Assembly (NCBI GenBank): GCA_019038695.1
Contig: JAHOYZ010000010.1
Location: 1-64,000 of the forward strand
Direction: 5' to 3'
Source: Candidatus Zixiibacteriota bacterium
GTDB lineage: Bacteria > Zixibacteria > MSB-5A5 > GN15 > FEB-12
DNA length: 64,000 nt
The position numbers were made by a program, and so were the translations under genes. Every line of letters starts with the position of its first letter. Position 1 is the first letter of the stretch. The notes under the pieces are model-generated. The model was not told where the DNA came from and ran no database searches. It saw nothing but the letters and a program-made list of their open reading frames with translations. Of this stretch, positions 1 through 64,000 are shown in pieces.

Positions 1-64
1 CTGGTTTTCTGGTGGATACGAAGGCCTTTTGTCTCTCCTCCGCAGTGATCTGTCTTGTTCTCAT
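1..64 (-). CDS. Start of an unidentified protein, cut by the window edge
   Basis: An ATG at 64 opens a frame that stays open to the window edge (about 21 codons, beginning MRTRQITAEERQ). A GGAG motif lies five bases before the ATG. It follows the NifX-type gene on the same strand after about 50 bases, so it is probably the next gene of that operon. Too little is visible to name a family. Confidence 0.45.
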   Translation of the reverse strand, partial: MRTRQITAEERQKAFVSTRKP

Positions 65-116
65 CTAATCTCCAGTCCTAGCCGTTGTCGTTGCCACATC
101 ATAGGGCAAGTCGATT

Positions 117-899
117 CTATTCATCGTGATCATCTTTTTTTGGTAATACTCCGCAACATGCTCGCTCGTGGCCGATGACCAGTCCCTCCAGAAGAGGAAT
201 CTTGCTGTTTGTTTCATCAGAGATTTGTTTCGCTCCCGGGTCCGGATCGATCAGTTGTATTCCATATTCCCGACAGCAACTCAGAATGGCTGGCTGTGAG
301 GGACATACAAATACTCGAGCATTGCAACCAGAGGATGTTGCGCAGTGGAACTCAGCTATTTCCTGCTCCGGTCGATAGGTATGTGCACCACAGCAGATTG
401 CTACCCGCACAGGACGATTACACACTGGACAATCAATCATGGCCACCAGATCAATGAGGAAAGCATCCTGGCCGGGTCCTTCAGAAACCGTATAGCCATG
501 CTCTTCAAACAGTGTGCGAGCGTGATCAACCAATTCTTCGTGAGGCAGTGGACACAGTTCGGCCGGCTGGATATATTCTTCCGTCACTGAAGCCAGTTTG
601 CCTGCGATGAATTGCCGGAGAGCATCGTCGACGCTCATACTGACTTTAGGGAAAACTGTTACGCCCGAGGCGGTTAGCATGTCAAGGTAGGAAGCTTTGA
701 TACCGTTGCAAATCAAGACCTTGACGCGGTGAAGCTGGAGCATCCGCAGACACTGGTAGACATCGGGACCAGCACAGGGCATGGACACCGACGAAATCAC
801 ATCAGGCCCGTCAATCGTAGCAATTACAAGCATTTGGGCAGCCTCGAACCGGGGAGCCACCGCATCGCCAAACTGAGGTATTGCAACCCTTGTTGTCAT
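117..899 (-). CDS. NifX/NafY-type metal-cluster-binding protein with Cys-rich C-terminus
   Basis: The N-terminal ~110 residues match the dinitrogenase iron-molybdenum cofactor-binding fold (NifX/NifB C-terminal/NafY family): the opening VAIPQFGDAVAPRFEAA is the family signature. The C-terminal half is cysteine-rich (CPVC, CC, HC, CC), suggesting a second metal site. Such proteins hold Fe-S or Mo/Cu-S clusters; no nitrogenase gene is in view, so a role in a non-nitrogenase cluster, as for the orange protein of sulfate reducers, is more likely. I chose the ATG at 899 because VAIP normally starts within a few residues of the N-terminus and because the longer frame (to 929) would lie inside a sigma-54 promoter. 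The leader would then be only about three bases. The gene follows the sigma-54 activator on the same strand and is probably its target. Confidence 0.8.
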   Translation of the reverse strand: MTTRVAIPQFGDAVAPRFEAAQMLVIATIDGPDVISSVSMPCAGPDVYQCLRMLQLHRVKVLICNGIKASYLDMLTASGVTVFPKVSMSVDDALRQFIAGKLASVTEEYIQPAELCPLPHEELVDHARTLFEEHGYTVSEGPGQDAFLIDLVAMIDCPVCNRPVRVAICCGAHTYRPEQEIAEFHCATSSGCNARVFVCPSQPAILSCCREYGIQLIDPDPGAKQISDETNSKIPLLEGLVIGHERACCGVLPKKDDHDE

Positions 900-912
900 G
901 TACATGCAACAT

Positions 913-929
913 CGCATATACCATGCCAA
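913..929 (-). promoter_or_regulatory. Sigma-54 (-24/-12) promoter
   Basis: On the minus strand the site reads TTGGCATGGTATATGCG. It has GG and GC exactly ten bases apart and a complete TTGGCA -24 block. The predicted start of transcription is near 902, almost at the ATG at 899. A sigma-54 activator gene lies directly upstream, which supports the call. Confidence 0.75.
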
Positions 930-1003
930 TCGTCATGAATACGTGTAATACGCTATATTATAGTATGATACAATAATGACAATTGTAATAACGCTGCATT
1001 CGT

Positions 1004-1050
1004 TGCAACAAAATATGTTGCATGCTGCGGTAGAAAGTGTTGCATGCAAC
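1004..1050. promoter_or_regulatory. Palindromic upstream activator sites for the sigma-54 promoter
   Basis: There are two inverted repeats: TGCAACA-5-TGTTGCA (1004-1022) and the perfect 12-base palindrome GTTGCATGCAAC (1039-1050). The word TGTTGCATGC recurs at 1016 and 1038, 22 bases apart (two helical turns), and its 9-base form reappears inverted at 903-911. The sites lie about 75-125 bases upstream of the -24 element, a usual place for sigma-54 enhancers. Confidence 0.65.
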
Positions 1051-1074
1051 GGTCGAAAATAGAGTGTGGAACGA

Positions 1075-2430
1075 TCAGTCGGGTTGGTCAGAAGTGATCT
1101 GGTAGCGTTTTAGCTTGCGCCAAAGGGTAGTTCTGTGAATGCCAAGTGTAGCGGCGGCGGCTGTCATATTGCCGCCATGATGTCGCAGGGCGGAGATGAT
1201 ACGGTTCCGTTCGTCAATGGACTCAGCAATCGGATTACTGACTGATATCGATGGCTGGCTGGGTGATTCGGTACCGGTGAGTAGTTCTGTTGGCAGGTGC
1301 TCTTTCTGAATTATTGATCCGTGGCAGACTACGAAACCGTATTCGACTATGTTTTCGAGTTCCCTGATATTGCCGGCGTAGTCATGTTGCATCAAAACGC
1401 TCATCACCTCCGGATTGACACTCAAAATCCGCTTACCTTTGCGCGCATTGAATCTCTCGATAAAATAATCTACGAGGTAAGGGATATCCTCGCGTCGTTG
1501 GTTGAGTGATGGCAATCCGAACTTGACCACCGCCAGTCGAAAATACAGGTCATCCCGGAATTTTCCCTGAGCTGCCAGTCCCTTCAGGTCCCGGTTGGTG
1601 GCGGCGATAATCCTGATATCGGCTTTTATGGGTGTCGTTCCACCGATCGGTTCATATTCACGTTGCTGGAGCAGGCGTAGAAGTTTGACCTGGGTTGCAA
1701 ATGGAAGTTCGCCGATCTCGTCGAAAAACACGGTGCCACCATCACCACTGGCCAGTTTGCCCGGCTTATCTTCCCTGGCATCAGTGAAAGCACCCTTGAC
1801 GTAGCCAAACAGTTCCGATTCAAACAGCTGGTGCGGTAGAGTACCACAATTGATAATGACCAGCTTTTTGTCAGCGCGTGGGCTGAGATTATGGATAGCG
1901 TGTGCAAATAGCTCTTTGCCGGAACCGGATGGTCCCTGAATAAGAACCGTACTTTCGCTCTGAGCAATATCCGGCATGATGGCAAACAACTTGTGCATTT
2001 CAGGGCTCTTGGAGATGATGTCCTCAATCGAGTACGTCCGGCTGAGTTCTTTGCGCAGATGTTCGATGGCTGAGAGATCCCTGAAAGTCTCCACCGCACC
2101 TAAAACCTCGCCATCGTCATCCTTGAGCACAGCTGTTGATATACTGACCGGTATCTTCTCTCCGCGACTGTCGATAATGCTCACCGGGCGATCGATAGCC
2201 TCGACACCGGTTTTGAGCGTCTGTTCGAGCAGACAATTCTCACAGATGTCTGAGTGGAAAACATCCGAACAATGCCGTCCGATAGCTTTTGAGGCCGGTA
2301 TGCCGGTGATGCGCTCGGCGGCAGGATTGAAACTGGTGATCGTGCGGCTGCTATCAACCGTGAACACACCGTCCGCAATAGAACTAAGAATGACTTTGAA
2401 AAACCTGAGGTCTTGAGGTGTGTTTTTCAC
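1075..2430 (-). CDS. PAS-AAA+-Fis sigma-54-dependent transcription activator
   Basis: A 451-residue enhancer-binding protein that drives open-complex formation by sigma-54 RNA polymerase. Residues ~8-120 form a PAS sensor with a clustered H53, C54, H59, C63, C66 set that could hold a metal or Fe-S cluster. The AAA+ domain (~135-365) shows Walker A GPSGSGKE (166-173), the sigma-contact loop as GAFTDA (213-218) instead of the usual GAFTGA, and Walker B GGTVFFDE (231-238). A Fis-type helix-turn-helix ends the protein. Start is GTG with GGAG eight bases upstream. The order regulator then NifX-type gene resembles the orange-protein locus of Desulfovibrio, whose regulator is also sigma-54 dependent; the shared function is inferred. 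Confidence 0.92.
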   Translation of the reverse strand: MKNTPQDLRFFKVILSSIADGVFTVDSSRTITSFNPAAERITGIPASKAIGRHCSDVFHSDICENCLLEQTLKTGVEAIDRPVSIIDSRGEKIPVSISTAVLKDDDGEVLGAVETFRDLSAIEHLRKELSRTYSIEDIISKSPEMHKLFAIMPDIAQSESTVLIQGPSGSGKELFAHAIHNLSPRADKKLVIINCGTLPHQLFESELFGYVKGAFTDAREDKPGKLASGDGGTVFFDEIGELPFATQVKLLRLLQQREYEPIGGTTPIKADIRIIAATNRDLKGLAAQGKFRDDLYFRLAVVKFGLPSLNQRREDIPYLVDYFIERFNARKGKRILSVNPEVMSVLMQHDYAGNIRELENIVEYGFVVCHGSIIQKEHLPTELLTGTESPSQPSISVSNPIAESIDERNRIISALRHHGGNMTAAAATLGIHRTTLWRKLKRYQITSDQPD

Positions 2431-2604
2431 TTCCTATACTCCAAATGACGCATGCTCACCTTCACTCGTTTATGGTATTGAATAATTCGATACTCCACAA
2501 GAAGAACTACCCCCCCGAACGACGCGTTCCAATAGCGTGATGCCCGGACTCTCTAAGAAATTACCGACGAACAACAAGCACATTATTGGAGGCATGATTC
2601 TTGC

Positions 2605-2630
2605 GACCAGCGGCTTCCGTCCTGCTGGTC
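2605..2630. other. Hairpin in the 2431-2787 intergenic stretch
   Basis: GACCAGC and GCTGGTC pair around a 12-base loop. No U-run follows on either strand, so a terminator is doubtful. Apart from this hairpin, the 39-bp element and the promoter listed separately, I see nothing in 2431-2787. Confidence 0.35.
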
Positions 2631-2654
2631 TCTGACTCACGATTAGATGTGATC

Positions 2655-2693
2655 TCTATTTAGCGTGATAGCGCATTGGCGTTCTCGAGAACG
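2655..2693 (+). promoter_or_regulatory. 39-bp element, copy 1, upstream of the fibre-like gene
   Basis: Matches 4714-4752 at 36 of 39 positions. It ends in the perfect 14-base palindrome CGTTCTCGAGAACG (2680-2693). It finishes 19 bases before a -35 element, so the palindrome centre sits near -61 from the predicted start of transcription. This is a typical class I activator position. Confidence 0.65.
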
Positions 2694-2712
2694 GCTCTGG
2701 AGGTCTTAGTTA

Positions 2713-2741
2713 TTGCAATATCCAGCCCTTTCGACTATATT
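2713..2741 (+). promoter_or_regulatory. Sigma-70-type promoter of the fibre-like gene
   Basis: TTGCAA, a 17-base spacer, then TATATT at 2736-2741. Transcription would start near 2748, about 40 bases before the ATG at 2788. The weak -35 fits dependence on an activator. Confidence 0.55.
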
Positions 2742-2787
2742 AAATTGGATATTGATCAGTTTAATACTATCAATTGCGGAGGGAATC

Positions 2788-4275
2788 ATGGCTACGCATG
2801 CTGTCTTGCAAAAGGTACTCATCACTCTCTTGACTGTCCTTGTCGCGATACTTACGACACCGGTAGTCAATGCAGAGGTACCGAGGACCATCAATTATCA
2901 GGGTCTACTTACTGACCAGGACACTGGTGAACCGATTACCGGAACAGTCGGAATTATGTTTCGGTTCTACAGACTGGAAACCGATAATGTTGGCGACTCC
3001 CTGTGGGGTGAATTGCATTTAAATGTCAGTGTCACAGAAGGTTTATTCCATGTTATCTTGGGTTCGACGTATCAGATACCAAACTCTGTTTTCAGCGAAC
3101 CTGAATGTTTTTTGGGAATACAAGTTGGCTCTGATCCTGAAATTCTACCTCGAATCGAAATGACATCTGTAGTATACGCGTTTATGTCTACTCGTTCAGA
3201 TACTGCAACATATGCATTGGCAGCTCCCGCCACATCAGACGGTGACTGGACAGTATCTGGAGGAAATGTCTTTCGCGAGAGTGGGAATGTCGGCATAGGG
3301 ACATCAGATCCTTCAGATGATCTCCACATCGAAGGTGATCAGGTCAGAATCAGATTCAATGGAGATTCAGAGAACAATCTCTTGATAGTTGCCCCATACA
3401 GCCTTTCTCATGGTGGTCGCATCCAGTGCGCAAATGATGGTGGTGGGTCTCTTAAGGGATTGGAATTGCGCGCTGATCCAGTTGTGCTAATGGGCGGTCC
3501 AGTCGGCATCGGCACATCTGAGCCTGGCGGTTGGGCTAGACTACACGTTCAAGAGCTGTCATCGTCCAATTGTGCCTTCTTTGAGGGAGTGATGCGAGGA
3601 GTTATGGCGCGAGCCTACGGTCCGGCATCGGGTTCCTTTGGCGTTCAAGCAAGCTCCACTAATCCGGGCAACATAGATAATTATGGCGTTTCTGGAAGAG
3701 CTGATAGCTCGACCAACAATTATGGTGTCTATGGTAGTTGTAGCAACTCTTCAGCTGACTATGGAGTATATAGCTACGGGAATTTCCATGCAACTGGCTC
3801 GAGTACCAAGGGTGGCGGTGGATTTAAGATCGATCATCCGCAGAATCCTGAGAATAATTTCCTGAGTCACAGCGATGTCAGTTCGCCAGATATGAAAAAC
3901 GTGTACGATGGCATGGTGACGATTGACGACAACGGCGAAGCAGTTGTTGAACTGCCACCGTATTTTGAATCGCTGAATGAGAGTTTCCGCTACCAATTGA
4001 CCTGTATTGGTGACTATTCGCCGGTCTACATTGCAGAGAAGATCAGCGGCAACCGTTTCACGATAGCCGGTGGAAAACCATCCATGGAAGTTTCCTGGCA
4101 GGTGACCGGTATACGCAAGGACGCTTTTGCTAAGACCGTTTCAGTCGGAGTCGCTGAGATGAAAGAATCAGACAAGCAAGGATTGTACATGCATCCTGAG
4201 GCCTTCGGCTTCGGGATGGAGAAGTCACTGAATAAAAAGAATCATGAGCTGATGGAGGACTTCGAGAATCATTAA
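2788..4275 (+). CDS. Secreted fibre-like protein with GIGT repeats
   Basis: A 495-residue exported protein. The ATG at 2788 has GGAGGG five bases upstream; a signal peptide follows (hydrophobic core, likely cut after VVNA), then EVPRTINYQGLLTD, a common opening of large secreted proteins in FCB-group bacteria. Two GIGT-x2-P segments (NVGIGTSDP and PVGIGTSEP), each followed by LHI or LHV, resemble the head-of-repeat motif of tail-fibre-like and adhesin-like surface proteins. The NYGVxG and DYGVYS repeats follow. The last ~130 residues, from GGGGFKIDHP, look like a conserved C-terminal domain including ISGNRFTIAGG and EVSWQVTGIR. No catalytic motif is visible. Likely a surface or extracellular structural protein; function unknown. 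It stands alone behind an activator-type promoter. Confidence 0.75.
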   Translation: MATHAVLQKVLITLLTVLVAILTTPVVNAEVPRTINYQGLLTDQDTGEPITGTVGIMFRFYRLETDNVGDSLWGELHLNVSVTEGLFHVILGSTYQIPNSVFSEPECFLGIQVGSDPEILPRIEMTSVVYAFMSTRSDTATYALAAPATSDGDWTVSGGNVFRESGNVGIGTSDPSDDLHIEGDQVRIRFNGDSENNLLIVAPYSLSHGGRIQCANDGGGSLKGLELRADPVVLMGGPVGIGTSEPGGWARLHVQELSSSNCAFFEGVMRGVMARAYGPASGSFGVQASSTNPGNIDNYGVSGRADSSTNNYGVYGSCSNSSADYGVYSYGNFHATGSSTKGGGGFKIDHPQNPENNFLSHSDVSSPDMKNVYDGMVTIDDNGEAVVELPPYFESLNESFRYQLTCIGDYSPVYIAEKISGNRFTIAGGKPSMEVSWQVTGIRKDAFAKTVSVGVAEMKESDKQGLYMHPEAFGFGMEKSLNKKNHELMEDFENH

Positions 4276-4395
4276 GATCGAGATTGAGTCGTTCATTCGG
4301 ATTAGCTAATACAGGTGGGCAGGAGCAACAAGTTCCTGATCCTTGTGCCGTAAATACAGATCACATCCACGATATGTGGGTTGAACGATGGGTAG

Positions 4396-4518
4396 TTATG
4401 AGCCGCCTTCTTTCTTGTCTTTCTTCAGCAGTTCTTGGAAGCTCGGATCGTCGTGGAGCTGATCCCAATCTGGGCTATGTCTAATAGCGGTAGCTGAAAC
4501 ATTACCTCTAATACAATT
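4396..4518 (-). pseudogene. Remnant of the C-terminus of a TPR-type protein
   Basis: Forty codons after an in-frame stop read ...RHSPDWDQLHDDPSFQELL-KK and end at TAA. The pattern DPxWDxLxxDPxFQxLL is the usual end of TPR-containing kinases, cyclases and regulators. No start codon, ribosome site or upstream TPRs are present, so it appears to be a decayed fragment. The rest of 4276-4713 shows nothing I can support. Confidence 0.5.
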
Positions 4519-4713
4519 CTATAAAAAAATCAGTTGTTACAATAATATCGCTGACAATTATGATATTTGTCGGTTGCTTCTCTCACGGAACCGGTGAAGA
4601 GCAAGTGTTCCACGTCAGCCTAATCAGAACAAGTTGGACTTGAAGTTTAGCCGTGATTTTGTAGATTTGGCATGTCATGATGGAGTTTGCATGAATCGCT
4701 AAAAAACGTAACT

Positions 4714-4752
4714 TCTATTTGGCGTGATACCACATTGGCGTTCTCGAGAACG
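4714..4752 (+). promoter_or_regulatory. 39-bp element, copy 2, upstream of the DUF3592-like gene
   Basis: Second copy of the element at 2655-2693 with three differences; the 14-base palindrome at 4739-4752 is unchanged. It ends 18 bases before the -35 hexamer at 4771, matching the spacing of copy 1 within one base. Confidence 0.65.
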
Positions 4753-4770
4753 TTCAGTTACGCCACCACG

Positions 4771-4799
4771 TTGACTCTTGCACTATCTCAATGTATACT
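4771..4799 (+). promoter_or_regulatory. Sigma-70-type promoter upstream of the DUF3592-like gene
   Basis: TTGACT, a 17-base spacer, then TATACT at 4794-4799. Predicted start near 4806, leaving a leader of about 165 bases before the gene at 4972. Spacer length and distance to the 39-bp element match the promoter at 2713. Confidence 0.6.
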
Positions 4800-4971
4800 T
4801 CACCAGAGCAGATGACAGGTCTTTCGTATCACCAACGGAGAGCTGGTACGTGGGAGCGAAAGAAGAGATACTGATCCAACGTCTGGAGATACCTGAAAGC
4901 AGTGGTAAACGCATAGAAATGATGTTTAGGTCATCCGGTATGCAGTAGATAATGAGGAAGGTATAGCTCGA

Positions 4972-5682
4972 ATGTTTGCGATGTTACTCAAAGGAATGCT
5001 GATTATTTTCATGTTGGCCGGAGTAGTCGGTATACTCTATGGGGCTTGGGAAATCTGGCGCACGGTGAGTTTTGTGTCAAATTCGACAGACAAGGTCGAG
5101 GGAACCTTTGTAGGGTATCATCGGGAAATTCACAGAACCACTTCAATCAGGTCATATTCGCCCTCCAACCCAAATATGCCAAGTACCGTTGTATCAAATA
5201 CAGTGGCAACCTATCCGGAGTTTGCCTACCGTACCGATCATGGTGATGAGCAGGTTATACGCGAATCCAAGGTGCATGTGTTTTCGGTCTACGAACCCGG
5301 TGAAGAAGTGGAGGTTCTCCTTTCATCTTCGGATCCACCGCGCATGGCTAGCTTCTACTCGCTCTATTTTCGAGACCTGGTGATTCTTGGGCTTGGTCTT
5401 ATCGCTTTGTTATTGGCTCTCGTATTCTGGAATTTCGCTCTCCCGCTTTTCACAACGCCGCATCCGGTGGAGGTATACTCGGAAGGAACATCGCCCGGCA
5501 CCGACACCCTCCAATCCCAGGATACAACATCAAGTGCAGAAGATGTCTTCAACGGGATCATGAATGAAGCGCTGGATTTCAAAGTTGGACCCATTACTAT
5601 GCGCCAAATTCTTTATGGATTTCTTGCGTTGATGATATTAGTGATCATCCTGTCGATTTGTTTCGGCTCCAGCCGGACGTAG
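4972..5682 (+). CDS. DUF3592-like membrane protein
   Basis: A 236-residue protein with a hydrophobic helix at the N-terminus (~5-28), a soluble ~100-residue beta-rich domain, a second membrane helix (~130-152), an acidic/serine-rich linker, and a third helix at the C-terminus (~208-230). The soluble part (VEGTFVGYHRE ... YPEFAYRTDHGDEQV ... YEPGEEVEVLLSSSDPPRM) follows the DUF3592 pattern, in which a loop between two helices carries the conserved ypvv.f..dG and Y.pG..v.V.y.p.dP segments. Function of the family is unknown. GAGGAAG lies about 11 bases before the ATG. The gene stands alone and shares an activator element with the fibre-like gene. Confidence 0.65.
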   Translation: MFAMLLKGMLIIFMLAGVVGILYGAWEIWRTVSFVSNSTDKVEGTFVGYHREIHRTTSIRSYSPSNPNMPSTVVSNTVATYPEFAYRTDHGDEQVIRESKVHVFSVYEPGEEVEVLLSSSDPPRMASFYSLYFRDLVILGLGLIALLLALVFWNFALPLFTTPHPVEVYSEGTSPGTDTLQSQDTTSSAEDVFNGIMNEALDFKVGPITMRQILYGFLALMILVIILSICFGSSRT

Positions 5683-5780
5683 GAGATAGGTGGGCAAGTC
5701 TATGTCTGAGATGAAAATACGAGATTATTTTCTTAGTGAAACCAACAGTTCTCTGAGCAATTTGCCGATTCCCAAGGTAT

Positions 5781-5819
5781 ACAATCAGTTGATTGTAAAA
5801 TTTGAACAGATTTAGTTCA
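5781..5819. promoter_or_regulatory. Two inverted repeats upstream of the metal-efflux promoter
   Basis: ACAATCA-GT-TGATTGT (5781-5796) and TGAAC-7-GTTCA (5803-5819) lie just upstream of the -35 element, centred near -80 and -58. They are good candidates for binding sites of the metal-responsive regulator, which is not encoded nearby. Confidence 0.5.
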
Positions 5820-5834
5820 TTTAAATTCTGGTCA

Positions 5835-5862
5835 TTGACAAAATACAATAGTTCATTATATT
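5835..5862 (+). promoter_or_regulatory. Strong promoter of the metal-efflux operon
   Basis: Perfect TTGACA, 16-base spacer, TATATT. The expected start of transcription (about 5868-5870) lies right before the ATG at 5871, so the first gene may be leaderless. Confidence 0.7.
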
Positions 5863-5870
5863 GCTACACT

Positions 5871-6296
5871 ATGGGATTACTTCGAAAATCAATTACCTGG
5901 CCACTCTGCCTTCTGCTGGGTCTTAGCCTCTATTTGAGCAGTTTCTCACAGGTGCTGTGTATCGGCGATCAGGGCAATATCAAGATAGAATCAGCCCTTG
6001 CTCAGTCCTGTTGTGAGACCGAGTGTCCATCAACTGTTGTTGCTATCAAGACCGAGAGCAATCACCACCACGATTGTGCTGGTTGTTCGGACATTCCTCT
6101 CGACGGTTCTCAGTGGTGGCAACGTTCTAAAATTACTGACAGACCGGTTACAAGATCCTTTTCCCCGCCCCAAGCCAGTTTCCTTAGTGAATGGGCGGTT
6201 ATTACCAACGGTTGCTCTGGTCGTGCCTGGGCACCAGTTGCCAAAGAGAGACGAACTGTTCCGATTGAGATGATTCCAACAGTTCTTCTCTCTTGA
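5871..6296 (+). CDS. Exported Cys/His-rich protein heading the metal-efflux operon
   Basis: A 141-residue protein with a signal peptide (RKSITWPLCLLLGLSLYLSS) and a short Cys/His patch: SCCETEC, then NHHHDCAGC. These look like metal-binding groups. The rest has no family I recognise. First genes of this kind, short exported proteins of low conservation, often head CusCBA-like operons and may act as periplasmic metal-binding proteins; this is inferred from position. No ribosome site precedes the ATG, in line with a leaderless message. Longer in-frame starts (to 5802) overlap the promoter and were rejected. Confidence 0.6.
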   Translation: MGLLRKSITWPLCLLLGLSLYLSSFSQVLCIGDQGNIKIESALAQSCCETECPSTVVAIKTESNHHHDCAGCSDIPLDGSQWWQRSKITDRPVTRSFSPPQASFLSEWAVITNGCSGRAWAPVAKERRTVPIEMIPTVLLS

Positions 6297-6398
6297 TCTT
6301 CTTTTTTTAACACTACGCCAATTCTAACATGTCTGATTGGGAGACCCCTCCTGTGGGTTTGCCCTATCTGGAACGATGAATTTTATGGAGAAAAATGC

Positions 6399-7712
6399 AT
6401 GAAAGGACGATTGTATACACTGGTGTTATTGACGCTACTATTATTATCTGCGCTGACAGCACCCGCAAGTGGATCTGACCGTTGGGAAGCCCCGTTTGCT
6501 ATCATCGAGGCAACGGTCGGAGTCGATGATTCGGTTTTGACCCTTCCAGAATTGTTGCATCTGGTTGCTACGCGAAATCCGTTGTTGCCATCTCTTGACC
6601 TGAGACGAGAGGCGGCGCAGGGCGAGATTACCCAGGCCGGAGTCCGACCCAATCCGGAGCTTGAGGCTGAGCTTGGCGGAGTGACCTGGGATACTCCCGG
6701 TTTCGACGAATCTGAAATCGGAGTTTCCTTGTCTCAGGAGTTTGAGCTTTTCGGACAACGAGGAGCCCGAAGGAAAGTAGCTGAAGCTGAATGGCAAACA
6801 TCTGAATTCGATGCCAGGGTGGCCGCGTTTGATCTCTATCTGGAGACGCGAGTTCGCTATTTCGCGCTGGCTCATGCCCAGGTACAGTATGATCTCTCGG
6901 ACATTTCGATTGGGTTAGCTGAAGACATTGTAGCCACAATCCAGCAGCGAATTGAGCAAGGGGCAGCACTTCAGTCGGAATTGCTACTGGCCCAACTGGA
7001 ACTTCAGCGTGCCAGACTGGCCAGCGGGGAGGTGGAACTGGACTTTGAGACCGCCCAAATTTCACTCGCGTCATTGTGGGCAGGAGATCCCGGAATCAGA
7101 GTGGTCGTGCCTGCCGAGCCGGATTTCAAATCTGTTTTGGACCGAATCACTGAATCTATAGCTGACTCGACCCGAGAGTTAATAACTTTGGACCGTCACC
7201 GGGAAGAATTGAAAGCCCAGCGATACCTGGCAGATGCCGAGGCAAAACCCAATCTCACTTTGAGCAGCGGTTACACACGGCTGGTCGCTGACAAGTCCAA
7301 CTCTCTGATGTTTGGTATCTCCCTGCCGTTACCGTTTAGGGATCAGAATCATGGCGTTCTGCAGAGCCTGGATGCCGAAATCCAACGGATCGATTTTGAA
7401 CGTCGGCAGGCACAGATAGAGAGTATGGCGGCGGTTGCATCCGGACTGGCACGTTTGAGACAGCTGAATAACCGCCATACCGCCCTTAACGCCGAGTTAC
7501 TTCCGACTGCGGAGGAAACGTATCAGACGATGCAGGTTCTGTATCAGTCGGGCCGACTGCCATACACCAATCTATTGGAGGCAAATCGGGCACTGGTGGA
7601 GCTAAGATTCGAACGTAATGACATAGTGCTCGCTTTTCGCGAGCAGATAATAGCAATGGAACGGCTTGGAGGAAAAATCCTTCAGGCTCACGAGGAAACA
7701 AACAATGACTAA
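6399..7712 (+). CDS. Outer-membrane efflux protein (CzcC/CusC type)
   Basis: A 437-residue TolC-family channel for the tripartite metal pump. Signal peptide (~1-25), then the two OEP repeats of long amphipathic helices: LTLPELLHLVATRNPLLPSL begins the first, and the second covers ~240-430 with the usual PNLTLSSGY strand and the ...YQSGRLPYTNLLEANRALVELR segment, a CzcC/CusC hallmark. GGAG lies about nine bases before the ATG. Its stop overlaps the start of the adaptor gene by eight bases, indicating translational coupling. Confidence 0.9.
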   Translation: MKGRLYTLVLLTLLLLSALTAPASGSDRWEAPFAIIEATVGVDDSVLTLPELLHLVATRNPLLPSLDLRREAAQGEITQAGVRPNPELEAELGGVTWDTPGFDESEIGVSLSQEFELFGQRGARRKVAEAEWQTSEFDARVAAFDLYLETRVRYFALAHAQVQYDLSDISIGLAEDIVATIQQRIEQGAALQSELLLAQLELQRARLASGEVELDFETAQISLASLWAGDPGIRVVVPAEPDFKSVLDRITESIADSTRELITLDRHREELKAQRYLADAEAKPNLTLSSGYTRLVADKSNSLMFGISLPLPFRDQNHGVLQSLDAEIQRIDFERRQAQIESMAAVASGLARLRQLNNRHTALNAELLPTAEETYQTMQVLYQSGRLPYTNLLEANRALVELRFERNDIVLAFREQIIAMERLGGKILQAHEETNND

Positions 7713-8727
7713 TCGCATTTTGATACTACTATTGATAGTGCTGTACCTGGCATCGGCATCGCTGTTTGCTCAAGACGGACACGAAGGATGTGATCACAGT
7801 AGTAACACAGTTAATGAGTCGACGCCAGTTGTTGTGGAAGCAGGCGACCACGACCATGATTCCGATGCTCCGTGCGATGGAGATGACCATGATGAAATCG
7901 TAGTGAACCTGTCACTCGAGGCTCAGAAAATGGCAGGGCTAACTTTTGCGCGGGTGGCACCGGGGTATATTGTTAAAACGAGTGAATTGCCCGGTGAAGT
8001 CGGTTTCAACGAAGATCGATTGGTTCACATTGCACCGCGGTTTGCCGGAATAGCACTTGAGGCACGGTGTCGGGTGGGCAGCTATGTCAACGCCGGCGAC
8101 ATTGTCGCGGTGGTTGAGAGTAATGAGAGCATGAACTCGTATTCGATAGAAGCGCCGATCTCGGGTTGGATCATTGAGAGACACATAACTCCCGGCGAGT
8201 ATGTTTCCGGCGAAAGCAGTATCTTCGCGCTGGCCGATCTTTCCACCGTCTGGGTCAATCTGGCTGTTTATCCCAAAGACGCCGGTATGGTCAAATCCGG
8301 TCAGGAAGTGCTTATTACGGCGATTGGGTCCAAGCAACAAGTGACAGGCACCATTGATTTTGTAACTCCCGTGCTGGACATACTCACCCGGAGCAGCACA
8401 GCACGAGTCGTTCTGCCTAATCCGGACAATGTCTGGCAACCGGGAACGTTTGTTCACGCACAGGTCGTTACTGAAGCCGGGGAACGAGGGCTGGTAGTTG
8501 AAAAAGAGGCAGTGCAGTTGATTGGTGAGGAGAGCGTCATCTTTGTAGTTGAAAGCCCTGACGAATTTGTCGCTGTGGAAGTAGTCGTGGGTGATTCAGA
8601 TGAACATCATGTTCGCATCATAGAGGGGATAACCGAAGGGACCGAGTATGTGGCCGCAGGTGCCTTCGAGTTGAAAGCCCAGATCGTTACCAGTTCCTTG
8701 AGTGGTCATGCCGGTCACGGACATTGA
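7705..8727 (+). CDS. RND efflux periplasmic adaptor (CusB/CzcB family)
   Basis: A 340-residue membrane-fusion protein linking the inner-membrane RND pump to the outer-membrane channel. Start ATG at 7705, overlapping the previous gene by eight bases; signal peptide ~1-20. An N-terminal Cys/His/Asp-rich stretch (EGCDHSS ... DHDHDSDAPCDGDDHDE) probably binds metal. The barrel-sandwich (lipoyl-like) segment is ...GSYVNAGDIVAVVES, followed by APISGWIIERHITPGEYVSG and the beta-barrel domain. The protein ends with SGHAGHGH, a second His cluster. Metal-rich tails at both ends suggest periplasmic metal capture. Confidence 0.9.
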   Translation: MTNRILILLLIVLYLASASLFAQDGHEGCDHSSNTVNESTPVVVEAGDHDHDSDAPCDGDDHDEIVVNLSLEAQKMAGLTFARVAPGYIVKTSELPGEVGFNEDRLVHIAPRFAGIALEARCRVGSYVNAGDIVAVVESNESMNSYSIEAPISGWIIERHITPGEYVSGESSIFALADLSTVWVNLAVYPKDAGMVKSGQEVLITAIGSKQQVTGTIDFVTPVLDILTRSSTARVVLPNPDNVWQPGTFVHAQVVTEAGERGLVVEKEAVQLIGEESVIFVVESPDEFVAVEVVVGDSDEHHVRIIEGITEGTEYVAAGAFELKAQIVTSSLSGHAGHGH

Positions 8728-8737
8728 GGAGAGCGAG

Positions 8738-11700
8738 ATGAAATCCTTTTTTGAGTACGCTCTTAAGAACCGCCTTCTGGTAGTCATTGGCTTGATAGTG
8801 ATCATAATGATGGGTGTTTACCAGTATCGACACTTACCGACTGATGCCTTCCCGGATATTTCACCGGTAATGGTCCCTGTCTTCGCTGAAGCACACGGTA
8901 TGGCCCCCGAAGAAATCGAACGAATGATTACCTTTCCAATCGAATCAGCCATGAACGGTCTGCCCGGAGTGACGCTGATTAAGTCGACTTCTGCTTTCGG
9001 TATGGCCGTTATATATGTCTATTTCGGTGATGACGTAGACATTTACTTCGCTCGCCAGATAGTAGCCGAGCGCTTGGCTGCCGCTACCGCAGAACTCCCT
9101 GAGATGCACGATCCACCTGCGTTGGGGCCGATCTCAACTGGTCTGGGTGAAGTGTTCATGTATTATCTTGAGGCCGACAGTACGGTTGACACCGAGGGCA
9201 AGCATCTGACCACTTACCTGCGAGAACTAAACGACTGGGTGGTCAAGTATCAACTGCAATCTGTGTCCGGCGTGACTGAAATTCTCTCGATGGGTGGCCA
9301 TGTCCTGCAATACCAGATTGAACTCGATCCATACGCACTCAACAAGTACGATCTGTCGCTTGAGGATGTGGTAGAAACCGTCAATTCGAACAACCGAAAT
9401 GCTGGCGGACAGTTTTTGGTGCTGGGTTCAGAGGAATACCTGGTTCGCGGCATCGGGCTTGTGGAAGAACTTGAGGACCTTCGCAATCTGCAGATGAAAG
9501 TTGTGCGAGGTCGCCCGGTACGGTTAGGTGATGTCGCCGAGGTTGAATTCGGTCAGGAACTTCGACGTGGAGTAGTCACACGCAACGGCGTAGAAGAAGT
9601 GGTGGCCGGTATCATTTTGAAACTGTATGGCGAAAATACGTCAGAAATAATCGAACGTCTGGAATTATCTTTTGCCAAGGTTCAAACCTCGCTTCCCGAC
9701 GGTGTGACGCTCGTGCCCTATTACAATCAGAGTACGCTGGTTGGTAGCGCCGTCAATACGGTGCTGACTTCTCTTTGGAAAGGTGCTCTATTGGTAGTTC
9801 TCGTGTTGTTCCTTTTCATGGGGAATGTACGCAGTGCCTCAATTGTGGCGTTGTCACTGCCGATCTGTGCTCTAGTCGCTGCTATCTGCATGGGATGGGC
9901 GGGACTGTCAGCCAACTTAATGTCGCTGGGGGGAATTGCTATCGCTATCGGGATGCTTGGTGACGCCTCAATTGTCATTGTCGAGAATGCATCGAGGCAC
10001 CTCAGTATGGAGCGTAACAAAGGCCGGAGAAAGGTCGAGGTGATAGTCGCAGCCTGCCAGGAGGTGGCGCGACCGATCATCTTCTCGGTGCTGATTATCA
10101 TCATCGTTTTTGTACCACTCTTCACGCTCGAAGGTGTAGAGGGAAAAATGTTTTCTCCGATGGCGTTTACTGTCACCTTTGCACTACTCGGCTCGCTATT
10201 GGCAGCTCTGATTTTTTCGCCAGCGTTGTCGTCGTATCTTCTTAAACATCGTGCGACGCAGGACCCTCTACTGGTACGGATTCTCAAGCGGTTCTATGTA
10301 CCGTATCTAAAATGGAATCTTCGCCACAAGCTGGTGGTGCTGATCGGTTCGCTGGTAGCTTTTGGTGGGGCGCTTGCTTACGTTCCGCATCTCGGCACAG
10401 AGTTCATACCGACGTTGGAAGAGGGAGTAATCCAAATCAATGTTGTTATGGCGCCTTCTATTTCGCTCGATAAAGCAACCGAAACGATCATGAAGTTGGA
10501 GCGGGAGATCGTTTCCTTTGAAGAAGTGGAGCAGACAATCGCGAAGATCGGCCGACCCGAAGCCGGGAGTCATCCCCACCCCGTCAATTTTGCGAATATT
10601 CAACTGACGTTGAAGCCGCCGGCAAGTTGGGTCAATTACGACAACAAGGCACAACTGGTGGAGGCGCTCAACGAACGGTTATCATTGTACCCCGGCATAC
10701 AGCTCAGTTTCACGCAACCGATCCAGAATCTATTTGATGAACTCCTCTCGGGGGTGCGCACCGAGCTTGCCCTCAAACTGTATGGCGAGGATCTCGGGCT
10801 GCTCCGCTCTCTGGCCGAGGAAATCAAAGATGTTATCAAAGATGTCCCCGGTCTGGTTGATCTGTCGGTAGAACAGAGTTTCGGTCAACCCCAGGTTCAA
10901 ATAGTGGTTGATCGCGAAGCCTGTGCCCGATACGGAGCCAGTGTAACCGACATCCTTGAAGTGGTCGAATTGGCGATCGGCGGTGAGGTGATTGATCAGG
11001 TTTTTCTTCATACGCGACGGTTCGGAATCCATGTCCGATTTGACGAACAATATCGCAAAGACCCCGAGGCTATTCGATCGCTGTTAGTACACACATCGGA
11101 AGGTATGCTGGTTCCGTTGTCCCAACTGGCCGAAGTCAGGACCGAAATCGGACCGATACAGATCAATCGGGAGAAGAACCAGCGCCGCTGGGTCATCTCG
11201 GCCAATGTACGGGGCCGCGACATGGGGGGGGTGGTCAAAGATATCAAAGCGGCCGTAGATGAACATATCGGCCTGCCTCCGGGATACCATTTGGAATACG
11301 GGGGTCAATTTGAAAACCAGGAACGGGCGATGAGTCGGCTTGTCGTTATTGTTCCGATCACTTTTGGGTTGATCCTACTGTTGCTTTATGTGTCACTCGG
11401 TTCCTGGCGGTTTGCGACGCTCATTTTTGTGAACGTACCTCTGGCTCTAATAGGTGGCGTACTTGGATTGTTTGTCAGCGGGGAGTATTTGTCAGTACCT
11501 GCCTCGATTGGGTTTATTGCGTTGTTTGGGATCGCCGTTCAGAACGGACTGGTGCTGGTGACGTATATCAATCAACTGTTGCATGAAGGTACTCAGATGA
11601 GCGTGGCGATTGTCGAAGCCTGCTCACAGCGACTGCGACCCGTGCTCATGACAGCATTGACGACTATTCTTGGGTTGGTGCCGCTGCTTCTTTCGCAGGG

Positions 11701-11833
11701 CATGGGTTCGGAGGTACAACGTCCTTTGGCGGTGGTCGTGGTGTTCGGACTGGTTTCGTCGACTTTCCTGACGCTGGTATTGATCCCGGTATTGTACGAA
11801 TGGTTTGCTCCGAAGCAAACGCAAATCAAGTAA
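8738..11833 (+). CDS. Heavy-metal efflux RND transporter (CusA/CzcA family)
   Basis: A 1,031-residue proton-driven inner-membrane pump. Start ATG at 8738 with GAGGAG upstream. Twelve membrane helices and two large periplasmic loops are evident. Helix 4 reads SLGGIAIAIGMLGDASIVIV with proton-relay Asp at residue 409, a CusA-like wording. The porter region around DELLSGVRTELALKLYGED is CzcA-like, and the methionines that bind Cu/Ag in CusA are not seen at the matching places (asparagine/phenylalanine and glutamate instead). Divalent cations are therefore at least as likely as Cu/Ag, but substrate remains open. Confidence 0.92.
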   Translation: MKSFFEYALKNRLLVVIGLIVIIMMGVYQYRHLPTDAFPDISPVMVPVFAEAHGMAPEEIERMITFPIESAMNGLPGVTLIKSTSAFGMAVIYVYFGDDVDIYFARQIVAERLAAATAELPEMHDPPALGPISTGLGEVFMYYLEADSTVDTEGKHLTTYLRELNDWVVKYQLQSVSGVTEILSMGGHVLQYQIELDPYALNKYDLSLEDVVETVNSNNRNAGGQFLVLGSEEYLVRGIGLVEELEDLRNLQMKVVRGRPVRLGDVAEVEFGQELRRGVVTRNGVEEVVAGIILKLYGENTSEIIERLELSFAKVQTSLPDGVTLVPYYNQSTLVGSAVNTVLTSLWKGALLVVLVLFLFMGNVRSASIVALSLPICALVAAICMGWAGLSANLMSLGGIAIAIGMLGDASIVIVENASRHLSMERNKGRRKVEVIVAACQEVARPIIFSVLIIIIVFVPLFTLEGVEGKMFSPMAFTVTFALLGSLLAALIFSPALSSYLLKHRATQDPLLVRILKRFYVPYLKWNLRHKLVVLIGSLVAFGGALAYVPHLGTEFIPTLEEGVIQINVVMAPSISLDKATETIMKLEREIVSFEEVEQTIAKIGRPEAGSHPHPVNFANIQLTLKPPASWVNYDNKAQLVEALNERLSLYPGIQLSFTQPIQNLFDELLSGVRTELALKLYGEDLGLLRSLAEEIKDVIKDVPGLVDLSVEQSFGQPQVQIVVDREACARYGASVTDILEVVELAIGGEVIDQVFLHTRRFGIHVRFDEQYRKDPEAIRSLLVHTSEGMLVPLSQLAEVRTEIGPIQINREKNQRRWVISANVRGRDMGGVVKDIKAAVDEHIGLPPGYHLEYGGQFENQERAMSRLVVIVPITFGLILLLLYVSLGSWRFATLIFVNVPLALIGGVLGLFVSGEYLSVPASIGFIALFGIAVQNGLVLVTYINQLLHEGTQMSVAIVEACSQRLRPVLMTALTTILGLVPLLLSQGMGSEVQRPLAVVVVFGLVSSTFLTLVLIPVLYEWFAPKQTQIK

Positions 11834-11857
11834 CCATAACACCTGAAAGGTTTGGAC

Positions 11858-12493
11858 ATGAACAAGATTCTCGTGAATTTACTACTCATATTACTATTTG
11901 CAGGAACAACCCTCGCCCAGGAATGCGGTCCTTCTTGCCCCGTCTGTTCCGGGGCAGGTAACAATGATGGTGCTTTACTTGCCCGGGGATCAATGATGAT
12001 CTCCGGATTGAGCATTCCCACCGCTGATGAAGAGACTACAGTGCTAAAAACCAGATATGGAGTATTGAACTGGCTTGATGCCGGGGTTGGATATGCCTTT
12101 CGCTCTGAAACAATTCTCTGGAATGTGAGAACCCAACTGCTAACGGAAAAGACGAATGACTGGAGACCCGGCCTTATACTGGGCACCGGCAGCGTTCAGA
12201 CTGGTGGTAGTGATCAGTCGGTGTATGTTCAATTCATTAAATCTTTGGAAATCGGTGGGATCCTGGACGTACGGCTATCGGTCGGAGCAGCTACACTCGT
12301 CCCGGATTTTGACGAGGTTTTCGGTCAAGCTGGTATTACGACGAGTCTCTATGATCGATACACTATCTTCGCCAATTATGATGGCGAATCGTTCCATGAG
12401 GGAATATCCTGGACACCTTTGGATTGGCTTTCGCTGTCATTCCTGATGGTTGAGACTGAGTACCCGGCGTTTTCTATCGCACTCAAGAGGTAG
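11858..12493 (+). CDS. Small exported, probably outer-membrane protein of the efflux operon
   Basis: A 211-residue protein with a signal peptide (cut near LAQ) and a Cys motif CGPSCPVCSG right after it. Alternating hydrophobic strands follow (e.g. RYGVLNWLDAGVGYAFRS, RPGLILGTGSV, ISWTPLDWLSLSFLM), typical of a small beta-barrel. No closer family recognised. It starts 24 bases after the RND gene with GAAAGG seven bases before the ATG at 11858, so it is probably the last gene of the metal operon. The Cys motif suggests metal contact. Confidence 0.6.
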   Translation: MNKILVNLLLILLFAGTTLAQECGPSCPVCSGAGNNDGALLARGSMMISGLSIPTADEETTVLKTRYGVLNWLDAGVGYAFRSETILWNVRTQLLTEKTNDWRPGLILGTGSVQTGGSDQSVYVQFIKSLEIGGILDVRLSVGAATLVPDFDEVFGQAGITTSLYDRYTIFANYDGESFHEGISWTPLDWLSLSFLMVETEYPAFSIALKR

Positions 12494-12678
12494 TTATTGA
12501 GAGTATTAAAATTATCTCACGAGATGGTAATTTACAGTCATCCGAGCCTGAGTTACAAGAGTTCAGTTGATTTCGAACGATGAAACTGAGATAACAAAAT
12601 TACAATAAGGCAATTGCCAAAGAGCAAACCGTGTCTTAAATTTCAATGGACTTTATCCAGATCGATTGAAGACATACG

Positions 12679-14034
12679 GTGATGAGTATTACAAACGCAC
12701 GCAAAGCAAAGCAGTATGGAAGTCCACTACCTATAGCCCTGATCAGTTTGATCATTTTCTCGTCCCGAATTCCGTTTTTGACTCCAGGTTATGGCAATGA
12801 CCCTGATGCCTGGAGGGTGATCGAAGCCGCCAGGAATATTGCGCAAGGTGGACAATACGCGGTATCACGTTTCCCCGGGAACCCCGTTCATGAATTCGCT
12901 TGTGCTCTGTTATGGGATGCGGAACCATTTGTTCTCAATGGTTTAACTGCTTTGCTAAGTGTCATAGGGATAATCCTTTTCATGAAAATTGCCCAGTATC
13001 ACCGTTGCAAGGATTATCTCTTGGCAGGTATAGCCTTGGCTTTCATCCCTGTATTCTACATAAATAGTGTCAACCTGATGGATTACCTTTGGGGATTAGT
13101 CTTCGTCCTGAGTAGCTACTATCTTGTTCTCAGAGGATATTCTGGTTTCGCAGGTATTTTTCTGGGACTTGCTGTCGGATGTCGCATAACTATGGGGATA
13201 ATGGTTATTCCTCTTATGGTGCTCCAATATTATCACGGTATACCAAGTAGGAGATTCTACAGAATAATCCTATTTACAATTTTGACCAGCATCACCAGTA
13301 TTCTTTGTTTTTTACCTTCAATCGATTCTTATGGCCTGGGCTTTTTCAGATTCTATGACACCAGTTACCCGGAACTCTCCCAAATAATAAGTGTGGCCAC
13401 CGTTGGTATCTTTGGACGTCTGGGAGTAATTGCCATACTTCTGGCATTCATCTCAATGCTATTTGGTATCAAGAGAACCAGGGTTCATTTTACGAATGCA
13501 ACTGCTTCAGATAGACTCAACGCTGTAGTGTGGCTTATTGTCATCATATTGTATTTGGCGGCGTTCTTGAGATTGCCTCATGAATCCGCTTATCTCATAC
13601 CATTATTGCCATTCCTGATGCTTGTGTTCGCAAAACTGCTGAGAAGAAGTATATTCGTGATTATCTGTATCTTGTTCATTTCATCATCTTTTGTCAGTTT
13701 TGGGAGAACCGGTATATATGAAGGAGATATCTTCTCTGATCACGATACCCGGATCGAAAACGAAGAATTCGTCAACAAGATTCTCCAGAAAGTAGAATCC
13801 ATTAATCATAAGTCAGTGATAGTTGTGGGCTGGTGGCGGCCCAAGCTTGCCATCAGACCGCTAGCCTTGTCGAATCAAATTGTTGAGTATATTTACGATC
13901 TGGAAGAATCAGAAGTTGAAGTGTATCTCAAGAGTGATTATGATATTCTTTATCTGCCCTCAATACGTGACTACAACCTGAGGAAATGTCAATTTGATTT
14001 GAATCGATTCGAACCCCTTGGTTTGGATTTGTAG
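12679..14034 (+). CDS. Polytopic membrane protein, GT-C glycosyltransferase-like
   Basis: A 451-residue protein with about ten predicted membrane helices and a soluble C-terminal domain of ~100 residues. The first loop contains GYGNDPDAWRV; an acidic residue in the first extracytoplasmic loop is the usual catalytic position of GT-C (lipid-phosphosugar-dependent) glycosyltransferases. No exact family is recognised. It is preceded by 185 bases with no obvious signal and by a weak ribosome site. Base composition is more A+T-rich than the neighbouring operon, which may point to a different origin. Confidence 0.55.
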   Translation: MMSITNARKAKQYGSPLPIALISLIIFSSRIPFLTPGYGNDPDAWRVIEAARNIAQGGQYAVSRFPGNPVHEFACALLWDAEPFVLNGLTALLSVIGIILFMKIAQYHRCKDYLLAGIALAFIPVFYINSVNLMDYLWGLVFVLSSYYLVLRGYSGFAGIFLGLAVGCRITMGIMVIPLMVLQYYHGIPSRRFYRIILFTILTSITSILCFLPSIDSYGLGFFRFYDTSYPELSQIISVATVGIFGRLGVIAILLAFISMLFGIKRTRVHFTNATASDRLNAVVWLIVIILYLAAFLRLPHESAYLIPLLPFLMLVFAKLLRRSIFVIICILFISSSFVSFGRTGIYEGDIFSDHDTRIENEEFVNKILQKVESINHKSVIVVGWWRPKLAIRPLALSNQIVEYIYDLEESEVEVYLKSDYDILYLPSIRDYNLRKCQFDLNRFEPLGLDL

Positions 14035-14083
14035 TCTCGGGCGAGTCGAAGAACAATCTGTCTGATAATGGGTTGGTTTTGAG

Positions 14084-14114
14084 TTCTACCACCGGTAGAA
14101 TGAGGTCATCCTCA
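14084..14114. terminator. Paired hairpins between convergent genes
   Basis: TTCTACC-ACC-GGTAGAA (14084-14100) is followed at once by TGAGG-TCAT-CCTCA (14101-14114). They sit between the end of the GT-C-like gene and the end of the zinc-ribbon gene. No clear U-run follows, so termination is only plausible. Confidence 0.35.
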
Positions 14115-14315
14115 GCCGGCTTTGGCGCTGCCGCATTTGCTCGGCACGCATGATGAGCCACAGCCGGAAGCAATCCCCTTCGATGAAATCAACGACACCA
14201 TCTTGACCACATTTCCCGACGCGCATTTTAGGCAGGAGGGTTTTTCGCTGCTACTGAGAACAAGTTCCTCGAACTGTTCCTGACAATCTATGCACTGAAA
14301 TTTAAATAGCGGCAT
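14112..14315 (-). CDS. FmdB-family zinc-ribbon protein
   Basis: A 67-residue protein starting MPLFKFQCIDCQEQFEELV, then PSCLKCAS: a CxxC...CxxC zinc ribbon in the FmdB/CxxC_CxxC_SSSS family arrangement. The tail (GCGSSCVPSKCGS) adds four cysteines, as is common in this family. Role unknown; first named from a formamidase operon regulator. It is the last gene of the minus-strand redox cluster and follows the selenoprotein by 15 bases. Confidence 0.85.
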   Translation of the reverse strand: MPLFKFQCIDCQEQFEELVLSSSEKPSCLKCASGNVVKMVSLISSKGIASGCGSSCVPSKCGSAKAG

Positions 14316-14330
14316 CCGGCTACTTTCATC

Positions 14331-14507
14331 CTAATCTGTTATTGACATGACCGCACCGATCACAGCCCCTGCTGCCGTTGGCAGGTAGGGGTTACACATC
14401 AGCGGTCACGTTGAACCGATGTTAATGTACAGCATATACAGGCCGAATCCAAGTATTCCGCCGACAGCTGTGAAGCCGAAAGTTCGTTTTTGGAAAAGTT
14501 TTTTCAT
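14331..14507 (-). CDS. DUF6132-like small membrane protein with in-frame UGA (putative selenoprotein)
   Basis: From ATG 14507 the frame runs 33 codons, meets UGA (14406-14408), continues 24 more codons and ends at TAG, giving 58 residues. The product begins MKKLFQKRTFGF, has a hydrophobic helix, then GST-U-PLMCNPYLPT, then a second hydrophobic helix. DUF6132 relatives carry GxCPITSNPY at this place, so UGA falls exactly on their conserved Cys, and a new Cys appears four residues on (U-x3-C). A hairpin follows the UGA. Selenocysteine use is supported by selD in this window. A membrane redox role for the U/C pair is inferred. Ribosome site is weak. The alternative is a nonsense mutation. Confidence 0.75.
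14366..14391 (-). promoter_or_regulatory. Candidate bacterial SECIS hairpin
   Basis: On the coding strand CCCCT and AGGGG enclose a second stem CTGCC-AAC-GGCAG. The outer stem begins 14 bases after the UGA, close to the 13 seen in selD. The tri-loop AAC lacks the G usually found at the start of bacterial SECIS loops, which weakens the call. Confidence 0.5.
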
Positions 14508-14580
14508 AGTCTATTTCTTTGAGTGTCGGTTCTGTGCTTTGGGTGGCCGGCTCAAACTCGTTTGGGCTGGAGTTTCGTCC

Positions 14581-14611
14581 GACATCATGCTTCGACTCCG
14601 CTCAGCATGAC
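14581..14611. repeat. Short palindromic intergenic repeat
   Basis: CATGCT and AGCATG flank TCGACTCCGCTC, giving a hairpin. It belongs with the element at 47046-47089, which has the same inner AGTCGAAG word. Short repeats of this kind are scattered in intergenic DNA of many bacteria. Confidence 0.4.
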
Positions 14612-14618
14612 AAAGCAC

Positions 14619-15008
14619 CTACACCGAAGCCTTCATGATTTCGACCAGAGTTTTCTCGACATCAGTGGCAAGGTCATCCAGACCGGCCTGAGGCAACATC
14701 TGGGCGATCATTGAGGGGCGAGCCAGGTCAATGATGGTTCTATCGCCATCGCTGTGGACGGCGAACCGGCACGGCATAAACAATGCCACCCCGATTTCCT
14801 TTTTGAGCGCCTCATAGGCAAACTTCGCGTTGCAGACCTCAATGATCTTAAGCGGGTTGCGTTGCAACCCTTTTTCGGCCAGAGTAGCCTGAATATCATG
14901 AACAACCAGAACCCGGAACTTGTGATCCGCAGTTTGTTTCTCGATGTTCTCGACTACCGCGTCAAACGACTTGTCCGATTCCATCCTCAAGGCAAACTGG
15001 TCATCCAT
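14619..15008 (-). CDS. DUF302 family protein
   Basis: A 129-residue protein matching DUF302: an N-terminal half with SFDAVVENIEKQTADHKFRV and VHDIQATLAEKG, then KIIEVCNAKFAYEAL and the conserved closing part LFMPCRFAVHSDGDRTIIDL. The fold is small alpha/beta; function is not established, though members are often near sulfur or copper genes. AGGAG sits six bases before the ATG. It lies between the OsmC gene and the selenoprotein in the same direction. Confidence 0.88.
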   Translation of the reverse strand: MDDQFALRMESDKSFDAVVENIEKQTADHKFRVLVVHDIQATLAEKGLQRNPLKIIEVCNAKFAYEALKKEIGVALFMPCRFAVHSDGDRTIIDLARPSMIAQMLPQAGLDDLATDVEKTLVEIMKASV

Positions 15009-15076
15009 CAGTAACTCCTATCCGATCAACAACTGTTCTTTTATGTTGGATAGATAAAAGGGTAAAAGGATTCAAG

Positions 15077-15496
15077 TTAATCAGTGATAATCTCATAGCT
15101 GGTTGTCACTTTTGCTTCGCTCTTGATCGTCTGGCTGACCACGCAATACTTGCTCTCGGATAACTCGATGGCCCGGGCGAGCGCCTTTTCATCGACGTTG
15201 TCCCCCCTGGCGATAAACTTGATCTCGACCGTATGAAACGGTTTGGGATATTCATCGTTTTGGTGGGCGGAGACTTCGACGGTTAGTTCTTTCAGGGGCT
15301 GGCGTTTCTGTTCCATAACGCGGACGACGTCGATGCCGGTACAGCCGGCGATGCCATAGAAGAGCAGCTCGGTCGGTTTGTAGCCGGATTCCTCGCCGCC
15401 GAACTTCTTGCCGCCGTCGGTTATGATTGTGTGGCCATACGCACTGGTCCCTTCAAATTTCAGACCACCTTTCCAATCCATTTTCACTGATAACAT
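15077..15496 (-). CDS. OsmC family protein
   Basis: A 139-residue OsmC/Ohr-fold protein. Start ATG at 15496 (MLSVKMDWKGG) with AGGA eight bases upstream; the longer in-frame start adds no conserved sequence. The first redox Cys is in GIAGCTGIDVVRVM and the second in ESKYCVVSQT, the two positions used for peroxide reduction in the family; the YhfA-like subgroup also binds other ligands. Peroxide or organic hydroperoxide reduction is likely but substrate is not known. Part of the redox cluster. Confidence 0.9.
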   Translation of the reverse strand: MLSVKMDWKGGLKFEGTSAYGHTIITDGGKKFGGEESGYKPTELLFYGIAGCTGIDVVRVMEQKRQPLKELTVEVSAHQNDEYPKPFHTVEIKFIARGDNVDEKALARAIELSESKYCVVSQTIKSEAKVTTSYEIITD

Positions 15497-15574
15497 ATTG
15501 TCATTCCTTTCTTTCGATACTGAACCCACCGCCGGTGGGCATCAAAACATTTGACGGAGATGATAAGGCAGGAA

Positions 15575-17704
15575 TCAGAGTTCGTCCAGTTGCATCTTGA
15601 GGTCTTGCAGAGTTTCAGTCGGCAGACCACAGACTGAGTTGCGGCAGATGTAGGCTTTTGCCTGACCGGATGACTCACGACCTTGAAAAAGGGCCACGTT
15701 GTGGCAGTTACCGGGACCAACTGCGAGGACAACATTGGGCAAGTTACGGCGGTATATTTCTGCGATCATTTTCTCACGGACCGGACCATCTCCAACCACA
15801 ACGATTTCTAGTTTGTCGTTGAGATAATAATCGACAGCCAAAAGGGCGGATGCCATAGCTTGGGGGCTTTGCTCCAGGAGTAAGGATATTGCAATTAGCC
15901 CTTTCTCTGCTGTGTCCAGGAACTCCTTCCGGCCAGATATGCGGTTAAGCTTCAAGAGGCAGGTCATCATTACCGATCCAGGGGCGGGCGTGGAGCCGTC
16001 GGTTTCGTCCCTTGGTCGCACTATGAGATCCTCTTGCCCGGCTGGGCGCAGGAACCAGCGACCATTTTCATCCATAAATAGTATGATAGCTCGTTGAGCT
16101 AACACCACTGCAAACTCCAGCCACTCACTACCGTGATCAATATCGGTTTCTACGAGATCAAGTAAGCCCTTGACATAGTAGGCGTAATCCTCAAGGAATT
16201 CCTCCCGCAGCTGTTTGCCGTTGCGGTAGGCATGAATCAGGGCGCCGTCTTCAAACAATGTGGATTTCACAAATGCTGCGTTACGGCGAGCGGCCTCCAG
16301 ATATCGTTTGTCGCCGGTGATCTGATAGCCATCACACATTGCGCTCAGAGCCAGCCCGTTCCATGAGGTTAGAATCTTGTCGTCGGTAGCCGGTCGGATT
16401 CTCCCTGACCGGGCCTTCAGTAGCAGGGGAATATAGTCTGCAGCTATGAGATCAAAATCTTCAGCATCGGTCACATTTCGTACACGATCAGAATTGGAGT
16501 CGACGTTAAGGATGTTGCGCCCTTCGAAATTGCCACCTGATGTAATGTTATAAAAGTCACAGAACAGCTTGGACTTGTCACCCAGAAGAGCGTCGATCTC
16601 ATTCTTGCTCCAGGTATAGAATCGCCCTTCTTCTCCCTCGCTGTCGGCATCAAGGGAGCAAAAGAAGCCGCCATTATCGTCAGTCATCTCTCTGAGAATG
16701 AAGTCGAGGGTCTGACGAACAACACTCAAATAAAGTGGTCGGCTGGTTGATCGGTATGCCTGGACATAGGTTGAAGTCAGCAGGGCATTGTCGTAGAGCA
16801 TCTTTTCGAAATGTGGCACCAACCACGCGCGGTCGGTGGCATAGCGTGCGAAGCCCCCCCCGACGTGATCATAGATTCCACCTCGCGCCATGGCAGTCAG
16901 TCCCTTCTCGGCTGCCTTTAGAAAAACATCGTCGCCGGTCGCTTGATGATACCGTAAAAACAGCGACAATTCGAGGGAATGAGGAAATTTAGGGGCTTGG
17001 CCGAAACCGCCGTACTTGTCATCGAAGCTTCCTCGCAGGCGCCGGACACCTCGCTCAATCATCTCTTGCTTGAGAGTAGAGTTGGCTTGTGTCACGCTGT
17101 TGAATCTGGCTGACATCTGAACGAAGACCTTTTCGGCTGTTTGGGTCAGTGTATTCTTATCGGTACGGTAGGTCTTGAGAAGTTCGACGATAATGCGTTT
17201 GAAACCGGGCTGTCCATACGAATCCTCGGGCGGAAAATAGGTTCCGGTATAGAAAGGTTTGAGGTCCGGAGTGAGGAACACCGACATTGGCCAACCTCCA
17301 CGCCCGGTCATGGCGGTGGTGAAGGCCATGTAAATCTCGTCCAGATCAGGCCGTTGTTCGCGGTCCACCTTGATACAGACATAGCCATCGTTGAGGATGG
17401 TGGCGATACTTTCATTTTCGAACGACTCACGCTCCATCACGTGACACCAGTGACAGGCGGCGTAGCCAATGGACAGGAAGATCGGTTTGTTCTCGTCCCG
17501 GGCGCGACTCAGGGCTTCCTCGCCCCAAGGGTACCAATCCACTGGGTTGTGGGCATGCGACAACAGATAGGGAGAAGCTTCGTCGATCAGATGGTTGGTA
17601 TGTTTGTGTTCGGTCGAATCCAGGTTCGAATCCTCAACGTTTGGTGTTTTACTTTGAGGTGACATTGACAAAGCCATAATCAGCCCGACAGCCATGAGCA
17701 CCAT
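15575..17704 (-). CDS. DUF255 thioredoxin-fold protein (YyaL/SPATA20 family)
   Basis: A 709-residue protein. After a short hydrophobic N-terminus it shows the diagnostic DUF255 thioredoxin domain: [20 protein letters not shown], then [16 protein letters not shown] with the CHWC active-site motif and [13 protein letters not shown]. The remaining ~500 residues are the (alpha/alpha)6 barrel of the family (e.g. [26 protein letters not shown]). Biochemical role is unsettled; relatives are called spermatogenesis-associated protein 20. AGGA six bases before the ATG. Its location beside OsmC, DUF302 and a selenoprotein supports a thiol/redox role. Confidence 0.93.
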
Positions 17705-17816
17705 GTCTGATCCTGTCTTTCTGGTTTTCGCGAGACAATGGGAGAGTGCGGTCGCTGGTCCGTTGCGACCGCACTCATCCCATCCATCACAAAGGAGAGA
17801 GGCAATTGGTCCGGAT

Positions 17817-18260
17817 TTACATCTCAGACGACTGCTTCACAGCACAGCCATCCATCGTCTTGCAGTGGTCACACCAGCCTTTGGTCTTGCCATCAACAGC
17901 GAACGTCTTCACATCCATCATGCTGGAATTGGCGAACATGGTTCCGGAGATTGTCATATTCTGGTTATTGTACTTTTCGCCTTTGACCAAATCCGACGAA
18001 TACTTATTCTCAAGCAGATTGACGTACCGGCCGTCCTTGGTTTTGAGGGCGTGTTTGTGTCCATACGCAGAGCATTCCGACCGTGCTCCCTCGGCTTTCT
18101 TCAGGTCACAGCCAAGACAGACGAGAGTACCGCTTAGAGTAACTTCAGCAGTCTTTCCAATTACACCCGTTGTCTGAGTTTCCCCGCATGCCATGGCGGT
18201 CAAGCTGGTCATAGTAACCATCGCGACCAAAGCTGTTACAACAATCATTATCTTTCGCAT
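17817..18260 (-). CDS. Exported Cys-rich protein, function unknown
   Basis: A 147-residue protein with a signal peptide (cut near TAMA). Its mature part has [22 protein letters not shown] and a C-terminal [11 protein letters not shown]; the Cys/His set could bind a metal or form disulfides. The middle ([21 protein letters not shown] ... MTISGTMF) suggests a small beta-barrel of OB type. No named family. AAGGA lies seven bases before the ATG. It is the first gene of the redox cluster, 112 bases before the DUF255 gene. Confidence 0.65.
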
Positions 18261-18664
18261 GTGCAGTTCCTTATATAAGACATTGTGGATTCATATACTC
18301 TCTGTTCGTTTAACCGGCAAAGGGGGCGATTGTTCCCGCAAACAGACGCAGTCGAGGAGTAGCAATTAGTATTGAATCGATCCAGCTCAGCATGGCCGCC
18401 TGTTCAGATCTGTAACTGCCTGTAATATGGAAAGTTGGGTCGAATAGAGAGGACTGCTCGGGTTGCTTAGTCTACGCTCAGTTGTGATGAGAAAAAAGGC
18501 GTAGATGTTCAGATGCACAAATGGAAGCGACTTGTCGTCGCCGGATACGTGGACAGTATTGCATATACCGTCGATTTAGCATCTATACGCCCTTCACCCG
18601 GGCGCAGGTATGAGACATTCAATCCGGTTCAACGGCCGGTCACGATTTGTGGACCGTCGTGGCT
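18261..18664. other. Intergenic stretch, nothing identified
   Basis: Lies between the start of the Cys-rich exported protein gene and the end of the HisC-like gene. I see no coding frame with family resemblance, no strong hairpin and no clear promoter hexamers. The promoter of the Cys-rich gene is presumably here. Confidence 0.3.
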
Positions 18665-19765
18665 CTATAGGCGTTCTTTGATCGGCTGTTTGGACGCGAG
18701 AGCTACTTTCCGATCCGATGACAATTCAGGGGCTTCCTGACTCAACCCTGGGGTGCGATCTGCAGTCGTTCGAAGTCGATTTTCTGACAGTGAAGGGGCG
18801 TGGTGATCATGGCGCATTTTGACGGCTCTCCGGTCGAGAGATTTCATGCGATACAGTTCCGTCGGCATTCTCTTGAAGGCGCTAATTATGGCATCATTCG
18901 ATATCGGCGATTGGATCTGGTACTTGACGTAGTTATTCAGACTGTGGTATCCGTCCAGGTTTTCAATGGTCACTCTGCCCCGGGCCAGACTGTTGCCCAC
19001 ACCAGCCGGATCCTTGACGCGCAGCAGGACAAAATCGGTCGCCGTCAAACGACATTGGACTCCGATTTGGCTCAGTTCCTTAGCGAGGCGTAGACCCTCA
19101 TCGTGGATTTCATGGAGATGGTTCTGGAGGGCCACATCGTTTACCAGCGTGGCCCGAATGGTCTTGCGAATGATAGTCGAGACCCTTGACTGCGGCAGGG
19201 AGTTGTTGATGCGGCTAATCGTTTCAGGGGCGGCCATGATGAAACCAGCATCAGATGACCGAATACCAAAGGAGGCTGCGAATGATCGCAGAATCACTAT
19301 GTTAGAGAACGATTCCAGCAGTTTTGCACCGGAGATACCAAAATGGTCATGGTAGTACTCGTCTATAATCAGCACTCCCTCAGGGATTGCCTCGGCCAGA
19401 TATTTTACTTCTGCCAGCGAGAAATTGGCACCGGTGATCCGGTTCGGATTGGCAATGAAGATCATGTCTGTGGGAGATGAGACAGCATCCAGTGCTGATT
19501 CGATGTCGCCGCTGAAGGGGGAGATGCCGATCGTTTCATGCAGCTGGACTTCAGCTCGGTCGGCTGCAATTTCCACCGCTGGATCAACATGTCCGGCGGC
19601 GACCATTCTGGCGCCAGGTTTGTAATAAAGGCTCAGCAATCCGGTCAGAACGTCGGTCGAGTCGGCAAACGGCCAAATCATATCAGTCGTGGTCTTTGTC
19701 TTGCGTACCATCAGTTCGATGATCTCGTCGAGGGTGTTCAAACTGTCTCTTTGCAGGGTTGTCAT
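18665..19765 (-). CDS. HisC-like PLP-fold protein lacking the catalytic lysine
   Basis: A 366-residue protein whose frame follows histidinol-phosphate aminotransferase/CobD (fold type I): FIANPNRITG (PLP ring contact), IIDEYYHDHFG (Asp 135 and nearby Tyr) and the C-terminal domain with ATDFVLLRV and SNDAIISAF. Where HisC has TLSKAFGLAGLRLGY, this protein reads SFAASFGIRSSDAGF: the Schiff-base Lys is Ala 164 and the phosphate-binding Arg is Asp. Aminotransfer is thus unlikely; a binding or regulatory role is possible. The N-terminal arm is shorter than usual and a charged ~50-residue tail extends the C-terminus. GAGGTG lies six bases before the ATG. It stands alone. Confidence 0.75.
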   Translation of the reverse strand: MTTLQRDSLNTLDEIIELMVRKTKTTTDMIWPFADSTDVLTGLLSLYYKPGARMVAAGHVDPAVEIAADRAEVQLHETIGISPFSGDIESALDAVSSPTDMIFIANPNRITGANFSLAEVKYLAEAIPEGVLIIDEYYHDHFGISGAKLLESFSNIVILRSFAASFGIRSSDAGFIMAAPETISRINNSLPQSRVSTIIRKTIRATLVNDVALQNHLHEIHDEGLRLAKELSQIGVQCRLTATDFVLLRVKDPAGVGNSLARGRVTIENLDGYHSLNNYVKYQIQSPISNDAIISAFKRMPTELYRMKSLDRRAVKMRHDHHAPSLSENRLRTTADRTPGLSQEAPELSSDRKVALASKQPIKERL

Positions 19766-20082
19766 CTTTTCACCTCACGTTGCTGGGTCCGGCCCTGAGT
19801 TGCCAGCATTATGTGCTGACCGCGGTTGCGGGGCAGGGGGGGCCTACTATTGGCGGTTAGTCCGCCGGTTATGATTGCGTATCGATATTTCATGCAGTTC
19901 TATGGATTGCAAAGCGAATGCCGGGTGTATCATTATTGCACAATTCTGTCATAACACATGACAACACAGCACGTTAAGGTAGTATATATCTGGAGGGATG
20001 GGGGATGATTTGGGCGAGAAGATATTTTGTTGGTAATGTTTTTCCAGTTTGAGACGAAAATCATTCCGGCTTAAATATGAAA

Positions 20083-20116
20083 GCCACCATGGAGTTGGAG
20101 ACAACTCCCTGGTGGC
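20083..20116. other. Long hairpin with GNRA tetraloop
   Basis: GCCACCA and TGGTGGC, then a single T/C mismatch, then GGAGTTG and CAACTCC, closed by GAGA. Fourteen paired positions with a GNRA loop suggest a structured RNA or a transcript end, but no U-run follows on either strand. The surrounding 19766-21094 stretch otherwise holds only the items listed separately. Confidence 0.5.
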
Positions 20117-20231
20117 AGTAGGAAGGTAGGAAAAGATGGGCAGCAGCTTCAGAAACCGCTGCACGAGTCATAACGTTTGGTCATCAATTTTTCGTATTCC
20201 AAGGTCGTCTTCAATCTCATTTGGTCGGAGC

Positions 20232-20471
20232 TTACATTTCGCTGATCAGATACACCTTAGTAAGCATTCCGACTATCTCGACCGTTGCAACCATTGGAGT
20301 ACAGTGATCGTCCACACCGACTTCCGACAGGCAGTAGCAGCCGTTTCGGAGCAACGAGCAGGGCAATAGCTCATCGCAGGATTCTCCGATGTCCTACGCC
20401 AGCAGAGCCCGGAACCAGTTTAGCGAAACCAGAACAATAACCAGGACAAATAAGATCAAAATTCTTCTCAC
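20232..20471 (-). other. Possible small membrane or exported peptide, interrupted by TAG
   Basis: GTG at 20471 with AGGAAGG eight bases upstream opens MRRILILFVLVIVLVSLNWF-RALLA, a one-helix peptide of 25 residues ending at TAG (20394-20396). The same frame stays open for another 53 codons and encodes a Cys-rich stretch (ESCDELLPC, NGCYCLSE) ending at TAA. It could be a true 25-residue peptide, a decayed exported Cys-rich protein, or chance. Confidence 0.3.
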
Positions 20472-20902
20472 GATCAATACCTTCCTATGGATCGGGTCCA
20501 CAGAATGGGCTCTGCCCATTGCTGTCATAATCTGTCAATTGTCTAAGCAAAGCCAGTGCCGACATATAACCGTCAGGCTAACGTGCTGTCATTCAGGCGT
20601 ATGTGGATGTTTTGCGGTTTAGGGGCGAGCTGTTTTTGGGGTCGATACAGAAAGATATTCTGTGTGATAATGATGAATTTTCCTGTTTGACCATTTCGTA
20701 GTTTTCTGTCTGAAGCCGTCAGGAGGTTGTGACGGGTTCAAATGGCTTTTCTCATGGTGTGCTATTCAAATTCATCCCGCGAAAGGAGAACTTTTGGTTT
20801 GACGGTTGAAGCTGTTGAAGCGTCCAGATACTGTGCGAGCTAAGACACAATTTGTCATCCGTCTGGTTGCCTGCAAGAGAGACCAAAAAAAGGGCTTATC
20901 TC

Positions 20903-20931
20903 TTGACAAGCAAAGGAGCTTGGCATAACTT
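20903..20931 (+). promoter_or_regulatory. Possible promoter upstream of the FadL-like operon
   Basis: Perfect TTGACA, then a weak -10 (TAACTT after 17 bases, or CATAAC preceded by TGG after 15). It would give a leader of about 155 bases before the ATG at 21095. Confidence 0.35.
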
Positions 20932-21094
20932 GACTGCCTGTTCGTGGAAATAAATTGGCGGTTGCCTGAAAGGGCGCAGGATTATTCTGAATGTGTCGGA
21001 TGGCACTCAGGATAGCCGAATTGGCCGTCACATTGGAGATACCAAACGTATGATAAGAGAAATCTTGAGTTGTACTGTTATTACGGAGATCAGG

Positions 21095-22588
21095 ATGGGA
21101 TTAGTCAGATTTTCTGCTGCAGTATTGGTAATCCTCGTAGTTCTCGCTCCCGGTCTTTATGCCGGTGGGTTTGAGAATTCCGGAGTGGGTACCAAGGCAC
21201 GAGGAATGGGAGGTGCATTCCGGGCAATTGCCGATGACTGGTCGGCTGCTTATTACAATCCCGCCGGTTATGCGAATGCTCTCGATAACCAGTTGGGTGC
21301 CAATATCGCCTTCGTTCACCATCGGGATGAGATCATTCCGGATTATCGTTGGAACGGAGAGTGGGAGACCGGGATGTTCAATGATCGGACCAACTATAAC
21401 ACCCACGAAATACTCTCAAGTCCAGCGGCAGGCTTTATGGTGAGGCTACCTGTTTGGGGTGAGACGGTTTTTGGTCTGAGCGCTTATCAACCGTTTGATC
21501 GTAACGTTTCATGGGAGATGTTCCAGATGCTCCCGACCTATAACAGCAAGACCTCTTTACCGAGTGATCAATATCAGGTCAATCTTGACGTTGTGGCTTT
21601 TCAGTTAACCGCAGCGAGGGAGTTCATGGAAGACAAATTGTCTCTCGGAGTAGGATTGCAGCTGTTGCGGGCCGACCTGATCTATAAGAATATCTACTTC
21701 CGGGATAATCCTTTAGCGCTTATTGATTCTGTCTCCTATGACATATTCAGAGATCGTCCATTTCGTCGGCTTCCTCAGTGGAGTAGCAATAACGGCTCAG
21801 GTTATGGCTTTGGTCTGCGCATGGGGATGATGTGGAAGGCAAGTGAGAAGGCCGATATCGGTGCTACTATTGCTTTGCCATTCTCCGTTACGATAACCGG
21901 CAACGCTGAGAATTATTTTTATACGTCCGACCGACCCACGATATGGCCCACACTGCCGGATGGTTATCAGACGACTCTCAAATACTTATTCCTGGCCGGA
22001 CAAACAGTTCGACACCAGGCTAATTTTGAGACCAAGCTTGATCTACCTCCGTCTCTGGGGTTGGGATTTGCTTATCGAGCTACAGAGAAACTAACCGTTG
22101 CAGTTGATGTTGAGTACACGCTCTGGTCCGGCTATGAGGGCTTGGAGTTCAAATACTCTGATCATGAATTACCTTTCGGTGCAGCCAGTGATACGGCCAC
22201 TGTAGCGCCTGACTTCTTTACGTCCGATTTGTCTGCTCCGGTGGAGTGGGAAAATGCAGGTAAGTTAATGTTGGGTACGATGTACGACTATGCTGACTAC
22301 CTCACCTTGCTTGGCGGCATTTCCTTCGAGCAGTCGCCGGCACGCAATTCGGATCAGATGGTTACCCCACAGTTTATTGACGCCAGCAACAAAATGGGAC
22401 TCAACTTTGGTTTCATTGCCCATATTGACCGTTGGGATGTGGCCTTGACAACGAGCTATCAGTCGCAGTCAAGTCTGTCGGTGGATGGTTTTGGGGATAC
22501 CGAGATCGGGGAGACGGTGCAAGCTTTCCCTGGTGATTACGAGGCCAGCACCTATGAAACTATACTCTCATTTAATTACCGATTCTAA
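21095..22588 (+). CDS. FadL/OMPP1-family outer-membrane transport protein
   Basis: A 497-residue beta-barrel. Start ATG at 21095 with GGAG eight bases upstream, then a signal peptide cut near LYA. The mature protein begins GGFENSGVGTKARGMGGAFRA and continues DDWSAAYYNPAGYA, the conserved hatch region of FadL/TodX proteins. Alternating strands end in a terminal Phe (FNYRF), the usual outer-membrane insertion signal. Family members pass hydrophobic compounds such as fatty acids or aromatics across the outer membrane. It is followed after 11 bases by a lipoprotein of esterase fold, so the two probably act together. Confidence 0.9.
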   Translation: MGLVRFSAAVLVILVVLAPGLYAGGFENSGVGTKARGMGGAFRAIADDWSAAYYNPAGYANALDNQLGANIAFVHHRDEIIPDYRWNGEWETGMFNDRTNYNTHEILSSPAAGFMVRLPVWGETVFGLSAYQPFDRNVSWEMFQMLPTYNSKTSLPSDQYQVNLDVVAFQLTAAREFMEDKLSLGVGLQLLRADLIYKNIYFRDNPLALIDSVSYDIFRDRPFRRLPQWSSNNGSGYGFGLRMGMMWKASEKADIGATIALPFSVTITGNAENYFYTSDRPTIWPTLPDGYQTTLKYLFLAGQTVRHQANFETKLDLPPSLGLGFAYRATEKLTVAVDVEYTLWSGYEGLEFKYSDHELPFGAASDTATVAPDFFTSDLSAPVEWENAGKLMLGTMYDYADYLTLLGGISFEQSPARNSDQMVTPQFIDASNKMGLNFGFIAHIDRWDVALTTSYQSQSSLSVDGFGDTEIGETVQAFPGDYEASTYETILSFNYRF

Positions 22589-22599
22589 GGAGGTCAGAG

Positions 22600-23940
22600 A
22601 TGCATAATATCCTAAAGACTGTCGCAGTCTTGGCGGCTCTGGCCCTGGCTATTTCGATGGCTTGTTCTGATCGCGGAGCAAATCAAGCTCCAGATATCGT
22701 GGATTTGCCGGTTGCGCCTGCACGTTTTGATCATTCTTTCTCAAATGAATTTTTTCTCCAGATAGCAAATACTGGCGAGATGGCTTTGGTGGATGCCTAT
22801 ATTCCCAACAGAGTATTTCAACAGGATCAGTTACCGGTGGTGGTTCTTCTCCCTCCTCAAGACGGTTCAGAGGATTATTATTACCGGCATGGTTTGTCCA
22901 AGATTGCAGATGAGCTAATTGCCAATGGGGAAATTGTCCCCATGGCCATCGTAACGATCAACAACCATGAGACGTTTGGCGGGTTTTTCTGGGCCGGCAA
23001 CGGTGGAGCATCAGGCGACTACGATGCTCTCTTTGGCCGTCCTTTGCTTGACTGGCTGAGTTCCCACAGTGGCGATCTGTTTAAGGATGACGGCAGGTAT
23101 CGTGGCATAGGGGGCATCGGGCAGGGAGCATATGGCGCTTTCAGAGCGGCAATGCTGCATAGAAACGAGTATTCTTCGATCGCTGTCGCTGACGGACCAC
23201 TTGATTTCGATGGAGCTGACGGTGTGAGTGGGTTTGAGGATTTGTTTGCGGATGTTTTGTCGGAGCAGGGATTACTTGATTATGTGCAGGTCGGTGATAC
23301 AAGTTGGACTGATAAATTTGATAGTTCTGCCAGTGCATATCCCCTCGGAAGGATGTTCATCGGCGGAGCGTTGGCATTTTCACCAAACGATACGCTCGTT
23401 TTCCCGTATGGAGAACGCGGCTATATGCTTATCCCGATTCCTGTTATTGACACATTCTACGATACGACATTCATTATTGGATATCCCAACGTGATTGACA
23501 CACTCTACGATACGCTACGCTACCAGATAGATGACGAGGCGACCCTTTGCACTGAGATCATTAATATTGCTGAGAACGATTTCGAGTTCCATCTACCCTT
23601 TGACGTTCATGGTGAGCCATACGATCTCATTTGGGATTTGTGGTTGAAGAATAACCTGGAGACTATTCTGAGTGATTCCGGCGATGGTTGCCTGGCAGAT
23701 GTTGACATTTGGATTGGTACTACCGAAGATCCCAGTGAGCAGGACATGACTTTCGGGTATCAGACACACTCATGGATTAACACACTCCAGTCACATGGAC
23801 TGTTGGACGCTACTAATGTGTATGAGTATTCGGGCTACAGTACTAACCCGGCGACTAAGGATCAGTATGTATATGATCTGTTGCGGGAGATGCTGATTTT
23901 CCACTCACGCAATTTCGAAGCAGCCCAAGCTGCCGAATAG
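22600..23940 (+). CDS. Lipoprotein with esterase-D-like fold but no nucleophile serine
   Basis: A 446-residue lipoprotein: signal with lipobox ISMAC. The segments LPVVVLLPPQDGSEDYYY and FRAAMLHRNEYSSIAVADGP follow the esterase D/putative esterase (alpha/beta hydrolase) pattern. The nucleophile elbow, usually GHSMGGYGAL, here reads GIGQGAYGAF, with Gln in place of Ser, so hydrolysis is doubtful. Late segments include a calcium-like acidic tract. A perfect AAGGAGG lies six bases before the ATG. Partner of the FadL-like porin; a ligand-binding role at the cell surface is inferred. A rho-independent terminator follows. Confidence 0.7.
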   Translation: MHNILKTVAVLAALALAISMACSDRGANQAPDIVDLPVAPARFDHSFSNEFFLQIANTGEMALVDAYIPNRVFQQDQLPVVVLLPPQDGSEDYYYRHGLSKIADELIANGEIVPMAIVTINNHETFGGFFWAGNGGASGDYDALFGRPLLDWLSSHSGDLFKDDGRYRGIGGIGQGAYGAFRAAMLHRNEYSSIAVADGPLDFDGADGVSGFEDLFADVLSEQGLLDYVQVGDTSWTDKFDSSASAYPLGRMFIGGALAFSPNDTLVFPYGERGYMLIPIPVIDTFYDTTFIIGYPNVIDTLYDTLRYQIDDEATLCTEIINIAENDFEFHLPFDVHGEPYDLIWDLWLKNNLETILSDSGDGCLADVDIWIGTTEDPSEQDMTFGYQTHSWINTLQSHGLLDATNVYEYSGYSTNPATKDQYVYDLLREMLIFHSRNFEAAQAAE

Positions 23941-23959
23941 CTGAGGCTAGATATTATCT

Positions 23960-23993
23960 GACCCGGAGGAGTATTTCTTCCGGGTCTTTTTTT
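23960..23993 (+). terminator. Rho-independent terminator of the FadL operon
   Basis: GACCCGGA and TCCGGGTC pair around a short loop, followed by seven T residues. It lies 20 bases after the lipoprotein stop and ends 11 bases before bshB1. Confidence 0.88.
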
Positions 23994-24004
23994 GACCGGA
24001 ACCA

Positions 24005-24721
24005 ATGAACGAACAAACTTATGATCTGCTGGCCATAGGGGCGCATCCCGACGATGTCGAGGTGGGTGCTGGGGGAGTATTGATTGATGCCGCTGGCCGT
24101 GGTTACCGGTGTGGCATTGTCGTTATGACTCAGGGAGAGATGGCTACCGGCGGCACTCCGGAGATGCGGTCCGATGAGATCCGTGCTGCGGCAAAGATCA
24201 TGGGTGTCGATGTGATTGAGACCTGGGACTGGGGGGATACTCGACTTGCTGACAACATCGACAAACGTGTTGCTTTGGCGGAAGTGATACGACGTACCCG
24301 GCCACGAATCATCCTGGCCCCGTACCCTCGCATCGGTCACGGTCGCCGTCAGTCGCACCCCGATCATGTGGCAGCTGGAGTGATAGCTGTCAATGCCGCG
24401 CATCTGGCGTCACTGACCAAAGCTGACTTGCCCGGTTCTGCGCATTTGGTTCAGCGCTTGTTTCACTATTTCCTTCCTCCGGGGGTGGCACCTGATGTTG
24501 TGGTGGACATCACTTCTCACTATGAACGCTGGATAGAGGCTCTGTCTGCCCACAAATCACAGTTTCTCAATCCCGGTAAGTCTAAAGACTATCTCGAACA
24601 CCTTTCCGCTATGGCGCGATCGTTCGGTCTTCAGTCTCGGTGCAAGTATGGTCAGGGATTCTGTACTGCCGAGCCGATCACGGTCAATGACATTATGGCC
24701 CTGACGGTTGAAGAAGCCTGA
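24005..24721 (+). CDS. bshB1: Bacillithiol-type LmbE deacetylase (BshB1)
   Basis: A 238-residue zinc-dependent deacetylase of the LmbE/PIG-L family. Metal ligands are visible in AIGAHPDDVEVG (HPDD) and SHPDHVAAG (HPDH). The order GEMATGGTPEMRSDEIRAAAKIMG, DWGDTRL, and the C-terminal HKSQF ... RSFGLQSRCKYGQGF is that of BshB1, which removes acetyl from GlcNAc-malate in bacillithiol synthesis. This suggests bacillithiol as the low-molecular-weight thiol, consistent with the redox cluster at 14-18 kb; bshA and bshC are not in the window. Only a weak ribosome site precedes the ATG. Confidence 0.85.
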   Translation: MNEQTYDLLAIGAHPDDVEVGAGGVLIDAAGRGYRCGIVVMTQGEMATGGTPEMRSDEIRAAAKIMGVDVIETWDWGDTRLADNIDKRVALAEVIRRTRPRIILAPYPRIGHGRRQSHPDHVAAGVIAVNAAHLASLTKADLPGSAHLVQRLFHYFLPPGVAPDVVVDITSHYERWIEALSAHKSQFLNPGKSKDYLEHLSAMARSFGLQSRCKYGQGFCTAEPITVNDIMALTVEEA

Positions 24722-24906
24722 CTTGTGGCCGTTACCGCGTCGTAATATCCCCAGTACTACCGAAAGCTACTCCTAAGTACAGAATACACACTGTCGAACA
24801 CATATCTTAACATATCATAATCTCTACCAGCGAGTGGATCGGGGGTTTGCCACAGGGAAAAGAATCCTCGCGGAGTTGGTGAATATCCGGACTGGCTGAC
24901 GCGTAT

Positions 24907-24925
24907 GTACATCAAGGTGATGTAC
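24907..24925. promoter_or_regulatory. Inverted repeat before the repeat-protein gene
   Basis: GTACATCA-AGG-TGATGTAC, a perfect 8-base inverted repeat. It ends six bases before the AGAAGGG ribosome site at 24932, so it may be an operator or a leader hairpin that affects translation. Confidence 0.45.
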
Positions 24926-24947
24926 GAAGTCAGAAGGGATGGTCGAT

Positions 24948-25565
24948 ATGTTCTGCCCCGAATGCAAGTGTGAGTTCATTGGCTGGAAGGCGAAGTGCCC
25001 GGCGTGCAAGACTCCCCTGGTTGAGAAATTCCTTCCGAGGTATCAACCTCAGGGTAAGACAATCGCCTACGATGACCTGGTGGCACTGGTCCGTGAGGCC
25101 GGAGGTCGGCTGGATATAGAGCTAACTGCTACTGAGGTAGGTAAGGCGCGGAAGTTTCGTTTTCCTTATGTCGGATACGGCTTTGCATGGGCCAAGAGAA
25201 TGGCGGGAAACAAGAATGATATGTCCATAGAACTCTGGACCAGTGAGGTTGGTACTGACAGATCCTGGTCGTTTTTCTACTTCGGTCATGGTTTTGCATG
25301 GGCGAGAAGAATGCAGGGGTATGTCGGCGGGAATGAGATTGACTTGGTAGTGACAGAAGTTGCTCGTGAGAAAAAATGGCATTTCCCATTCCGCGGGTAC
25401 GGGTACGCATGGACGATGGAGATGTCTGGCGAGTGCGGCGAACGCCTGCGGGCCAAATTTGTCACGACTAAGACGGGACGAGAGAGGGATTATGGATTCC
25501 CATATCAGGGATACGGATATGCATGGGCCGACAAAGCCGTAGTGGCGCTGACGTTAGTTGGGTAG
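24948..25565 (+). CDS. Zinc-ribbon protein with four tandem aromatic repeats
   Basis: A 205-residue protein. It opens with a CPEC-x9-CPAC zinc ribbon and a short LVEKFLP linker, then a 30-residue segment, then four repeats of about 37 residues. Each repeat ends in an aromatic box: FPYVGYGFAWAKRM, FYFGHGFAWARRM, FPFRGYGYAWTMEM and FPYQGYGYAWADKA. The part before the box carries TEV(G/A)xxR/K. I do not recognise the repeat family. I chose the ATG at 24948 because AGAAGGG sits nine bases upstream; the frame also has an ATG at 24939 that abuts that motif. Cytosolic by appearance; a binding scaffold is possible. Convergent with the TPR gene, 27 bases apart. Confidence 0.7.
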   Translation: MFCPECKCEFIGWKAKCPACKTPLVEKFLPRYQPQGKTIAYDDLVALVREAGGRLDIELTATEVGKARKFRFPYVGYGFAWAKRMAGNKNDMSIELWTSEVGTDRSWSFFYFGHGFAWARRMQGYVGGNEIDLVVTEVAREKKWHFPFRGYGYAWTMEMSGECGERLRAKFVTTKTGRERDYGFPYQGYGYAWADKAVVALTLVG

Positions 25566-25592
25566 ACGATATCTCCTGGTAGTAGGCTTCCG

Positions 25593-27428
25593 CTAGCTCG
25601 TCTGGGTGTCTTCTTCCAGTTCGCGGAGGCGTTTGCGGACATCGGAGATGAAGGGGTAGTTCGGGTATTTTTCAAGAAGATGCCGATATATCTCCTTGCC
25701 GGCTTCCAGCGAATCAATTTTCTCCAGCAGTATGTCCGCTTTTATCTTAAGGCCATAAGGGAGATAGTATGATTCGGGAAACTGCTCCGTCAGGCGATCA
25801 ACGTAGCTAATCGCCGCCGCCGAATCCGGTTGGTCAAGGCTGATTTGCGACAGTTTGTACAGGGCGATGTCGGCCAAAGTTGGGTCAGATGCAGTGGCCA
25901 ATTCTTCCAGCATAATCATGCCTGAGTCGGGGCGTTGTTGCAAGTCGAACATCAGGAATCGAGAATACTGCTTCAGCAGATTGGGTGAATCCTTGGCTTC
26001 ATCAATCAGGAGCATCAGGCTGAGGGCATCGTTGACATAAAATCCGCGTGGGAAATCCACTAGCAGGCGATTGAATGTCACCCGCGATGAATCGAATGAC
26101 AGCTGAAGAAACTGGACTAACCCCATGTGGAAATGAATAGCTTCCATTATGTCGTCGTTGAAAGTACGTCGGGCCAGGGAACTGAATTTCGAGAAAGCCG
26201 CGTCGAGATCCCCCTGTCGCAACAGACAATGTGGTGCGGTCAGTAGAGCTTTCATATATCCGTTTCCGGATCGGTAGTTGGCCGAAACGGAATCAAATAT
26301 AGCCAGTGCGGCTTGGTAGTCGTTGAGGTAGTTGAGATAGATATCACCAACGTAGTAGCAAGCCAGAGCTTTGTCCTGCTCGCGTGGGAAATGGGCTACG
26401 ATAGTGTCATAGACAGTTATTGCGCGGTCGTATAGACCCATATGAAGGAGGGCGTCAGCATAAATGAAATATGTTTCCTCGAATACCGACTGATCGCCGT
26501 ATATTGACAGGACTTCCTCGGAGGCCTTTACAACCTCAGCGTATAACTGTCGTTCCTGGCATACTCTGATATATCGTAGCAAAGCGTGACCTTTATTTTC
26601 CTCCAGTGAATCCTGCAAGCGAGCATAGCGGAAAGCTTCTTCGAACCGGTCTGTCTTAAGGCAATGAGTTGAAAGCAACCTTGCGGCACGAGCCTGAAGT
26701 GTTGTCCCGTCCTTTCGTAGGAGTGCTGTTTCAATTTCACTTCCGACACCGACGAAAGACAACAGGTTCAGCAGGCGATTCTCGGCTTCGACTGCGATTT
26801 TGGAAGAGTCGTCGAGTGCGACGAAGTACTCTTCGGATGACTCCCCATAGCGCGTCAGACCCTCCAGGATTTTTCCGGCATCAAGTGCCATCAGGGTCGG
26901 ATTGGTCGCTTGTTCTCTGGCAGTAAGGATCAGATCCAGGGCGTTGGTAGCGAAGCCGTAACGCTCCATACTTCGAACAGTCGTAACATATCGTGAGGGG
27001 TCCTGATCAGCAAGCAGATCGATTACTTGTTGGTAGGCTACATGTGCTCCGGCAGTATCATTTTGAACAGCCAGATTCTCGGCCAGAAACAGATGCAGAG
27101 TGAAATTGGCAGTCGATGTTTCCAGGAGACGACGAATCAGCAGTTCAGATTTGGCGAACTGTCCCTGCTTGTCGTAGCACTGTCGCAGGAGGTTGGTCAC
27201 GGTTGAGTTGTCCGGCTGGCGTTCGTAGACTGATTCGAGCAGTCCTGCCGCGCGGAAGAAATCTTTTGCCCTTATCATCTGACGAGCCAGCCTGATAAGA
27301 TCGGCGTTGCTGGCAGTCTGGAGATCAGGCGGTTTGTCTATGGCCTTCGGAGTTTGGTCTGCACTTACATTAAGACCCAGGGTGAACACAATGCCGATTA
27401 ATAAAACAAGCTTGCTTGATATTTTCAT
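25593..27428 (-). CDS. Exported TPR-repeat protein
   Basis: A 611-residue protein with a signal peptide (cut near VSA) and many TPR-like helical pairs, e.g. AAGLLESVYERQPDN, YDRAITVYDTIVAHFPREQD, YQAALAIFDSVSANY and GKEIYRHLLEKYPNYPF. The repeats near the C-terminus resemble those in BamD/YbgF-type periplasmic scaffolds. It probably acts as a periplasmic scaffold. Its ATG overlaps the stop of the DUF4175 gene by four bases (ATGA), so the two are translationally coupled. Confidence 0.8.
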   Translation of the reverse strand: MKISSKLVLLIGIVFTLGLNVSADQTPKAIDKPPDLQTASNADLIRLARQMIRAKDFFRAAGLLESVYERQPDNSTVTNLLRQCYDKQGQFAKSELLIRRLLETSTANFTLHLFLAENLAVQNDTAGAHVAYQQVIDLLADQDPSRYVTTVRSMERYGFATNALDLILTAREQATNPTLMALDAGKILEGLTRYGESSEEYFVALDDSSKIAVEAENRLLNLLSFVGVGSEIETALLRKDGTTLQARAARLLSTHCLKTDRFEEAFRYARLQDSLEENKGHALLRYIRVCQERQLYAEVVKASEEVLSIYGDQSVFEETYFIYADALLHMGLYDRAITVYDTIVAHFPREQDKALACYYVGDIYLNYLNDYQAALAIFDSVSANYRSGNGYMKALLTAPHCLLRQGDLDAAFSKFSSLARRTFNDDIMEAIHFHMGLVQFLQLSFDSSRVTFNRLLVDFPRGFYVNDALSLMLLIDEAKDSPNLLKQYSRFLMFDLQQRPDSGMIMLEELATASDPTLADIALYKLSQISLDQPDSAAAISYVDRLTEQFPESYYLPYGLKIKADILLEKIDSLEAGKEIYRHLLEKYPNYPFISDVRKRLRELEEDTQTS

Positions 27429-30400
27429 TGACCGGCTCCGGGTGCAGGAGTGGTTGATCGATCGGGCGACTCGGTCTGAAGAAGCGCTTTGAAGTAAGCC
27501 TTGATCTGCTCCTCATACTGAGGCGGATAGCTGTCGCCGAGGAAGCGGCGCAGCCGATCTTCAAGCTTCACGCGGCTGTCAAGAAGTTCCGCCGGTAGAC
27601 TTGACGGAATAACAAACAGTTGCTCTTCGGCGGCGGTCGCTTTGCGCTGCTGTGTGAAATCTTTACGTTGCAATGAACGACTGGCCTGGAGCATACGCGA
27701 GTAAATGCGGAGCTGTTTCTGGAGTGTCTGCTCGCCGATCTCGCCATCAGCGAGGTCTTCTTCAACTTCCTTCATTTCCCGGGCAATATCCTGGAGTCGC
27801 CCCAGAACCTGTCGGGAACTACCGAACTCATCGGCTAATTGCTCCATTGATTTGCGAATCGATTGTTGCTCGCCCATCAGTCTCTGAAGTCCTTCGCGAG
27901 CGGCATTTCCCTGGGCCGCCGGATTCATAGAAGGCTTGTTGCACTGGCCCTTGGTTTTCTGGTTCAACTTGTTCTGTTTGTTGCACATCGATTCCAGCTT
28001 AGACATGTTCTTGTCGCAGTTGCCACCCTTGTCACACTGTTTTTGCTGATCGAGGGATTCCAAAAGGCGGACAGCCGCCCGGTTGAGATCCACCATTGCC
28101 TGACGTTGTGAACGACAAGCCTGACTGGTTTTATTTTCAGTGAAGCCATCAATGGCCTGCTGCATGTTTTCAGTTACTTGATTGACGAGCATCTCCAGTT
28201 CGGCGGCTATGAATGGCGACTCTTTGCCCAGTTCGGAAATCCTCTTTTTCAAACCGGAACATGCCTTCTGAAGGTCCTGTTGGCTGGTTGCCATTTCCTG
28301 TAGCAGAGTCGATTCGGCCGTCATTCGGGCGGCCTCTTTGAGCAATTGTTCCTGATCCCGGGAGAGTTGGTTGGCATCCTCCATAGCCATGCGGATCGCT
28401 TTCGTTGTTTCGTCGTCGTTACTCTCGGTCATAGCCATCAATTGCTGTTGCATCTGATCAAGCATCTGCGATAGTTTAGACGCGGCGCTACCGCCCTCGC
28501 TGGCAGCCTGATCCTTCTGCATCTGCTTCAGAGCGTCGGACATTTGCGCCATGTTCTCATCGGCATCCGTTTTCTCGACCGCATCGGCAAAAGATTGGGC
28601 TTCAGGAGAACCCTCCATCTCGGCCTGCTTTATTAATTCCCGCAATTCCTCTACCTGATTCTTAAGCGATTGTAGCCCCTGCTCGATTTCATCTTCCTGT
28701 TTGCTCAGAGAAGGGAGGTCTTCGGTTGCAGACGAATCAGTCTTGGCATTCTGGGCCTGTTGTTGCTCCAGCAGTTGCTCGGCCTGACGGACCATAGCTT
28801 CCATTTTCTGCTCAACCTGCATTTTCTTCAGGAGAGCGAGGGTACGTTCCAGCCGTTTGAGCAATTCTTCCTGAGACATCTCGAAATCTTTCATGGCTTC
28901 GAGAACTTTCTGGCGATCCATGTTTTTCATGGCTTCCATGAGCTTCTGCTGCGCTGCTTTCATTTCGGGGGTCGCTACATCCTCAAACAGCTTCTGTATC
29001 TGCTGCAGTTTCTCGATAACCTTACGACTCATAGTGGCGTTGTCGGCCATTTTCTCGACCGATTTCTCCATCTCCTCGGCCATCTTTTCCAAGTTGTTGA
29101 CGAGTTCCTGGTTTTTCTCAGCGAGCGCCTCCAGTTCTTTCTGATCCTGCCAGTCAGCCTTCTTCGCAGATTTGTTCTGAGCTTGTATCCGTCGCGCCAT
29201 GTTCTTGAGCTTGTCCGACATATCCTTACCTTGCTTAAGCATCTGTTCGGTCCGGCTGATACGCTGCGCACTTTCGCCTTCGGTTTGTGCGATTAATTCA
29301 TCAAGTGAAGGTAGTCGGGCGATATACTGTCGGGAGCGTGACACCTTGGGACCAGAAACGTCATCGTTGTCGGCGATTTCAAAATGATATACGACATAGT
29401 CACCCGGATAGAGATGCAAAGCATCCATGTCCCAGTCGAATTCAACGTCGCCTTCGGTCTTGATCCGGTCCGAGAAATGCAGCACAATGACGTTTTCTTC
29501 TCCGGCTCGTCCGCGAGTTACCTGTGTATATTTCTTTACCAGCGTCGAGAACCCGAAATCGTCGAAAATCCTGACTTTCAAAGGCAGGATCATCTCATCC
29601 GATAAGTTAGCATCGAAACCCGGGCGCAGGACATCCACCGAAGGATATTCGTCTGGAATGGCTGTAATGTAATATTCAATCGGGTCGGGATTCTGTTCTC
29701 CGAGATGATCCAGAAGACGAATGTGATAAGATAGGGAGCTATCGATTTGCAGAGAAACTTCACCGGTCCGACTGTTCACGGTTAGTGGTGTTTGGCTGGA
29801 ATCTTCAAATACAAGGCCAGCCTCTACAATTGGCAGGTTAGTTCCCACAACCATATTAAGTCGCGTGCCCTTCAGAGCTGAGAAGGAACCATTGTTCTCA
29901 TTGATTATGTTTGGCGGCAGACCTGAATACTTGGGATAGAACAGGGATAGTTTAATGTCGGTCACTCGCGGTCGGTCAACGACATCGATTTCCTGAATCT
30001 CAGTCTTCACACGGCCAGCCTCGACATAGTAGTCGAAGGATCGGTTCACCTGACGCAATTTAATCTTACAGACAACAGTATCGCTGTCAAAAGAGGACAA
30101 CCCCGACGAGGAAGGCAGATTCACCGCGTTGTGCTGCCAGTTGCCTCCGACGAGTCGATGATAAATGATAGCTTCGTCCGGGAAAGCGGTCCCGGTCAAA
30201 GTGGCACCGATCTCTATGTCGCGGTATTTCACCCACTCCACCGACCCAGGCGTTGCTTCCAACGTATATCCGAGTGGCGGTGCCACCTCGGTCAGGGGTT
30301 GTGAGTACACTTCCAGCGAATACCGAAAGATCCCGGGGAGGGTAGCTACCAGGATTATGGCCATCAGAGCCGAGATCACAAACAAACGTCCGTTGCGCCA

Positions 30401-30841
30401 AATGGTGCGGTACGAAACAGCCTGTCCCAGGTCAATCTGCTTTGCCCGTTGGATTGCTTGTTGTTCGGTAACGGCGACTAACTCCTGTGAGTAGCCAGCG
30501 AACCGGCTTCCGAGAGCAAACTGCACGGCGGCGATCAGGCGGCCTTTGAGATGCGGATTTTTCTGTTCCAGGATAACGGCCACGTTTTCTACTGATCCTC
30601 CGAAGAGCCGGACGATGGCATAGCGTATAAATAGTGCCAATGCGACTATGCCCATTGCGGATAATAGTGTGACTTTGAGCCACACCGGCAATACTGATAT
30701 ACTTGCCAGAAACGACAACCCGATTGCTATCAGAAGAAGAACCCCGGCTGTCAGGAACACTCCGGCGAGAAACCGAACCAGACGCTGACGCAAGAGTACT
30801 GATTTCAATCTTCCCAGCAGGGCGAGGCTTTCGGTTGTCAC
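27425..30841 (-). CDS. DUF4175 family membrane protein with long coiled coil
   Basis: A 1,138-residue protein. Residues 1-180 contain three membrane helices (e.g. FLAGVFLTAGVLLLIAIGLS). A periplasmic beta-rich part follows (~185-520) with IgG-like segments such as TDIKLSLFYPKYSGLPP. From ~540 to ~1,050 it is a long Gln/Met/Glu/Lys-rich coiled coil (e.g. KNMDRQKVLEAMKDFEMS), with a Cys cluster near CDKGGNCDKNMSKLESMCNK. This is the DUF4175 layout. Family function is unknown; it often neighbours MoxR/DUF58/vWA and DUF4159 genes in envelope-related loci. Start is ATG or an alternative codon at 30841. Confidence 0.85.
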   Translation of the reverse strand: MTTESLALLGRLKSVLLRQRLVRFLAGVFLTAGVLLLIAIGLSFLASISVLPVWLKVTLLSAMGIVALALFIRYAIVRLFGGSVENVAVILEQKNPHLKGRLIAAVQFALGSRFAGYSQELVAVTEQQAIQRAKQIDLGQAVSYRTIWRNGRLFVISALMAIILVATLPGIFRYSLEVYSQPLTEVAPPLGYTLEATPGSVEWVKYRDIEIGATLTGTAFPDEAIIYHRLVGGNWQHNAVNLPSSSGLSSFDSDTVVCKIKLRQVNRSFDYYVEAGRVKTEIQEIDVVDRPRVTDIKLSLFYPKYSGLPPNIINENNGSFSALKGTRLNMVVGTNLPIVEAGLVFEDSSQTPLTVNSRTGEVSLQIDSSLSYHIRLLDHLGEQNPDPIEYYITAIPDEYPSVDVLRPGFDANLSDEMILPLKVRIFDDFGFSTLVKKYTQVTRGRAGEENVIVLHFSDRIKTEGDVEFDWDMDALHLYPGDYVVYHFEIADNDDVSGPKVSRSRQYIARLPSLDELIAQTEGESAQRISRTEQMLKQGKDMSDKLKNMARRIQAQNKSAKKADWQDQKELEALAEKNQELVNNLEKMAEEMEKSVEKMADNATMSRKVIEKLQQIQKLFEDVATPEMKAAQQKLMEAMKNMDRQKVLEAMKDFEMSQEELLKRLERTLALLKKMQVEQKMEAMVRQAEQLLEQQQAQNAKTDSSATEDLPSLSKQEDEIEQGLQSLKNQVEELRELIKQAEMEGSPEAQSFADAVEKTDADENMAQMSDALKQMQKDQAASEGGSAASKLSQMLDQMQQQLMAMTESNDDETTKAIRMAMEDANQLSRDQEQLLKEAARMTAESTLLQEMATSQQDLQKACSGLKKRISELGKESPFIAAELEMLVNQVTENMQQAIDGFTENKTSQACRSQRQAMVDLNRAAVRLLESLDQQKQCDKGGNCDKNMSKLESMCNKQNKLNQKTKGQCNKPSMNPAAQGNAAREGLQRLMGEQQSIRKSMEQLADEFGSSRQVLGRLQDIAREMKEVEEDLADGEIGEQTLQKQLRIYSRMLQASRSLQRKDFTQQRKATAAEEQLFVIPSSLPAELLDSRVKLEDRLRRFLGDSYPPQYEEQIKAYFKALLQTESPDRSTTPAPGAGQ

Positions 30842-30922
30842 GATGCTATCCTCAATTCAAGCTAATGTAGCTACTACTGTTTATCGGTCAGTTACCGGCG
30901 AGAACAAAACGTCTTCCGACTT

Positions 30923-31651
30923 CTAATTCAACAAAGCATAGGTCAGTATGTTTACTCCCATTCGTAGTGCGGCCTCACGCAACTCCGGAGGGTCATTATG
31001 TACCTGTGGATCTTCCCAACCATCACCGATGTCGGACTCCACGAGGAAATACAGTACTACTCGTCCGTTGAGCAGAATGCCGTAGCCGCGCGGAGCTTGT
31101 TTGTCATGCTCGTGAATCTTGGGCGGTCCGTTTGGAAAATCATAGAAGCAATGATATATGGGATGGTCGAGAGGTAGCTCCACCAGCTCCCGTTCGGGAT
31201 ACAGTTTGGCTACTTCTTCCAGAAAGGTCCGCTCCATACCATAAGAATCATTAACAAAGAGAAATCCCCCTCCGGCGAGATAGCGACGTAGACGATCTTT
31301 CTCATCAGCGGAGAAACGTATCAGGCCGTGACCGGTTGCAAACAAGAACGGATAGCGAAACAGGTCGGCATCATCAATCGTAACCACGCGTTCAATTGTA
31401 TCCACCGGGAAATCCGTATTGGTGGCTACGAAATGCAGGAAGTTTGGTATCGCCGAGCTACCCCAATACCAGTCTCCGCCACCCGAATAATGCAAACGAG
31501 CAACACTGACAGCTGAGGGATCAGCAGGCATCTCCTGATTTATTGCAGCCGGTACGTCAATTCGGTTAGGGCGTTGCGCCGTTGCCGGAAGAGTGCCGAT
31601 TAGTAAGGTGACAAAAGCCGCGCCGAGAGTCTTGAATACAGGTTTCCACAT
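30923..31651 (-). CDS. DUF4159 family exported protein
   Basis: A 242-residue protein with a signal peptide (cut near TAQ). It then shows the DUF4159 pattern: VARLHYSGGGDWYW, FPFLFATGHGLIRFSADE and RLRRYLAGGGFLFVNDSYG, YPERELVELPLDHPIYHCFYDF, and GILLNGRVVLYFLVESDIGDGW. The fold resembles class-I glutamine amidotransferase-like or ThuA domains, without a clear active site. It lies 81 bases upstream of DUF4175 and reads the same way. Confidence 0.88.
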   Translation of the reverse strand: MWKPVFKTLGAAFVTLLIGTLPATAQRPNRIDVPAAINQEMPADPSAVSVARLHYSGGGDWYWGSSAIPNFLHFVATNTDFPVDTIERVVTIDDADLFRYPFLFATGHGLIRFSADEKDRLRRYLAGGGFLFVNDSYGMERTFLEEVAKLYPERELVELPLDHPIYHCFYDFPNGPPKIHEHDKQAPRGYGILLNGRVVLYFLVESDIGDGWEDPQVHNDPPELREAALRMGVNILTYALLN

Positions 31652-31833
31652 ACTAAGTAATATACAGTTGAAACAGGGCTGGCAGTGAAAAAAAGTGAGG
31701 TTGATTTCATTTTGTCTGGCGTGAACGGAGGAACATTTCCTGATCCCAACAAGTTAAAACCGGCCGCCTGGAGGGAGTTGTATCCAATGGGGCAAACGAC
31801 TGGTAGCACCTGGTTGGGTGTCTCCCGCCCACT

Positions 31834-31866
31834 GAAAAAAACGGCAGGCCTTTGCAGGCCTGCCGT
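31834..31866 (-). terminator. Rho-independent terminator after secF
   Basis: An eleven-base perfect stem (ACGGCAGGCCT/AGGCCTGCCGT) with a four-base loop, followed on the minus strand by seven T residues. It ends the secD-secF transcript. Confidence 0.9.
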
Positions 31867-31896
31867 TGAATAGTCACAGATAGATATAGACAGAGT

Positions 31897-32829
31897 CTAC
31901 TTGAATCGCTGTGGTCTGCGAGCTTCCCACTCGACCACAATTGGGCTGGCCACAAAGATCGAAGAGTACGTTCCAACGATAACACCCAGCGTCAGCGCCA
32001 GGGCGAACGTTCTCAGCACTTCGCCACCGAGGAAGAACAGCGACACGACCACAAACAACACCGTAATGGAGGTGTTGAAGGTACGTGACAGTACTTCGTT
32101 GATAGAGCGGTTGACGGCCGTAGCAAATTCGCCTTTGGCGCGCCACTTTTTGAGGTTCTCGCGAATTCTATCGAAAACCACAACTGTGTCGGTCAGCGAG
32201 TAACCGGCCAGGGTTAAAAGCGCTGTGACCAGGAGAAGGTCAAACTCGTATCCCAGAAGCAGCATGATCCCCAATACTGCCAGTACATCGTGAAAAGTCG
32301 CGATGGTAGCGGCAATACCGGAGCGGAAGTCAAACCTGATCCAGATGTAGAGGATAATGCCCAGCAGCGAAAATAGCACTGCCTTCTGGGCGTCTTTTCT
32401 AAGTGTTTCACCTACGGCTGGTCCAATGATATGCTCCGAAATCACTTCGAAAGGGTTTCCGGCGAAACGCTCGGATAGCATTCCTTCGATGGTATCCAAA
32501 TGTGATTGCCCTTCCCCTTCAGATTTGGGACTTTTGGTCTTGATAATGAAGGCGTTGGGTTTCTCGAAGCCTTTTAACTCGGTAATCTGGGCCTCCGGGA
32601 AATCAGTGGTCAGAACAGCTCGCATTTCTTCGATACTCACCGGTTGCTCAAAGGCAATGTAGGCCATCATGCCCCCGGAGAAGTCGATGCCGAGATTGGC
32701 ACTTCCGGTCCACACCGTTACCAGTGCGAACATGCCCACGGCGATCAGCGCCAGTGAAATCACGAAAGCGATCTTACGGACACCGATAAAGTTGATATTG
32801 GTCTCTGGTATTATTCTAAACATTCCCAT
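31897..32829 (-). CDS. secF: Protein translocase subunit SecF
   Basis: A 310-residue six-helix membrane subunit that works with SecD to drive late steps of protein export using proton motive force. Seen: GSANLGIDFSGGMMAYIAF in the P1 head, then IWIRFDFRSGIAATIATFHD, GYSLTDTVVVFDRIREN and the closing helices. GGAGA lies seven bases before the ATG. Follows secD by 14 bases; yajC is not in the window. Confidence 0.96.
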   Translation of the reverse strand: MGMFRIIPETNINFIGVRKIAFVISLALIAVGMFALVTVWTGSANLGIDFSGGMMAYIAFEQPVSIEEMRAVLTTDFPEAQITELKGFEKPNAFIIKTKSPKSEGEGQSHLDTIEGMLSERFAGNPFEVISEHIIGPAVGETLRKDAQKAVLFSLLGIILYIWIRFDFRSGIAATIATFHDVLAVLGIMLLLGYEFDLLLVTALLTLAGYSLTDTVVVFDRIRENLKKWRAKGEFATAVNRSINEVLSRTFNTSITVLFVVVSLFFLGGEVLRTFALALTLGVIVGTYSSIFVASPIVVEWEARRPQRFK

Positions 32830-32843
32830 AACTGGTCTCCATG

Positions 32844-34583
32844 TCAGATGCTAAGGCTTTTGTATGCCTTGCGGATATTAAACACCTGCCTGGTGATTAT
32901 ATACGCCGTGTACAGTGAGATCAACACACCCCAAAACAACGTGACAGCAAAGCCTTTGATGGGACCGGATCCCAGCAGGAATAATGCGCCGGCGGTTATC
33001 AGGGTGGTGACGTGTGAATCGAAAATAGCCACAAAAGCACGATCGTAGCCGGCATCAATGGATGCCCTCACTGTTTTTCCGGTACGCAACTCCTCGCGGA
33101 TGCGTTCAAAGATGAGGATGTTGGCATCCACCGAAATACCTATCGTCAGTATAATACCTGCTATCCCTGGCATTGTCAGTGTCGCTCCCAGAGCGGCCAG
33201 AATGGACAGTAGGAAGAAGATGTTGAAGACCAAACCAATGTCGGCAATAAGTCCCGACAGGCGGTAATAGACTCCAATATAGACCATCACGATGAGAAGA
33301 CCCAGCAGGCAGGCGTAGAAACCTTTCTTGATGGAATCCGCTCCGAGGGTAGCGCCTACGACGTTTTTCTCGATTATCTCAACCGGAGCCGGCAGTGCGC
33401 CAGCCTTAAGAACGATCTCCAGGTTGCGAACATCTTTCATGGTTGCGCTGCCACCCATAGTGATCTGTCCATTACGGCGAATCTTGCTGTTGATGAAGGG
33501 TGCCGACTCGACCTTGTTATCAATGACAATAGCCAGTGGTTTGTCGATATTGGCACCGGTCAACTGTGCGAAGCGAGCCGCACCGTCACCTGAGAGTTGG
33601 AAATCAACGGTGAATCCACCATAACTGTCCTGACCAAGCGAGATACTCTCCAGGAATTTACCCAGAAACTGCACTTTCCGTTTGACCAGATATAGTTCAT
33701 AGACCTCGCGAGAATTGCGGATCTCAGAACGGGTGGACCAGTTGAAGACAACGTCGATCGGCATGATCTTTTTCACTTCCGGTAGTTCCAACCACCGGTT
33801 GACAAGTTCACGATCCTGTTTGGCAATTACATAGACTGGCCAGCTGGTACCGGTGCGATCCCGTCTCAGTACGTCAATAACTCTCGAAGTGAGAGGTTTT
33901 TCGTTCTTATCGAGGCCAAACTCCTCGTCAAAGGCAAAGGGGTCATCGGTAGTGGCGCTCACCGAGTCGCCCATGAGTTCTGCAAGGATGTCATCCTCGG
34001 TGGTTTCCGCTGAATCGGCCGCAGCCGTTTCTGTTTCAGTCTCTGTTGGTTCCGTTGGCTGAAGCGTATCGGCTCCGGTGCGGACCAATTCATAGGCGTG
34101 GATAACAGAATCCAGCTTGGTCATCAGCAGATTGGCATTATCGATTGTCTCCAACAGCTTGAACTCAAGCAAAGCCGTTTGGCCGATAAGCTCTTCGGCC
34201 CGGTCGGCGTCGGTGTAGCCGGGAAGGTCAACGATGATGCGATCAGAGCCTTGTTTCAGTATTACCGGCTCGGCAACACCGAGTCCATCCACACGGTTGC
34301 GGATGATCTGGATAGCCCGTTCGACGGCATCTTCTTTGGCAGCGGGGTCAAGTTCTTCCATCTTGACCCGCAGTACAACGTGGATTCCACCTTGCAGGTC
34401 GAGACCGAGTCGGATGGCTTTTTGTTGCAGACGCAGCAATTCGCCCGGGTTGTTTTCTTGCATCTCGGCTTTTTCGTCGGCGCTCATCGTCCACAGATTG
34501 AACGTGTGCCAGAAAGCCACACAGGACAGGATGATGAGCACGGCGGTCAGGCCGATACGCCAGTTGTGTTTGGACATAGACAT
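32844..34583 (-). CDS. secD: Protein translocase subunit SecD with an acidic insert
   Basis: A 579-residue inner-membrane protein. One N-terminal helix, the P1 head (RLGLDLQGGIHVVLRVKMEE, IIRNRVDGLGVAEP), then the C-terminal five helices (GVYYRLSGLIADIGLVFN, GIILTIGISVDANILIFERIREEL). Residues ~168-230 are an unusual acidic, Thr/Glu-rich segment (TEPTETETETAAADSAETTE) not present in E. coli or Thermus SecD; it lies inside the periplasmic domain and looks disordered. The remaining parts and order match SecD. Start ATG with a weak ribosome site. Confidence 0.95.
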   Translation of the reverse strand: MSMSKHNWRIGLTAVLIILSCVAFWHTFNLWTMSADEKAEMQENNPGELLRLQQKAIRLGLDLQGGIHVVLRVKMEELDPAAKEDAVERAIQIIRNRVDGLGVAEPVILKQGSDRIIVDLPGYTDADRAEELIGQTALLEFKLLETIDNANLLMTKLDSVIHAYELVRTGADTLQPTEPTETETETAAADSAETTEDDILAELMGDSVSATTDDPFAFDEEFGLDKNEKPLTSRVIDVLRRDRTGTSWPVYVIAKQDRELVNRWLELPEVKKIMPIDVVFNWSTRSEIRNSREVYELYLVKRKVQFLGKFLESISLGQDSYGGFTVDFQLSGDGAARFAQLTGANIDKPLAIVIDNKVESAPFINSKIRRNGQITMGGSATMKDVRNLEIVLKAGALPAPVEIIEKNVVGATLGADSIKKGFYACLLGLLIVMVYIGVYYRLSGLIADIGLVFNIFFLLSILAALGATLTMPGIAGIILTIGISVDANILIFERIREELRTGKTVRASIDAGYDRAFVAIFDSHVTTLITAGALFLLGSGPIKGFAVTLFWGVLISLYTAYIITRQVFNIRKAYKSLSI

Positions 34584-34685
34584 TCCTTTTGGTCTATCTT
34601 GAGTGACAGTTACTTAGTTTTCGTAATCTACAGAACCCGGATTGTCAGAAGACAGAATCGGGTCTTGGAAAGGAAGGACTGGACT

Positions 34686-35129
34686 TCAGCCGGTACCGGA
34701 AGGTTTGGCGCCGACCAGCGTATGCTGCCGAGCGAGGTGCGAAGACACCTGGGCAATTGAGGTCGGGGTAGCCCTGAAAGAATCCCGGGGAGCGATCGAG
34801 TCATGAGCACTACTGAGAGAAAACTTCTCCGGCAATCCCCGCCTGAAAGTATTGTCGGTCTTATGAAGGAGGGGAAGAACTACATAGGCTGGTCCTTGAG
34901 TTGTCGGCAGACCATCAGGGGTCATGTCGGTGCCACTCTCACCCGGAGTCGGCGGGTAATTACATATATAGTCCTGAGTTGTTGGCAAGGCCTCATCAAT
35001 GGCTGTCGTCCGATGCCCAATCCAGCCACTGGAGTTGGCCCATCCGGTAACTATTAGTAGTACCAATAGCCAGGCTGATGCCGTTGTAGCGGCAGAGGTC
35101 AGGGCTTTATGTCGTATCAAATTACTCAT
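34686..35129 (-). CDS. Unknown exported or membrane-anchored protein upstream of secD
   Basis: A 147-residue frame: a hydrophobic helix (SAWLLVLLIVTGWANSS) and then a Pro/Thr/Ser-rich tail with no recognisable domain. I chose ATG 35129 because a strong promoter lies just upstream and its predicted start of transcription is about eight bases before this ATG; the longer frame (to 35171) overlaps the promoter. No ribosome site is visible. It might instead be an untranslated leader of the secDF transcript. Confidence 0.4.
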   Translation of the reverse strand: MSNLIRHKALTSAATTASAWLLVLLIVTGWANSSGWIGHRTTAIDEALPTTQDYICNYPPTPGESGTDMTPDGLPTTQGPAYVVLPLLHKTDNTFRRGLPEKFSLSSAHDSIAPRDSFRATPTSIAQVSSHLARQHTLVGAKPSGTG

Positions 35130-35143
35130 AATATGAAGTGCCG

Positions 35144-35171
35144 AATATACAATATGGGTGCTACTTGTCAA
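35144..35171 (-). promoter_or_regulatory. Strong promoter of the secD-secF region
   Basis: TTGACA, 16-base spacer, TATATT on the minus strand, the same hexamers and spacing as the promoter at 5835. Transcription would start near 35137. Confidence 0.65.
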
Positions 35172-35289
35172 TGTCTATCTGCTATCCTAAACGACTGGTT
35201 GACAGTGCTTGCTTAAGCTAATACTATTCCTTCTTATCGCGTTACAGACGCGGAGCTTTAGTAGCAACCACATATTTCTGGAGACCAAT

Positions 35290-38049
35290 ATGTACTTGAA
35301 TAGAGTCTTGACAGGATCCAAAACAGCAACCATTTGCATTATAGTGTTGGCAATCGTTATCGTTTCGACAGTCGGTGCCACCGAAAGCTATCGACTGGAC
35401 AACGGAATGAAGGTGATTCTCAAAGAGACCCACGCCTCGCCGATGGTGTCCAGTCTTATATTTGTCAAGTCCGGGAGCAAATATGAGACCCGCTACGAAA
35501 ACGGTATCACACATTTTCTGGAGCATTTGCTATTCAACGGGACGGCCAACCTGTCACGAGAGGAATTGGATGTATCAATTGCCGATCTGGGCGGTTATAT
35601 AAATGCCTTTACACGTCAGGAACTAACTGCCTTTCTGGTCTTGCTCCCCCAACAGTATATCGACTATGGCCTTACGATCCAGGCTGATATGCTCTTCAAC
35701 TCCATAATCCCGGAAGGGGAGCTGGCAAAAGAGCGCAAGGTTGTTATCGAGGAGATCAAGCGTTCGTATGATTCCCCTGATGCTCCGGTGGAAGATTTCT
35801 TTACCAACTATGCCTATGCTGGAACACCTTATGAACACCCAGTGCTGGGCTATGCCGAATTTATCGAGAATATTCCGAGAGCGGCCATAGTCGACTATTG
35901 GAAGTCACACTATATCCCGAGCAACATGACCTTGCTGGTAATTGGGGATTTCAAATCCTCGGATATGAAAAAGACGGTTGCGACGATCTTCGGGAATCTG
36001 GAAAATCCACCCACAGAGTTAGAAACTCCCACTCACCGCGACCTGGCTGAACACGGTGCAGCATACAGCTCTCTAAAGGGAGCGCAGGTTTTCGACACGG
36101 TGGCCAACGTGACCTCAACACATATCAATTTTTCCATTGCCGCCCCGTTACACAGTGATTCTGACTATACAGCTTTTGATCTGCTTGCGGAGTATCTCGG
36201 AACCGAGGAGAGCTCCCCGCTTGCTGAAGCCCTCACCTCCGGGGACAATCCACCGGTCACGGAGTTGTCGGTTGGCCTTGTGCCCTACGAGGAATTCTCC
36301 CGGCTGGAAATTTCGGCTGCTACTGATGATCCTGAGCGGGCTGATACGATTGTGTCGTTGGTGCTGGAACAGTTGGCATCACTCTCTGTCCACGAGGCCA
36401 ATCCGACTACATTGGAGGGGATCAAAACCTCAATCCGGTGTCATGATCTCTACAATTCGGCCAAGTTGCATTATTACGGTTTCATGATCGCGCCGTACTT
36501 GATGTCGGCTGGTTGGGACTATGTGCTCACCCGAGCAGAGCGTATCTCTGAGGTCGAGTGGACGCAATGTCGCCAGACCGCCGAAAAATGGCTGCGGACT
36601 CCGGATTTTGTCGCCACCATAGTCAGACCAACCGACGAGAAAGATGGAGATTCCTATCGTCCGATGAGCATGTCGGCTGAGGAAGTGATTGCACATTTTG
36701 ATACAGCCACATTTCCAGAGTACGATCTGCTTACGGGGCATGAGATTGAGTTTCCGCAGTTGAGTCTCACCAGCCATGAGTTGAGCGACCCGGCTGTCTA
36801 TCATCGGGAGAAATTGCCCAATGGTTTGACATTGATTGTCAAATCACTGCCTGGCAATGAAGTATTCGGAATGAATGTAATCGGAAAAAGACGGACGGCC
36901 AACGAAGGGGACCGACAGGCGGGCATCACTGACTTTGTTAATCGTTGTCTGGAGAAAGGCACTAAGAACCGGGACGCCCGACAGTTGTCTGATGATCTCG
37001 CCTTGATAGGAGCCAATGTCACCCTGTATGATAATCCGTGGATTCCGTATGATGATCGTTATACTACACGCCGTTTTTCATTCATGAAATATGAGACAAT
37101 TGACGAGTATGCTCAAGAAGGTCTACAGCTTTTCAGCGAGATGGCTTTCCATCCGGCGTTTGATTCCTCCGAGGTGGAGAAAATCCGGCGGTCGATGATC
37201 GGAGTCCTGGCAAGGAAAACCGGTAATCCACGAAATGTTGCACGGGGGTTGTTCTTTGAGTCTTTATTCGATGGCGAGCGATTCGCGCGACCGGTTATGG
37301 GGTCCCCTGAGACTGTCGGATCGATTACTACGACCGACCTTCGCCTTCATCACGCCCGGTTCTATTCGCCGGAAAATGTGATAGTGGCTATAGTTAGCGG
37401 TCATCCGGTGGATAGTGTAACCGAGTGGGCGAAAAAGGTACTGGGGGTTCGGCCAGCTATGGGAATTTTGATTGCAGTCCCGGATCCCTTCAAGGAAAGG
37501 ACTGATTCCGCAACTGTACATGTGGACATGGACAAAGAACAAATCGCTATCTACCTGGGTGGCCCATTACCGGGTGCAAGTGACGAAGAAGCGATAGCCC
37601 TTACGATTGGCTCCTACATTCTCTCCGACCGCCTCTATCGCAATTTGCGCGAACGGCAGGGTTTGGCGTATTCGGTAGGTTCGTCGGTTGCCTTCGACCG
37701 TAGTTTCGGCTGGTTCTATTGTTCGATGGCAACCTCGGCCGAGAACTATCAACAGGCACTTGATGGTATCACCTTTGAGATTGAGAAACTACAGATCGAC
37801 GGTCCCACTCCGAGTGAATTACGGCGAGCGAAGAACCGTATCTGGGGGCGTCTTATGAGCGCCAAGTTGTCTGCGATAAATCAAGCCTACTACCTTGCTG
37901 TGAATGACTACCTGGGCCGGCCATTGGATTACGATCAGAAGTTGCTGGAAGGGTTGAGCGAAGTATCGGCCGATCAGATAAGGCGGGTGGCTTCACGCCA
38001 TTTCCGAACAACTGGTAATATACTGACTACAGCGGGTCGAAAACCCTAG
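35290..38049 (+). CDS. M16 (insulinase-type) zinc peptidase, two fused domain pairs
   Basis: A 919-residue exported peptidase. ATG at 35290 with GGAGA five bases upstream; signal or membrane segment ~15-30. The N-terminal half carries the zinc motif HFLEH (75-79) followed at E155 by the third ligand (HxxEH-x75-E). The C-terminal half is a second pair of M16 domains in which the HxxEH position is replaced (TDFVNRCLEKG), the usual inactive partner; it ends with GLAYSVGSSVAFDRSFGWF and LRRAKNRI. Length and layout match bacterial processing-peptidase-like proteins that degrade periplasmic peptides. It stands alone, divergent from the secDF promoter. Confidence 0.92.
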   Translation: MYLNRVLTGSKTATICIIVLAIVIVSTVGATESYRLDNGMKVILKETHASPMVSSLIFVKSGSKYETRYENGITHFLEHLLFNGTANLSREELDVSIADLGGYINAFTRQELTAFLVLLPQQYIDYGLTIQADMLFNSIIPEGELAKERKVVIEEIKRSYDSPDAPVEDFFTNYAYAGTPYEHPVLGYAEFIENIPRAAIVDYWKSHYIPSNMTLLVIGDFKSSDMKKTVATIFGNLENPPTELETPTHRDLAEHGAAYSSLKGAQVFDTVANVTSTHINFSIAAPLHSDSDYTAFDLLAEYLGTEESSPLAEALTSGDNPPVTELSVGLVPYEEFSRLEISAATDDPERADTIVSLVLEQLASLSVHEANPTTLEGIKTSIRCHDLYNSAKLHYYGFMIAPYLMSAGWDYVLTRAERISEVEWTQCRQTAEKWLRTPDFVATIVRPTDEKDGDSYRPMSMSAEEVIAHFDTATFPEYDLLTGHEIEFPQLSLTSHELSDPAVYHREKLPNGLTLIVKSLPGNEVFGMNVIGKRRTANEGDRQAGITDFVNRCLEKGTKNRDARQLSDDLALIGANVTLYDNPWIPYDDRYTTRRFSFMKYETIDEYAQEGLQLFSEMAFHPAFDSSEVEKIRRSMIGVLARKTGNPRNVARGLFFESLFDGERFARPVMGSPETVGSITTTDLRLHHARFYSPENVIVAIVSGHPVDSVTEWAKKVLGVRPAMGILIAVPDPFKERTDSATVHVDMDKEQIAIYLGGPLPGASDEEAIALTIGSYILSDRLYRNLRERQGLAYSVGSSVAFDRSFGWFYCSMATSAENYQQALDGITFEIEKLQIDGPTPSELRRAKNRIWGRLMSAKLSAINQAYYLAVNDYLGRPLDYDQKLLEGLSEVSADQIRRVASRHFRTTGNILTTAGRKP

Positions 38050-38202
38050 CACGATCGGCTGTAACGGCCTGTAGCAGAAGGAATTGCATCAAAGTGAGGG
38101 AGGGATATTTCGATTCCTCTTGACAGTTATCCGAGGTGCAGATACATTGGCCGCGAGATGGTCACTTAAGCATTTTCGAGGTGGGAGCAATAGTAGCCTC
38201 AT

Positions 38203-39327
38203 ATGGCTGAATCAGTCCAGCCCATCATTACCGAAAGCGATCGTTCGTCGTCGTTGCCGGTTGTGATTCTCAAGCTTCTGGCCCTGTTCGGGCTGGTGTA
38301 TCTGTTTATTTTGTCTATTGTCCTGTTGGGGGGAACATTCAAGCTATTCGGCAAAGAGTTCGCCGAGGCGATGTTCCATGCCACCTCGAATCCGATTGTA
38401 GCGCTGATGATTGGCGTGCTGGCCACAGCTATCATTCAATCATCATCGACGACTACATCCATTGTTGTCGGTTTGGTAGCTTCGGGAGTGCTGTCGGTTG
38501 AGGCGTCGATTCCAATGGTAATGGGGGCCAATATCGGTACCTCCGTAACTAATATCATAGTCTCGATGGGTAGTATCTCGCGGCGAGATGAATTCCGGAG
38601 GGCATTCTGTGGTTCGATGCTCCACGATTTTTTCAATGTGTGCTCGGTTGTGGTTCTCCTGCCACTACAGATATATTTCAATCTGATTGGTAGAACGGCA
38701 GAGATTATCGAGGGTGTTTTCGCCGGATTTGGCGGGATGACCTTCGCTTCTCCGCTTGCCGCTATAACCAAACCGGTAGCCAAAGCCATTATCCACATGA
38801 CCGGTGACTCAGCGTGGTTATCTGCCTTTATTGCCTTTGCTTTTCTTTTTATCGGGTTGCGTTATATTGTGAAGCTCTTGAAATCGATGGTGTTGAGTCG
38901 TGTGGAGCGTTTTTTTCAGAGATATATTTTCCGTACACCTATTCTGAGTTTCATCCTGGGTGCAATCGTAACAGCTATGGTGCAGTCGTCATCAATTACT
39001 ACCTCCATCATTGTGCCTCTTATCGGTGCGGGTGTGTTGCGTATTGATCAAATATACCCCTACTTGTTGGGGGCCAATGTGGGCACCACTATTACGGCCT
39101 TTTTAGCGTCATTTGCGACCGGTTCGCACCACGCTATCAGCGTTGCATTTGCTCATCTTGTTTTCAACATCTACGGGATAGCTATCTTCTGGCCCCTGAA
39201 ACGCATTCCGATTTGGCTGGCTGAGAAAATGGCGGAACTAACTCAGAAATCGAAGGCAGTTCCGATATTGTATATAGTGGTGGTGTTCTTTATTTTACCT
39301 GGTGTGATTCTGCTCGTGGCAGATTAA
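38203..39327 (+). CDS. Na/Pi cotransporter family protein (NptA type)
   Basis: A 374-residue membrane protein with about eight helices and the paired QSSS motifs of the PF02690 family: ATAIIQSSSTTTSIVVGLVA and VTAMVQSSSITTSIIVPLIG, each followed by GANIGT or GANVGT. These bind sodium and phosphate in the SLC34 family. Phosphate uptake is the likely role. It overlaps no gene; the PhoU-like gene follows after 14 bases and the two form an operon. Confidence 0.92.
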   Translation: MAESVQPIITESDRSSSLPVVILKLLALFGLVYLFILSIVLLGGTFKLFGKEFAEAMFHATSNPIVALMIGVLATAIIQSSSTTTSIVVGLVASGVLSVEASIPMVMGANIGTSVTNIIVSMGSISRRDEFRRAFCGSMLHDFFNVCSVVVLLPLQIYFNLIGRTAEIIEGVFAGFGGMTFASPLAAITKPVAKAIIHMTGDSAWLSAFIAFAFLFIGLRYIVKLLKSMVLSRVERFFQRYIFRTPILSFILGAIVTAMVQSSSITTSIIVPLIGAGVLRIDQIYPYLLGANVGTTITAFLASFATGSHHAISVAFAHLVFNIYGIAIFWPLKRIPIWLAEKMAELTQKSKAVPILYIVVVFFILPGVILLVAD

Positions 39328-39341
39328 CAATGGAGTAGACG

Positions 39342-40025
39342 ATGTTCAATAAATTCAAAGAGTTGTTTGGATCAGAGAACCTTCTTGAGGGTGCTTATGC
39401 CACCACGTTGAAGATGCTCAAGTCGGACCTCAAGATGTATGAGGCATCGTGTACTACCCTGCGTTCGACCGACACCGCCGAACTGCCGTTTGACATCAGA
39501 AAGATGGATCGTCGCATCAACAAGTACCTGCGCGAAGTACGCCGGAATGTACTGACCCATCTGACAATTGCCGGTACTCAGAATATAGTACCAGGGCTGG
39601 TGTTGGTCTCCATCGTTATTGATGTGGAGCGTATTGGTGACTATACGAAAAACATATCCGAACTGGCTATCATGCACCCCAAGCGCCTTAAAGCTGGTCC
39701 GTTTGAGAAAGATATAGTTCATATGGAGGGAGTGATCGGGGACATATTTCCTCGCGTCATTCATGTGCTTAGTGAGCAGGATAAGGATTCTGCCAGCGAT
39801 ATACTTCATTTGGAAGACAAAACCGGAAAAACAGCCGATGACATACTGACATCATTGATCACAAAACAAAACAAGTCGCTCTCAACCGGTGCGTCCATCA
39901 GTCTGGCTCTCTATGTTCGCCATCTCAAACGCATCAACGCTCATTTGACCAACATCGCCAGCTCTATAGTTAATCCTTTCCCACGGATAGGTTTCCGACA
40001 GAAAACGAAGAAGAACAAGAAGTAG
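39342..40025 (+). CDS. PhoU-domain protein
   Basis: A 227-residue helical protein with two PhoU-like three-helix bundles; the second has VDVERIGDYTKNISELA with the conserved ERIGDYxxNI metal-binding box of PhoU. The third-bundle part has LYVRHLKRINAHLTNIASSI, the equivalent box with R-I-x-A-H in place of R-I-x-D. PhoU proteins restrain phosphate uptake; here it probably controls the partner Na/Pi transporter, as is common for this gene pair. Confidence 0.9.
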   Translation: MFNKFKELFGSENLLEGAYATTLKMLKSDLKMYEASCTTLRSTDTAELPFDIRKMDRRINKYLREVRRNVLTHLTIAGTQNIVPGLVLVSIVIDVERIGDYTKNISELAIMHPKRLKAGPFEKDIVHMEGVIGDIFPRVIHVLSEQDKDSASDILHLEDKTGKTADDILTSLITKQNKSLSTGASISLALYVRHLKRINAHLTNIASSIVNPFPRIGFRQKTKKNKK

Positions 40026-40146
40026 TTTTTCTACTCAGTCTGACGCCGAATTCGCGATGATGTGTGCTCTCACAACCTGTGGCACGCGTTTGAATTGGAG
40101 AGCAACAGCTTGCCTTTACTGATGGCTTGGGTTATGATGGGAGACG

Positions 40147-40734
40147 ATGCCAACTCCAGAAGCTAACAATTCAATCCAGCGGATCACCTTTGAGACTGAG
40201 GCTCTGCCCCACATGGACGCGCTTCATCGCACTGCTCTCCGGATGACCAAGAATCCAGCCGATGCCGACGATCTGGTTCAGGAAGCCTACGTAAAAGCCT
40301 ATCGCTTCTGGAATAAATTTAAGACGGGCACAAATTGCCGGGCTTGGTTGTTTAGAATAATGACCAATATATTCATCAACGAGTATCGCTCGAAGTCGCG
40401 TTCGCCGGTTTCGATCAATGTTGATGAAATTGACGACAGTTTTCTCTATGGTCAACTGTCGGCTGGCCGACAGGTTGAGAATCCAGAGGAAGAATTCCTG
40501 GCCAAGATTCTCGACAATGACGCCAGGAAGGCAATTGAAGACCTGCCGGAAGATTTCCGGTTGGTTGTTGGCTTATCATTTATCGAAGAATTCTCGTATC
40601 AGGAGATCGCTGACATTATGGATTTACAACTGGGTACGGTAAAGAGCAGGCTACACCGCGGCCGAAAACTGCTGCAGAAAGTCTTATATGAGTATGCAAT
40701 CAAGAACGGTTACATCAGGAAGACTGCGAAATGA
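40147..40734 (+). CDS. ECF-type sigma factor (SigR/SigH-like)
   Basis: A 195-residue sigma-70 family factor of ECF type. Region 2 spans MDALHRTALRMTKNPADADDL and VQEAYVKAYRFWNKF; region 4 is LPEDFRLVVGLSFIEEFSYQ followed by EIADIMDLQLGTVKSRLHRG, the helix-turn-helix. The ALRMTxNPxDADDLVQE wording is typical of the SigR/SigH/RpoE1 group paired with redox-sensitive zinc anti-sigma factors. Its stop overlaps the anti-sigma gene by four bases, as expected for such a pair. A stress response to oxidants or thiol reagents is likely but inferred. Confidence 0.93.
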   Translation: MPTPEANNSIQRITFETEALPHMDALHRTALRMTKNPADADDLVQEAYVKAYRFWNKFKTGTNCRAWLFRIMTNIFINEYRSKSRSPVSINVDEIDDSFLYGQLSAGRQVENPEEEFLAKILDNDARKAIEDLPEDFRLVVGLSFIEEFSYQEIADIMDLQLGTVKSRLHRGRKLLQKVLYEYAIKNGYIRKTAK

Positions 40735-40997
40735 ACTGCGAGGAAGCCCTTCATCTGCTTTATGATATTATTGATCAGGAAGCCTCTGTGATTGATACCG
40801 AACAAGTGAAGGCTCATTTTAAGAAGTGCCGTGACTGCGGCGACCTTTACAAACTTGAGTCATCCTTCCACAAATTCATTTCTATGAAGCTCCAGGCTAC
40901 TGAGCCGTCCGCCAAACTAGAGGTTCTCAAAGCGAGGATTATCACCAATCTGGACGAGATAGACTGCAGCGATTTTCACTCAGGAACTGATGACTGA
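40731..40997 (+). CDS. Zinc-finger anti-sigma factor (RsrA-like)
   Basis: An 88-residue soluble protein with the ZAS arrangement: an N-terminal Cys (MNCEEAL) and the H-x3-C-x2-C motif in AHFKKCRDCGDLY. This is the RsrA/ChrR N-terminal type that holds zinc and binds the partner sigma. There is no membrane helix. RsrA senses disulfide stress through its cysteines, so the same is likely here, given C3, H29, C33 and C36. Overlaps the sigma gene by four bases. Confidence 0.85.
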   Translation: MNCEEALHLLYDIIDQEASVIDTEQVKAHFKKCRDCGDLYKLESSFHKFISMKLQATEPSAKLEVLKARIITNLDEIDCSDFHSGTDD

Positions 40998-41064
40998 TCG
41001 GCTGTTGTTCCAGATGGGACAATAGTTTTCAAATCACTCGTTGCCTTTGTGTCGAAAATGGATA

Positions 41065-43200
41065 TCAAAGCAATTGACCGGATTTGGCCTTTTCATCCAT
41101 TAGACGACAACCTTCCAGCAGGATAGATTCAGTCGACAAGGTATTGTTGGGCTCGGGCAAGTTGCGGTGAGACACAGGCCCAACAACCCAGGTACCGTCG
41201 GTCCATCCTATCGCTTCATAGATGGCCTCAGCCCCGAGTTTATCCAGGTAGCGAGCATAGCAGATGACCCCATTATTCAGGTAAATGGTCAGCTCTCCTT
41301 CTTCAGCGATATTTGGAGACACGCTGACTTTGGCGGTCTTACGGCTGGGGCCGAGAGCTTGTAAAAGGTCAACCAGATTCATGTCAGCCAGTCGTCCAAT
41401 AGTACCAGTGGTTTGGCTCGGCAGCGTTTCTACTTTCCGTCGTCGATCCTCGAGGCTTGCATGGATTTTTTGCATTTTAGCGACCAGCAGATCCGGACCC
41501 ACATCAATGGCCAGGACATCCTCGATACCCTGCTCCAAGAGGTTGGTCAGGTGGGGAGTGACGTCGTCATCGGCCAGGACAAAGGTGGGGACATCTTCAA
41601 CATTAATTCCGTATTCCGATAATGATTCAATATGGCTCGTGACTTTGTCCTGAGTCCCCGGTATTGCCAAAACCAGGATATCGGGCTGGCGACGTTGGAA
41701 CATACTACCCGACGAGTCAAGCGACGATGCGCTCAGCACGTGGAATCCTTCGCGTTTGAGGCGGAGTTCGAGAGGATACGAACGGCCAGCTTCGCTGGAA
41801 ATTATCATCACCTGGCTGGAAGTGTCGAGCGTCTGCTGGGTGAGTATTTGCTCCTGAATCATAGTCACCAGAGCATCGACTACTTCTCCCAGGAACAGCT
41901 TCCCGGTGAGGTCCCGAAACTTCTTCTTGATGGCGTCGAACTTGTCCAGACTAAGGCGCTCATCGACAGCAACGTTCTCACAGAACAGATCTACGATAGT
42001 AAGGATATTGCCGCCCAGTATTTCAATTGGTAGCCGTTTGGTGTATTTGCCTCCGAGGTCGACATACATGGATCGTAGCATCTCCACCACCACCGGAGGA
42101 TAGTTCACCGATTCGAGGAGTTTGACGGTCAGGTCTATGACTGATCGTGGATCATCCGACGAGGCGGGTGAATGGTAGTACTTCGCCAGGTCGTGCAGGT
42201 ATGCGGCAGTGGTGACTTGTAGCCTCTCTTTAATAGGCAAGCCCAACTGCTGACATAGCCGATTGGCGTATTGCCCAACGGCGGCACCGTGATTAAGAGC
42301 TGATCGATTCCCGATGGAAAGAAGCGAGGTCAGCAACTCCAGACTGCGTACCGCCATATCTTCCTGCTCGGTCATCGGGTCGCCCCTAAGGATCAACCCG
42401 GCGGCGGACTCGTAGTAGCGTACAATGGTTTGCGGAGAATATTTCCTTAGGCGGTCGATCAGATCGATATAATCTCCGGGCACGGTATCTTTGATCAATA
42501 CTGTGTGGAAACGACCTTCACTCAATCTGTCGATGGCATCATCGGCCGAGTCGGTAATGATGATACGATAGTTGCTGCGCTCGATTATCGATTTCAACAT
42601 CTGGGCTGAGTATTCTTCATCAGTGACGAGCAATACATCGCCGCGGCTGCCGGCCGACATTTCCTCTCGCACTGCGTCAGTTGCGTCAGGTATCTCACCC
42701 GTGTCGGTAGCAGCGTCGGGGATTTCCAGAAGCAGGTTGTCATCAAGGGAAACATCACGTCCGAGATAGAAACGGGCGATGGCAGTATTGAGAGCAAGTT
42801 CCGCAGCAATATAGAGCTCGATCTCTTTGCCGCTGGCCACGAAATTGAGTTCGCCAACTAATCCTTCGTCATTAGGTTCCTCGCAAGCGACTTTCAGGAC
42901 GTTGCGTTGCGGATCATAGTCAAATGGGATAACCTTGCGAGCTATCACCACTCTTTTCGGGATGAACTTCAAAACTTCGGAGTTGATCTCTATGTCTGAT
43001 AGGAGCACGCCACGACATTCAAACTGGAGTGTAAGGGCCTTAACAAGTGCGGCTTCATCAATGTAGCGATGATACAGAAGCTGCGATCCCACTTTTCCGC
43101 CGTGGGCTTTCTGACGCATTAGAGCTTCTTTGATCTGATCTTCCGAGACAAGCCCTTCCCGGACTAATATCTGGTCAAGTCGTAGGTTGCATGAACTCAT
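41065..43200 (-). CDS. MshEN-REC-HD-REC-DUF4388 signalling protein
   Basis: A 711-residue cytosolic regulator. Domains in order: GspE/PilB-type N-terminal MshEN domain (LDQILVREGLVSEDQIKEAL, LFCRGVLL; ~1-155), a receiver-like domain (DVLLVTDEEYSAQM; ~187-275), an HD-type helical domain (LNHGAAVGQYANRLCQQLG ... AAYLHDLAKYYH; ~290-430), a second receiver-like domain (MIISSEAGRSYPLELRLKRE; ~465-590) and DUF4388 (LADMNLVDLLQALGPSRKTA; ~605-711). MshEN binds c-di-GMP in some homologues, HD domains can degrade it; together a c-di-GMP-linked motility controller is a fair guess. The receiver parts lack the acidic pair in clear form, so phosphorylation is uncertain. Its ATG overlaps the stop of pilT by four bases. 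Confidence 0.8.
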   Translation of the reverse strand: MSSCNLRLDQILVREGLVSEDQIKEALMRQKAHGGKVGSQLLYHRYIDEAALVKALTLQFECRGVLLSDIEINSEVLKFIPKRVVIARKVIPFDYDPQRNVLKVACEEPNDEGLVGELNFVASGKEIELYIAAELALNTAIARFYLGRDVSLDDNLLLEIPDAATDTGEIPDATDAVREEMSAGSRGDVLLVTDEEYSAQMLKSIIERSNYRIIITDSADDAIDRLSEGRFHTVLIKDTVPGDYIDLIDRLRKYSPQTIVRYYESAAGLILRGDPMTEQEDMAVRSLELLTSLLSIGNRSALNHGAAVGQYANRLCQQLGLPIKERLQVTTAAYLHDLAKYYHSPASSDDPRSVIDLTVKLLESVNYPPVVVEMLRSMYVDLGGKYTKRLPIEILGGNILTIVDLFCENVAVDERLSLDKFDAIKKKFRDLTGKLFLGEVVDALVTMIQEQILTQQTLDTSSQVMIISSEAGRSYPLELRLKREGFHVLSASSLDSSGSMFQRRQPDILVLAIPGTQDKVTSHIESLSEYGINVEDVPTFVLADDDVTPHLTNLLEQGIEDVLAIDVGPDLLVAKMQKIHASLEDRRRKVETLPSQTTGTIGRLADMNLVDLLQALGPSRKTAKVSVSPNIAEEGELTIYLNNGVICYARYLDKLGAEAIYEAIGWTDGTWVVGPVSHRNLPEPNNTLSTESILLEGCRLMDEKAKSGQLL

Positions 43201-44282
43201 GTTGTCTCCACCAATTCCTTATCGGGGTTAAGCGCTCGTTCGCAGAACTGACTCGGGTCAGCAGCAACTCGAACCGCCTCCGAGACATTAACAATTCCAG
43301 AGTCTACCAGGGCTTTGAGATGGCTGTCCAGCTGTCTCATGCCCAGTTTCCGCGACGACTGAATCACGTTTGGAATCTGATGCGTCTTGCCTTCTCTTAT
43401 CAGGTGAGCAATGGAATTGGTACGAACAAGTAGTTCGTAAGCAGCCACCCTTCCCGGTTTGTCGGCCCGTTGAACCAACTGCTGGGAAATGACTCCCAAC
43501 AGGCTGTTGGCTAGCATGACACGGATCTGTTGTTGCTGGTCGGCTGGGAAAACGTCTATGATACGATCAATAGTGTTTGCTGCCGTGTTGGTATGCAAAG
43601 TTCCGAGAACCAGAAGGCCAACTTCGGCGGCCGTAATCGCCAGCGAAATTGTCTCCGGGTCGCGCAACTCGCCGACTACCACTACATCCGGATCCTCCCG
43701 GAGTGCGGCTCGCAATCCGGCGGAAAACGATCCGGCATGGAGTCCAATCTGCCGTTGTGTTACGAGTGAGTTCTTGTTCTCATGAACATATTCAACCGGA
43801 TCCTCAAGGGATATTATGTGGCGCGAGAAATTGGTGTTGATGTGGTCGATCAGAGCGGCTAACGTTGTTGTCTTCCCGGAATTAGTCGGACCAGTAACGA
43901 GCATTAAGCCTGATCTGGCCTGGACCAATTCACCCACACTTTCCGGAAACCCGAGGGTATCCAAAGTCGAGATTCGATCTGGAATCAATCGCACTGCAGC
44001 GGCCACGCCCCGGTAGGCATGAAACACATTGATACGAAACCGGGCTATTCCCTTCACACCGTACGAGATATCGAGATCGCCCTCTTTCTCGAATCGGCGG
44101 ATTTGGTCGTCCGTCAAAATCTCATAGATGAGAGATCGGATACTCTCGCTGTCCAGTTTCTTGTGGCGTGTTTTCTGGAGACTGCCAGCTACTCGAACCA
44201 GCGGTTCGCTCTCAGCAGCCAGGTGCAAATCGGACGCTCCAGCTTTCTTAACGATATCAAGCAGTTGATCTATCTTGGGCAT
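43197..44282 (-). CDS. pilT: Type IV pilus retraction ATPase PilT
   Basis: A 361-residue hexameric ATPase powering pilus retraction. Walker A is GPTNSGKT (131-138), with the Asp and His boxes (SLEDPVEYVH, LHTNTAANTIDRIIDVFP) and REDPDVVVVGELRDPETISL. The wording GKTHQIPNVIQSS and MRQLDSHL matches PilT rather than PilB. No other pilus genes are visible. It is translationally coupled to the DUF4388 gene, which probably regulates it. Confidence 0.93.
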   Translation of the reverse strand: MPKIDQLLDIVKKAGASDLHLAAESEPLVRVAGSLQKTRHKKLDSESIRSLIYEILTDDQIRRFEKEGDLDISYGVKGIARFRINVFHAYRGVAAAVRLIPDRISTLDTLGFPESVGELVQARSGLMLVTGPTNSGKTTTLAALIDHINTNFSRHIISLEDPVEYVHENKNSLVTQRQIGLHAGSFSAGLRAALREDPDVVVVGELRDPETISLAITAAEVGLLVLGTLHTNTAANTIDRIIDVFPADQQQQIRVMLANSLLGVISQQLVQRADKPGRVAAYELLVRTNSIAHLIREGKTHQIPNVIQSSRKLGMRQLDSHLKALVDSGIVNVSEAVRVAADPSQFCERALNPDKELVETT

Positions 44283-44494
44283 CTTCCTACCAGCTTGTAA
44301 CTGTGCTCTCTTCAGTCAGATATTTACAGTATCGGCTCGGTTCGCCAAGGATTGAGTCATCGATGGGAAAACACGATCTGTGCGATTATTGAACAGCGGC
44401 CAAGGTCGCGGTTTGGTATGGGTTCAGCGGTCAATACACACTCGTGTTCGAGTTAAATCTTGCTTGTTGTTGGTCTCTTATTTACCAATCGATT

Positions 44495-44860
44495 ATGCCG
44501 CGACGAAGCAGAAAAACCCGGTCTTTCTTCGCACCCCTGACTGATGGCCTATGGCAGCGTATGAGCGACCATAATTCCCGGGTACGGCGACGCGTGATTC
44601 GGGTTGGATTCTGGGTGATTGGGGGGTTGTTTTTATACTCGCTGATGTCGGGTACCTATGGTATACCACGCATCGCCAGATTGGAATTGGAGCGAAGATC
44701 GCTGGTCGAGGCTAACCGGTATTTGACCGTGGAGCTGATCGAAAACGACCGGCTGCGCCAACTGCTGAGGTCAAGTCCAAGCTACATCGAGGGTATTGCC
44801 CGCACTCGCTACTATATGGTCCGTCCGAACGAGACAATCTACCGCTATCGCGGCCAATAA
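44495..44860 (+). CDS. FtsB/DivIC-type septum formation protein
   Basis: A 121-residue protein, start ATG 44495 (MPRRSRKTRSFF) chosen over an earlier in-frame start without conserved sequence. A basic N-terminus, one membrane helix (RVGFWVIGGLFLYSLMSGTY), then a coiled coil (RIARLELERRSLVEANRYLT) and a C-terminal part (RSSPSYIEGIARTRYYMVRP) with the RxYYMVRPNE pattern of FtsB/DivIC. It bridges divisome proteins FtsL and FtsQ. Six bases before recO. Confidence 0.85.
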   Translation: MPRRSRKTRSFFAPLTDGLWQRMSDHNSRVRRRVIRVGFWVIGGLFLYSLMSGTYGIPRIARLELERRSLVEANRYLTVELIENDRLRQLLRSSPSYIEGIARTRYYMVRPNETIYRYRGQ

Positions 44861-44866
44861 TACCGC

Positions 44867-45658
44867 ATGGCTCTCAAAACCACAGAGGCGGTTGTTCTCA
44901 AGGCATTCAACTGGTCGGAATCTTCACGAACAGTCGTTTTATTTACGCGCGATAAGGGCCGCCTTGCTCTCACCGACAAGGGCGGTCGGCGGTTCAATTC
45001 ACGTCGGGGGCGGCTTATTCCATTCTCAAGACTGGAAATCACCTACTACGATTCCCAGAAAGAATCCGCAGGATACATTTCCGACGTATCATTGGTGGAG
45101 TCGTTTTCCCTGGAAGGGGAGGGTGCCCTGGGACGGCTGGCTTATGCATCGGCGGCCTGTGAACTGGTGTTTCATCTACTTCCTGATGGCCAGGTGCAGA
45201 CCGATCTGTATCGGTACTTTATTACCCTGTTGAGCTTGCTGGACAAGGTTGAACGACAGTCATTACCGGCTGTCTTTCTGACTTTCTTCATCCATCTCCT
45301 ATCCTATCTGGGCTACCACCCCTCGTTGTCGAGTTGTCCGGGTTGTGGTCGGGATGCTGGGGAATTGACTGTTGACGGTAGTGTCTTTTTCTGTCCTGAA
45401 CGGGGCGGGGGGATATGCAGCGCTTGCCAAAGGACCGGAGAACAGTATATTCCAATCCCAGAGCCTGGCTACAAACTGCTGGTGCAGTTGCAGCGGGCTC
45501 CATTAACACAGGCGGTTAGCCTGTCGATGGGATACGGAGAAACCACGTTGCTTTTGGAGGCGTTGATCAAGTTCGTCGGCTATCAGACCGACCTCAAGGC
45601 AAAACTTAAATCGTTGGAGTTTCTTGAGAAACTGAAAGACAGCAACAACACATCGTAA
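44867..45658 (+). CDS. recO: DNA repair protein RecO
   Basis: A 263-residue protein. N-terminal OB fold: TEAVVLKAFNWSESSRTVVL and FTRDKGRLALTDKGGRRF, the standard opening of RecO. The C-terminal part carries a four-Cys zinc finger (CPGCGRDAG ... CPERGGGICSAC). RecO loads RecA on SSB-coated single-stranded DNA in the RecFOR pathway. It sits between the ftsB-like and glycyl-tRNA synthetase genes, a common arrangement. Confidence 0.93.
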   Translation: MALKTTEAVVLKAFNWSESSRTVVLFTRDKGRLALTDKGGRRFNSRRGRLIPFSRLEITYYDSQKESAGYISDVSLVESFSLEGEGALGRLAYASAACELVFHLLPDGQVQTDLYRYFITLLSLLDKVERQSLPAVFLTFFIHLLSYLGYHPSLSSCPGCGRDAGELTVDGSVFFCPERGGGICSACQRTGEQYIPIPEPGYKLLVQLQRAPLTQAVSLSMGYGETTLLLEALIKFVGYQTDLKAKLKSLEFLEKLKDSNNTS

Positions 45659-45677
45659 GAGAAAGACATAGCTGGTT

Positions 45678-47018
45678 ATGGGCAACAAGAAGAAAAAAGA
45701 CGACCTGATGGAGAAACTGGTCTCGCTTTGTAAGCGGCGGGGTTACATTTTCCCTTCATCGGAAATCTATGGCGGACTCACTTCCTGCTGGGATTATGGT
45801 CCTCTGGGAGCCGAACTGAAGCGCAATCTCAAGAATTTCTGGTGGAATTCCATGACCAACCGGCGGGACGATATCGAGGGGCTTGATGCCGCTATTTTGA
45901 TGCACCCGCAGGTATGGCATACGTCCGGTCATGTCGCCGAATTTAATGATCCTATGGTTGACTGCAAAAAATGCAAAGCGCGCTTCAGGGCCGACAAACT
46001 CGAAGAAAGCGTTTGCCCCATGAAGCCGTCCAAATCTCCCCTGGAGTGTGGCGCGGAATTGACCGAGGTCAAGCAGTTCAACCTCATGTTCAAGACCTTC
46101 ATGGGACCGGTGGAAGACAGCGCCAGCACTATCTACATGAGACCGGAGACTGCCCAGGGTATCTATGTCAATTTCCTGAATGTAAAGAACTCATCGCGGC
46201 AGAAAATACCGTTTGGTATCGCCCAGATTGGCAAAGCTTTCCGCAACGAGATCACCCCCGGCAATTTCATCTTCCGTACCCGTGAGTTTGAGCAGATGGA
46301 GATGCAGTATTTCGTCTATCCTGACGAGGACGAAAAGTGGTTTGAATACTGGCGCCAGCAGCGTTGGGCATTCTATCTCGAATTGGGCATCAACGAAGAA
46401 AAACTGCGCTGGCACGAACACGGCGAGAATGAACTAGCCCACTACGCCAAGGCAGCCTACGATGTTGAGTATCTTTTCCCCTTCGGTTGGCAGGAATTGG
46501 AAGGTGTTCATAATCGAACCGATTTTGATCTTACCCGCCATTCTGAAGCGACCGGCAAGGATATGCGTTACCGTGATGACCAACGGAACGAAAAATTCCT
46601 GCCGTACATCATTGAAACCTCGGCCGGATGTGACCGCACTCTATTGACCTTGCTCGTCGATGCTTATGACGAGGTTGAGATCAAGGGTGAGAAACGAGTT
46701 TTCCTGCGTCTATCACCGAGGGTTGCGCCGATCAAAGCGGCTGTGTTCCCGCTCGTTAAAAAAGACGGGATGCCGGAGTATGCTCAGAATGTGTACCAGG
46801 AACTCAAAAAACATTTCAAAGTTTTCTACGACGTCGCTGGCGCTATTGGTCGGCGGTATGCCCGGATGGACGAGGCTGGGTGTCCGTTCTGTGTGACGGT
46901 TGACGGCACGACGCTTGAGGATGATACGATGACGGTCCGTGACCGTGACAGCATGGAACAAAAGCGGATGAAAGTCGACGAGTTGGTGGCGTTCCTGAAG
47001 GAGAAGACAGCGATATAG
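45678..47018 (+). CDS. glyS: Glycyl-tRNA synthetase (dimeric class II)
   Basis: A 446-residue single-chain glycyl-tRNA synthetase of the alpha2 type. Seen: an opening KRRGYIFPSSEIYGGLTSCW-DYGPLGAELKRNLK; motif 1/2 region with TSGHVAEFNDPMVDCKKCKA; RPETAQGIYVNFLNV; PFGIAQIGKAFRNEITPGNF; motif 3 with DRTLLTLLVDAYDEVE; and the anticodon-binding domain. This form attaches glycine to tRNA-Gly. The Cys-rich insert CKKCKARFRADK...CPMKPSKSPLEC is a normal feature. Follows recO by 19 bases. Confidence 0.96.
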   Translation: MGNKKKKDDLMEKLVSLCKRRGYIFPSSEIYGGLTSCWDYGPLGAELKRNLKNFWWNSMTNRRDDIEGLDAAILMHPQVWHTSGHVAEFNDPMVDCKKCKARFRADKLEESVCPMKPSKSPLECGAELTEVKQFNLMFKTFMGPVEDSASTIYMRPETAQGIYVNFLNVKNSSRQKIPFGIAQIGKAFRNEITPGNFIFRTREFEQMEMQYFVYPDEDEKWFEYWRQQRWAFYLELGINEEKLRWHEHGENELAHYAKAAYDVEYLFPFGWQELEGVHNRTDFDLTRHSEATGKDMRYRDDQRNEKFLPYIIETSAGCDRTLLTLLVDAYDEVEIKGEKRVFLRLSPRVAPIKAAVFPLVKKDGMPEYAQNVYQELKKHFKVFYDVAGAIGRRYARMDEAGCPFCVTVDGTTLEDDTMTVRDRDSMEQKRMKVDELVAFLKEKTAI

Positions 47019-47045
47019 GGAATTGTTCAGAAATACTCAACTCAG

Positions 47046-47089
47046 GTCATCCGACCTGGCAATGCCAGTGAGCAGAGTCGAAGGATGAC
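47046..47089. repeat. Structured intergenic repeat between convergent genes
   Basis: GTCATCC and GGATGAC flank an inner hairpin CTGGCA-A-TGCCAG and the word AGTCGAAG. It lies between the ends of two convergent genes and may act as a bidirectional transcript end. Related to the element at 14581-14611; a partial CCTTCGACTCAG occurs at about 61062. Confidence 0.4.
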
Positions 47090-47120
47090 ATGTGTCGATA
47101 AGCAACTTCAGTATTTACCC

Positions 47121-47378
47121 CTACAGCTCCCAGGCGTATTGTTCTAGCACGCGGGCCATGTCGTCCTTGTCAGGAAACATACGAGCTTGTCCCTGACGTG
47201 GTTCTGAACGCAGGTCTTTGATAGTGCGCCCATTGACAATCAGGGTTAGTGATTTTACCGGCTTGACCGACTCAACAACCTTCGCCAGTATCCCTCGTTC
47301 GCGGATGTATTCTACAACAAAGTCACGTGCTTCGGTCTGGCGAGGATCATGCTTGGAATAAACTAATCCAACTTCCAC
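47121..47378 (-). CDS. Small conserved-looking protein, thioredoxin-like fold without cysteines
   Basis: An 85-residue protein: MEVGLVYSKHDPRQTEARDF, then an internal ERGILAKVVESVKPVKS, then LTLIVNGRTIKDLRSEPRQG and a closing helix. The beta-alpha-beta order and the SLTLIVNG turn suggest a glutaredoxin/thioredoxin-like fold, but there is no CxxC or any cysteine. No named family is recognised. A GGAGGG lies near the ATG (at 47387 on the plus strand). It stands alone between the glycyl-tRNA synthetase gene (convergent) and the GT-C gene. Confidence 0.6.
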   Translation of the reverse strand: MEVGLVYSKHDPRQTEARDFVVEYIRERGILAKVVESVKPVKSLTLIVNGRTIKDLRSEPRQGQARMFPDKDDMARVLEQYAWEL

Positions 47379-47437
47379 AATTCCCTCCTAATACTTACTA
47401 CTTATACAACGTTGCTGGTCATATAAAAGTTTTAATT

Positions 47438-47454
47438 TTCTTGCCCGGCAAGAA
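47438..47454. other. Palindrome upstream of the small conserved protein
   Basis: TTCTTGCC-C-GGCAAGAA is a perfect 8-base inverted repeat. It lies 60 bases upstream of the 47378 start and 111 bases downstream of the GT-C gene stop. It may be an operator or a weak transcript end; no U-run is present. Confidence 0.4.
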
Positions 47455-47564
47455 TTCTGTTTTGCCGTGAAGCAGTCGAATGGAAAGTTCGCCATGCGAG
47501 GATTATTATGTCCGCACGAGAGAAGAGACGGAGTATTTGCTCAGACAGATGGAGTATGTGTGAT

Positions 47565-49778
47565 TTAGGGGGTTGGGTTAGCCTCGCGCATCTGTTGTGC
47601 TGCGCGATCCCAAATATTGCGCGCATAAGCAGCACGATAAGGGTTGACTTCGACCGCCTTCGCAAAGAACCCCTGGGCGGTGTTCATCATCGCTTGATCT
47701 TTAGTCAGGTAGGCCAGTCTCTGTAACATCTGACCACACTGTAGCTGGACGAAGAAATTGGTCGGGAATCTCTGTCCGAGAGAGATCAGGACGCTGTGTC
47801 CATGTTGAAGTTGACCCGTCTGGAGTAGCAGCGATGCAAGTAGCAGTCCAGTCGAGTTTGATTCGGGGTGGAGTCGGTATGTCTGAGTAGCCAGAGCCAT
47901 GGCACTGTCGAACTGCTGTGCTCTTACGTATGCGACGGCCCGCTCGTATGGACTGGGCTGGTATGCAAGTGCGTCCTGATTTTCAAACAGGTCGTTGATC
48001 CTGAACAATCCCACTTCGACATCCCGTATCCAGTAAGTAGTTTCCCTCTGAAGTCCTTGAAGTGCCGGGTAGTTTTTCACGGCTTCGGCGTAGTTAGACA
48101 TATCAACCGCCAGATGCGTGATCGGATTATCGTCGAATAGTCGCTCGTCCACATTGGCTACACGGAAGAGGTGGATAAAAGAATGCAGATCGGTGTCAAC
48201 TGTCAGCGTGGGGCCGTATGGCCCGGAGATGATGGCGTTAGGACCGACAATGGTAGCCAGATCGGCGTTGGCTTCAGAGATATTGTAATTTGTCTCAAGG
48301 AAATATGAGCGGTGAATGTGTATTCCATTGGCCACGACCGAGGTCGCCATTACTGTGGCAAGGGCTATCATCCAGGCTCGTTTGGAGATCCGATGACTGA
48401 GACCGGTGGTCAGCAGACGTCTGGCTAAAAACGCCAGTCCAATCGCGACGGGCAAGGTGGTCCAGGTGATCATGCTGATCGGCCTGGGGAACGTATCAAA
48501 AAACAGGCCGTTGCCCGTTAGATGTGCCAAGAATAGCCAGAAAGCACCTACCAGGAGAACAAGTTGCCAGCGTGCCACATTTGCTGTCCCTTCGACTCGC
48601 GCATTTCGCACGCAATCAAACATTGTGAAGCACAATACGATCATGGCCGGAATCACCAACACGGCATATCGAATCGGTGAGTAGTTAAGGGGTGATAAAC
48701 CAATTACCGCCAGAGCGGTCCAGGAAATAGCCAACCACGTAACCGGTGTTAGTTTTGTTCTCTGGAGTCGGAATTGAACCGGGAGCACCATGCCGACCAC
48801 CAGGAACAACAGCAAATCGGGCGTAAGGAAGAAGAGGTGGTTGCTGAATCCATACGTGACAAGCCTTTCCACGAATGCCCAGGGAGATTTCAAGCCATCG
48901 GGAAATCCGCGCAAGCCGTAAGTCTGTTCGCCAAAATAAGCACTGATTGCGGAGAATTCGGGACCATAAAGAGCTGTCAGCAGCAGTAGCGTAGCAGTGG
49001 CAAAACCTGCGGTTGTGGCAAGTATCAGTTTCCAACGATATGTCCCGCCGCTGAAGAAAATAGTCAGCATCAGGGCCGGGAGCATCATCGCTCCAAAAAG
49101 CTTGCCGGTTAGCATGGCGGCGGCAACTAATCCACCGGCTATCGCTGTCCCAACCATGTGCTTTCCCCACCAGGAGTATACCCAGAAGGCGGCCGCCAGC
49201 ATGAACAGCATACCGTTCTCAAGGTATGATAACCGACCGTGCGTCAGCATGGTAACGTTCAGAACGTAGCAAAAAGCAATCGCGGCCGTGACCCAGGGTC
49301 GATGATGACGAGCTACGCCCAGCATCAGAAGTACAAGAGCACCCAGCGAAAGAAGCACTCCGACAATAGATGCGGTTGTTATCGATACACCGAACAGAGC
49401 GAACGTGCCCCAGGCAACCAGAGAGGTCAACGAATGCTGGTAGACCGCCCAGCGTGGATAGTCGAAAGGATCAAAATCACCAAACAGCACCTGGTTACGG
49501 GCATGAAAAGTATACTGGGCCGGATCGGTAGACAGAGACTGCCCAATCCCGGAATAGTACATAGGAGGATCGGCTGACAGGTTACTTTGCCAGGCTACGA
49601 ATCCAGCCACCACGATAACCGCCGCCACAACGAAGAACAGCCACGCTCGGCGACTATTACTTTTAGTGTGTCGGTCGGTACGGGGGTGTCTATTCCACAA
49701 TGACACTAATGTCAATTTGCGTCTCGACCTCACCAATCTTCTGGACGAAGATTTCTTTGTCTTTACACTCTTGCTCAA
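47565..49778 (-). CDS. GT-C glycosyltransferase with C-terminal TPR region
   Basis: A 737-residue membrane protein of the ArnT/PMT-like GT-C superfamily: about eleven helices; the first loop after helix 1 has DPPMYYSGIGQSLSTDPAQY (acidic catalytic site) and YPRWAVYQHSL. A soluble C-terminal part holds TPR-like repeats (YERAVAYVRAQQFDSAMALA, TGLLLASLLLQTGQLQHG). Such enzymes transfer sugars from polyprenyl phosphate at the periplasmic face. The basic N-terminal ~30 residues overlap selD by 89 bases; the real start may be later (a TTG near 49700), but no better ribosome site is seen. Confidence 0.75.
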   Translation of the reverse strand: MSKSVKTKKSSSRRLVRSRRKLTLVSLWNRHPRTDRHTKSNSRRAWLFFVVAAVIVVAGFVAWQSNLSADPPMYYSGIGQSLSTDPAQYTFHARNQVLFGDFDPFDYPRWAVYQHSLTSLVAWGTFALFGVSITTASIVGVLLSLGALVLLMLGVARHHRPWVTAAIAFCYVLNVTMLTHGRLSYLENGMLFMLAAAFWVYSWWGKHMVGTAIAGGLVAAAMLTGKLFGAMMLPALMLTIFFSGGTYRWKLILATTAGFATATLLLLTALYGPEFSAISAYFGEQTYGLRGFPDGLKSPWAFVERLVTYGFSNHLFFLTPDLLLFLVVGMVLPVQFRLQRTKLTPVTWLAISWTALAVIGLSPLNYSPIRYAVLVIPAMIVLCFTMFDCVRNARVEGTANVARWQLVLLVGAFWLFLAHLTGNGLFFDTFPRPISMITWTTLPVAIGLAFLARRLLTTGLSHRISKRAWMIALATVMATSVVANGIHIHRSYFLETNYNISEANADLATIVGPNAIISGPYGPTLTVDTDLHSFIHLFRVANVDERLFDDNPITHLAVDMSNYAEAVKNYPALQGLQRETTYWIRDVEVGLFRINDLFENQDALAYQPSPYERAVAYVRAQQFDSAMALATQTYRLHPESNSTGLLLASLLLQTGQLQHGHSVLISLGQRFPTNFFVQLQCGQMLQRLAYLTKDQAMMNTAQGFFAKAVEVNPYRAAYARNIWDRAAQQMREANPTP

Positions 49779-50745
49779 ACTTCTGAACCCTATCCCTGGG
49801 AATTGAGATCAGCAGCCCACCAGATGTCTGCGGGTCAAACATTATGTGCTCAATATTACTGTCAGTGGACGAAGCAATCCGTATTCGTCCTTGCAAGAAA
49901 TCACGATTAGCATTGGCCCCGCCGGGTATCATGCCGGCCTCGGCCAGACGGGTTGCCTCCGGCATAAGCGGCAACTGGTCGGAGATTAGACGGATGGTGA
50001 CATTAGAAGCTGAAGCCACTTCAAAGGTATGGCCAAGCAGCCCGTAGCCGGTGATGTCGGTCGCGGAAGTAGCGCCGCATTTGACCATAACCGCTGAAGC
50101 GTTGGCGTTTAGCTGTGTCATCTGCCGCATCGCCAGTACAGCGAGGTTCTCATCGACGGCATTGCGTTTGATGCCCGTGCTAATCAGCCCAGTGCCGAGC
50201 GGTTTGGTCAGGTACAGGCTATCTCCGGGTCGAGCACCGGCGTTGGTGATGATCCGCCGAGGATCAACCACACCAGTCACAGCCAGACCGTACTTGATCT
50301 CCTTGTCCTGGATGGAGTGACCGCCGACTACGACCGCTCCCGCTTCTTCAACCTTGTTACTACCGCCTTGCAGCATCTCGGTCAGAACCGATGAAGGCAT
50401 ATTGCCACTTGGGAAGCCGACGATGTTCAAAGCGGTTATCGGACGACCACCCATAGCATAGATATCCGAGAGAGCGTTAGCGGCGGCTATCTGGCCAAAC
50501 CGGTAAGGATCATCGACAATCGGAGGGAAGAAATCGACCGTTTGTACCAGGGCTAAATCATCGCTGAGTTGAAAGACACCAGCGTCATCAGCGTTATTGA
50601 ATCCCACGAGTAGATTCGGGTGATTGCTGGACGGCAAATCAGCTAATGCTTCCGCCAAAACCTTTGGCGCGAGTTTAGAGGCTCAGCCAGCGCAGCTGAC
50701 TTCGGCGGTTAGTTTGATAGTGGCTTCCCGTCGTCGGTCGTTCAA
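49690..50745 (-). CDS. selD: Selenide water dikinase (SelD), selenocysteine-containing
   Basis: A 352-residue ATP-dependent selenophosphate synthase. Seen: CAGUASKLAPKVLAEALADL with in-frame UGA (50683-50685), at the family's Cys/Sec site; NNADDAGVFQL; VDFFPPIVDDPYRFGQIAAA; NALSDIYAMGGRP; SGGLLIS. I start it at TTG 50745, the only start codon between the upstream stop and the UGA that preserves the glycine loop; a start at 50658 would lose the active site. A hairpin follows the UGA. SelD makes selenophosphate for Sec insertion. Its Sec residue shows that UGA decoding occurs in this organism. Confidence 0.9.
50653..50669 (-). promoter_or_regulatory. Candidate bacterial SECIS in selD
   Basis: On the coding strand CGCCAAA-GGT-TTTGGCG forms a seven-base stem with a GG-led loop. 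It starts 13 bases after the UGA at 50683-50685. Loop sequence and distance fit bacterial SECIS rules. Confidence 0.7.
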
Positions 50746-50933
50746 GGCTCAATATCCCCAGATAGTATCATGTTAGTACAACGGTGGTCCTTTAGAGCAA
50801 TAGCTACCATGTGTTTCATTTATCCTTCCAACATTGGACCAAACAGCATGCGAACCACTGTATAGTAAAGGATACGACTTGCGAGGTGTGATGTCAAGGA
50901 TGAGAGTGGGAATACGCGCCCTGCCTTGCACTA

Positions 50934-53267
50934 CTAGATGCTCGTGGGGGTCATTCGCGCAGCCTGTTTGCGACAGGTGCAACGACGCGCGGTCCCCTCT
51001 TTGTTTATGACTCTGGCTAGCTGGCCACAATTGGGGCAGACCATCGCTTCAATCAGATCGGCAGTGGCCAATCCGAATTCGCGTATCTCATTATCTGGGA
51101 TTTCCATGCCGTGTACACTGTAATGACAGCCAACTTGATTTCGAGCAAATGACACTTCCTCCAAACGGTCAAACGCCGCACCGGCACTGGTAGACTGGAA
51201 ATCTTCTGTTTGGCCATCCCTGTTCCAGTTTTTGTTGATCTCGACTGACAGGTTCCGCTTCGTGAACAGCTTCCTGGAGGCGTCAACAAGTTCACCGAGA
51301 GTGTATAGATTGTCTTGTTTCCTTGGCACATGCATACCGTACAAAAGGGCGAGTTGATCTAGCAAGCATTCGAGCAGAACACCAGCCTTGGAGGCTGTCG
51401 CCTGCCTATTGAGAAAATCAGCCTTGGACATATCTCGAAGTTGTCTATGTTGGAGCGGCGAGTTTTGGACACAAATACCATTTCCTACTGTCCATCTGCC
51501 CAACTTTATTCGCTCAACACCTTGGGCGTTCTGATAACGGTCCCACCAAAGGCGAAAATGCGTCGCCACGAAGACCTGGAGGAAATTTGGTGCTTCGGCA
51601 ATGAGCAGTCCCACGATTCTTCCAACATGCAGATTATCCACCGATGTGAAAACGTCGTCTATGAGTAGTATCGTCTCCTTAGGGTTCTTTCGTTTGGCCA
51701 GCGCGAGCCATACGCAAAAGCCCAGTGTGTCGAGGTGTGACTCGCTGAAAACAGTCTGCGGCAAGACATTGGTGTGGTCACCGAAGGACCCACTCTGCTC
51801 CACGGAACTCCGTTTCTTTTCGTCCATTCTTAGTTTGCTAAGCCCAATGTTCTCTCTCGGATGTAGTATCCCGAAGAGACGGTTGGCTTCAGATGTGATA
51901 TCATCAAGAATGTTCTGAACAAATGCCACTCGCATATCGTGTATGATCTTGTGCGCCTGAGAAAGTCGTGAGCGAATGTGATTCAGGAAGTCTAATTTCT
52001 TGATAGATTCACAGAACCCGTCATATGGCTGTGTGATCAAGTTGTGCTGGTTGATGTCCCTACCGAGGTTCTCTTGCTTTGTCTTAAGCTGCGCCCTTAC
52101 GGTTTCAAGTTTTTTTCCTACCGGTAGTAACAGAGAGCAGTCAACGGGCGTCTTCGACCAATCCGGCCAGGATATGTTGAGCGCCTTGATGTCTGGGAGG
52201 CTTGTTGATTCTGATGTCTGATGAAAATGCTGCATCGAATTGGTGAGTTCTTTGGCGGCTGTGTAAGCATTGGACAAAGCCGCATCGCTCTGTCTTGCAA
52301 TCTCGGCCTTCTTATCTATGAGGGCCGTTAGCGCCTTCAATTCTTCAAGCTGCTTATCGACAATGAGGATTAGTTCGTCTCGGACGATTTTTCTCAGACA
52401 TGTGGGGCATTTGTCCAGCTTCGTATCAGCGTCAATGTAGGCCTTGGCCTCACGGAGCGATTTAGCTAAAAGCACGGTCGTTGTTGTATTAGCGTCCGAA
52501 GCAGTCTTTATCGTGTGCTCCACGCTCTTCAATTTGAGACTCAGAGAATCGACTGACGATCTGTGCTTCATGTAGTTGTTGCAGTCTGCTATGGCAGAGT
52601 CCATCGCATCAATGACGCTCTCCAAGCCAGTTTGCTGACTTTGCAGGGCAGTAATTGATTCTTTTGCTTTTTCGCTTGCCCAGCCTAGAGCAGAGACAGA
52701 CGGGCCGGGGCGTTCTTCACTCTCCCACAATTTCTCAAGCTCTTCGCCCTTGCTTTTTTGAGCGATCTCTAGCTTCTCTCTTTGCTTGTCTATCCCCTTT
52801 AGCTCGGACAGTAGATTGTTTTCTGACTGTTCAACTACTACAGTATCAATGAAGCTCTTGAGTTCTTTGTAACGCTCATTTGGTTGAGCAGTGACAAGGG
52901 ATAGAATCTTCTTTCGCCTGAGTATTCGCACTGATGGTCTTTCATCTGGACCTGCTACTTCAACAGTGCTGCTATCCAAAGTTGCGCACCACGATTCACT
53001 GTCCGAATGAACCGTAGCCCGAAGCGTGCCCACCTTGGCTCCTAATGTCTTCAGATACTGAGCAGGCCCCCGCCCAACACTCATGTCCTCAAGACCGCCT
53101 GTACTGCCATTGCAGACGACGTCAATTGCATCCAAGATAGTGGACTTGCCCGAACCATTCTCACCAAACAGTAGTGTCAGATCTTTCGTCCGGTCGAACG
53201 CCAATTCAAAGGGTTCGCTCGCCCCGCGAAAATTACAGAGTTCTACCTTATCCAGCGGCTTAGACAT
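50934..53267 (-). CDS. Rad50-like ABC ATPase with zinc hook and C-terminal HEPN-like domain
   Basis: A 777-residue protein. Start ATG at 53267 overlaps the upstream small gene by eight bases. Walker A GENGSGKST (35-43); coiled coil with zinc hook CPTC (287-290); signature-like FSESHLDTLG (507-516); Walker B ILLIDD (533-538). The C-terminal ~150 residues are helical and carry RNQVGCH (709-715), the RN-x4-H motif of HEPN RNases, then a zinc ribbon (CPNC 744-747; C763, C765). This order recalls RloC/PrrC-type ATPase-RNase defence proteins, where ATPase state controls an anticodon nuclease. Function as a phage-defence RNase is inferred. Confidence 0.75.
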   Translation of the reverse strand: MSKPLDKVELCNFRGASEPFELAFDRTKDLTLLFGENGSGKSTILDAIDVVCNGSTGGLEDMSVGRGPAQYLKTLGAKVGTLRATVHSDSESWCATLDSSTVEVAGPDERPSVRILRRKKILSLVTAQPNERYKELKSFIDTVVVEQSENNLLSELKGIDKQREKLEIAQKSKGEELEKLWESEERPGPSVSALGWASEKAKESITALQSQQTGLESVIDAMDSAIADCNNYMKHRSSVDSLSLKLKSVEHTIKTASDANTTTTVLLAKSLREAKAYIDADTKLDKCPTCLRKIVRDELILIVDKQLEELKALTALIDKKAEIARQSDAALSNAYTAAKELTNSMQHFHQTSESTSLPDIKALNISWPDWSKTPVDCSLLLPVGKKLETVRAQLKTKQENLGRDINQHNLITQPYDGFCESIKKLDFLNHIRSRLSQAHKIIHDMRVAFVQNILDDITSEANRLFGILHPRENIGLSKLRMDEKKRSSVEQSGSFGDHTNVLPQTVFSESHLDTLGFCVWLALAKRKNPKETILLIDDVFTSVDNLHVGRIVGLLIAEAPNFLQVFVATHFRLWWDRYQNAQGVERIKLGRWTVGNGICVQNSPLQHRQLRDMSKADFLNRQATASKAGVLLECLLDQLALLYGMHVPRKQDNLYTLGELVDASRKLFTKRNLSVEINKNWNRDGQTEDFQSTSAGAAFDRLEEVSFARNQVGCHYSVHGMEIPDNEIREFGLATADLIEAMVCPNCGQLARVINKEGTARRCTCRKQAARMTPTSI

Positions 53268-53478
53268 CGCCCCTATCCCCATCTTTCTCATGCGCAGTGG
53301 CTTCTTTGATCCATCTTTGCCAATCGTCCCCGCTAATTCCGCTGGTCTTGAGTTTGGCTTCGAGATCGTTTCTTCTGTTCTCTTTGACGAGTCCGGATTT
53401 CACCAACTCCTTAGATATCTTTTCTGCCAGTAGTTCGTTTGGTGACTTTCCTTCTGCAGGCACTGCTTTCCCCTTCAA
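53260..53478 (-). CDS. Small partner of the ABC ATPase, C-terminal part
   Basis: A 72-residue frame (PNELLAEKISKELVKSGLVK, ISGDDWQRWIKEA) starting at a TTG (53478) with no ribosome site. It overlaps the ATPase start by eight bases, so the two are co-translated. It resembles the helical end of a small accessory subunit. It lies one frame away from the gene at 53411-53647 and the two may form a single ~130-residue protein after a +1 shift. Confidence 0.5.
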   Translation of the reverse strand: MKGKAVPAEGKSPNELLAEKISKELVKSGLVKENRRNDLEAKLKTSGISGDDWQRWIKEATAHEKDGDRGDV

Positions 53479-53647
53479 GGCTAAGGGTCAAAGAGCGGAC
53501 AACGGCATTCCTTATTGGTTTTGGAGGGCGTATCCAAGAGGGCGCTTCGTCCTGTGCCAGTACCGCTTTTTGACCGTCGTTTTGATATTCGATGTATAAT
53601 GTACGAGAACTCGTTGGGAGATCAAGAACAAAGTGCTCCAGAACCAT
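53411..53647 (-). CDS. Small partner of the ABC ATPase, N-terminal part
   Basis: ATG 53647 with AGGA five bases upstream opens MVLEHFVLDLPTSSRTLYIE, followed by a beta-rich stretch (QKAVLAQDEAPSWIRPPKPI). After about residue 58 the frame changes to basic, low-quality sequence. At this point the overlapping frame 53260-53478 begins to look coding. A one-base loss in this region, an assembly error or a programmed shift could explain it. Confidence 0.45.
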   Translation of the reverse strand: MVLEHFVLDLPTSSRTLYIEYQNDGQKAVLAQDEAPSWIRPPKPIRNAVVRSLTLSLEGESSACRRKVTKRTTGRKDI

Positions 53648-53715
53648 CTATCCTAAGGCCATTAGCAACAAGATGAGGCTGATGAATTGGGTCAGTGCTC
53701 TCTAACAGCCAACTC

Positions 53716-55431
53716 CTAGGGTATACCTAGGAAGAGCATCTGCACGAGTCGCGTGAGGTCCGCCACATTAACCAAGTCGTCCAGATTGACATCACCTGCC
53801 TCATGGGAAGGAAGGCGGCCACCCAAAAATAGATGAGATGTGAGCAGGGTGAGATCGGCTATGGTTACTTTGCCATCAAGGTCCACATCACCTGATGTAT
53901 GAGACACTAACACAAATGTTCCATTAAGGTCGAATTGCCGACCGTCGAGAAACGATCCGGAGATATCGAACGGTTGGTTGGATGTGTCATATAGCAAGCC
54001 ATAGGAGAGCACAAAATCTCTGGCTGGAATGGATAACTGAATAACTTCACCGGTGAAGCTTGGGTAGGAAGGCAAGATTGTCACAGTGACCGAAAGAACC
54101 CCGCCATTTACCGATAGAGACCCAATATCAACATCGGCAACCGTATATCCATCAGCCGGATCGCCGAGATATATGTCAATGCTGTAGTCATCCACAGTGT
54201 GAGCCATAGCAGCGAAGATCGTATCCGGTTCGATTTTCTTCTGCAGAAGATAACCTGTGTAAGCAGTGTCCTTGATAATCGCTACATACGTTTGGTAGTT
54301 CATTGAAATGTCGTCGTAGTGCCAGTTAGTACCTACCTGCGCAACTGTTCCATCAATGTCAAGGTGACCAATATCCAGTGACGTCGAAGATGTACTCCAC
54401 TGATCGTCAGTAACCTGATAGTCCTTGTGCCAGATTACGTTACCGAGGGCGTCGGTTTTGAGCACCATACCACTGAGCCAGTAATACTCATTCTGGCTGC
54501 CACCCAGATAGATGTGACCATCACTGCCAACATGGACTTCAAACAGGGTGCTATTGAAATAATCATAGACCTGAGTCCACACGGAGTCGCCTTGAGCATC
54601 CACTTTCATAGCCATACCGTTACTGAAGGGCAACTCGAAACCGAATGAACGAGCACCTGCCATAATAAACCCGCTATCAGATGTTACCGCCACACCATAC
54701 GCCTTCATTGGATCACTTCCGAATGTCCGCAGCCAACGCTCAGTTCCGTCCGGTGCAACTCTTAGCACAAGCACCTGTTCTCCGCTTGATCCGGCGATGA
54801 CGTAGTCACCCCCCGGGACCCATTTGACCGTACTTGCGATGTCCGCTCCCAAGCCCCCATAAGTGGTCGAGCGAACTGCTATGCCGTACTCGTTGACCAA
54901 CACCAGGTAAACATCATAGTCTCCCGCACCGAATGAATTGGTTGATCCGCAGAGCAGAAAGTTGCCGTCGGAAAGGGGCAGGACCGACTGGAACACATCG
55001 TTTCCCTCTCCGCCAACCGTGCATGTCCACAGTGAATCACCGTTGTTGTCGAGCAGGAGTACGTAACCGTCCCGTTCATCAAAGGCATCGTCAGTGGCTC
55101 CGGCAATGACGAATCCGCCATCGGGTGTACACTGGATATCAAAGGATGATATCGGAGGATAGTTTCGTACGATGCCGTCGAAAGTGCGAGTCCATAAAGT
55201 ATCACCAAGACTGTTCAGACGAATTACTATGAGCGCTACCTTAGAGTCAGGTTCCGAAACGCTGAACCCAGCTAGGACATACCCGCCATCCAGCGTGGTT
55301 CTGATGGTGTGTCCGTTGTCGCGGTAGTCACCGCCGTATGTTTGATCCCAGACTACTTCCTGGGCCGTGAGATGAGCTGTTGGGGAAAATACCAGGACAA
55401 GTGCAAGAAGCAGTGTTATTGCCGTCTTCAT
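53716..55431 (-). CDS. Exported beta-propeller-like protein with dockerin-type repeat
   Basis: A 571-residue secreted protein with a signal peptide (cut near LTA). The N-terminal ~380 residues contain repeated blades of the form TxDGGYVLAG..., e.g. RTTLDGGYVLAGFSVSEPD, CTPDGGFVIAGATDDAFDER and SDSGFIMAGARSF, with LWTRTF partner strands, consistent with a beta-propeller. Then a beta domain; the C-terminus has two calcium-binding dockerin I repeats (GDVDLDGKVTIADLTLL and GDVNLDDLVNVADLTRL). Dockerins bind cohesin modules; no cohesin is visible. Possibly surface-attached. Function unknown. Confidence 0.8.
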   Translation of the reverse strand: MKTAITLLLALVLVFSPTAHLTAQEVVWDQTYGGDYRDNGHTIRTTLDGGYVLAGFSVSEPDSKVALIVIRLNSLGDTLWTRTFDGIVRNYPPISSFDIQCTPDGGFVIAGATDDAFDERDGYVLLLDNNGDSLWTCTVGGEGNDVFQSVLPLSDGNFLLCGSTNSFGAGDYDVYLVLVNEYGIAVRSTTYGGLGADIASTVKWVPGGDYVIAGSSGEQVLVLRVAPDGTERWLRTFGSDPMKAYGVAVTSDSGFIMAGARSFGFELPFSNGMAMKVDAQGDSVWTQVYDYFNSTLFEVHVGSDGHIYLGGSQNEYYWLSGMVLKTDALGNVIWHKDYQVTDDQWSTSSTSLDIGHLDIDGTVAQVGTNWHYDDISMNYQTYVAIIKDTAYTGYLLQKKIEPDTIFAAMAHTVDDYSIDIYLGDPADGYTVADVDIGSLSVNGGVLSVTVTILPSYPSFTGEVIQLSIPARDFVLSYGLLYDTSNQPFDISGSFLDGRQFDLNGTFVLVSHTSGDVDLDGKVTIADLTLLTSHLFLGGRLPSHEAGDVNLDDLVNVADLTRLVQMLFLGIP

Positions 55432-55707
55432 AGGTTATTCCTTCTGCGATGAGCAATCGTAAAATCACCCTCCCGGAGGACAATCTCCAGCAGGTATCTT
55501 ATGGTGAACTAAACCGTCCTGAGTCAATATAAGGCGATATTGCCTTTTGTCAATGAGTCTGTGACATTACCGCTTATCTGCCGTTCTCGCCCTGTGCAAT
55601 AGGACTGGCTTACCCCTTCACCAGGTACTATAATCCGAACAAATGGACAGGACGTTTCTGTTCCATGTGAGCGTTGACACATTTGGATTTCTTGAAGGGA
55701 GAATATC

Positions 55708-57840
55708 ATGACCACTCGCTTTGTTTCGATAGTGTTTCTGATAGTAATTGGGGTGTTGGCATTGGCCGACAATGGAATCGCCGAAATATCGATCGTGCGT
55801 TTCGAGCAACACCAACTCCGCATCACAGTGGATGTTCCTGCTCAGACGGCTCAAATAACCGATGAAGGAACGTTCGAGATCGCTCAGGGTGGGAACCTGT
55901 TCTATCTTAACCGGACAGCCGTGATTGATTCATTCCTGGTTGATAATCTTCCCCTTGAATACACGGCTGTTGCTCTGACCGACACAGCCCAACTGCCTCA
56001 GGAAATCCGCGATTCCCTCCCCGGGTTTGATCTGGAAGGCGAACCGCAGTTAGTCCTGTTTCAGGCCGATCACAGTGGCTCGGTCTCGTTCCGAATTACA
56101 TACCGGGCTGAGTTTGCCGATGATGTCGCCAACACACGTTTCTCGAACGAAAATGTCGGTCGCGAAGTGTCCGGTACCATTCTCGATCAAGGAGCGTATT
56201 TCAGCCCGTCATCATACTACTATCCACAGGGGGAGGAAAACGCCTTTCAGTGTGTGTTGACAGTCGATATTCCCTCCACCTGGGAATCGGTCAGTGACGG
56301 CAATCGCCTGGCCAATGAAACGACCGGAGACCGCAAGGTGCAAACCTGGGAAAACCCATTCCAATCTGACGGTGTAATGCTCATGGCTGCTCCGTATGTG
56401 ACGCGCACGAAGTGGCTCGACAGCATTGAAGTCGCCTGCTATTTCTTTGAAGCGGACACCGGGCTGATTGATAATTATCTCAACGCCACTGTTGATTATA
56501 TTGCAATGTATTCGGAACTGATCGGACCATATCCCTACAAGCGCTTCACAGTGGCGGAGAACTTTTTTCCTACCGGATACGGGATGCCCGCCTGGACGCT
56601 ACTTGGTCAACAGGTAATCCGTCTACCGTTCATTATACGGACTTCGCTGGGGCACGAGGTATTACACAACTGGTGGGGTAACAGTGTATACGTTGACTAC
56701 GAGCGAGGGAATTGGTGCGAAGCGGCTACCGTCTATGGTGCCGACTATCGTTACAAGCTGCTTCAATCACCCGCCGCCGCGCGTGGCTATCGCAAGGATA
56801 TTCTCAAACAATACGTGAGCTATGTCGATGAACAAAACGACTTCCCCATCCGGGAGTTCACTTCCCGTACCAGTCCCGGCACCCGCACTATTGGTTACAA
56901 CAAGGCGATGATGGTCTTCCACATGATTGAGGAGTCAATTGGCACCGACGCTTTCTTTGATGCCTGGAAGCGAGTGTATGCGGATTACAAAGGGAAATAT
57001 ATATCATGGGAAGAGTGGCTTGACACATACGAGAAAACCAGTGGCGTCGATCTTTCCTACGTTATTCCGCAGTGGATCGACCGGACGGGTGCGCCGGTTA
57101 TCGACATAGAGATCGATAAAAGTGCGTCCGACGTTGACGGCCAGACGAGAACAGTCTCATTTTCGCTGTTTGAGAACAGTGGGCAGGAGTATCGTTTGAA
57201 GATACCATTGCGGTTCGAAAGTGACGGCACGACGATAGATACTTTCGTAGTATTGAATTCACCCGAGTCAACCTATGTGATGACGGTGCCGGCCGACGTA
57301 ACTACATTGGCGGTTGATCCTGAGAGTAATCTTTTCCGTAAGCTGTATTCCGATGAGATCGAGCCGATTGTTTCTTCCATCCTGGGCGGTTCGCAGAAAC
57401 GGTTTATCTCCTTTGAGTCCGAATCTCATTCTCTCCATGAACCGTTTGGATCTTTCGGTGAGAACCTTGTGGGCGACACGGTGATTGTTCTAAGCTCAGA
57501 TGTCCTACACGAGAACGGACCAGACGATGTCCCGATCATTCTTAATCCTCCGGAACTACCATTGTATTTTGGAAAGAGAGTTCGCTATGCAGGTGACTCA
57601 GTGATAATTGAGGGCACATCGTATCCGAGAGAAGGCCATACTTTTGTGCTCTCCGGCCAGGACTGGCAGGATATCGGAAAGTACCTTGTGATCGTAACCG
57701 ACGATGGGGAATCACTCCCGCGGCTGGGGCAGCTGGTCCCTCACTATGGAAAATACTCGTTTCTGGTGTTCAACGGAGCGCGCAATGTTGGCAAAGGGAA
57801 TTGGACAGTAGAGAAATCCCCATTGAGGAAAGAGCTTTGA
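55708..57840 (+). CDS. M1-like zinc metallopeptidase, exported
   Basis: A 710-residue protein with a signal peptide (cut near GIAEIS). It has the M1 (gluzincin) fold: an N-terminal beta domain, then the zinc motif HEVLHNWWGN (H316, E317, H320) and the third ligand in GNWCEAATVYGADY (E338). The H-to-E spacing is 17 residues rather than the usual 18, as in a subgroup with the GNWxEgl wording. The GAMEN-type loop is replaced by YGMPAWTLLG. A C-terminal domain of beta strands follows. Probably a periplasmic or extracellular aminopeptidase. GGGAG before the ATG. Confidence 0.85.
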   Translation: MTTRFVSIVFLIVIGVLALADNGIAEISIVRFEQHQLRITVDVPAQTAQITDEGTFEIAQGGNLFYLNRTAVIDSFLVDNLPLEYTAVALTDTAQLPQEIRDSLPGFDLEGEPQLVLFQADHSGSVSFRITYRAEFADDVANTRFSNENVGREVSGTILDQGAYFSPSSYYYPQGEENAFQCVLTVDIPSTWESVSDGNRLANETTGDRKVQTWENPFQSDGVMLMAAPYVTRTKWLDSIEVACYFFEADTGLIDNYLNATVDYIAMYSELIGPYPYKRFTVAENFFPTGYGMPAWTLLGQQVIRLPFIIRTSLGHEVLHNWWGNSVYVDYERGNWCEAATVYGADYRYKLLQSPAAARGYRKDILKQYVSYVDEQNDFPIREFTSRTSPGTRTIGYNKAMMVFHMIEESIGTDAFFDAWKRVYADYKGKYISWEEWLDTYEKTSGVDLSYVIPQWIDRTGAPVIDIEIDKSASDVDGQTRTVSFSLFENSGQEYRLKIPLRFESDGTTIDTFVVLNSPESTYVMTVPADVTTLAVDPESNLFRKLYSDEIEPIVSSILGGSQKRFISFESESHSLHEPFGSFGENLVGDTVIVLSSDVLHENGPDDVPIILNPPELPLYFGKRVRYAGDSVIIEGTSYPREGHTFVLSGQDWQDIGKYLVIVTDDGESLPRLGQLVPHYGKYSFLVFNGARNVGKGNWTVEKSPLRKEL

Positions 57841-57865
57841 AGAATTGACATGAAGCATTAATCTA

Positions 57866-58174
57866 ATGACAAGCTCGTTCCACCAAAAGGCTATTGCGGC
57901 CATACTGAAAATCCCGCTCGGCAAAGTTGCCACCTATGGCCAGATCGCATTGCTGGCCGGAAGTTCACGCGGAGCACGTCAAGTAGTACGGGTGTTGCAT
58001 TCGTCATCGAAAAAAGCGAGCCTTCCCTGGTATCGGGTGGTTAACCGTGAGGGTCGTATTTCGCTCGGACGGGGGCAGGGCTACGAACTCCAGAAAGCAC
58101 TTCTTGTGGACGAGGGGGTAGAATTCCGCCTCAACGGTTCCATTGATCTGAACGAATACCAGTGGACGCCATAG
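57866..58174 (+). CDS. Alkyltransferase-like protein (MGMT family without catalytic Cys)
   Basis: A 102-residue protein of the O6-alkylguanine-DNA alkyltransferase-like (ATL) family. The DNA-binding core is intact: KIPLGKVATYGQIALLAG with the helix-turn-helix GARQVVRVL. The active-site motif PCHR is PWYRVV here: the acceptor Cys is replaced by Trp, the defining ATL change. ATL proteins bind alkylated DNA and pass it to nucleotide excision repair. Follows the M1 peptidase gene by 25 bases. Confidence 0.9.
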   Translation: MTSSFHQKAIAAILKIPLGKVATYGQIALLAGSSRGARQVVRVLHSSSKKASLPWYRVVNREGRISLGRGQGYELQKALLVDEGVEFRLNGSIDLNEYQWTP

Positions 58175-58316
58175 TCCTGACGATCAACCAAACTTCGACC
58201 AATATCGGGTTTTTCTACTGCTCAATCTACGGAAGTCAAGTGTTGACAATCCTGTCCGATAATGTAGTTGATTACAGTTCTCAAATGTTGCACAGCAAAC
58301 ACCATGGAGATTCGAC

Positions 58317-59105
58317 TTGAAAGTACTGATGATTGGGCATAGTTCGCCAGCTTGGGATTCGCTGGCTGGCAACGTCAGCGATGCGGGCTACGACGTGATT
58401 TCAGCCTACTCTGATAGGCAGAGTTTCAAAATGCTCGAACAAAACATTGAGGCGGGAATTGTGCTGTTGGATGTGAGTTCTGTCACTGATAATGGAATCA
58501 AATTCCTCAGGGATGTCAAAATAGACAGACGACTCCAATCTGTGGCGGTCATGATGGTTGGGCAGAAATTTGATGAAGCAACGGTTCGCGAGTATCATAA
58601 ACTTGGCGTCCATGACATCATGATGCTGCCTATCGCTATGCCTACGCTGGTAGCCAAACTCTCAAAGGCAGAGTTAGATGTCAGACGAACCATCCTCGTT
58701 GTGGATGATGAGCCGATGATCGTCGAATTACTAACTAATTTCATGGAGATGGAAAGATACGAGGTTCTCGCTGCATATTCCGGCGAACAGGCTCTCGAAC
58801 AGTTACACTCAACCGCCGTTCACGCGGTCGTTTCGGATATTATGATGCCCGGAATGAGCGGACTGGAACTTCTGGTAGAAGTCAAGCTCAACTACCCCGG
58901 AATACCGTTCATACTGATTACAGGACATTCGGGCCAATATACTCCTCAGTCGGCTATTGAGGCCGGTGCCGATGGTTTCTTCAGTAAACCCTTTCACAAC
59001 ATAGATTTGTCTTATACTCTAAGAAGAGTGCTGCAGCATATTCCGGCGACCATCAACTCTCATACTGTCTCCAGGCAAAAGAAAGAAGTCACAACCGACC
59101 AGTGA
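58317..59105 (+). CDS. Response regulator with one degenerate and one canonical receiver domain
   Basis: A 262-residue protein with two receiver domains and no output domain. The first (MKVLMIGHSSPAWDSLAGNV) has lost the acidic pair and the Lys; an LLDV Asp is left. The second is complete: ILVVDDEPMIVELL, VVSDIMMPGMSGLELL (phospho-acceptor Asp), LITGHS and FFSKPFH. It looks like a CheY-like or phosphorelay element. Start is TTG 58317 with GGAG eight bases upstream. It stands alone. Confidence 0.85.
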   Translation: MKVLMIGHSSPAWDSLAGNVSDAGYDVISAYSDRQSFKMLEQNIEAGIVLLDVSSVTDNGIKFLRDVKIDRRLQSVAVMMVGQKFDEATVREYHKLGVHDIMMLPIAMPTLVAKLSKAELDVRRTILVVDDEPMIVELLTNFMEMERYEVLAAYSGEQALEQLHSTAVHAVVSDIMMPGMSGLELLVEVKLNYPGIPFILITGHSGQYTPQSAIEAGADGFFSKPFHNIDLSYTLRRVLQHIPATINSHTVSRQKKEVTTDQ

Positions 59106-59241
59106 CAAACGAGCTTGGTATCGTTCATGCACTTTGACAGTGCACGGCACCTAATGCATGGGAGCCGCTAGAAACTCAACGTATTTATTCTACTATCCCG
59201 ACTATTTGGTCCCTATATTTCAATATAAATACGGAGACCAT

Positions 59242-59637
59242 ATGAAGAAAATCATTAAAACTAACCATGCCCCCGACGCGTTGGGGCCATATTCGCAGGG
59301 CGTCAAGGCCGACTGTGGGACCGTTGTCTACACTTCGGGCCAGATCGGGATCGACCCCCAGACAAAACAATTGGCAGGAACAACCGCCGCCGAACAATGT
59401 CGCCAGGTGATGGAGAATCTGAAAGTTATCCTCGTTGCAGGTGGAGCAGACTTGTCTCATGTCGTTAAGACGACGATCTTTCTGGTCGACATCGCTGATT
59501 TTGCTGCTGTTAATGAGGTCTATGGTGAGTATTTCGATGACAACCCGCCAGCCCGCGCCACTATCCAGGCGGCGGCGCTACCAATGGGTGCATTGGTCGA
59601 GATTGATGCGATAGCGGTTGTGTGTGATTCGCATTGA
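59242..59637 (+). CDS. ridA: RidA family reactive intermediate deaminase
   Basis: A 131-residue protein; ATG 59242 with GGAGA six bases upstream. Seen: NHAPDALGPYSQGVKADCGT, YTSGQIGIDPQTKQLAG, VVKTTIFLVDIADFAAVNEV, NPPARATIQAAALPMGALVE with the conserved Arg, and EIDAIAV at the end. RidA hydrolyses reactive enamines and imines formed by PLP enzymes. The neighbouring genes do not suggest a more specific job. Confidence 0.95.
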   Translation: MKKIIKTNHAPDALGPYSQGVKADCGTVVYTSGQIGIDPQTKQLAGTTAAEQCRQVMENLKVILVAGGADLSHVVKTTIFLVDIADFAAVNEVYGEYFDDNPPARATIQAAALPMGALVEIDAIAVVCDSH

Positions 59638-59797
59638 GTAGACATATGCTGCCCGCATCTCATTTTTTATTGACAACCGATCGGTTAATCCTGTTCTTGC
59701 GGCCTGAAGTTGATGGTGGAGAACAGGCGTAGTTGCGTTTGGCTCGTACTTGTCGATAGGATAAGTACGACCCTTGGTGATGCGCCGAGGGTGGATA

Positions 59798-60970
59798 ATG
59801 AGACGTACTAACATACACAGGAGCATGCAGAAGATGCATAAAATGCTGCTAATTCTGTCAGTGGTGGCGTTGGCCATACTGATGATTGCGGTCGGATGTG
59901 ACGACAAGGATCAGTCCTATCTGACCAAGTACTATGATTCCCCGAACCAACAGGATGAGGGGCCTCCTGATATTGAGTGTAACAACATCGTTCCTTCAGC
60001 GAGCTTCAGCACTGAACCTGGCAATTCCAGCCATGTGCGGATCAATGTTTCCGGACTCTACAATCCGGTGACGGAACAGCCAATTGTTCCTCAGGCTGGT
60101 GTGAATTTCTTTGTCGAAGAGGATGGCGTTATCAAAGCCATTCAGATAAAGCGTGTTGATACGAGCAATACTCTCATGGCTGATGTTGTGTTTACAGTGG
60201 ACTATTCGGAGAGTATGTCCGGGGAGGCAGATGCGGTTGCGGCTGGCATAATTGACTTTGCGCAGCAGCTTGAGGCTACTGGTCTGGATGTGCAATTCGG
60301 CTGTGTAGGTTACTATGGCAATATAAGAGGGGCTATCAATCTGGGCACTGCCGCCCAACTCGAATCATATCTCAACGAGCGCAATGGTGTTCCGCGATCC
60401 GGGACGAGTCGGGTTCGTGATTTTGCCGGCCTGGATAGTACCGCGCTACATGACGAAGCCGCAACCTTCGCTTCTGATCATAACACAAGTGCTGAGAATG
60501 GCATTGTAGGCGTTTTCTTTGCCGATTCCATGTTCAACTGGCGTTCAGGAGCTTCGAGGCAGTTCATCAATTTCACTGATGAATCTACCCAGCCCAGCGG
60601 CATTGCACATTGGGGAACGGAATACATGTGCCAGCAGCTCGCCGGACATGTGAACATTCATACAGTTTTCAGCGGTTTCAGTCTTAGTGACCCGTTTGTA
60701 CCGGCGGATACGATCGCATCCTGGACAGACCTGTACGACGAACGTCCGTGGTGGATGTCGGAATGCACTGGTGGAACAATCGAGTTTATTGATCCAGGCG
60801 ATGCCACGTTTGATCTGAGTAACCTGCCTGTAGTTGCGGCCATGTCTAACAGCTACCTGGTTACATTCACGACCAGTGATCCGGACGGTACCCATACCAT
60901 CAGAATATATGTCTACGATGAAGGAGCCGATGGTGTCATCGAATTCATTGACATCCAATACGGACCCTGA
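59798..60970 (+). CDS. Lipoprotein with von Willebrand A domain
   Basis: A 390-residue lipoprotein: lipobox LMIAVGC within a signal sequence. The vWA domain begins MADVVFTVDYSESMSGEADA with a MIDAS-like DYSES motif, which binds a divalent metal for ligand contact; SAENGIVGVFFADSM and WGTEYMCQQLAGHVNIHTV follow. A C-terminal beta segment ends the protein. I chose ATG 59798 (GAGG seven bases upstream); 59825 or 59834 are alternatives with AGGAG upstream. The role may be cell-surface adhesion or scaffold. A terminator follows. Confidence 0.75.
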   Translation: MRRTNIHRSMQKMHKMLLILSVVALAILMIAVGCDDKDQSYLTKYYDSPNQQDEGPPDIECNNIVPSASFSTEPGNSSHVRINVSGLYNPVTEQPIVPQAGVNFFVEEDGVIKAIQIKRVDTSNTLMADVVFTVDYSESMSGEADAVAAGIIDFAQQLEATGLDVQFGCVGYYGNIRGAINLGTAAQLESYLNERNGVPRSGTSRVRDFAGLDSTALHDEAATFASDHNTSAENGIVGVFFADSMFNWRSGASRQFINFTDESTQPSGIAHWGTEYMCQQLAGHVNIHTVFSGFSLSDPFVPADTIASWTDLYDERPWWMSECTGGTIEFIDPGDATFDLSNLPVVAAMSNSYLVTFTTSDPDGTHTIRIYVYDEGADGVIEFIDIQYGP

Positions 60971-60987
60971 GTGCTAAACTGACTAAA

Positions 60988-61023
60988 TAAAAAGACCCGC
61001 TTGTTGCCAGGCGGGTCTTTTTT
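60988..61023. terminator. Rho-independent terminator after the vWA gene
   Basis: A-run, AAAGACCCGC, ten-base loop, GCGGGTCTTT, T-run: a near-symmetric hairpin, 20 bases after the vWA stop. The A-run and T-run allow use on both strands. Confidence 0.88.
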
Positions 61024-61181
61024 GTGTGATGAATAGCGAGATGTGGCTTCGGGGATACCGTCCTTCGACTCAGCCCACCTATGAAAGACAGTCTGCTGAC
61101 AATGTCATTACGCTTCCGAGAAGACAAGTATCCCATGACAGTATGATATTGCCATGTGATCCAGCGACTTACGTAAAAGTC

Positions 61182-61209
61182 TTGACAACTCCTTGTACTA
61201 TATTATCTT
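61182..61209 (+). promoter_or_regulatory. Promoter of the S8 protease gene
   Basis: TTGACA, 16-base spacer, TATCTT. Transcription would start near 61216, leaving about 109 bases of leader. The rest of 61024-61324 shows only the partial repeat at about 61062. Confidence 0.5.
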
Positions 61210-61324
61210 AGGCATAGTCAACGCTGAATGTTCTACTTGGTCCGAGCGTTGCTATTCCATGGTACTTGAGACTTTCAATTGAGATACTTCTGGATACCGG
61301 GGATTGCTGCTCAAGAGGCTGATA

Positions 61325-64000
61325 ATGCACAAGATACTGTTTTTTGGGCTAATCATATTTTTTGTAACGGGCGCATACGCTTCTACAGGTGCGTCTGGTC
61401 CCGTTCCCAATAAATTCGTTGTACGACTGAAACCGCAGATCGATCCTGCTCATCTGAATCAGGCACTGGGCAGAAGTGATATTTTTCAGCAGATGTCTCG
61501 ATTGCAGCTGCAGATTGATCTCGACGGCACAGAAGCGTGGGAGCGGACCTATGTGCTGCATTTTGATGGGCAGGCGTTGTCCGAGGTCGATGTAGTCTCG
61601 ATACTGGGGAAGGATAACATCGAGTTTGTCGAACCTGATTACTATCTTGAGTTCTTCGATCTGCCCCATGATTCCTTATTCTCAAACCAGTGGTATTTGT
61701 ACAATGTGGGACAGCCCTATCTGGCTGTAGAGCGCGTGGCCGGGCCATACAATGATGAATTGATCACAAGGGTTGGGATCCCCGGCAAAGATATCCGGCT
61801 TATCGACATATACCAGGCTCCTCCGGCTCAGACAACCAGAGTCGTAGTAGCTATAGTCGATAGCGGCATCGATCTGATGCATCCTGAACTTGAAGGCAGA
61901 ATCTGGCGTAACAACGATGAAATTCCCTACAACGGTATCGATGACGACCACAACGGCATCGTGGATGATACTATCGGCTATGACGTTTCCGGCGATGTGA
62001 TCAACATTCTTGATCCCACAGGTGATATTGACCCAACCGACATTCATGGTCATGGAACGCACTGTGCAGGTCTTGTTGCATCAAACGCCGATGGGGTGGG
62101 CATAGTAGGCGTGGCACCCTGGGTAGAGTTGATGCCGGTAAAGATACGTCCCAACGGTACCAGTGCGGTAGGGGCGGCAGGTATCCTCTACGCCGTCAAT
62201 GCCGGTGCCAAGATTATCAACGTGAGTTGGGGAACACCATTTGAATCTGTCGTGCTCAAGGATGCTATCGATTTTGCCCGGCGTAATGGAGTTCTGGTCT
62301 GTATCGCTCCCGGCAACACCGGTGACAACACCAGGTTCTATCCGGCCGCGTTCGATTCCACATTCGTGGTCGGAGCCGGGAATTCCGATGGACTTATGAC
62401 CGATTTCTCAACCTACGGTGCGCATATTGATCTCATTGCCCCGGGGCAGGATATCCTATCTCTCAGGGCGGCAGATACTGACATGTATGGACCTTACCCA
62501 GGGCTGGAGCCGGATGTACGAATCATTGCCGATCATTATTACCTTGCGGACGGTACTTCGATGGCGACTCCGATTGTTGCCGGAGCGGCCGCGTTGCTGC
62601 TGTCGGTACGACCTGATCTTTCCCTTGAAGAACTTCAGGATGCTCTTTTACACGGCGCTACTGATCTTCTGGACCCGCTCAGTACGGGGGAGTTTCTTCC
62701 CGGTCCGGATACCATTTGCGGTTATGGATACCTTAATATCGATGCTTCCCTCGCGTTGCTGGAAGATGGAAGTGTATTCATCGTGGAGCCAATCCATCGT
62801 AATCGGTATGAAAGTAACATTCCAATCAAGATAGCCTCTGTGGCTGGCTACTCCGGTGGTTGGAGCCTCGAATATGCATGGGGACTCAACCCGGAGGACT
62901 GGATATGGCTTGCCTCGGGTGCGTCTGTACCTTCTGATTCGCTCGCCTGCATTTTTGATGCCACAAACAGTTCCGGATTCCTGAGTTTCAGGTTGACTGA
63001 CGACAATGGTTCAATATCGAGCGTTACTATTGTCTACGTTCGATCAAATCATCTTGAGATAACTTCTCCCATCAATGGGGAGGAGCTTTTCTATAGCATT
63101 CCTATCTATGGTTCTGTCTACGGACCGGATTTCGATTCGGTAATTTTCTCCTACCGTGACGGTTTAGGGAGTTTGGAGTGGTTGGGAACATCAACTGGAG
63201 AATTTTTTGATTCCTTGATGTTCGACTGGTCAGTGTCCGGGTCTGATACTGGCCATTTCGTGATTTATGTGGACGGGTTTTTTGGTGAACAAAGAGAGAT
63301 TGACTCGGTTGCCATACACGTAAGTTCGGCGTTTGCTCTGGGCTGGCCGCAACACACCGGTGGGCGAGGAGGAATGACACCAGTCTGTGCCGATCTCAAT
63401 CACGACGGCGTGAACGAGGTGATTGTCCCGACAACAGCCGGACTCGCCATGTACCGTGGTGACAATGGTCAGGTGATTGATGGTTTCCCCATTCTACCGA
63501 ATAAGGACATGCGGTGCGTACCGGCCATTTATGATGTGGATGGTGACGGATGGGATGAAATCATTGCTACCAATACAGACGGTATTCACATCATTCACTG
63601 GGATGGCACACCGATAATCGATGATGTCTTGCTGGAGTGTTACACGGGACTGATTGCCTATGAATATGCCTACCCCAACCCTACTATCGGTCGCCTGCGT
63701 GTGGATGCGGAGCAGGGTGCCACGCCCGATTCAGCTATTCTTATTCTCAACAAGCTGGGTCAGGTTTTGGCCTATCGGTTTGATGGCGAGCCTTATTTCT
63801 TTGGGTTGGAAGGTCTTTTTGCCCAGTTCAGTGATCGCATCTCATTTTCCTATGGGATCGGCGGCGGGACTTCACCCTTTGTGGCTGCCACCAATCTGGA
63901 TGATGACGAATGGTTTGAAGTAATCGCGTCCTACAGTTCTCCATATCCGTATACGGGTTTGGGTGTGTTCGGTGGCGCTGACGGTCAACCAGTCTATGGT
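61325..64000 (+). CDS. S8 (subtilisin-like) serine protease with repeats, incomplete
   Basis: At least 892 codons, running off the window. Signal peptide (~1-20), an inhibitor-like N-terminal segment (NKFVVRLKPQIDP), then the catalytic domain: Asp in VVVAIVDSGIDLMHPELEG (D179), His in DIHGHGTHCAGLVAS (H243), Ser in ADGTSMATPIVAGAAALL (S412), and oxyanion Asn near APGNTGDNT. After the protease come beta domains and FG-GAP/VCBS-like segments (CADLNHDGVNEVIVPTTAGL, DVDGDGWDEIIATNTDGI). The ATG at 61325 has GAGG seven bases upstream. A secreted protease, probably surface-associated; the C-terminus is missing. Confidence 0.93.
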   Translation, partial: MHKILFFGLIIFFVTGAYASTGASGPVPNKFVVRLKPQIDPAHLNQALGRSDIFQQMSRLQLQIDLDGTEAWERTYVLHFDGQALSEVDVVSILGKDNIEFVEPDYYLEFFDLPHDSLFSNQWYLYNVGQPYLAVERVAGPYNDELITRVGIPGKDIRLIDIYQAPPAQTTRVVVAIVDSGIDLMHPELEGRIWRNNDEIPYNGIDDDHNGIVDDTIGYDVSGDVINILDPTGDIDPTDIHGHGTHCAGLVASNADGVGIVGVAPWVELMPVKIRPNGTSAVGAAGILYAVNAGAKIINVSWGTPFESVVLKDAIDFARRNGVLVCIAPGNTGDNTRFYPAAFDSTFVVGAGNSDGLMTDFSTYGAHIDLIAPGQDILSLRAADTDMYGPYPGLEPDVRIIADHYYLADGTSMATPIVAGAAALLLSVRPDLSLEELQDALLHGATDLLDPLSTGEFLPGPDTICGYGYLNIDASLALLEDGSVFIVEPIHRNRYESNIPIKIASVAGYSGGWSLEYAWGLNPEDWIWLASGASVPSDSLACIFDATNSSGFLSFRLTDDNGSISSVTIVYVRSNHLEITSPINGEELFYSIPIYGSVYGPDFDSVIFSYRDGLGSLEWLGTSTGEFFDSLMFDWSVSGSDTGHFVIYVDGFFGEQREIDSVAIHVSSAFALGWPQHTGGRGGMTPVCADLNHDGVNEVIVPTTAGLAMYRGDNGQVIDGFPILPNKDMRCVPAIYDVDGDGWDEIIATNTDGIHIIHWDGTPIIDDVLLECYTGLIAYEYAYPNPTIGRLRVDAEQGATPDSAILILNKLGQVLAYRFDGEPYFFGLEGLFAQFSDRISFSYGIGGGTSPFVAATNLDDDEWFEVIASYSSPYPYTGLGVFGGADGQPVYG

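Follow-up and report, generated by a model that had tools for sequence, protein, structure and literature searches.

A short UGA-containing gene related to DUF6132, predicted to encode a tiny membrane selenoprotein in Candidatus Zixiibacteriota and other phyla

Introduction

Does an in-frame UGA in a very short gene terminate translation, or is it read as selenocysteine (Sec)? This question arose from a locus in a 64,000-nucleotide stretch of DNA (positions 1 to 64,000 of contig JAHOYZ010000010.1 from a Candidatus Zixiibacteriota bacterium, hereafter the window), for which the initial annotation had proposed a DUF6132-like membrane selenoprotein. The analysis described here supports, with a probability of roughly 90%, the reading that the gene belongs to an integral membrane Sec branch of DUF6132, combining RNA-directed Sec insertion, a redox pair and a location in a redox gene cluster.

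A 58-codon gene with one internal UGA

The translation of the minus strand from 14507 to 14331 gave MKKLFQKRTFGFTAVGGILGFGLYMLYINIGST-UGA-PLMCNPYLPTAAGAVIGAVMSITD-stop, with the residues GST-U-PLMCNPYLPTAAG around Sec34. The frame was open on both sides of a single UGA, as had been noticed initially, and the same applied to the homologs. No coding was found on the plus strand of 14331-14507. The gene is absent from databases because of its internal stop codon, as gene callers end the frame at the UGA. The features of the locus are listed in Table 1.

Table 1. Positions of the gene, its RNA elements and neighboring genes in the window
Feature	Positions	Strand	Description and basis
Sec-DUF6132 gene	14331..14507	-	58 codons; ATG 14507-14505; stop 14333-14331; translation; frame uninterrupted before and after the UGA in homologs, with comparable constraint in both parts
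UGA codon 34, predicted Sec codon	14406..14408	-	UGA at the same codon in 54 genomes of the phylum and 12 outside; Cys in 10 relatives of the phylum
Cys38, partner at U+4	14394..14396	-	Cys at +4 in 54/66 Sec forms
Hairpin 1 of the RNA element	14366..14391	-	Starts 14 nt after the UGA; folding, signal against synonymous shuffles
Hairpin 2 of the RNA element	14349..14361	-	GGU loop at 14357-14355; 89% of cells paired; covariation exceeded that of all 500 shuffles
FmdB-like zinc-ribbon gene, constant downstream neighbor	14112..14315	-	Pfam Zn_ribbon_8; follows the gene in 54/54 UGA and 8/10 Cys loci
DUF302 gene	14619..15008	-	Pfam; near 45/54 UGA loci
OsmC-like gene	15077..15529	-	Pfam; near 51/54 UGA loci
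DUF255 (thioredoxin-domain) gene	15575..17704	-	Pfam; in at least 28 UGA loci, many flanks being too short to reach it
selD with in-frame UGA near its start	49690..50715	-	TIGR00476, 378 bits, one internal TGA; translation

Conservation of the UGA codon

A family-level search of 55 genomes returned 43 matches, 42 of which had exactly one internal stop, TGA. The 43rd match was weak, contained three TAA stops and came from G001, the only other species of the genus searched. When the family profile was run against all 133 phylum genomes, 11 UGA forms from a different family of the same order and one from a distant family (G112) were added, along with 10 stop-free forms, all of which had Cys at the UGA column. 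Throughout the host phylum (Candidatus Zixiibacteriota / GN15), each of the 54 intact stop-bearing homologs contained exactly one internal stop, and it was UGA at codon 34 in all of them. A motif pattern applied to approximately 85,000 species gave 21 matches, including 20 true members and one match in Nostoc, which was rejected as chance. Of the true members, two came from outside the phylum: Candidatus Fischerbacteria RBG_13_37_8 and the isolate BWSM_10. After a search of the phyla of these two organisms, the number of UGA genes known beyond the host phylum stood at 12; their motifs had diverged (e.g., GYGUSIMCNP, GSTUGITCSP and ANTUSIWCNP). Within the family, the UGA at codon 34 occurred in approximately 30 genera, and it extended to other families and phyla, giving more than 60 genomes in total (66 Sec forms). 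The tree required at least two changes between U and C: the Sec form of G112 was placed among Cys forms from its own family and one other, with moderate support for these short sequences.

The initial annotation had pointed to this codon in relatives as the place to look, and UGA was found there in the 54 genomes of the phylum and the 12 outside. The UGA was not unique to the contig, and the intact copies carried no other stops. The only broken copy was that of the congeneric species G001 (L098, ~2950-3120), which lies in a syntenic position between the OsmC and zinc-ribbon genes, contains several TAA stops and is evidently a pseudogene.

If the UGA were a true stop, the gene would encode a 33-residue single-helix peptide or be a decaying pseudogene. 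A pseudogene copy does exist in the same genus, and one genome by itself would not suffice to exclude a stop. The comparison across genomes nevertheless makes this explanation very improbable. Across 54 genomes, the sequence after the UGA was conserved, evolved under purifying constraint and had no second stop; dN/dS was 0.66 for the 19 codons after the UGA and 0.61 for the 24 before, measured on partly saturated pairs, and the differences between close pairs were mostly synonymous on both sides. The Cys forms ran straight through the position of the UGA, and the zinc-ribbon gene began just past the terminal stop, not past the UGA. Moreover, the internal stop was invariably UGA, yet the neighboring ORFs at the same loci used TGA as their terminal stop in only 24% of cases (TAA 93, TAG 68, TGA 51; n=212). 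The 54 UGA genes themselves ended with TAG (24), TAA (17) or TGA (13). Local stop usage does not account for an internal stop that is UGA in every case, and the pattern is not due to chance.

Selenium machinery

The genome of the window possessed tRNA-Sec (68 bits, anticodon tca), selA, selB and selD. As selA and selB are nearly universal in this phylum, testing the machinery against the presence of the UGA is weak there. In the other phyla, selA was detected in 12 of 12 genomes with UGA genes and scored above the cut-off in none of the three tested genomes with UGA-free forms. A search for selA, selB and tRNA-Sec found none of them in G044 (L040), which has a UGA form in an 85% complete draft of more than 300 contigs; this absence may reflect a gap in the draft, or the Sec trait may have been lost recently. 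In G001, likewise a draft of more than 300 contigs, selA and selB were not found and tRNA-Sec was present (68.9 bits). On account of this tRNA, a preceding loss of the Sec trait was rejected as the explanation for the broken G001 copy.

The selD gene of the window was itself a Sec form (SCAG-U-ASK, UGA at ~50685-50683) with the hairpin CGCCAAA-GGU-UUUGGCG. Its start would be overlooked by gene callers.

RNA structure downstream of the UGA

Structure was evaluated by folding 30-nt windows against controls in which codons were swapped for synonymous ones at local usage. The 54 UGA genes had structure above expectation at +15 to +44 (mean z -1.90; 81% below -1) and a second peak at +42 to +71 (mean z -1.39), with weaker signals elsewhere, and the signal in the 10 Cys genes was flat. 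With 48-nt windows, the 12 UGA genes from outside the phylum gave a peak at +12 to +59 (z -1.49), where AACCC pairs with GGGUU in most of them. The synonymous controls show selection on RNA structure just after the UGA, in the UGA forms only.

The register of hairpin 2 was ungapped, and 29 cells changed on both sides compared with 7.1 in shuffles; sliding the partner abolished the signal. The consensus of RNAalifold consisted of hairpin 2 alone because the register of hairpin 1 varies. The Gly codon at the loop of hairpin 2 was mostly GGU or GGG and in 0 of 54 genes GGC, the codon favored by the neighbors (chi-square p 5e-12, not corrected for relatedness).

The bSECIS model has a G in the first two loop positions and a loop located 16-37 nt after the UGA (PMC13188914). 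Hairpin 1 was at the right distance but often had the wrong loop; in the window gene, the hairpin of highest stability had an AAC loop with no G. Hairpin 2 had the right loop at ~48 nt from the UGA, outside the range of 16-37 nt (PMC13188914). The RNA element, as predicted by folding, matches the canonical model only partly. A scan for canonical bSECIS elements was uninformative, as 51 of the 54 genes can form one and 89% of shuffles pass too. The Rfam scan of the window gave no matches. The initial annotation had described a stem-loop starting 14 bases after the UGA, almost as in selD, and this was borne out: the stem of selD in this genome starts 13 nt after its UGA. The selD element has its GGU loop 20 nt after the UGA, in agreement with the bSECIS model, whereas the Sec-DUF6132 gene has GGU in the second hairpin, ~48 nt away.

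These data also bear on the possibility that the UGA is decoded as an amino acid other than Sec, by near-cognate read-through or a reassigned code. Conservation across the UGA is silent on the inserted residue and would accommodate such decoding. However, the relatives carry Cys at codon 34, not Trp or Gly, the Sec machinery is present and tracks the UGA forms outside the phylum, and selection on RNA structure after the UGA is confined to the UGA forms. As TGA terminates 51 of the 212 neighboring ORFs, UGA is not reassigned. Decoding as another residue thus has very little probability left, and the comparative sequence evidence points strongly to Sec coding. The 58-residue product is almost certainly a tiny membrane selenoprotein.

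Relationship to DUF6132

The window protein gave no match to the Pfam DUF6132 model (PF19628) or to NCBIfam models. Two UGA forms of its own family scored 16.9 and 20.6 against the PF19628 cut-off of 23.2, and a UGA form from another phylum (L115) exceeded it with 27.5. Three Cys relatives from the class also passed. In a profile comparison (hhalign), the Sec profile aligned with the DUF6132 Cys forms over 56 columns with a probability of 97.5% (E 5.4e-12). The UGA column aligned with the second Cys of GCxSGTCPITSNP, in agreement with the earlier placement opposite the second Cys of CPITSNP. The profile match and the score of L115 led us to name the proteins a divergent Sec branch related to DUF6132, the window protein itself being below the formal Pfam cut-off. 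The proposed kinship therefore holds at the profile level, but it is distant.

The window protein shares with the Pfam DUF6132 Cys forms its length, two hydrophobic helices and a turn ending in NP, and the relatives of the class have an FmdB-like gene downstream, as at the window locus. The turn and NP are kept in the window protein, the first Cys is missing, the second Cys is replaced by Sec, and a Cys at +4 is usual in the Sec forms.

Comparison with known selenoproteins

A catalogue published in 2026 contains 119 prokaryotic selenoprotein families, and the majority of its characterized members have a thioredoxin-like fold (PMC13188914). The present proteins resemble the catalogued families (PMC13188914) in having an in-frame UGA, Cys homologs, Sec machinery and a redox setting. 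The catalogue lists neither DUF6132 nor a two-helix membrane hairpin with such a motif (PMC13188914). It includes OsmC-like (UxxT) and FmdB-family (UxxU) selenoproteins, but the FmdB and OsmC neighbors at the window locus are not Sec proteins. No report of DUF6132 as a selenoprotein was found in the portions of the literature consulted, and unpublished or figure-only predictions, such as 'hypothetical protein GOS_A' (PMC2398784), may coincide with it.

The selenoprotein catalogue would gain a family of tiny membrane proteins missed by gene callers. The second Cys of DUF6132 becomes a likely functional residue, and a family of unknown function is placed in a redox gene cluster. The 66 genes with their unusual downstream structure also provide material on how far SelB tolerates distance from the UGA.

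Partner cysteine and predicted fold

A Cys at +4 was present in 54 of the 66 Sec forms, only two of which also had an upstream Cys. The other 12 included eight with a Cys 2-7 residues upstream of Sec (Fisher p 3e-6, not phylogeny-corrected) and four with no nearby Cys, so that 62 of the 66 had one on either side. The 10 Cys forms comprised six with C-x3-C (e.g., GSQCMILCN) and four with C-x4-C. The Cys at +4 is not a gain confined to the Sec forms, as it is present in six of the 10 Cys forms and absent from 12 of the 66 Sec forms. Similarly, the proposed U-x3-C pair occurs in most Sec forms but not in all, and where it is missing an upstream Cys often takes its place. We read the distribution as a single partner thiol switching sides of Sec, which favors a Sec-Cys redox pair.

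AlphaFold2 predicted, with moderate confidence (pLDDT 74.5, pTM 0.48), a helix at residues 2-30, a turn containing Sec34, and a helix at 41-57. According to the positive-inside rule, the basic N-terminus lies inside, and the turn with Sec34 is therefore predicted on the periplasmic side. We infer that the two-helix membrane hairpin presents a Sec/Cys redox site to the periplasm.

Gene cluster and proposed role

The gene is part of a conserved cluster, DUF255-OsmC-DUF302-[Sec-DUF6132 gene]-FmdB, encoded on one strand in the window. In most loci, no more than ~20 nt separated the terminal stop from the start of the zinc-ribbon gene. Because the pair of DUF6132-like and FmdB-like genes is kept also in Cys forms from other families (8 of 10; window 14112-14507; L088-L097), their products probably cooperate. 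Proteins that looked thioredoxin-like by eye were seen near other copies of the gene. The earlier description as a membrane protein in a redox gene cluster is supported by the conserved cluster and the two-helix model, and the neighbors suggest that the redox pair and its pathway would concern thiol or sulfur redox.

The best-supported mechanism is as follows. SelB and Sec-tRNA would decode the UGA at codon 34 as selenocysteine, the insertion being guided by the in-gene RNA structure ~14-60 nt downstream. The product would consist of two membrane helices joined by the short turn G-S-T-Sec-x-x-M-Cys-N-P facing the periplasm. Sec would form a selenenylsulfide/thiol pair with the near Cys, which lies at +4 or, in other members, a few residues before Sec; the pair may serve thiol, sulfur or peroxide redox together with the DUF255, OsmC, DUF302 and zinc-ribbon proteins encoded alongside. 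In this scheme, the choice of the hairpin bound by SelB, the topology, the redox pair and the pathway are what we infer from the features described above.

A selenoprotein with another function is a minority possibility of some weight: instead of acting as a thiol oxidoreductase, the Sec site may bind metal or belong to a membrane oligomer, a channel or transporter, that moves sulfur, selenium or metal species. The Gly-rich helices (GGxLGF, GAVxGAV), with weak Pfam Gly-zipper matches, would permit oligomers, the constant neighbor is a zinc-ribbon protein, and the second Cys is missing in four Sec forms. On the other hand, exactly one partner Cys is kept in most Sec forms while switching sides, and thioredoxin-domain and OsmC proteins are among the neighbors, which argues for the thiol redox role.

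With the redox role as the preferred reading, we tentatively put forward a fuller picture, which may well prove wrong in one or another of its parts. The proteins would be previously unlisted, multi-phylum mini membrane selenoproteins; their RNA element would be split into a spacer hairpin and a distal hairpin with a GGU loop for SelB outside 16-37 nt; and the partner thiol would have switched sides of Sec, within a DUF255-OsmC-DUF302-zinc-ribbon redox system.

Two further observations were made on gene surroundings. UGA-free DUF6132-type genes (GTCPLTATP) in four genomes from the phylum of L120 (L129-L132) had an OsmC-like gene ~0.7-1.1 kb downstream. In the window, the region 6399-12493 resembled by eye an RND-type heavy-metal efflux system, with a His-rich adaptor at 7666-8727.
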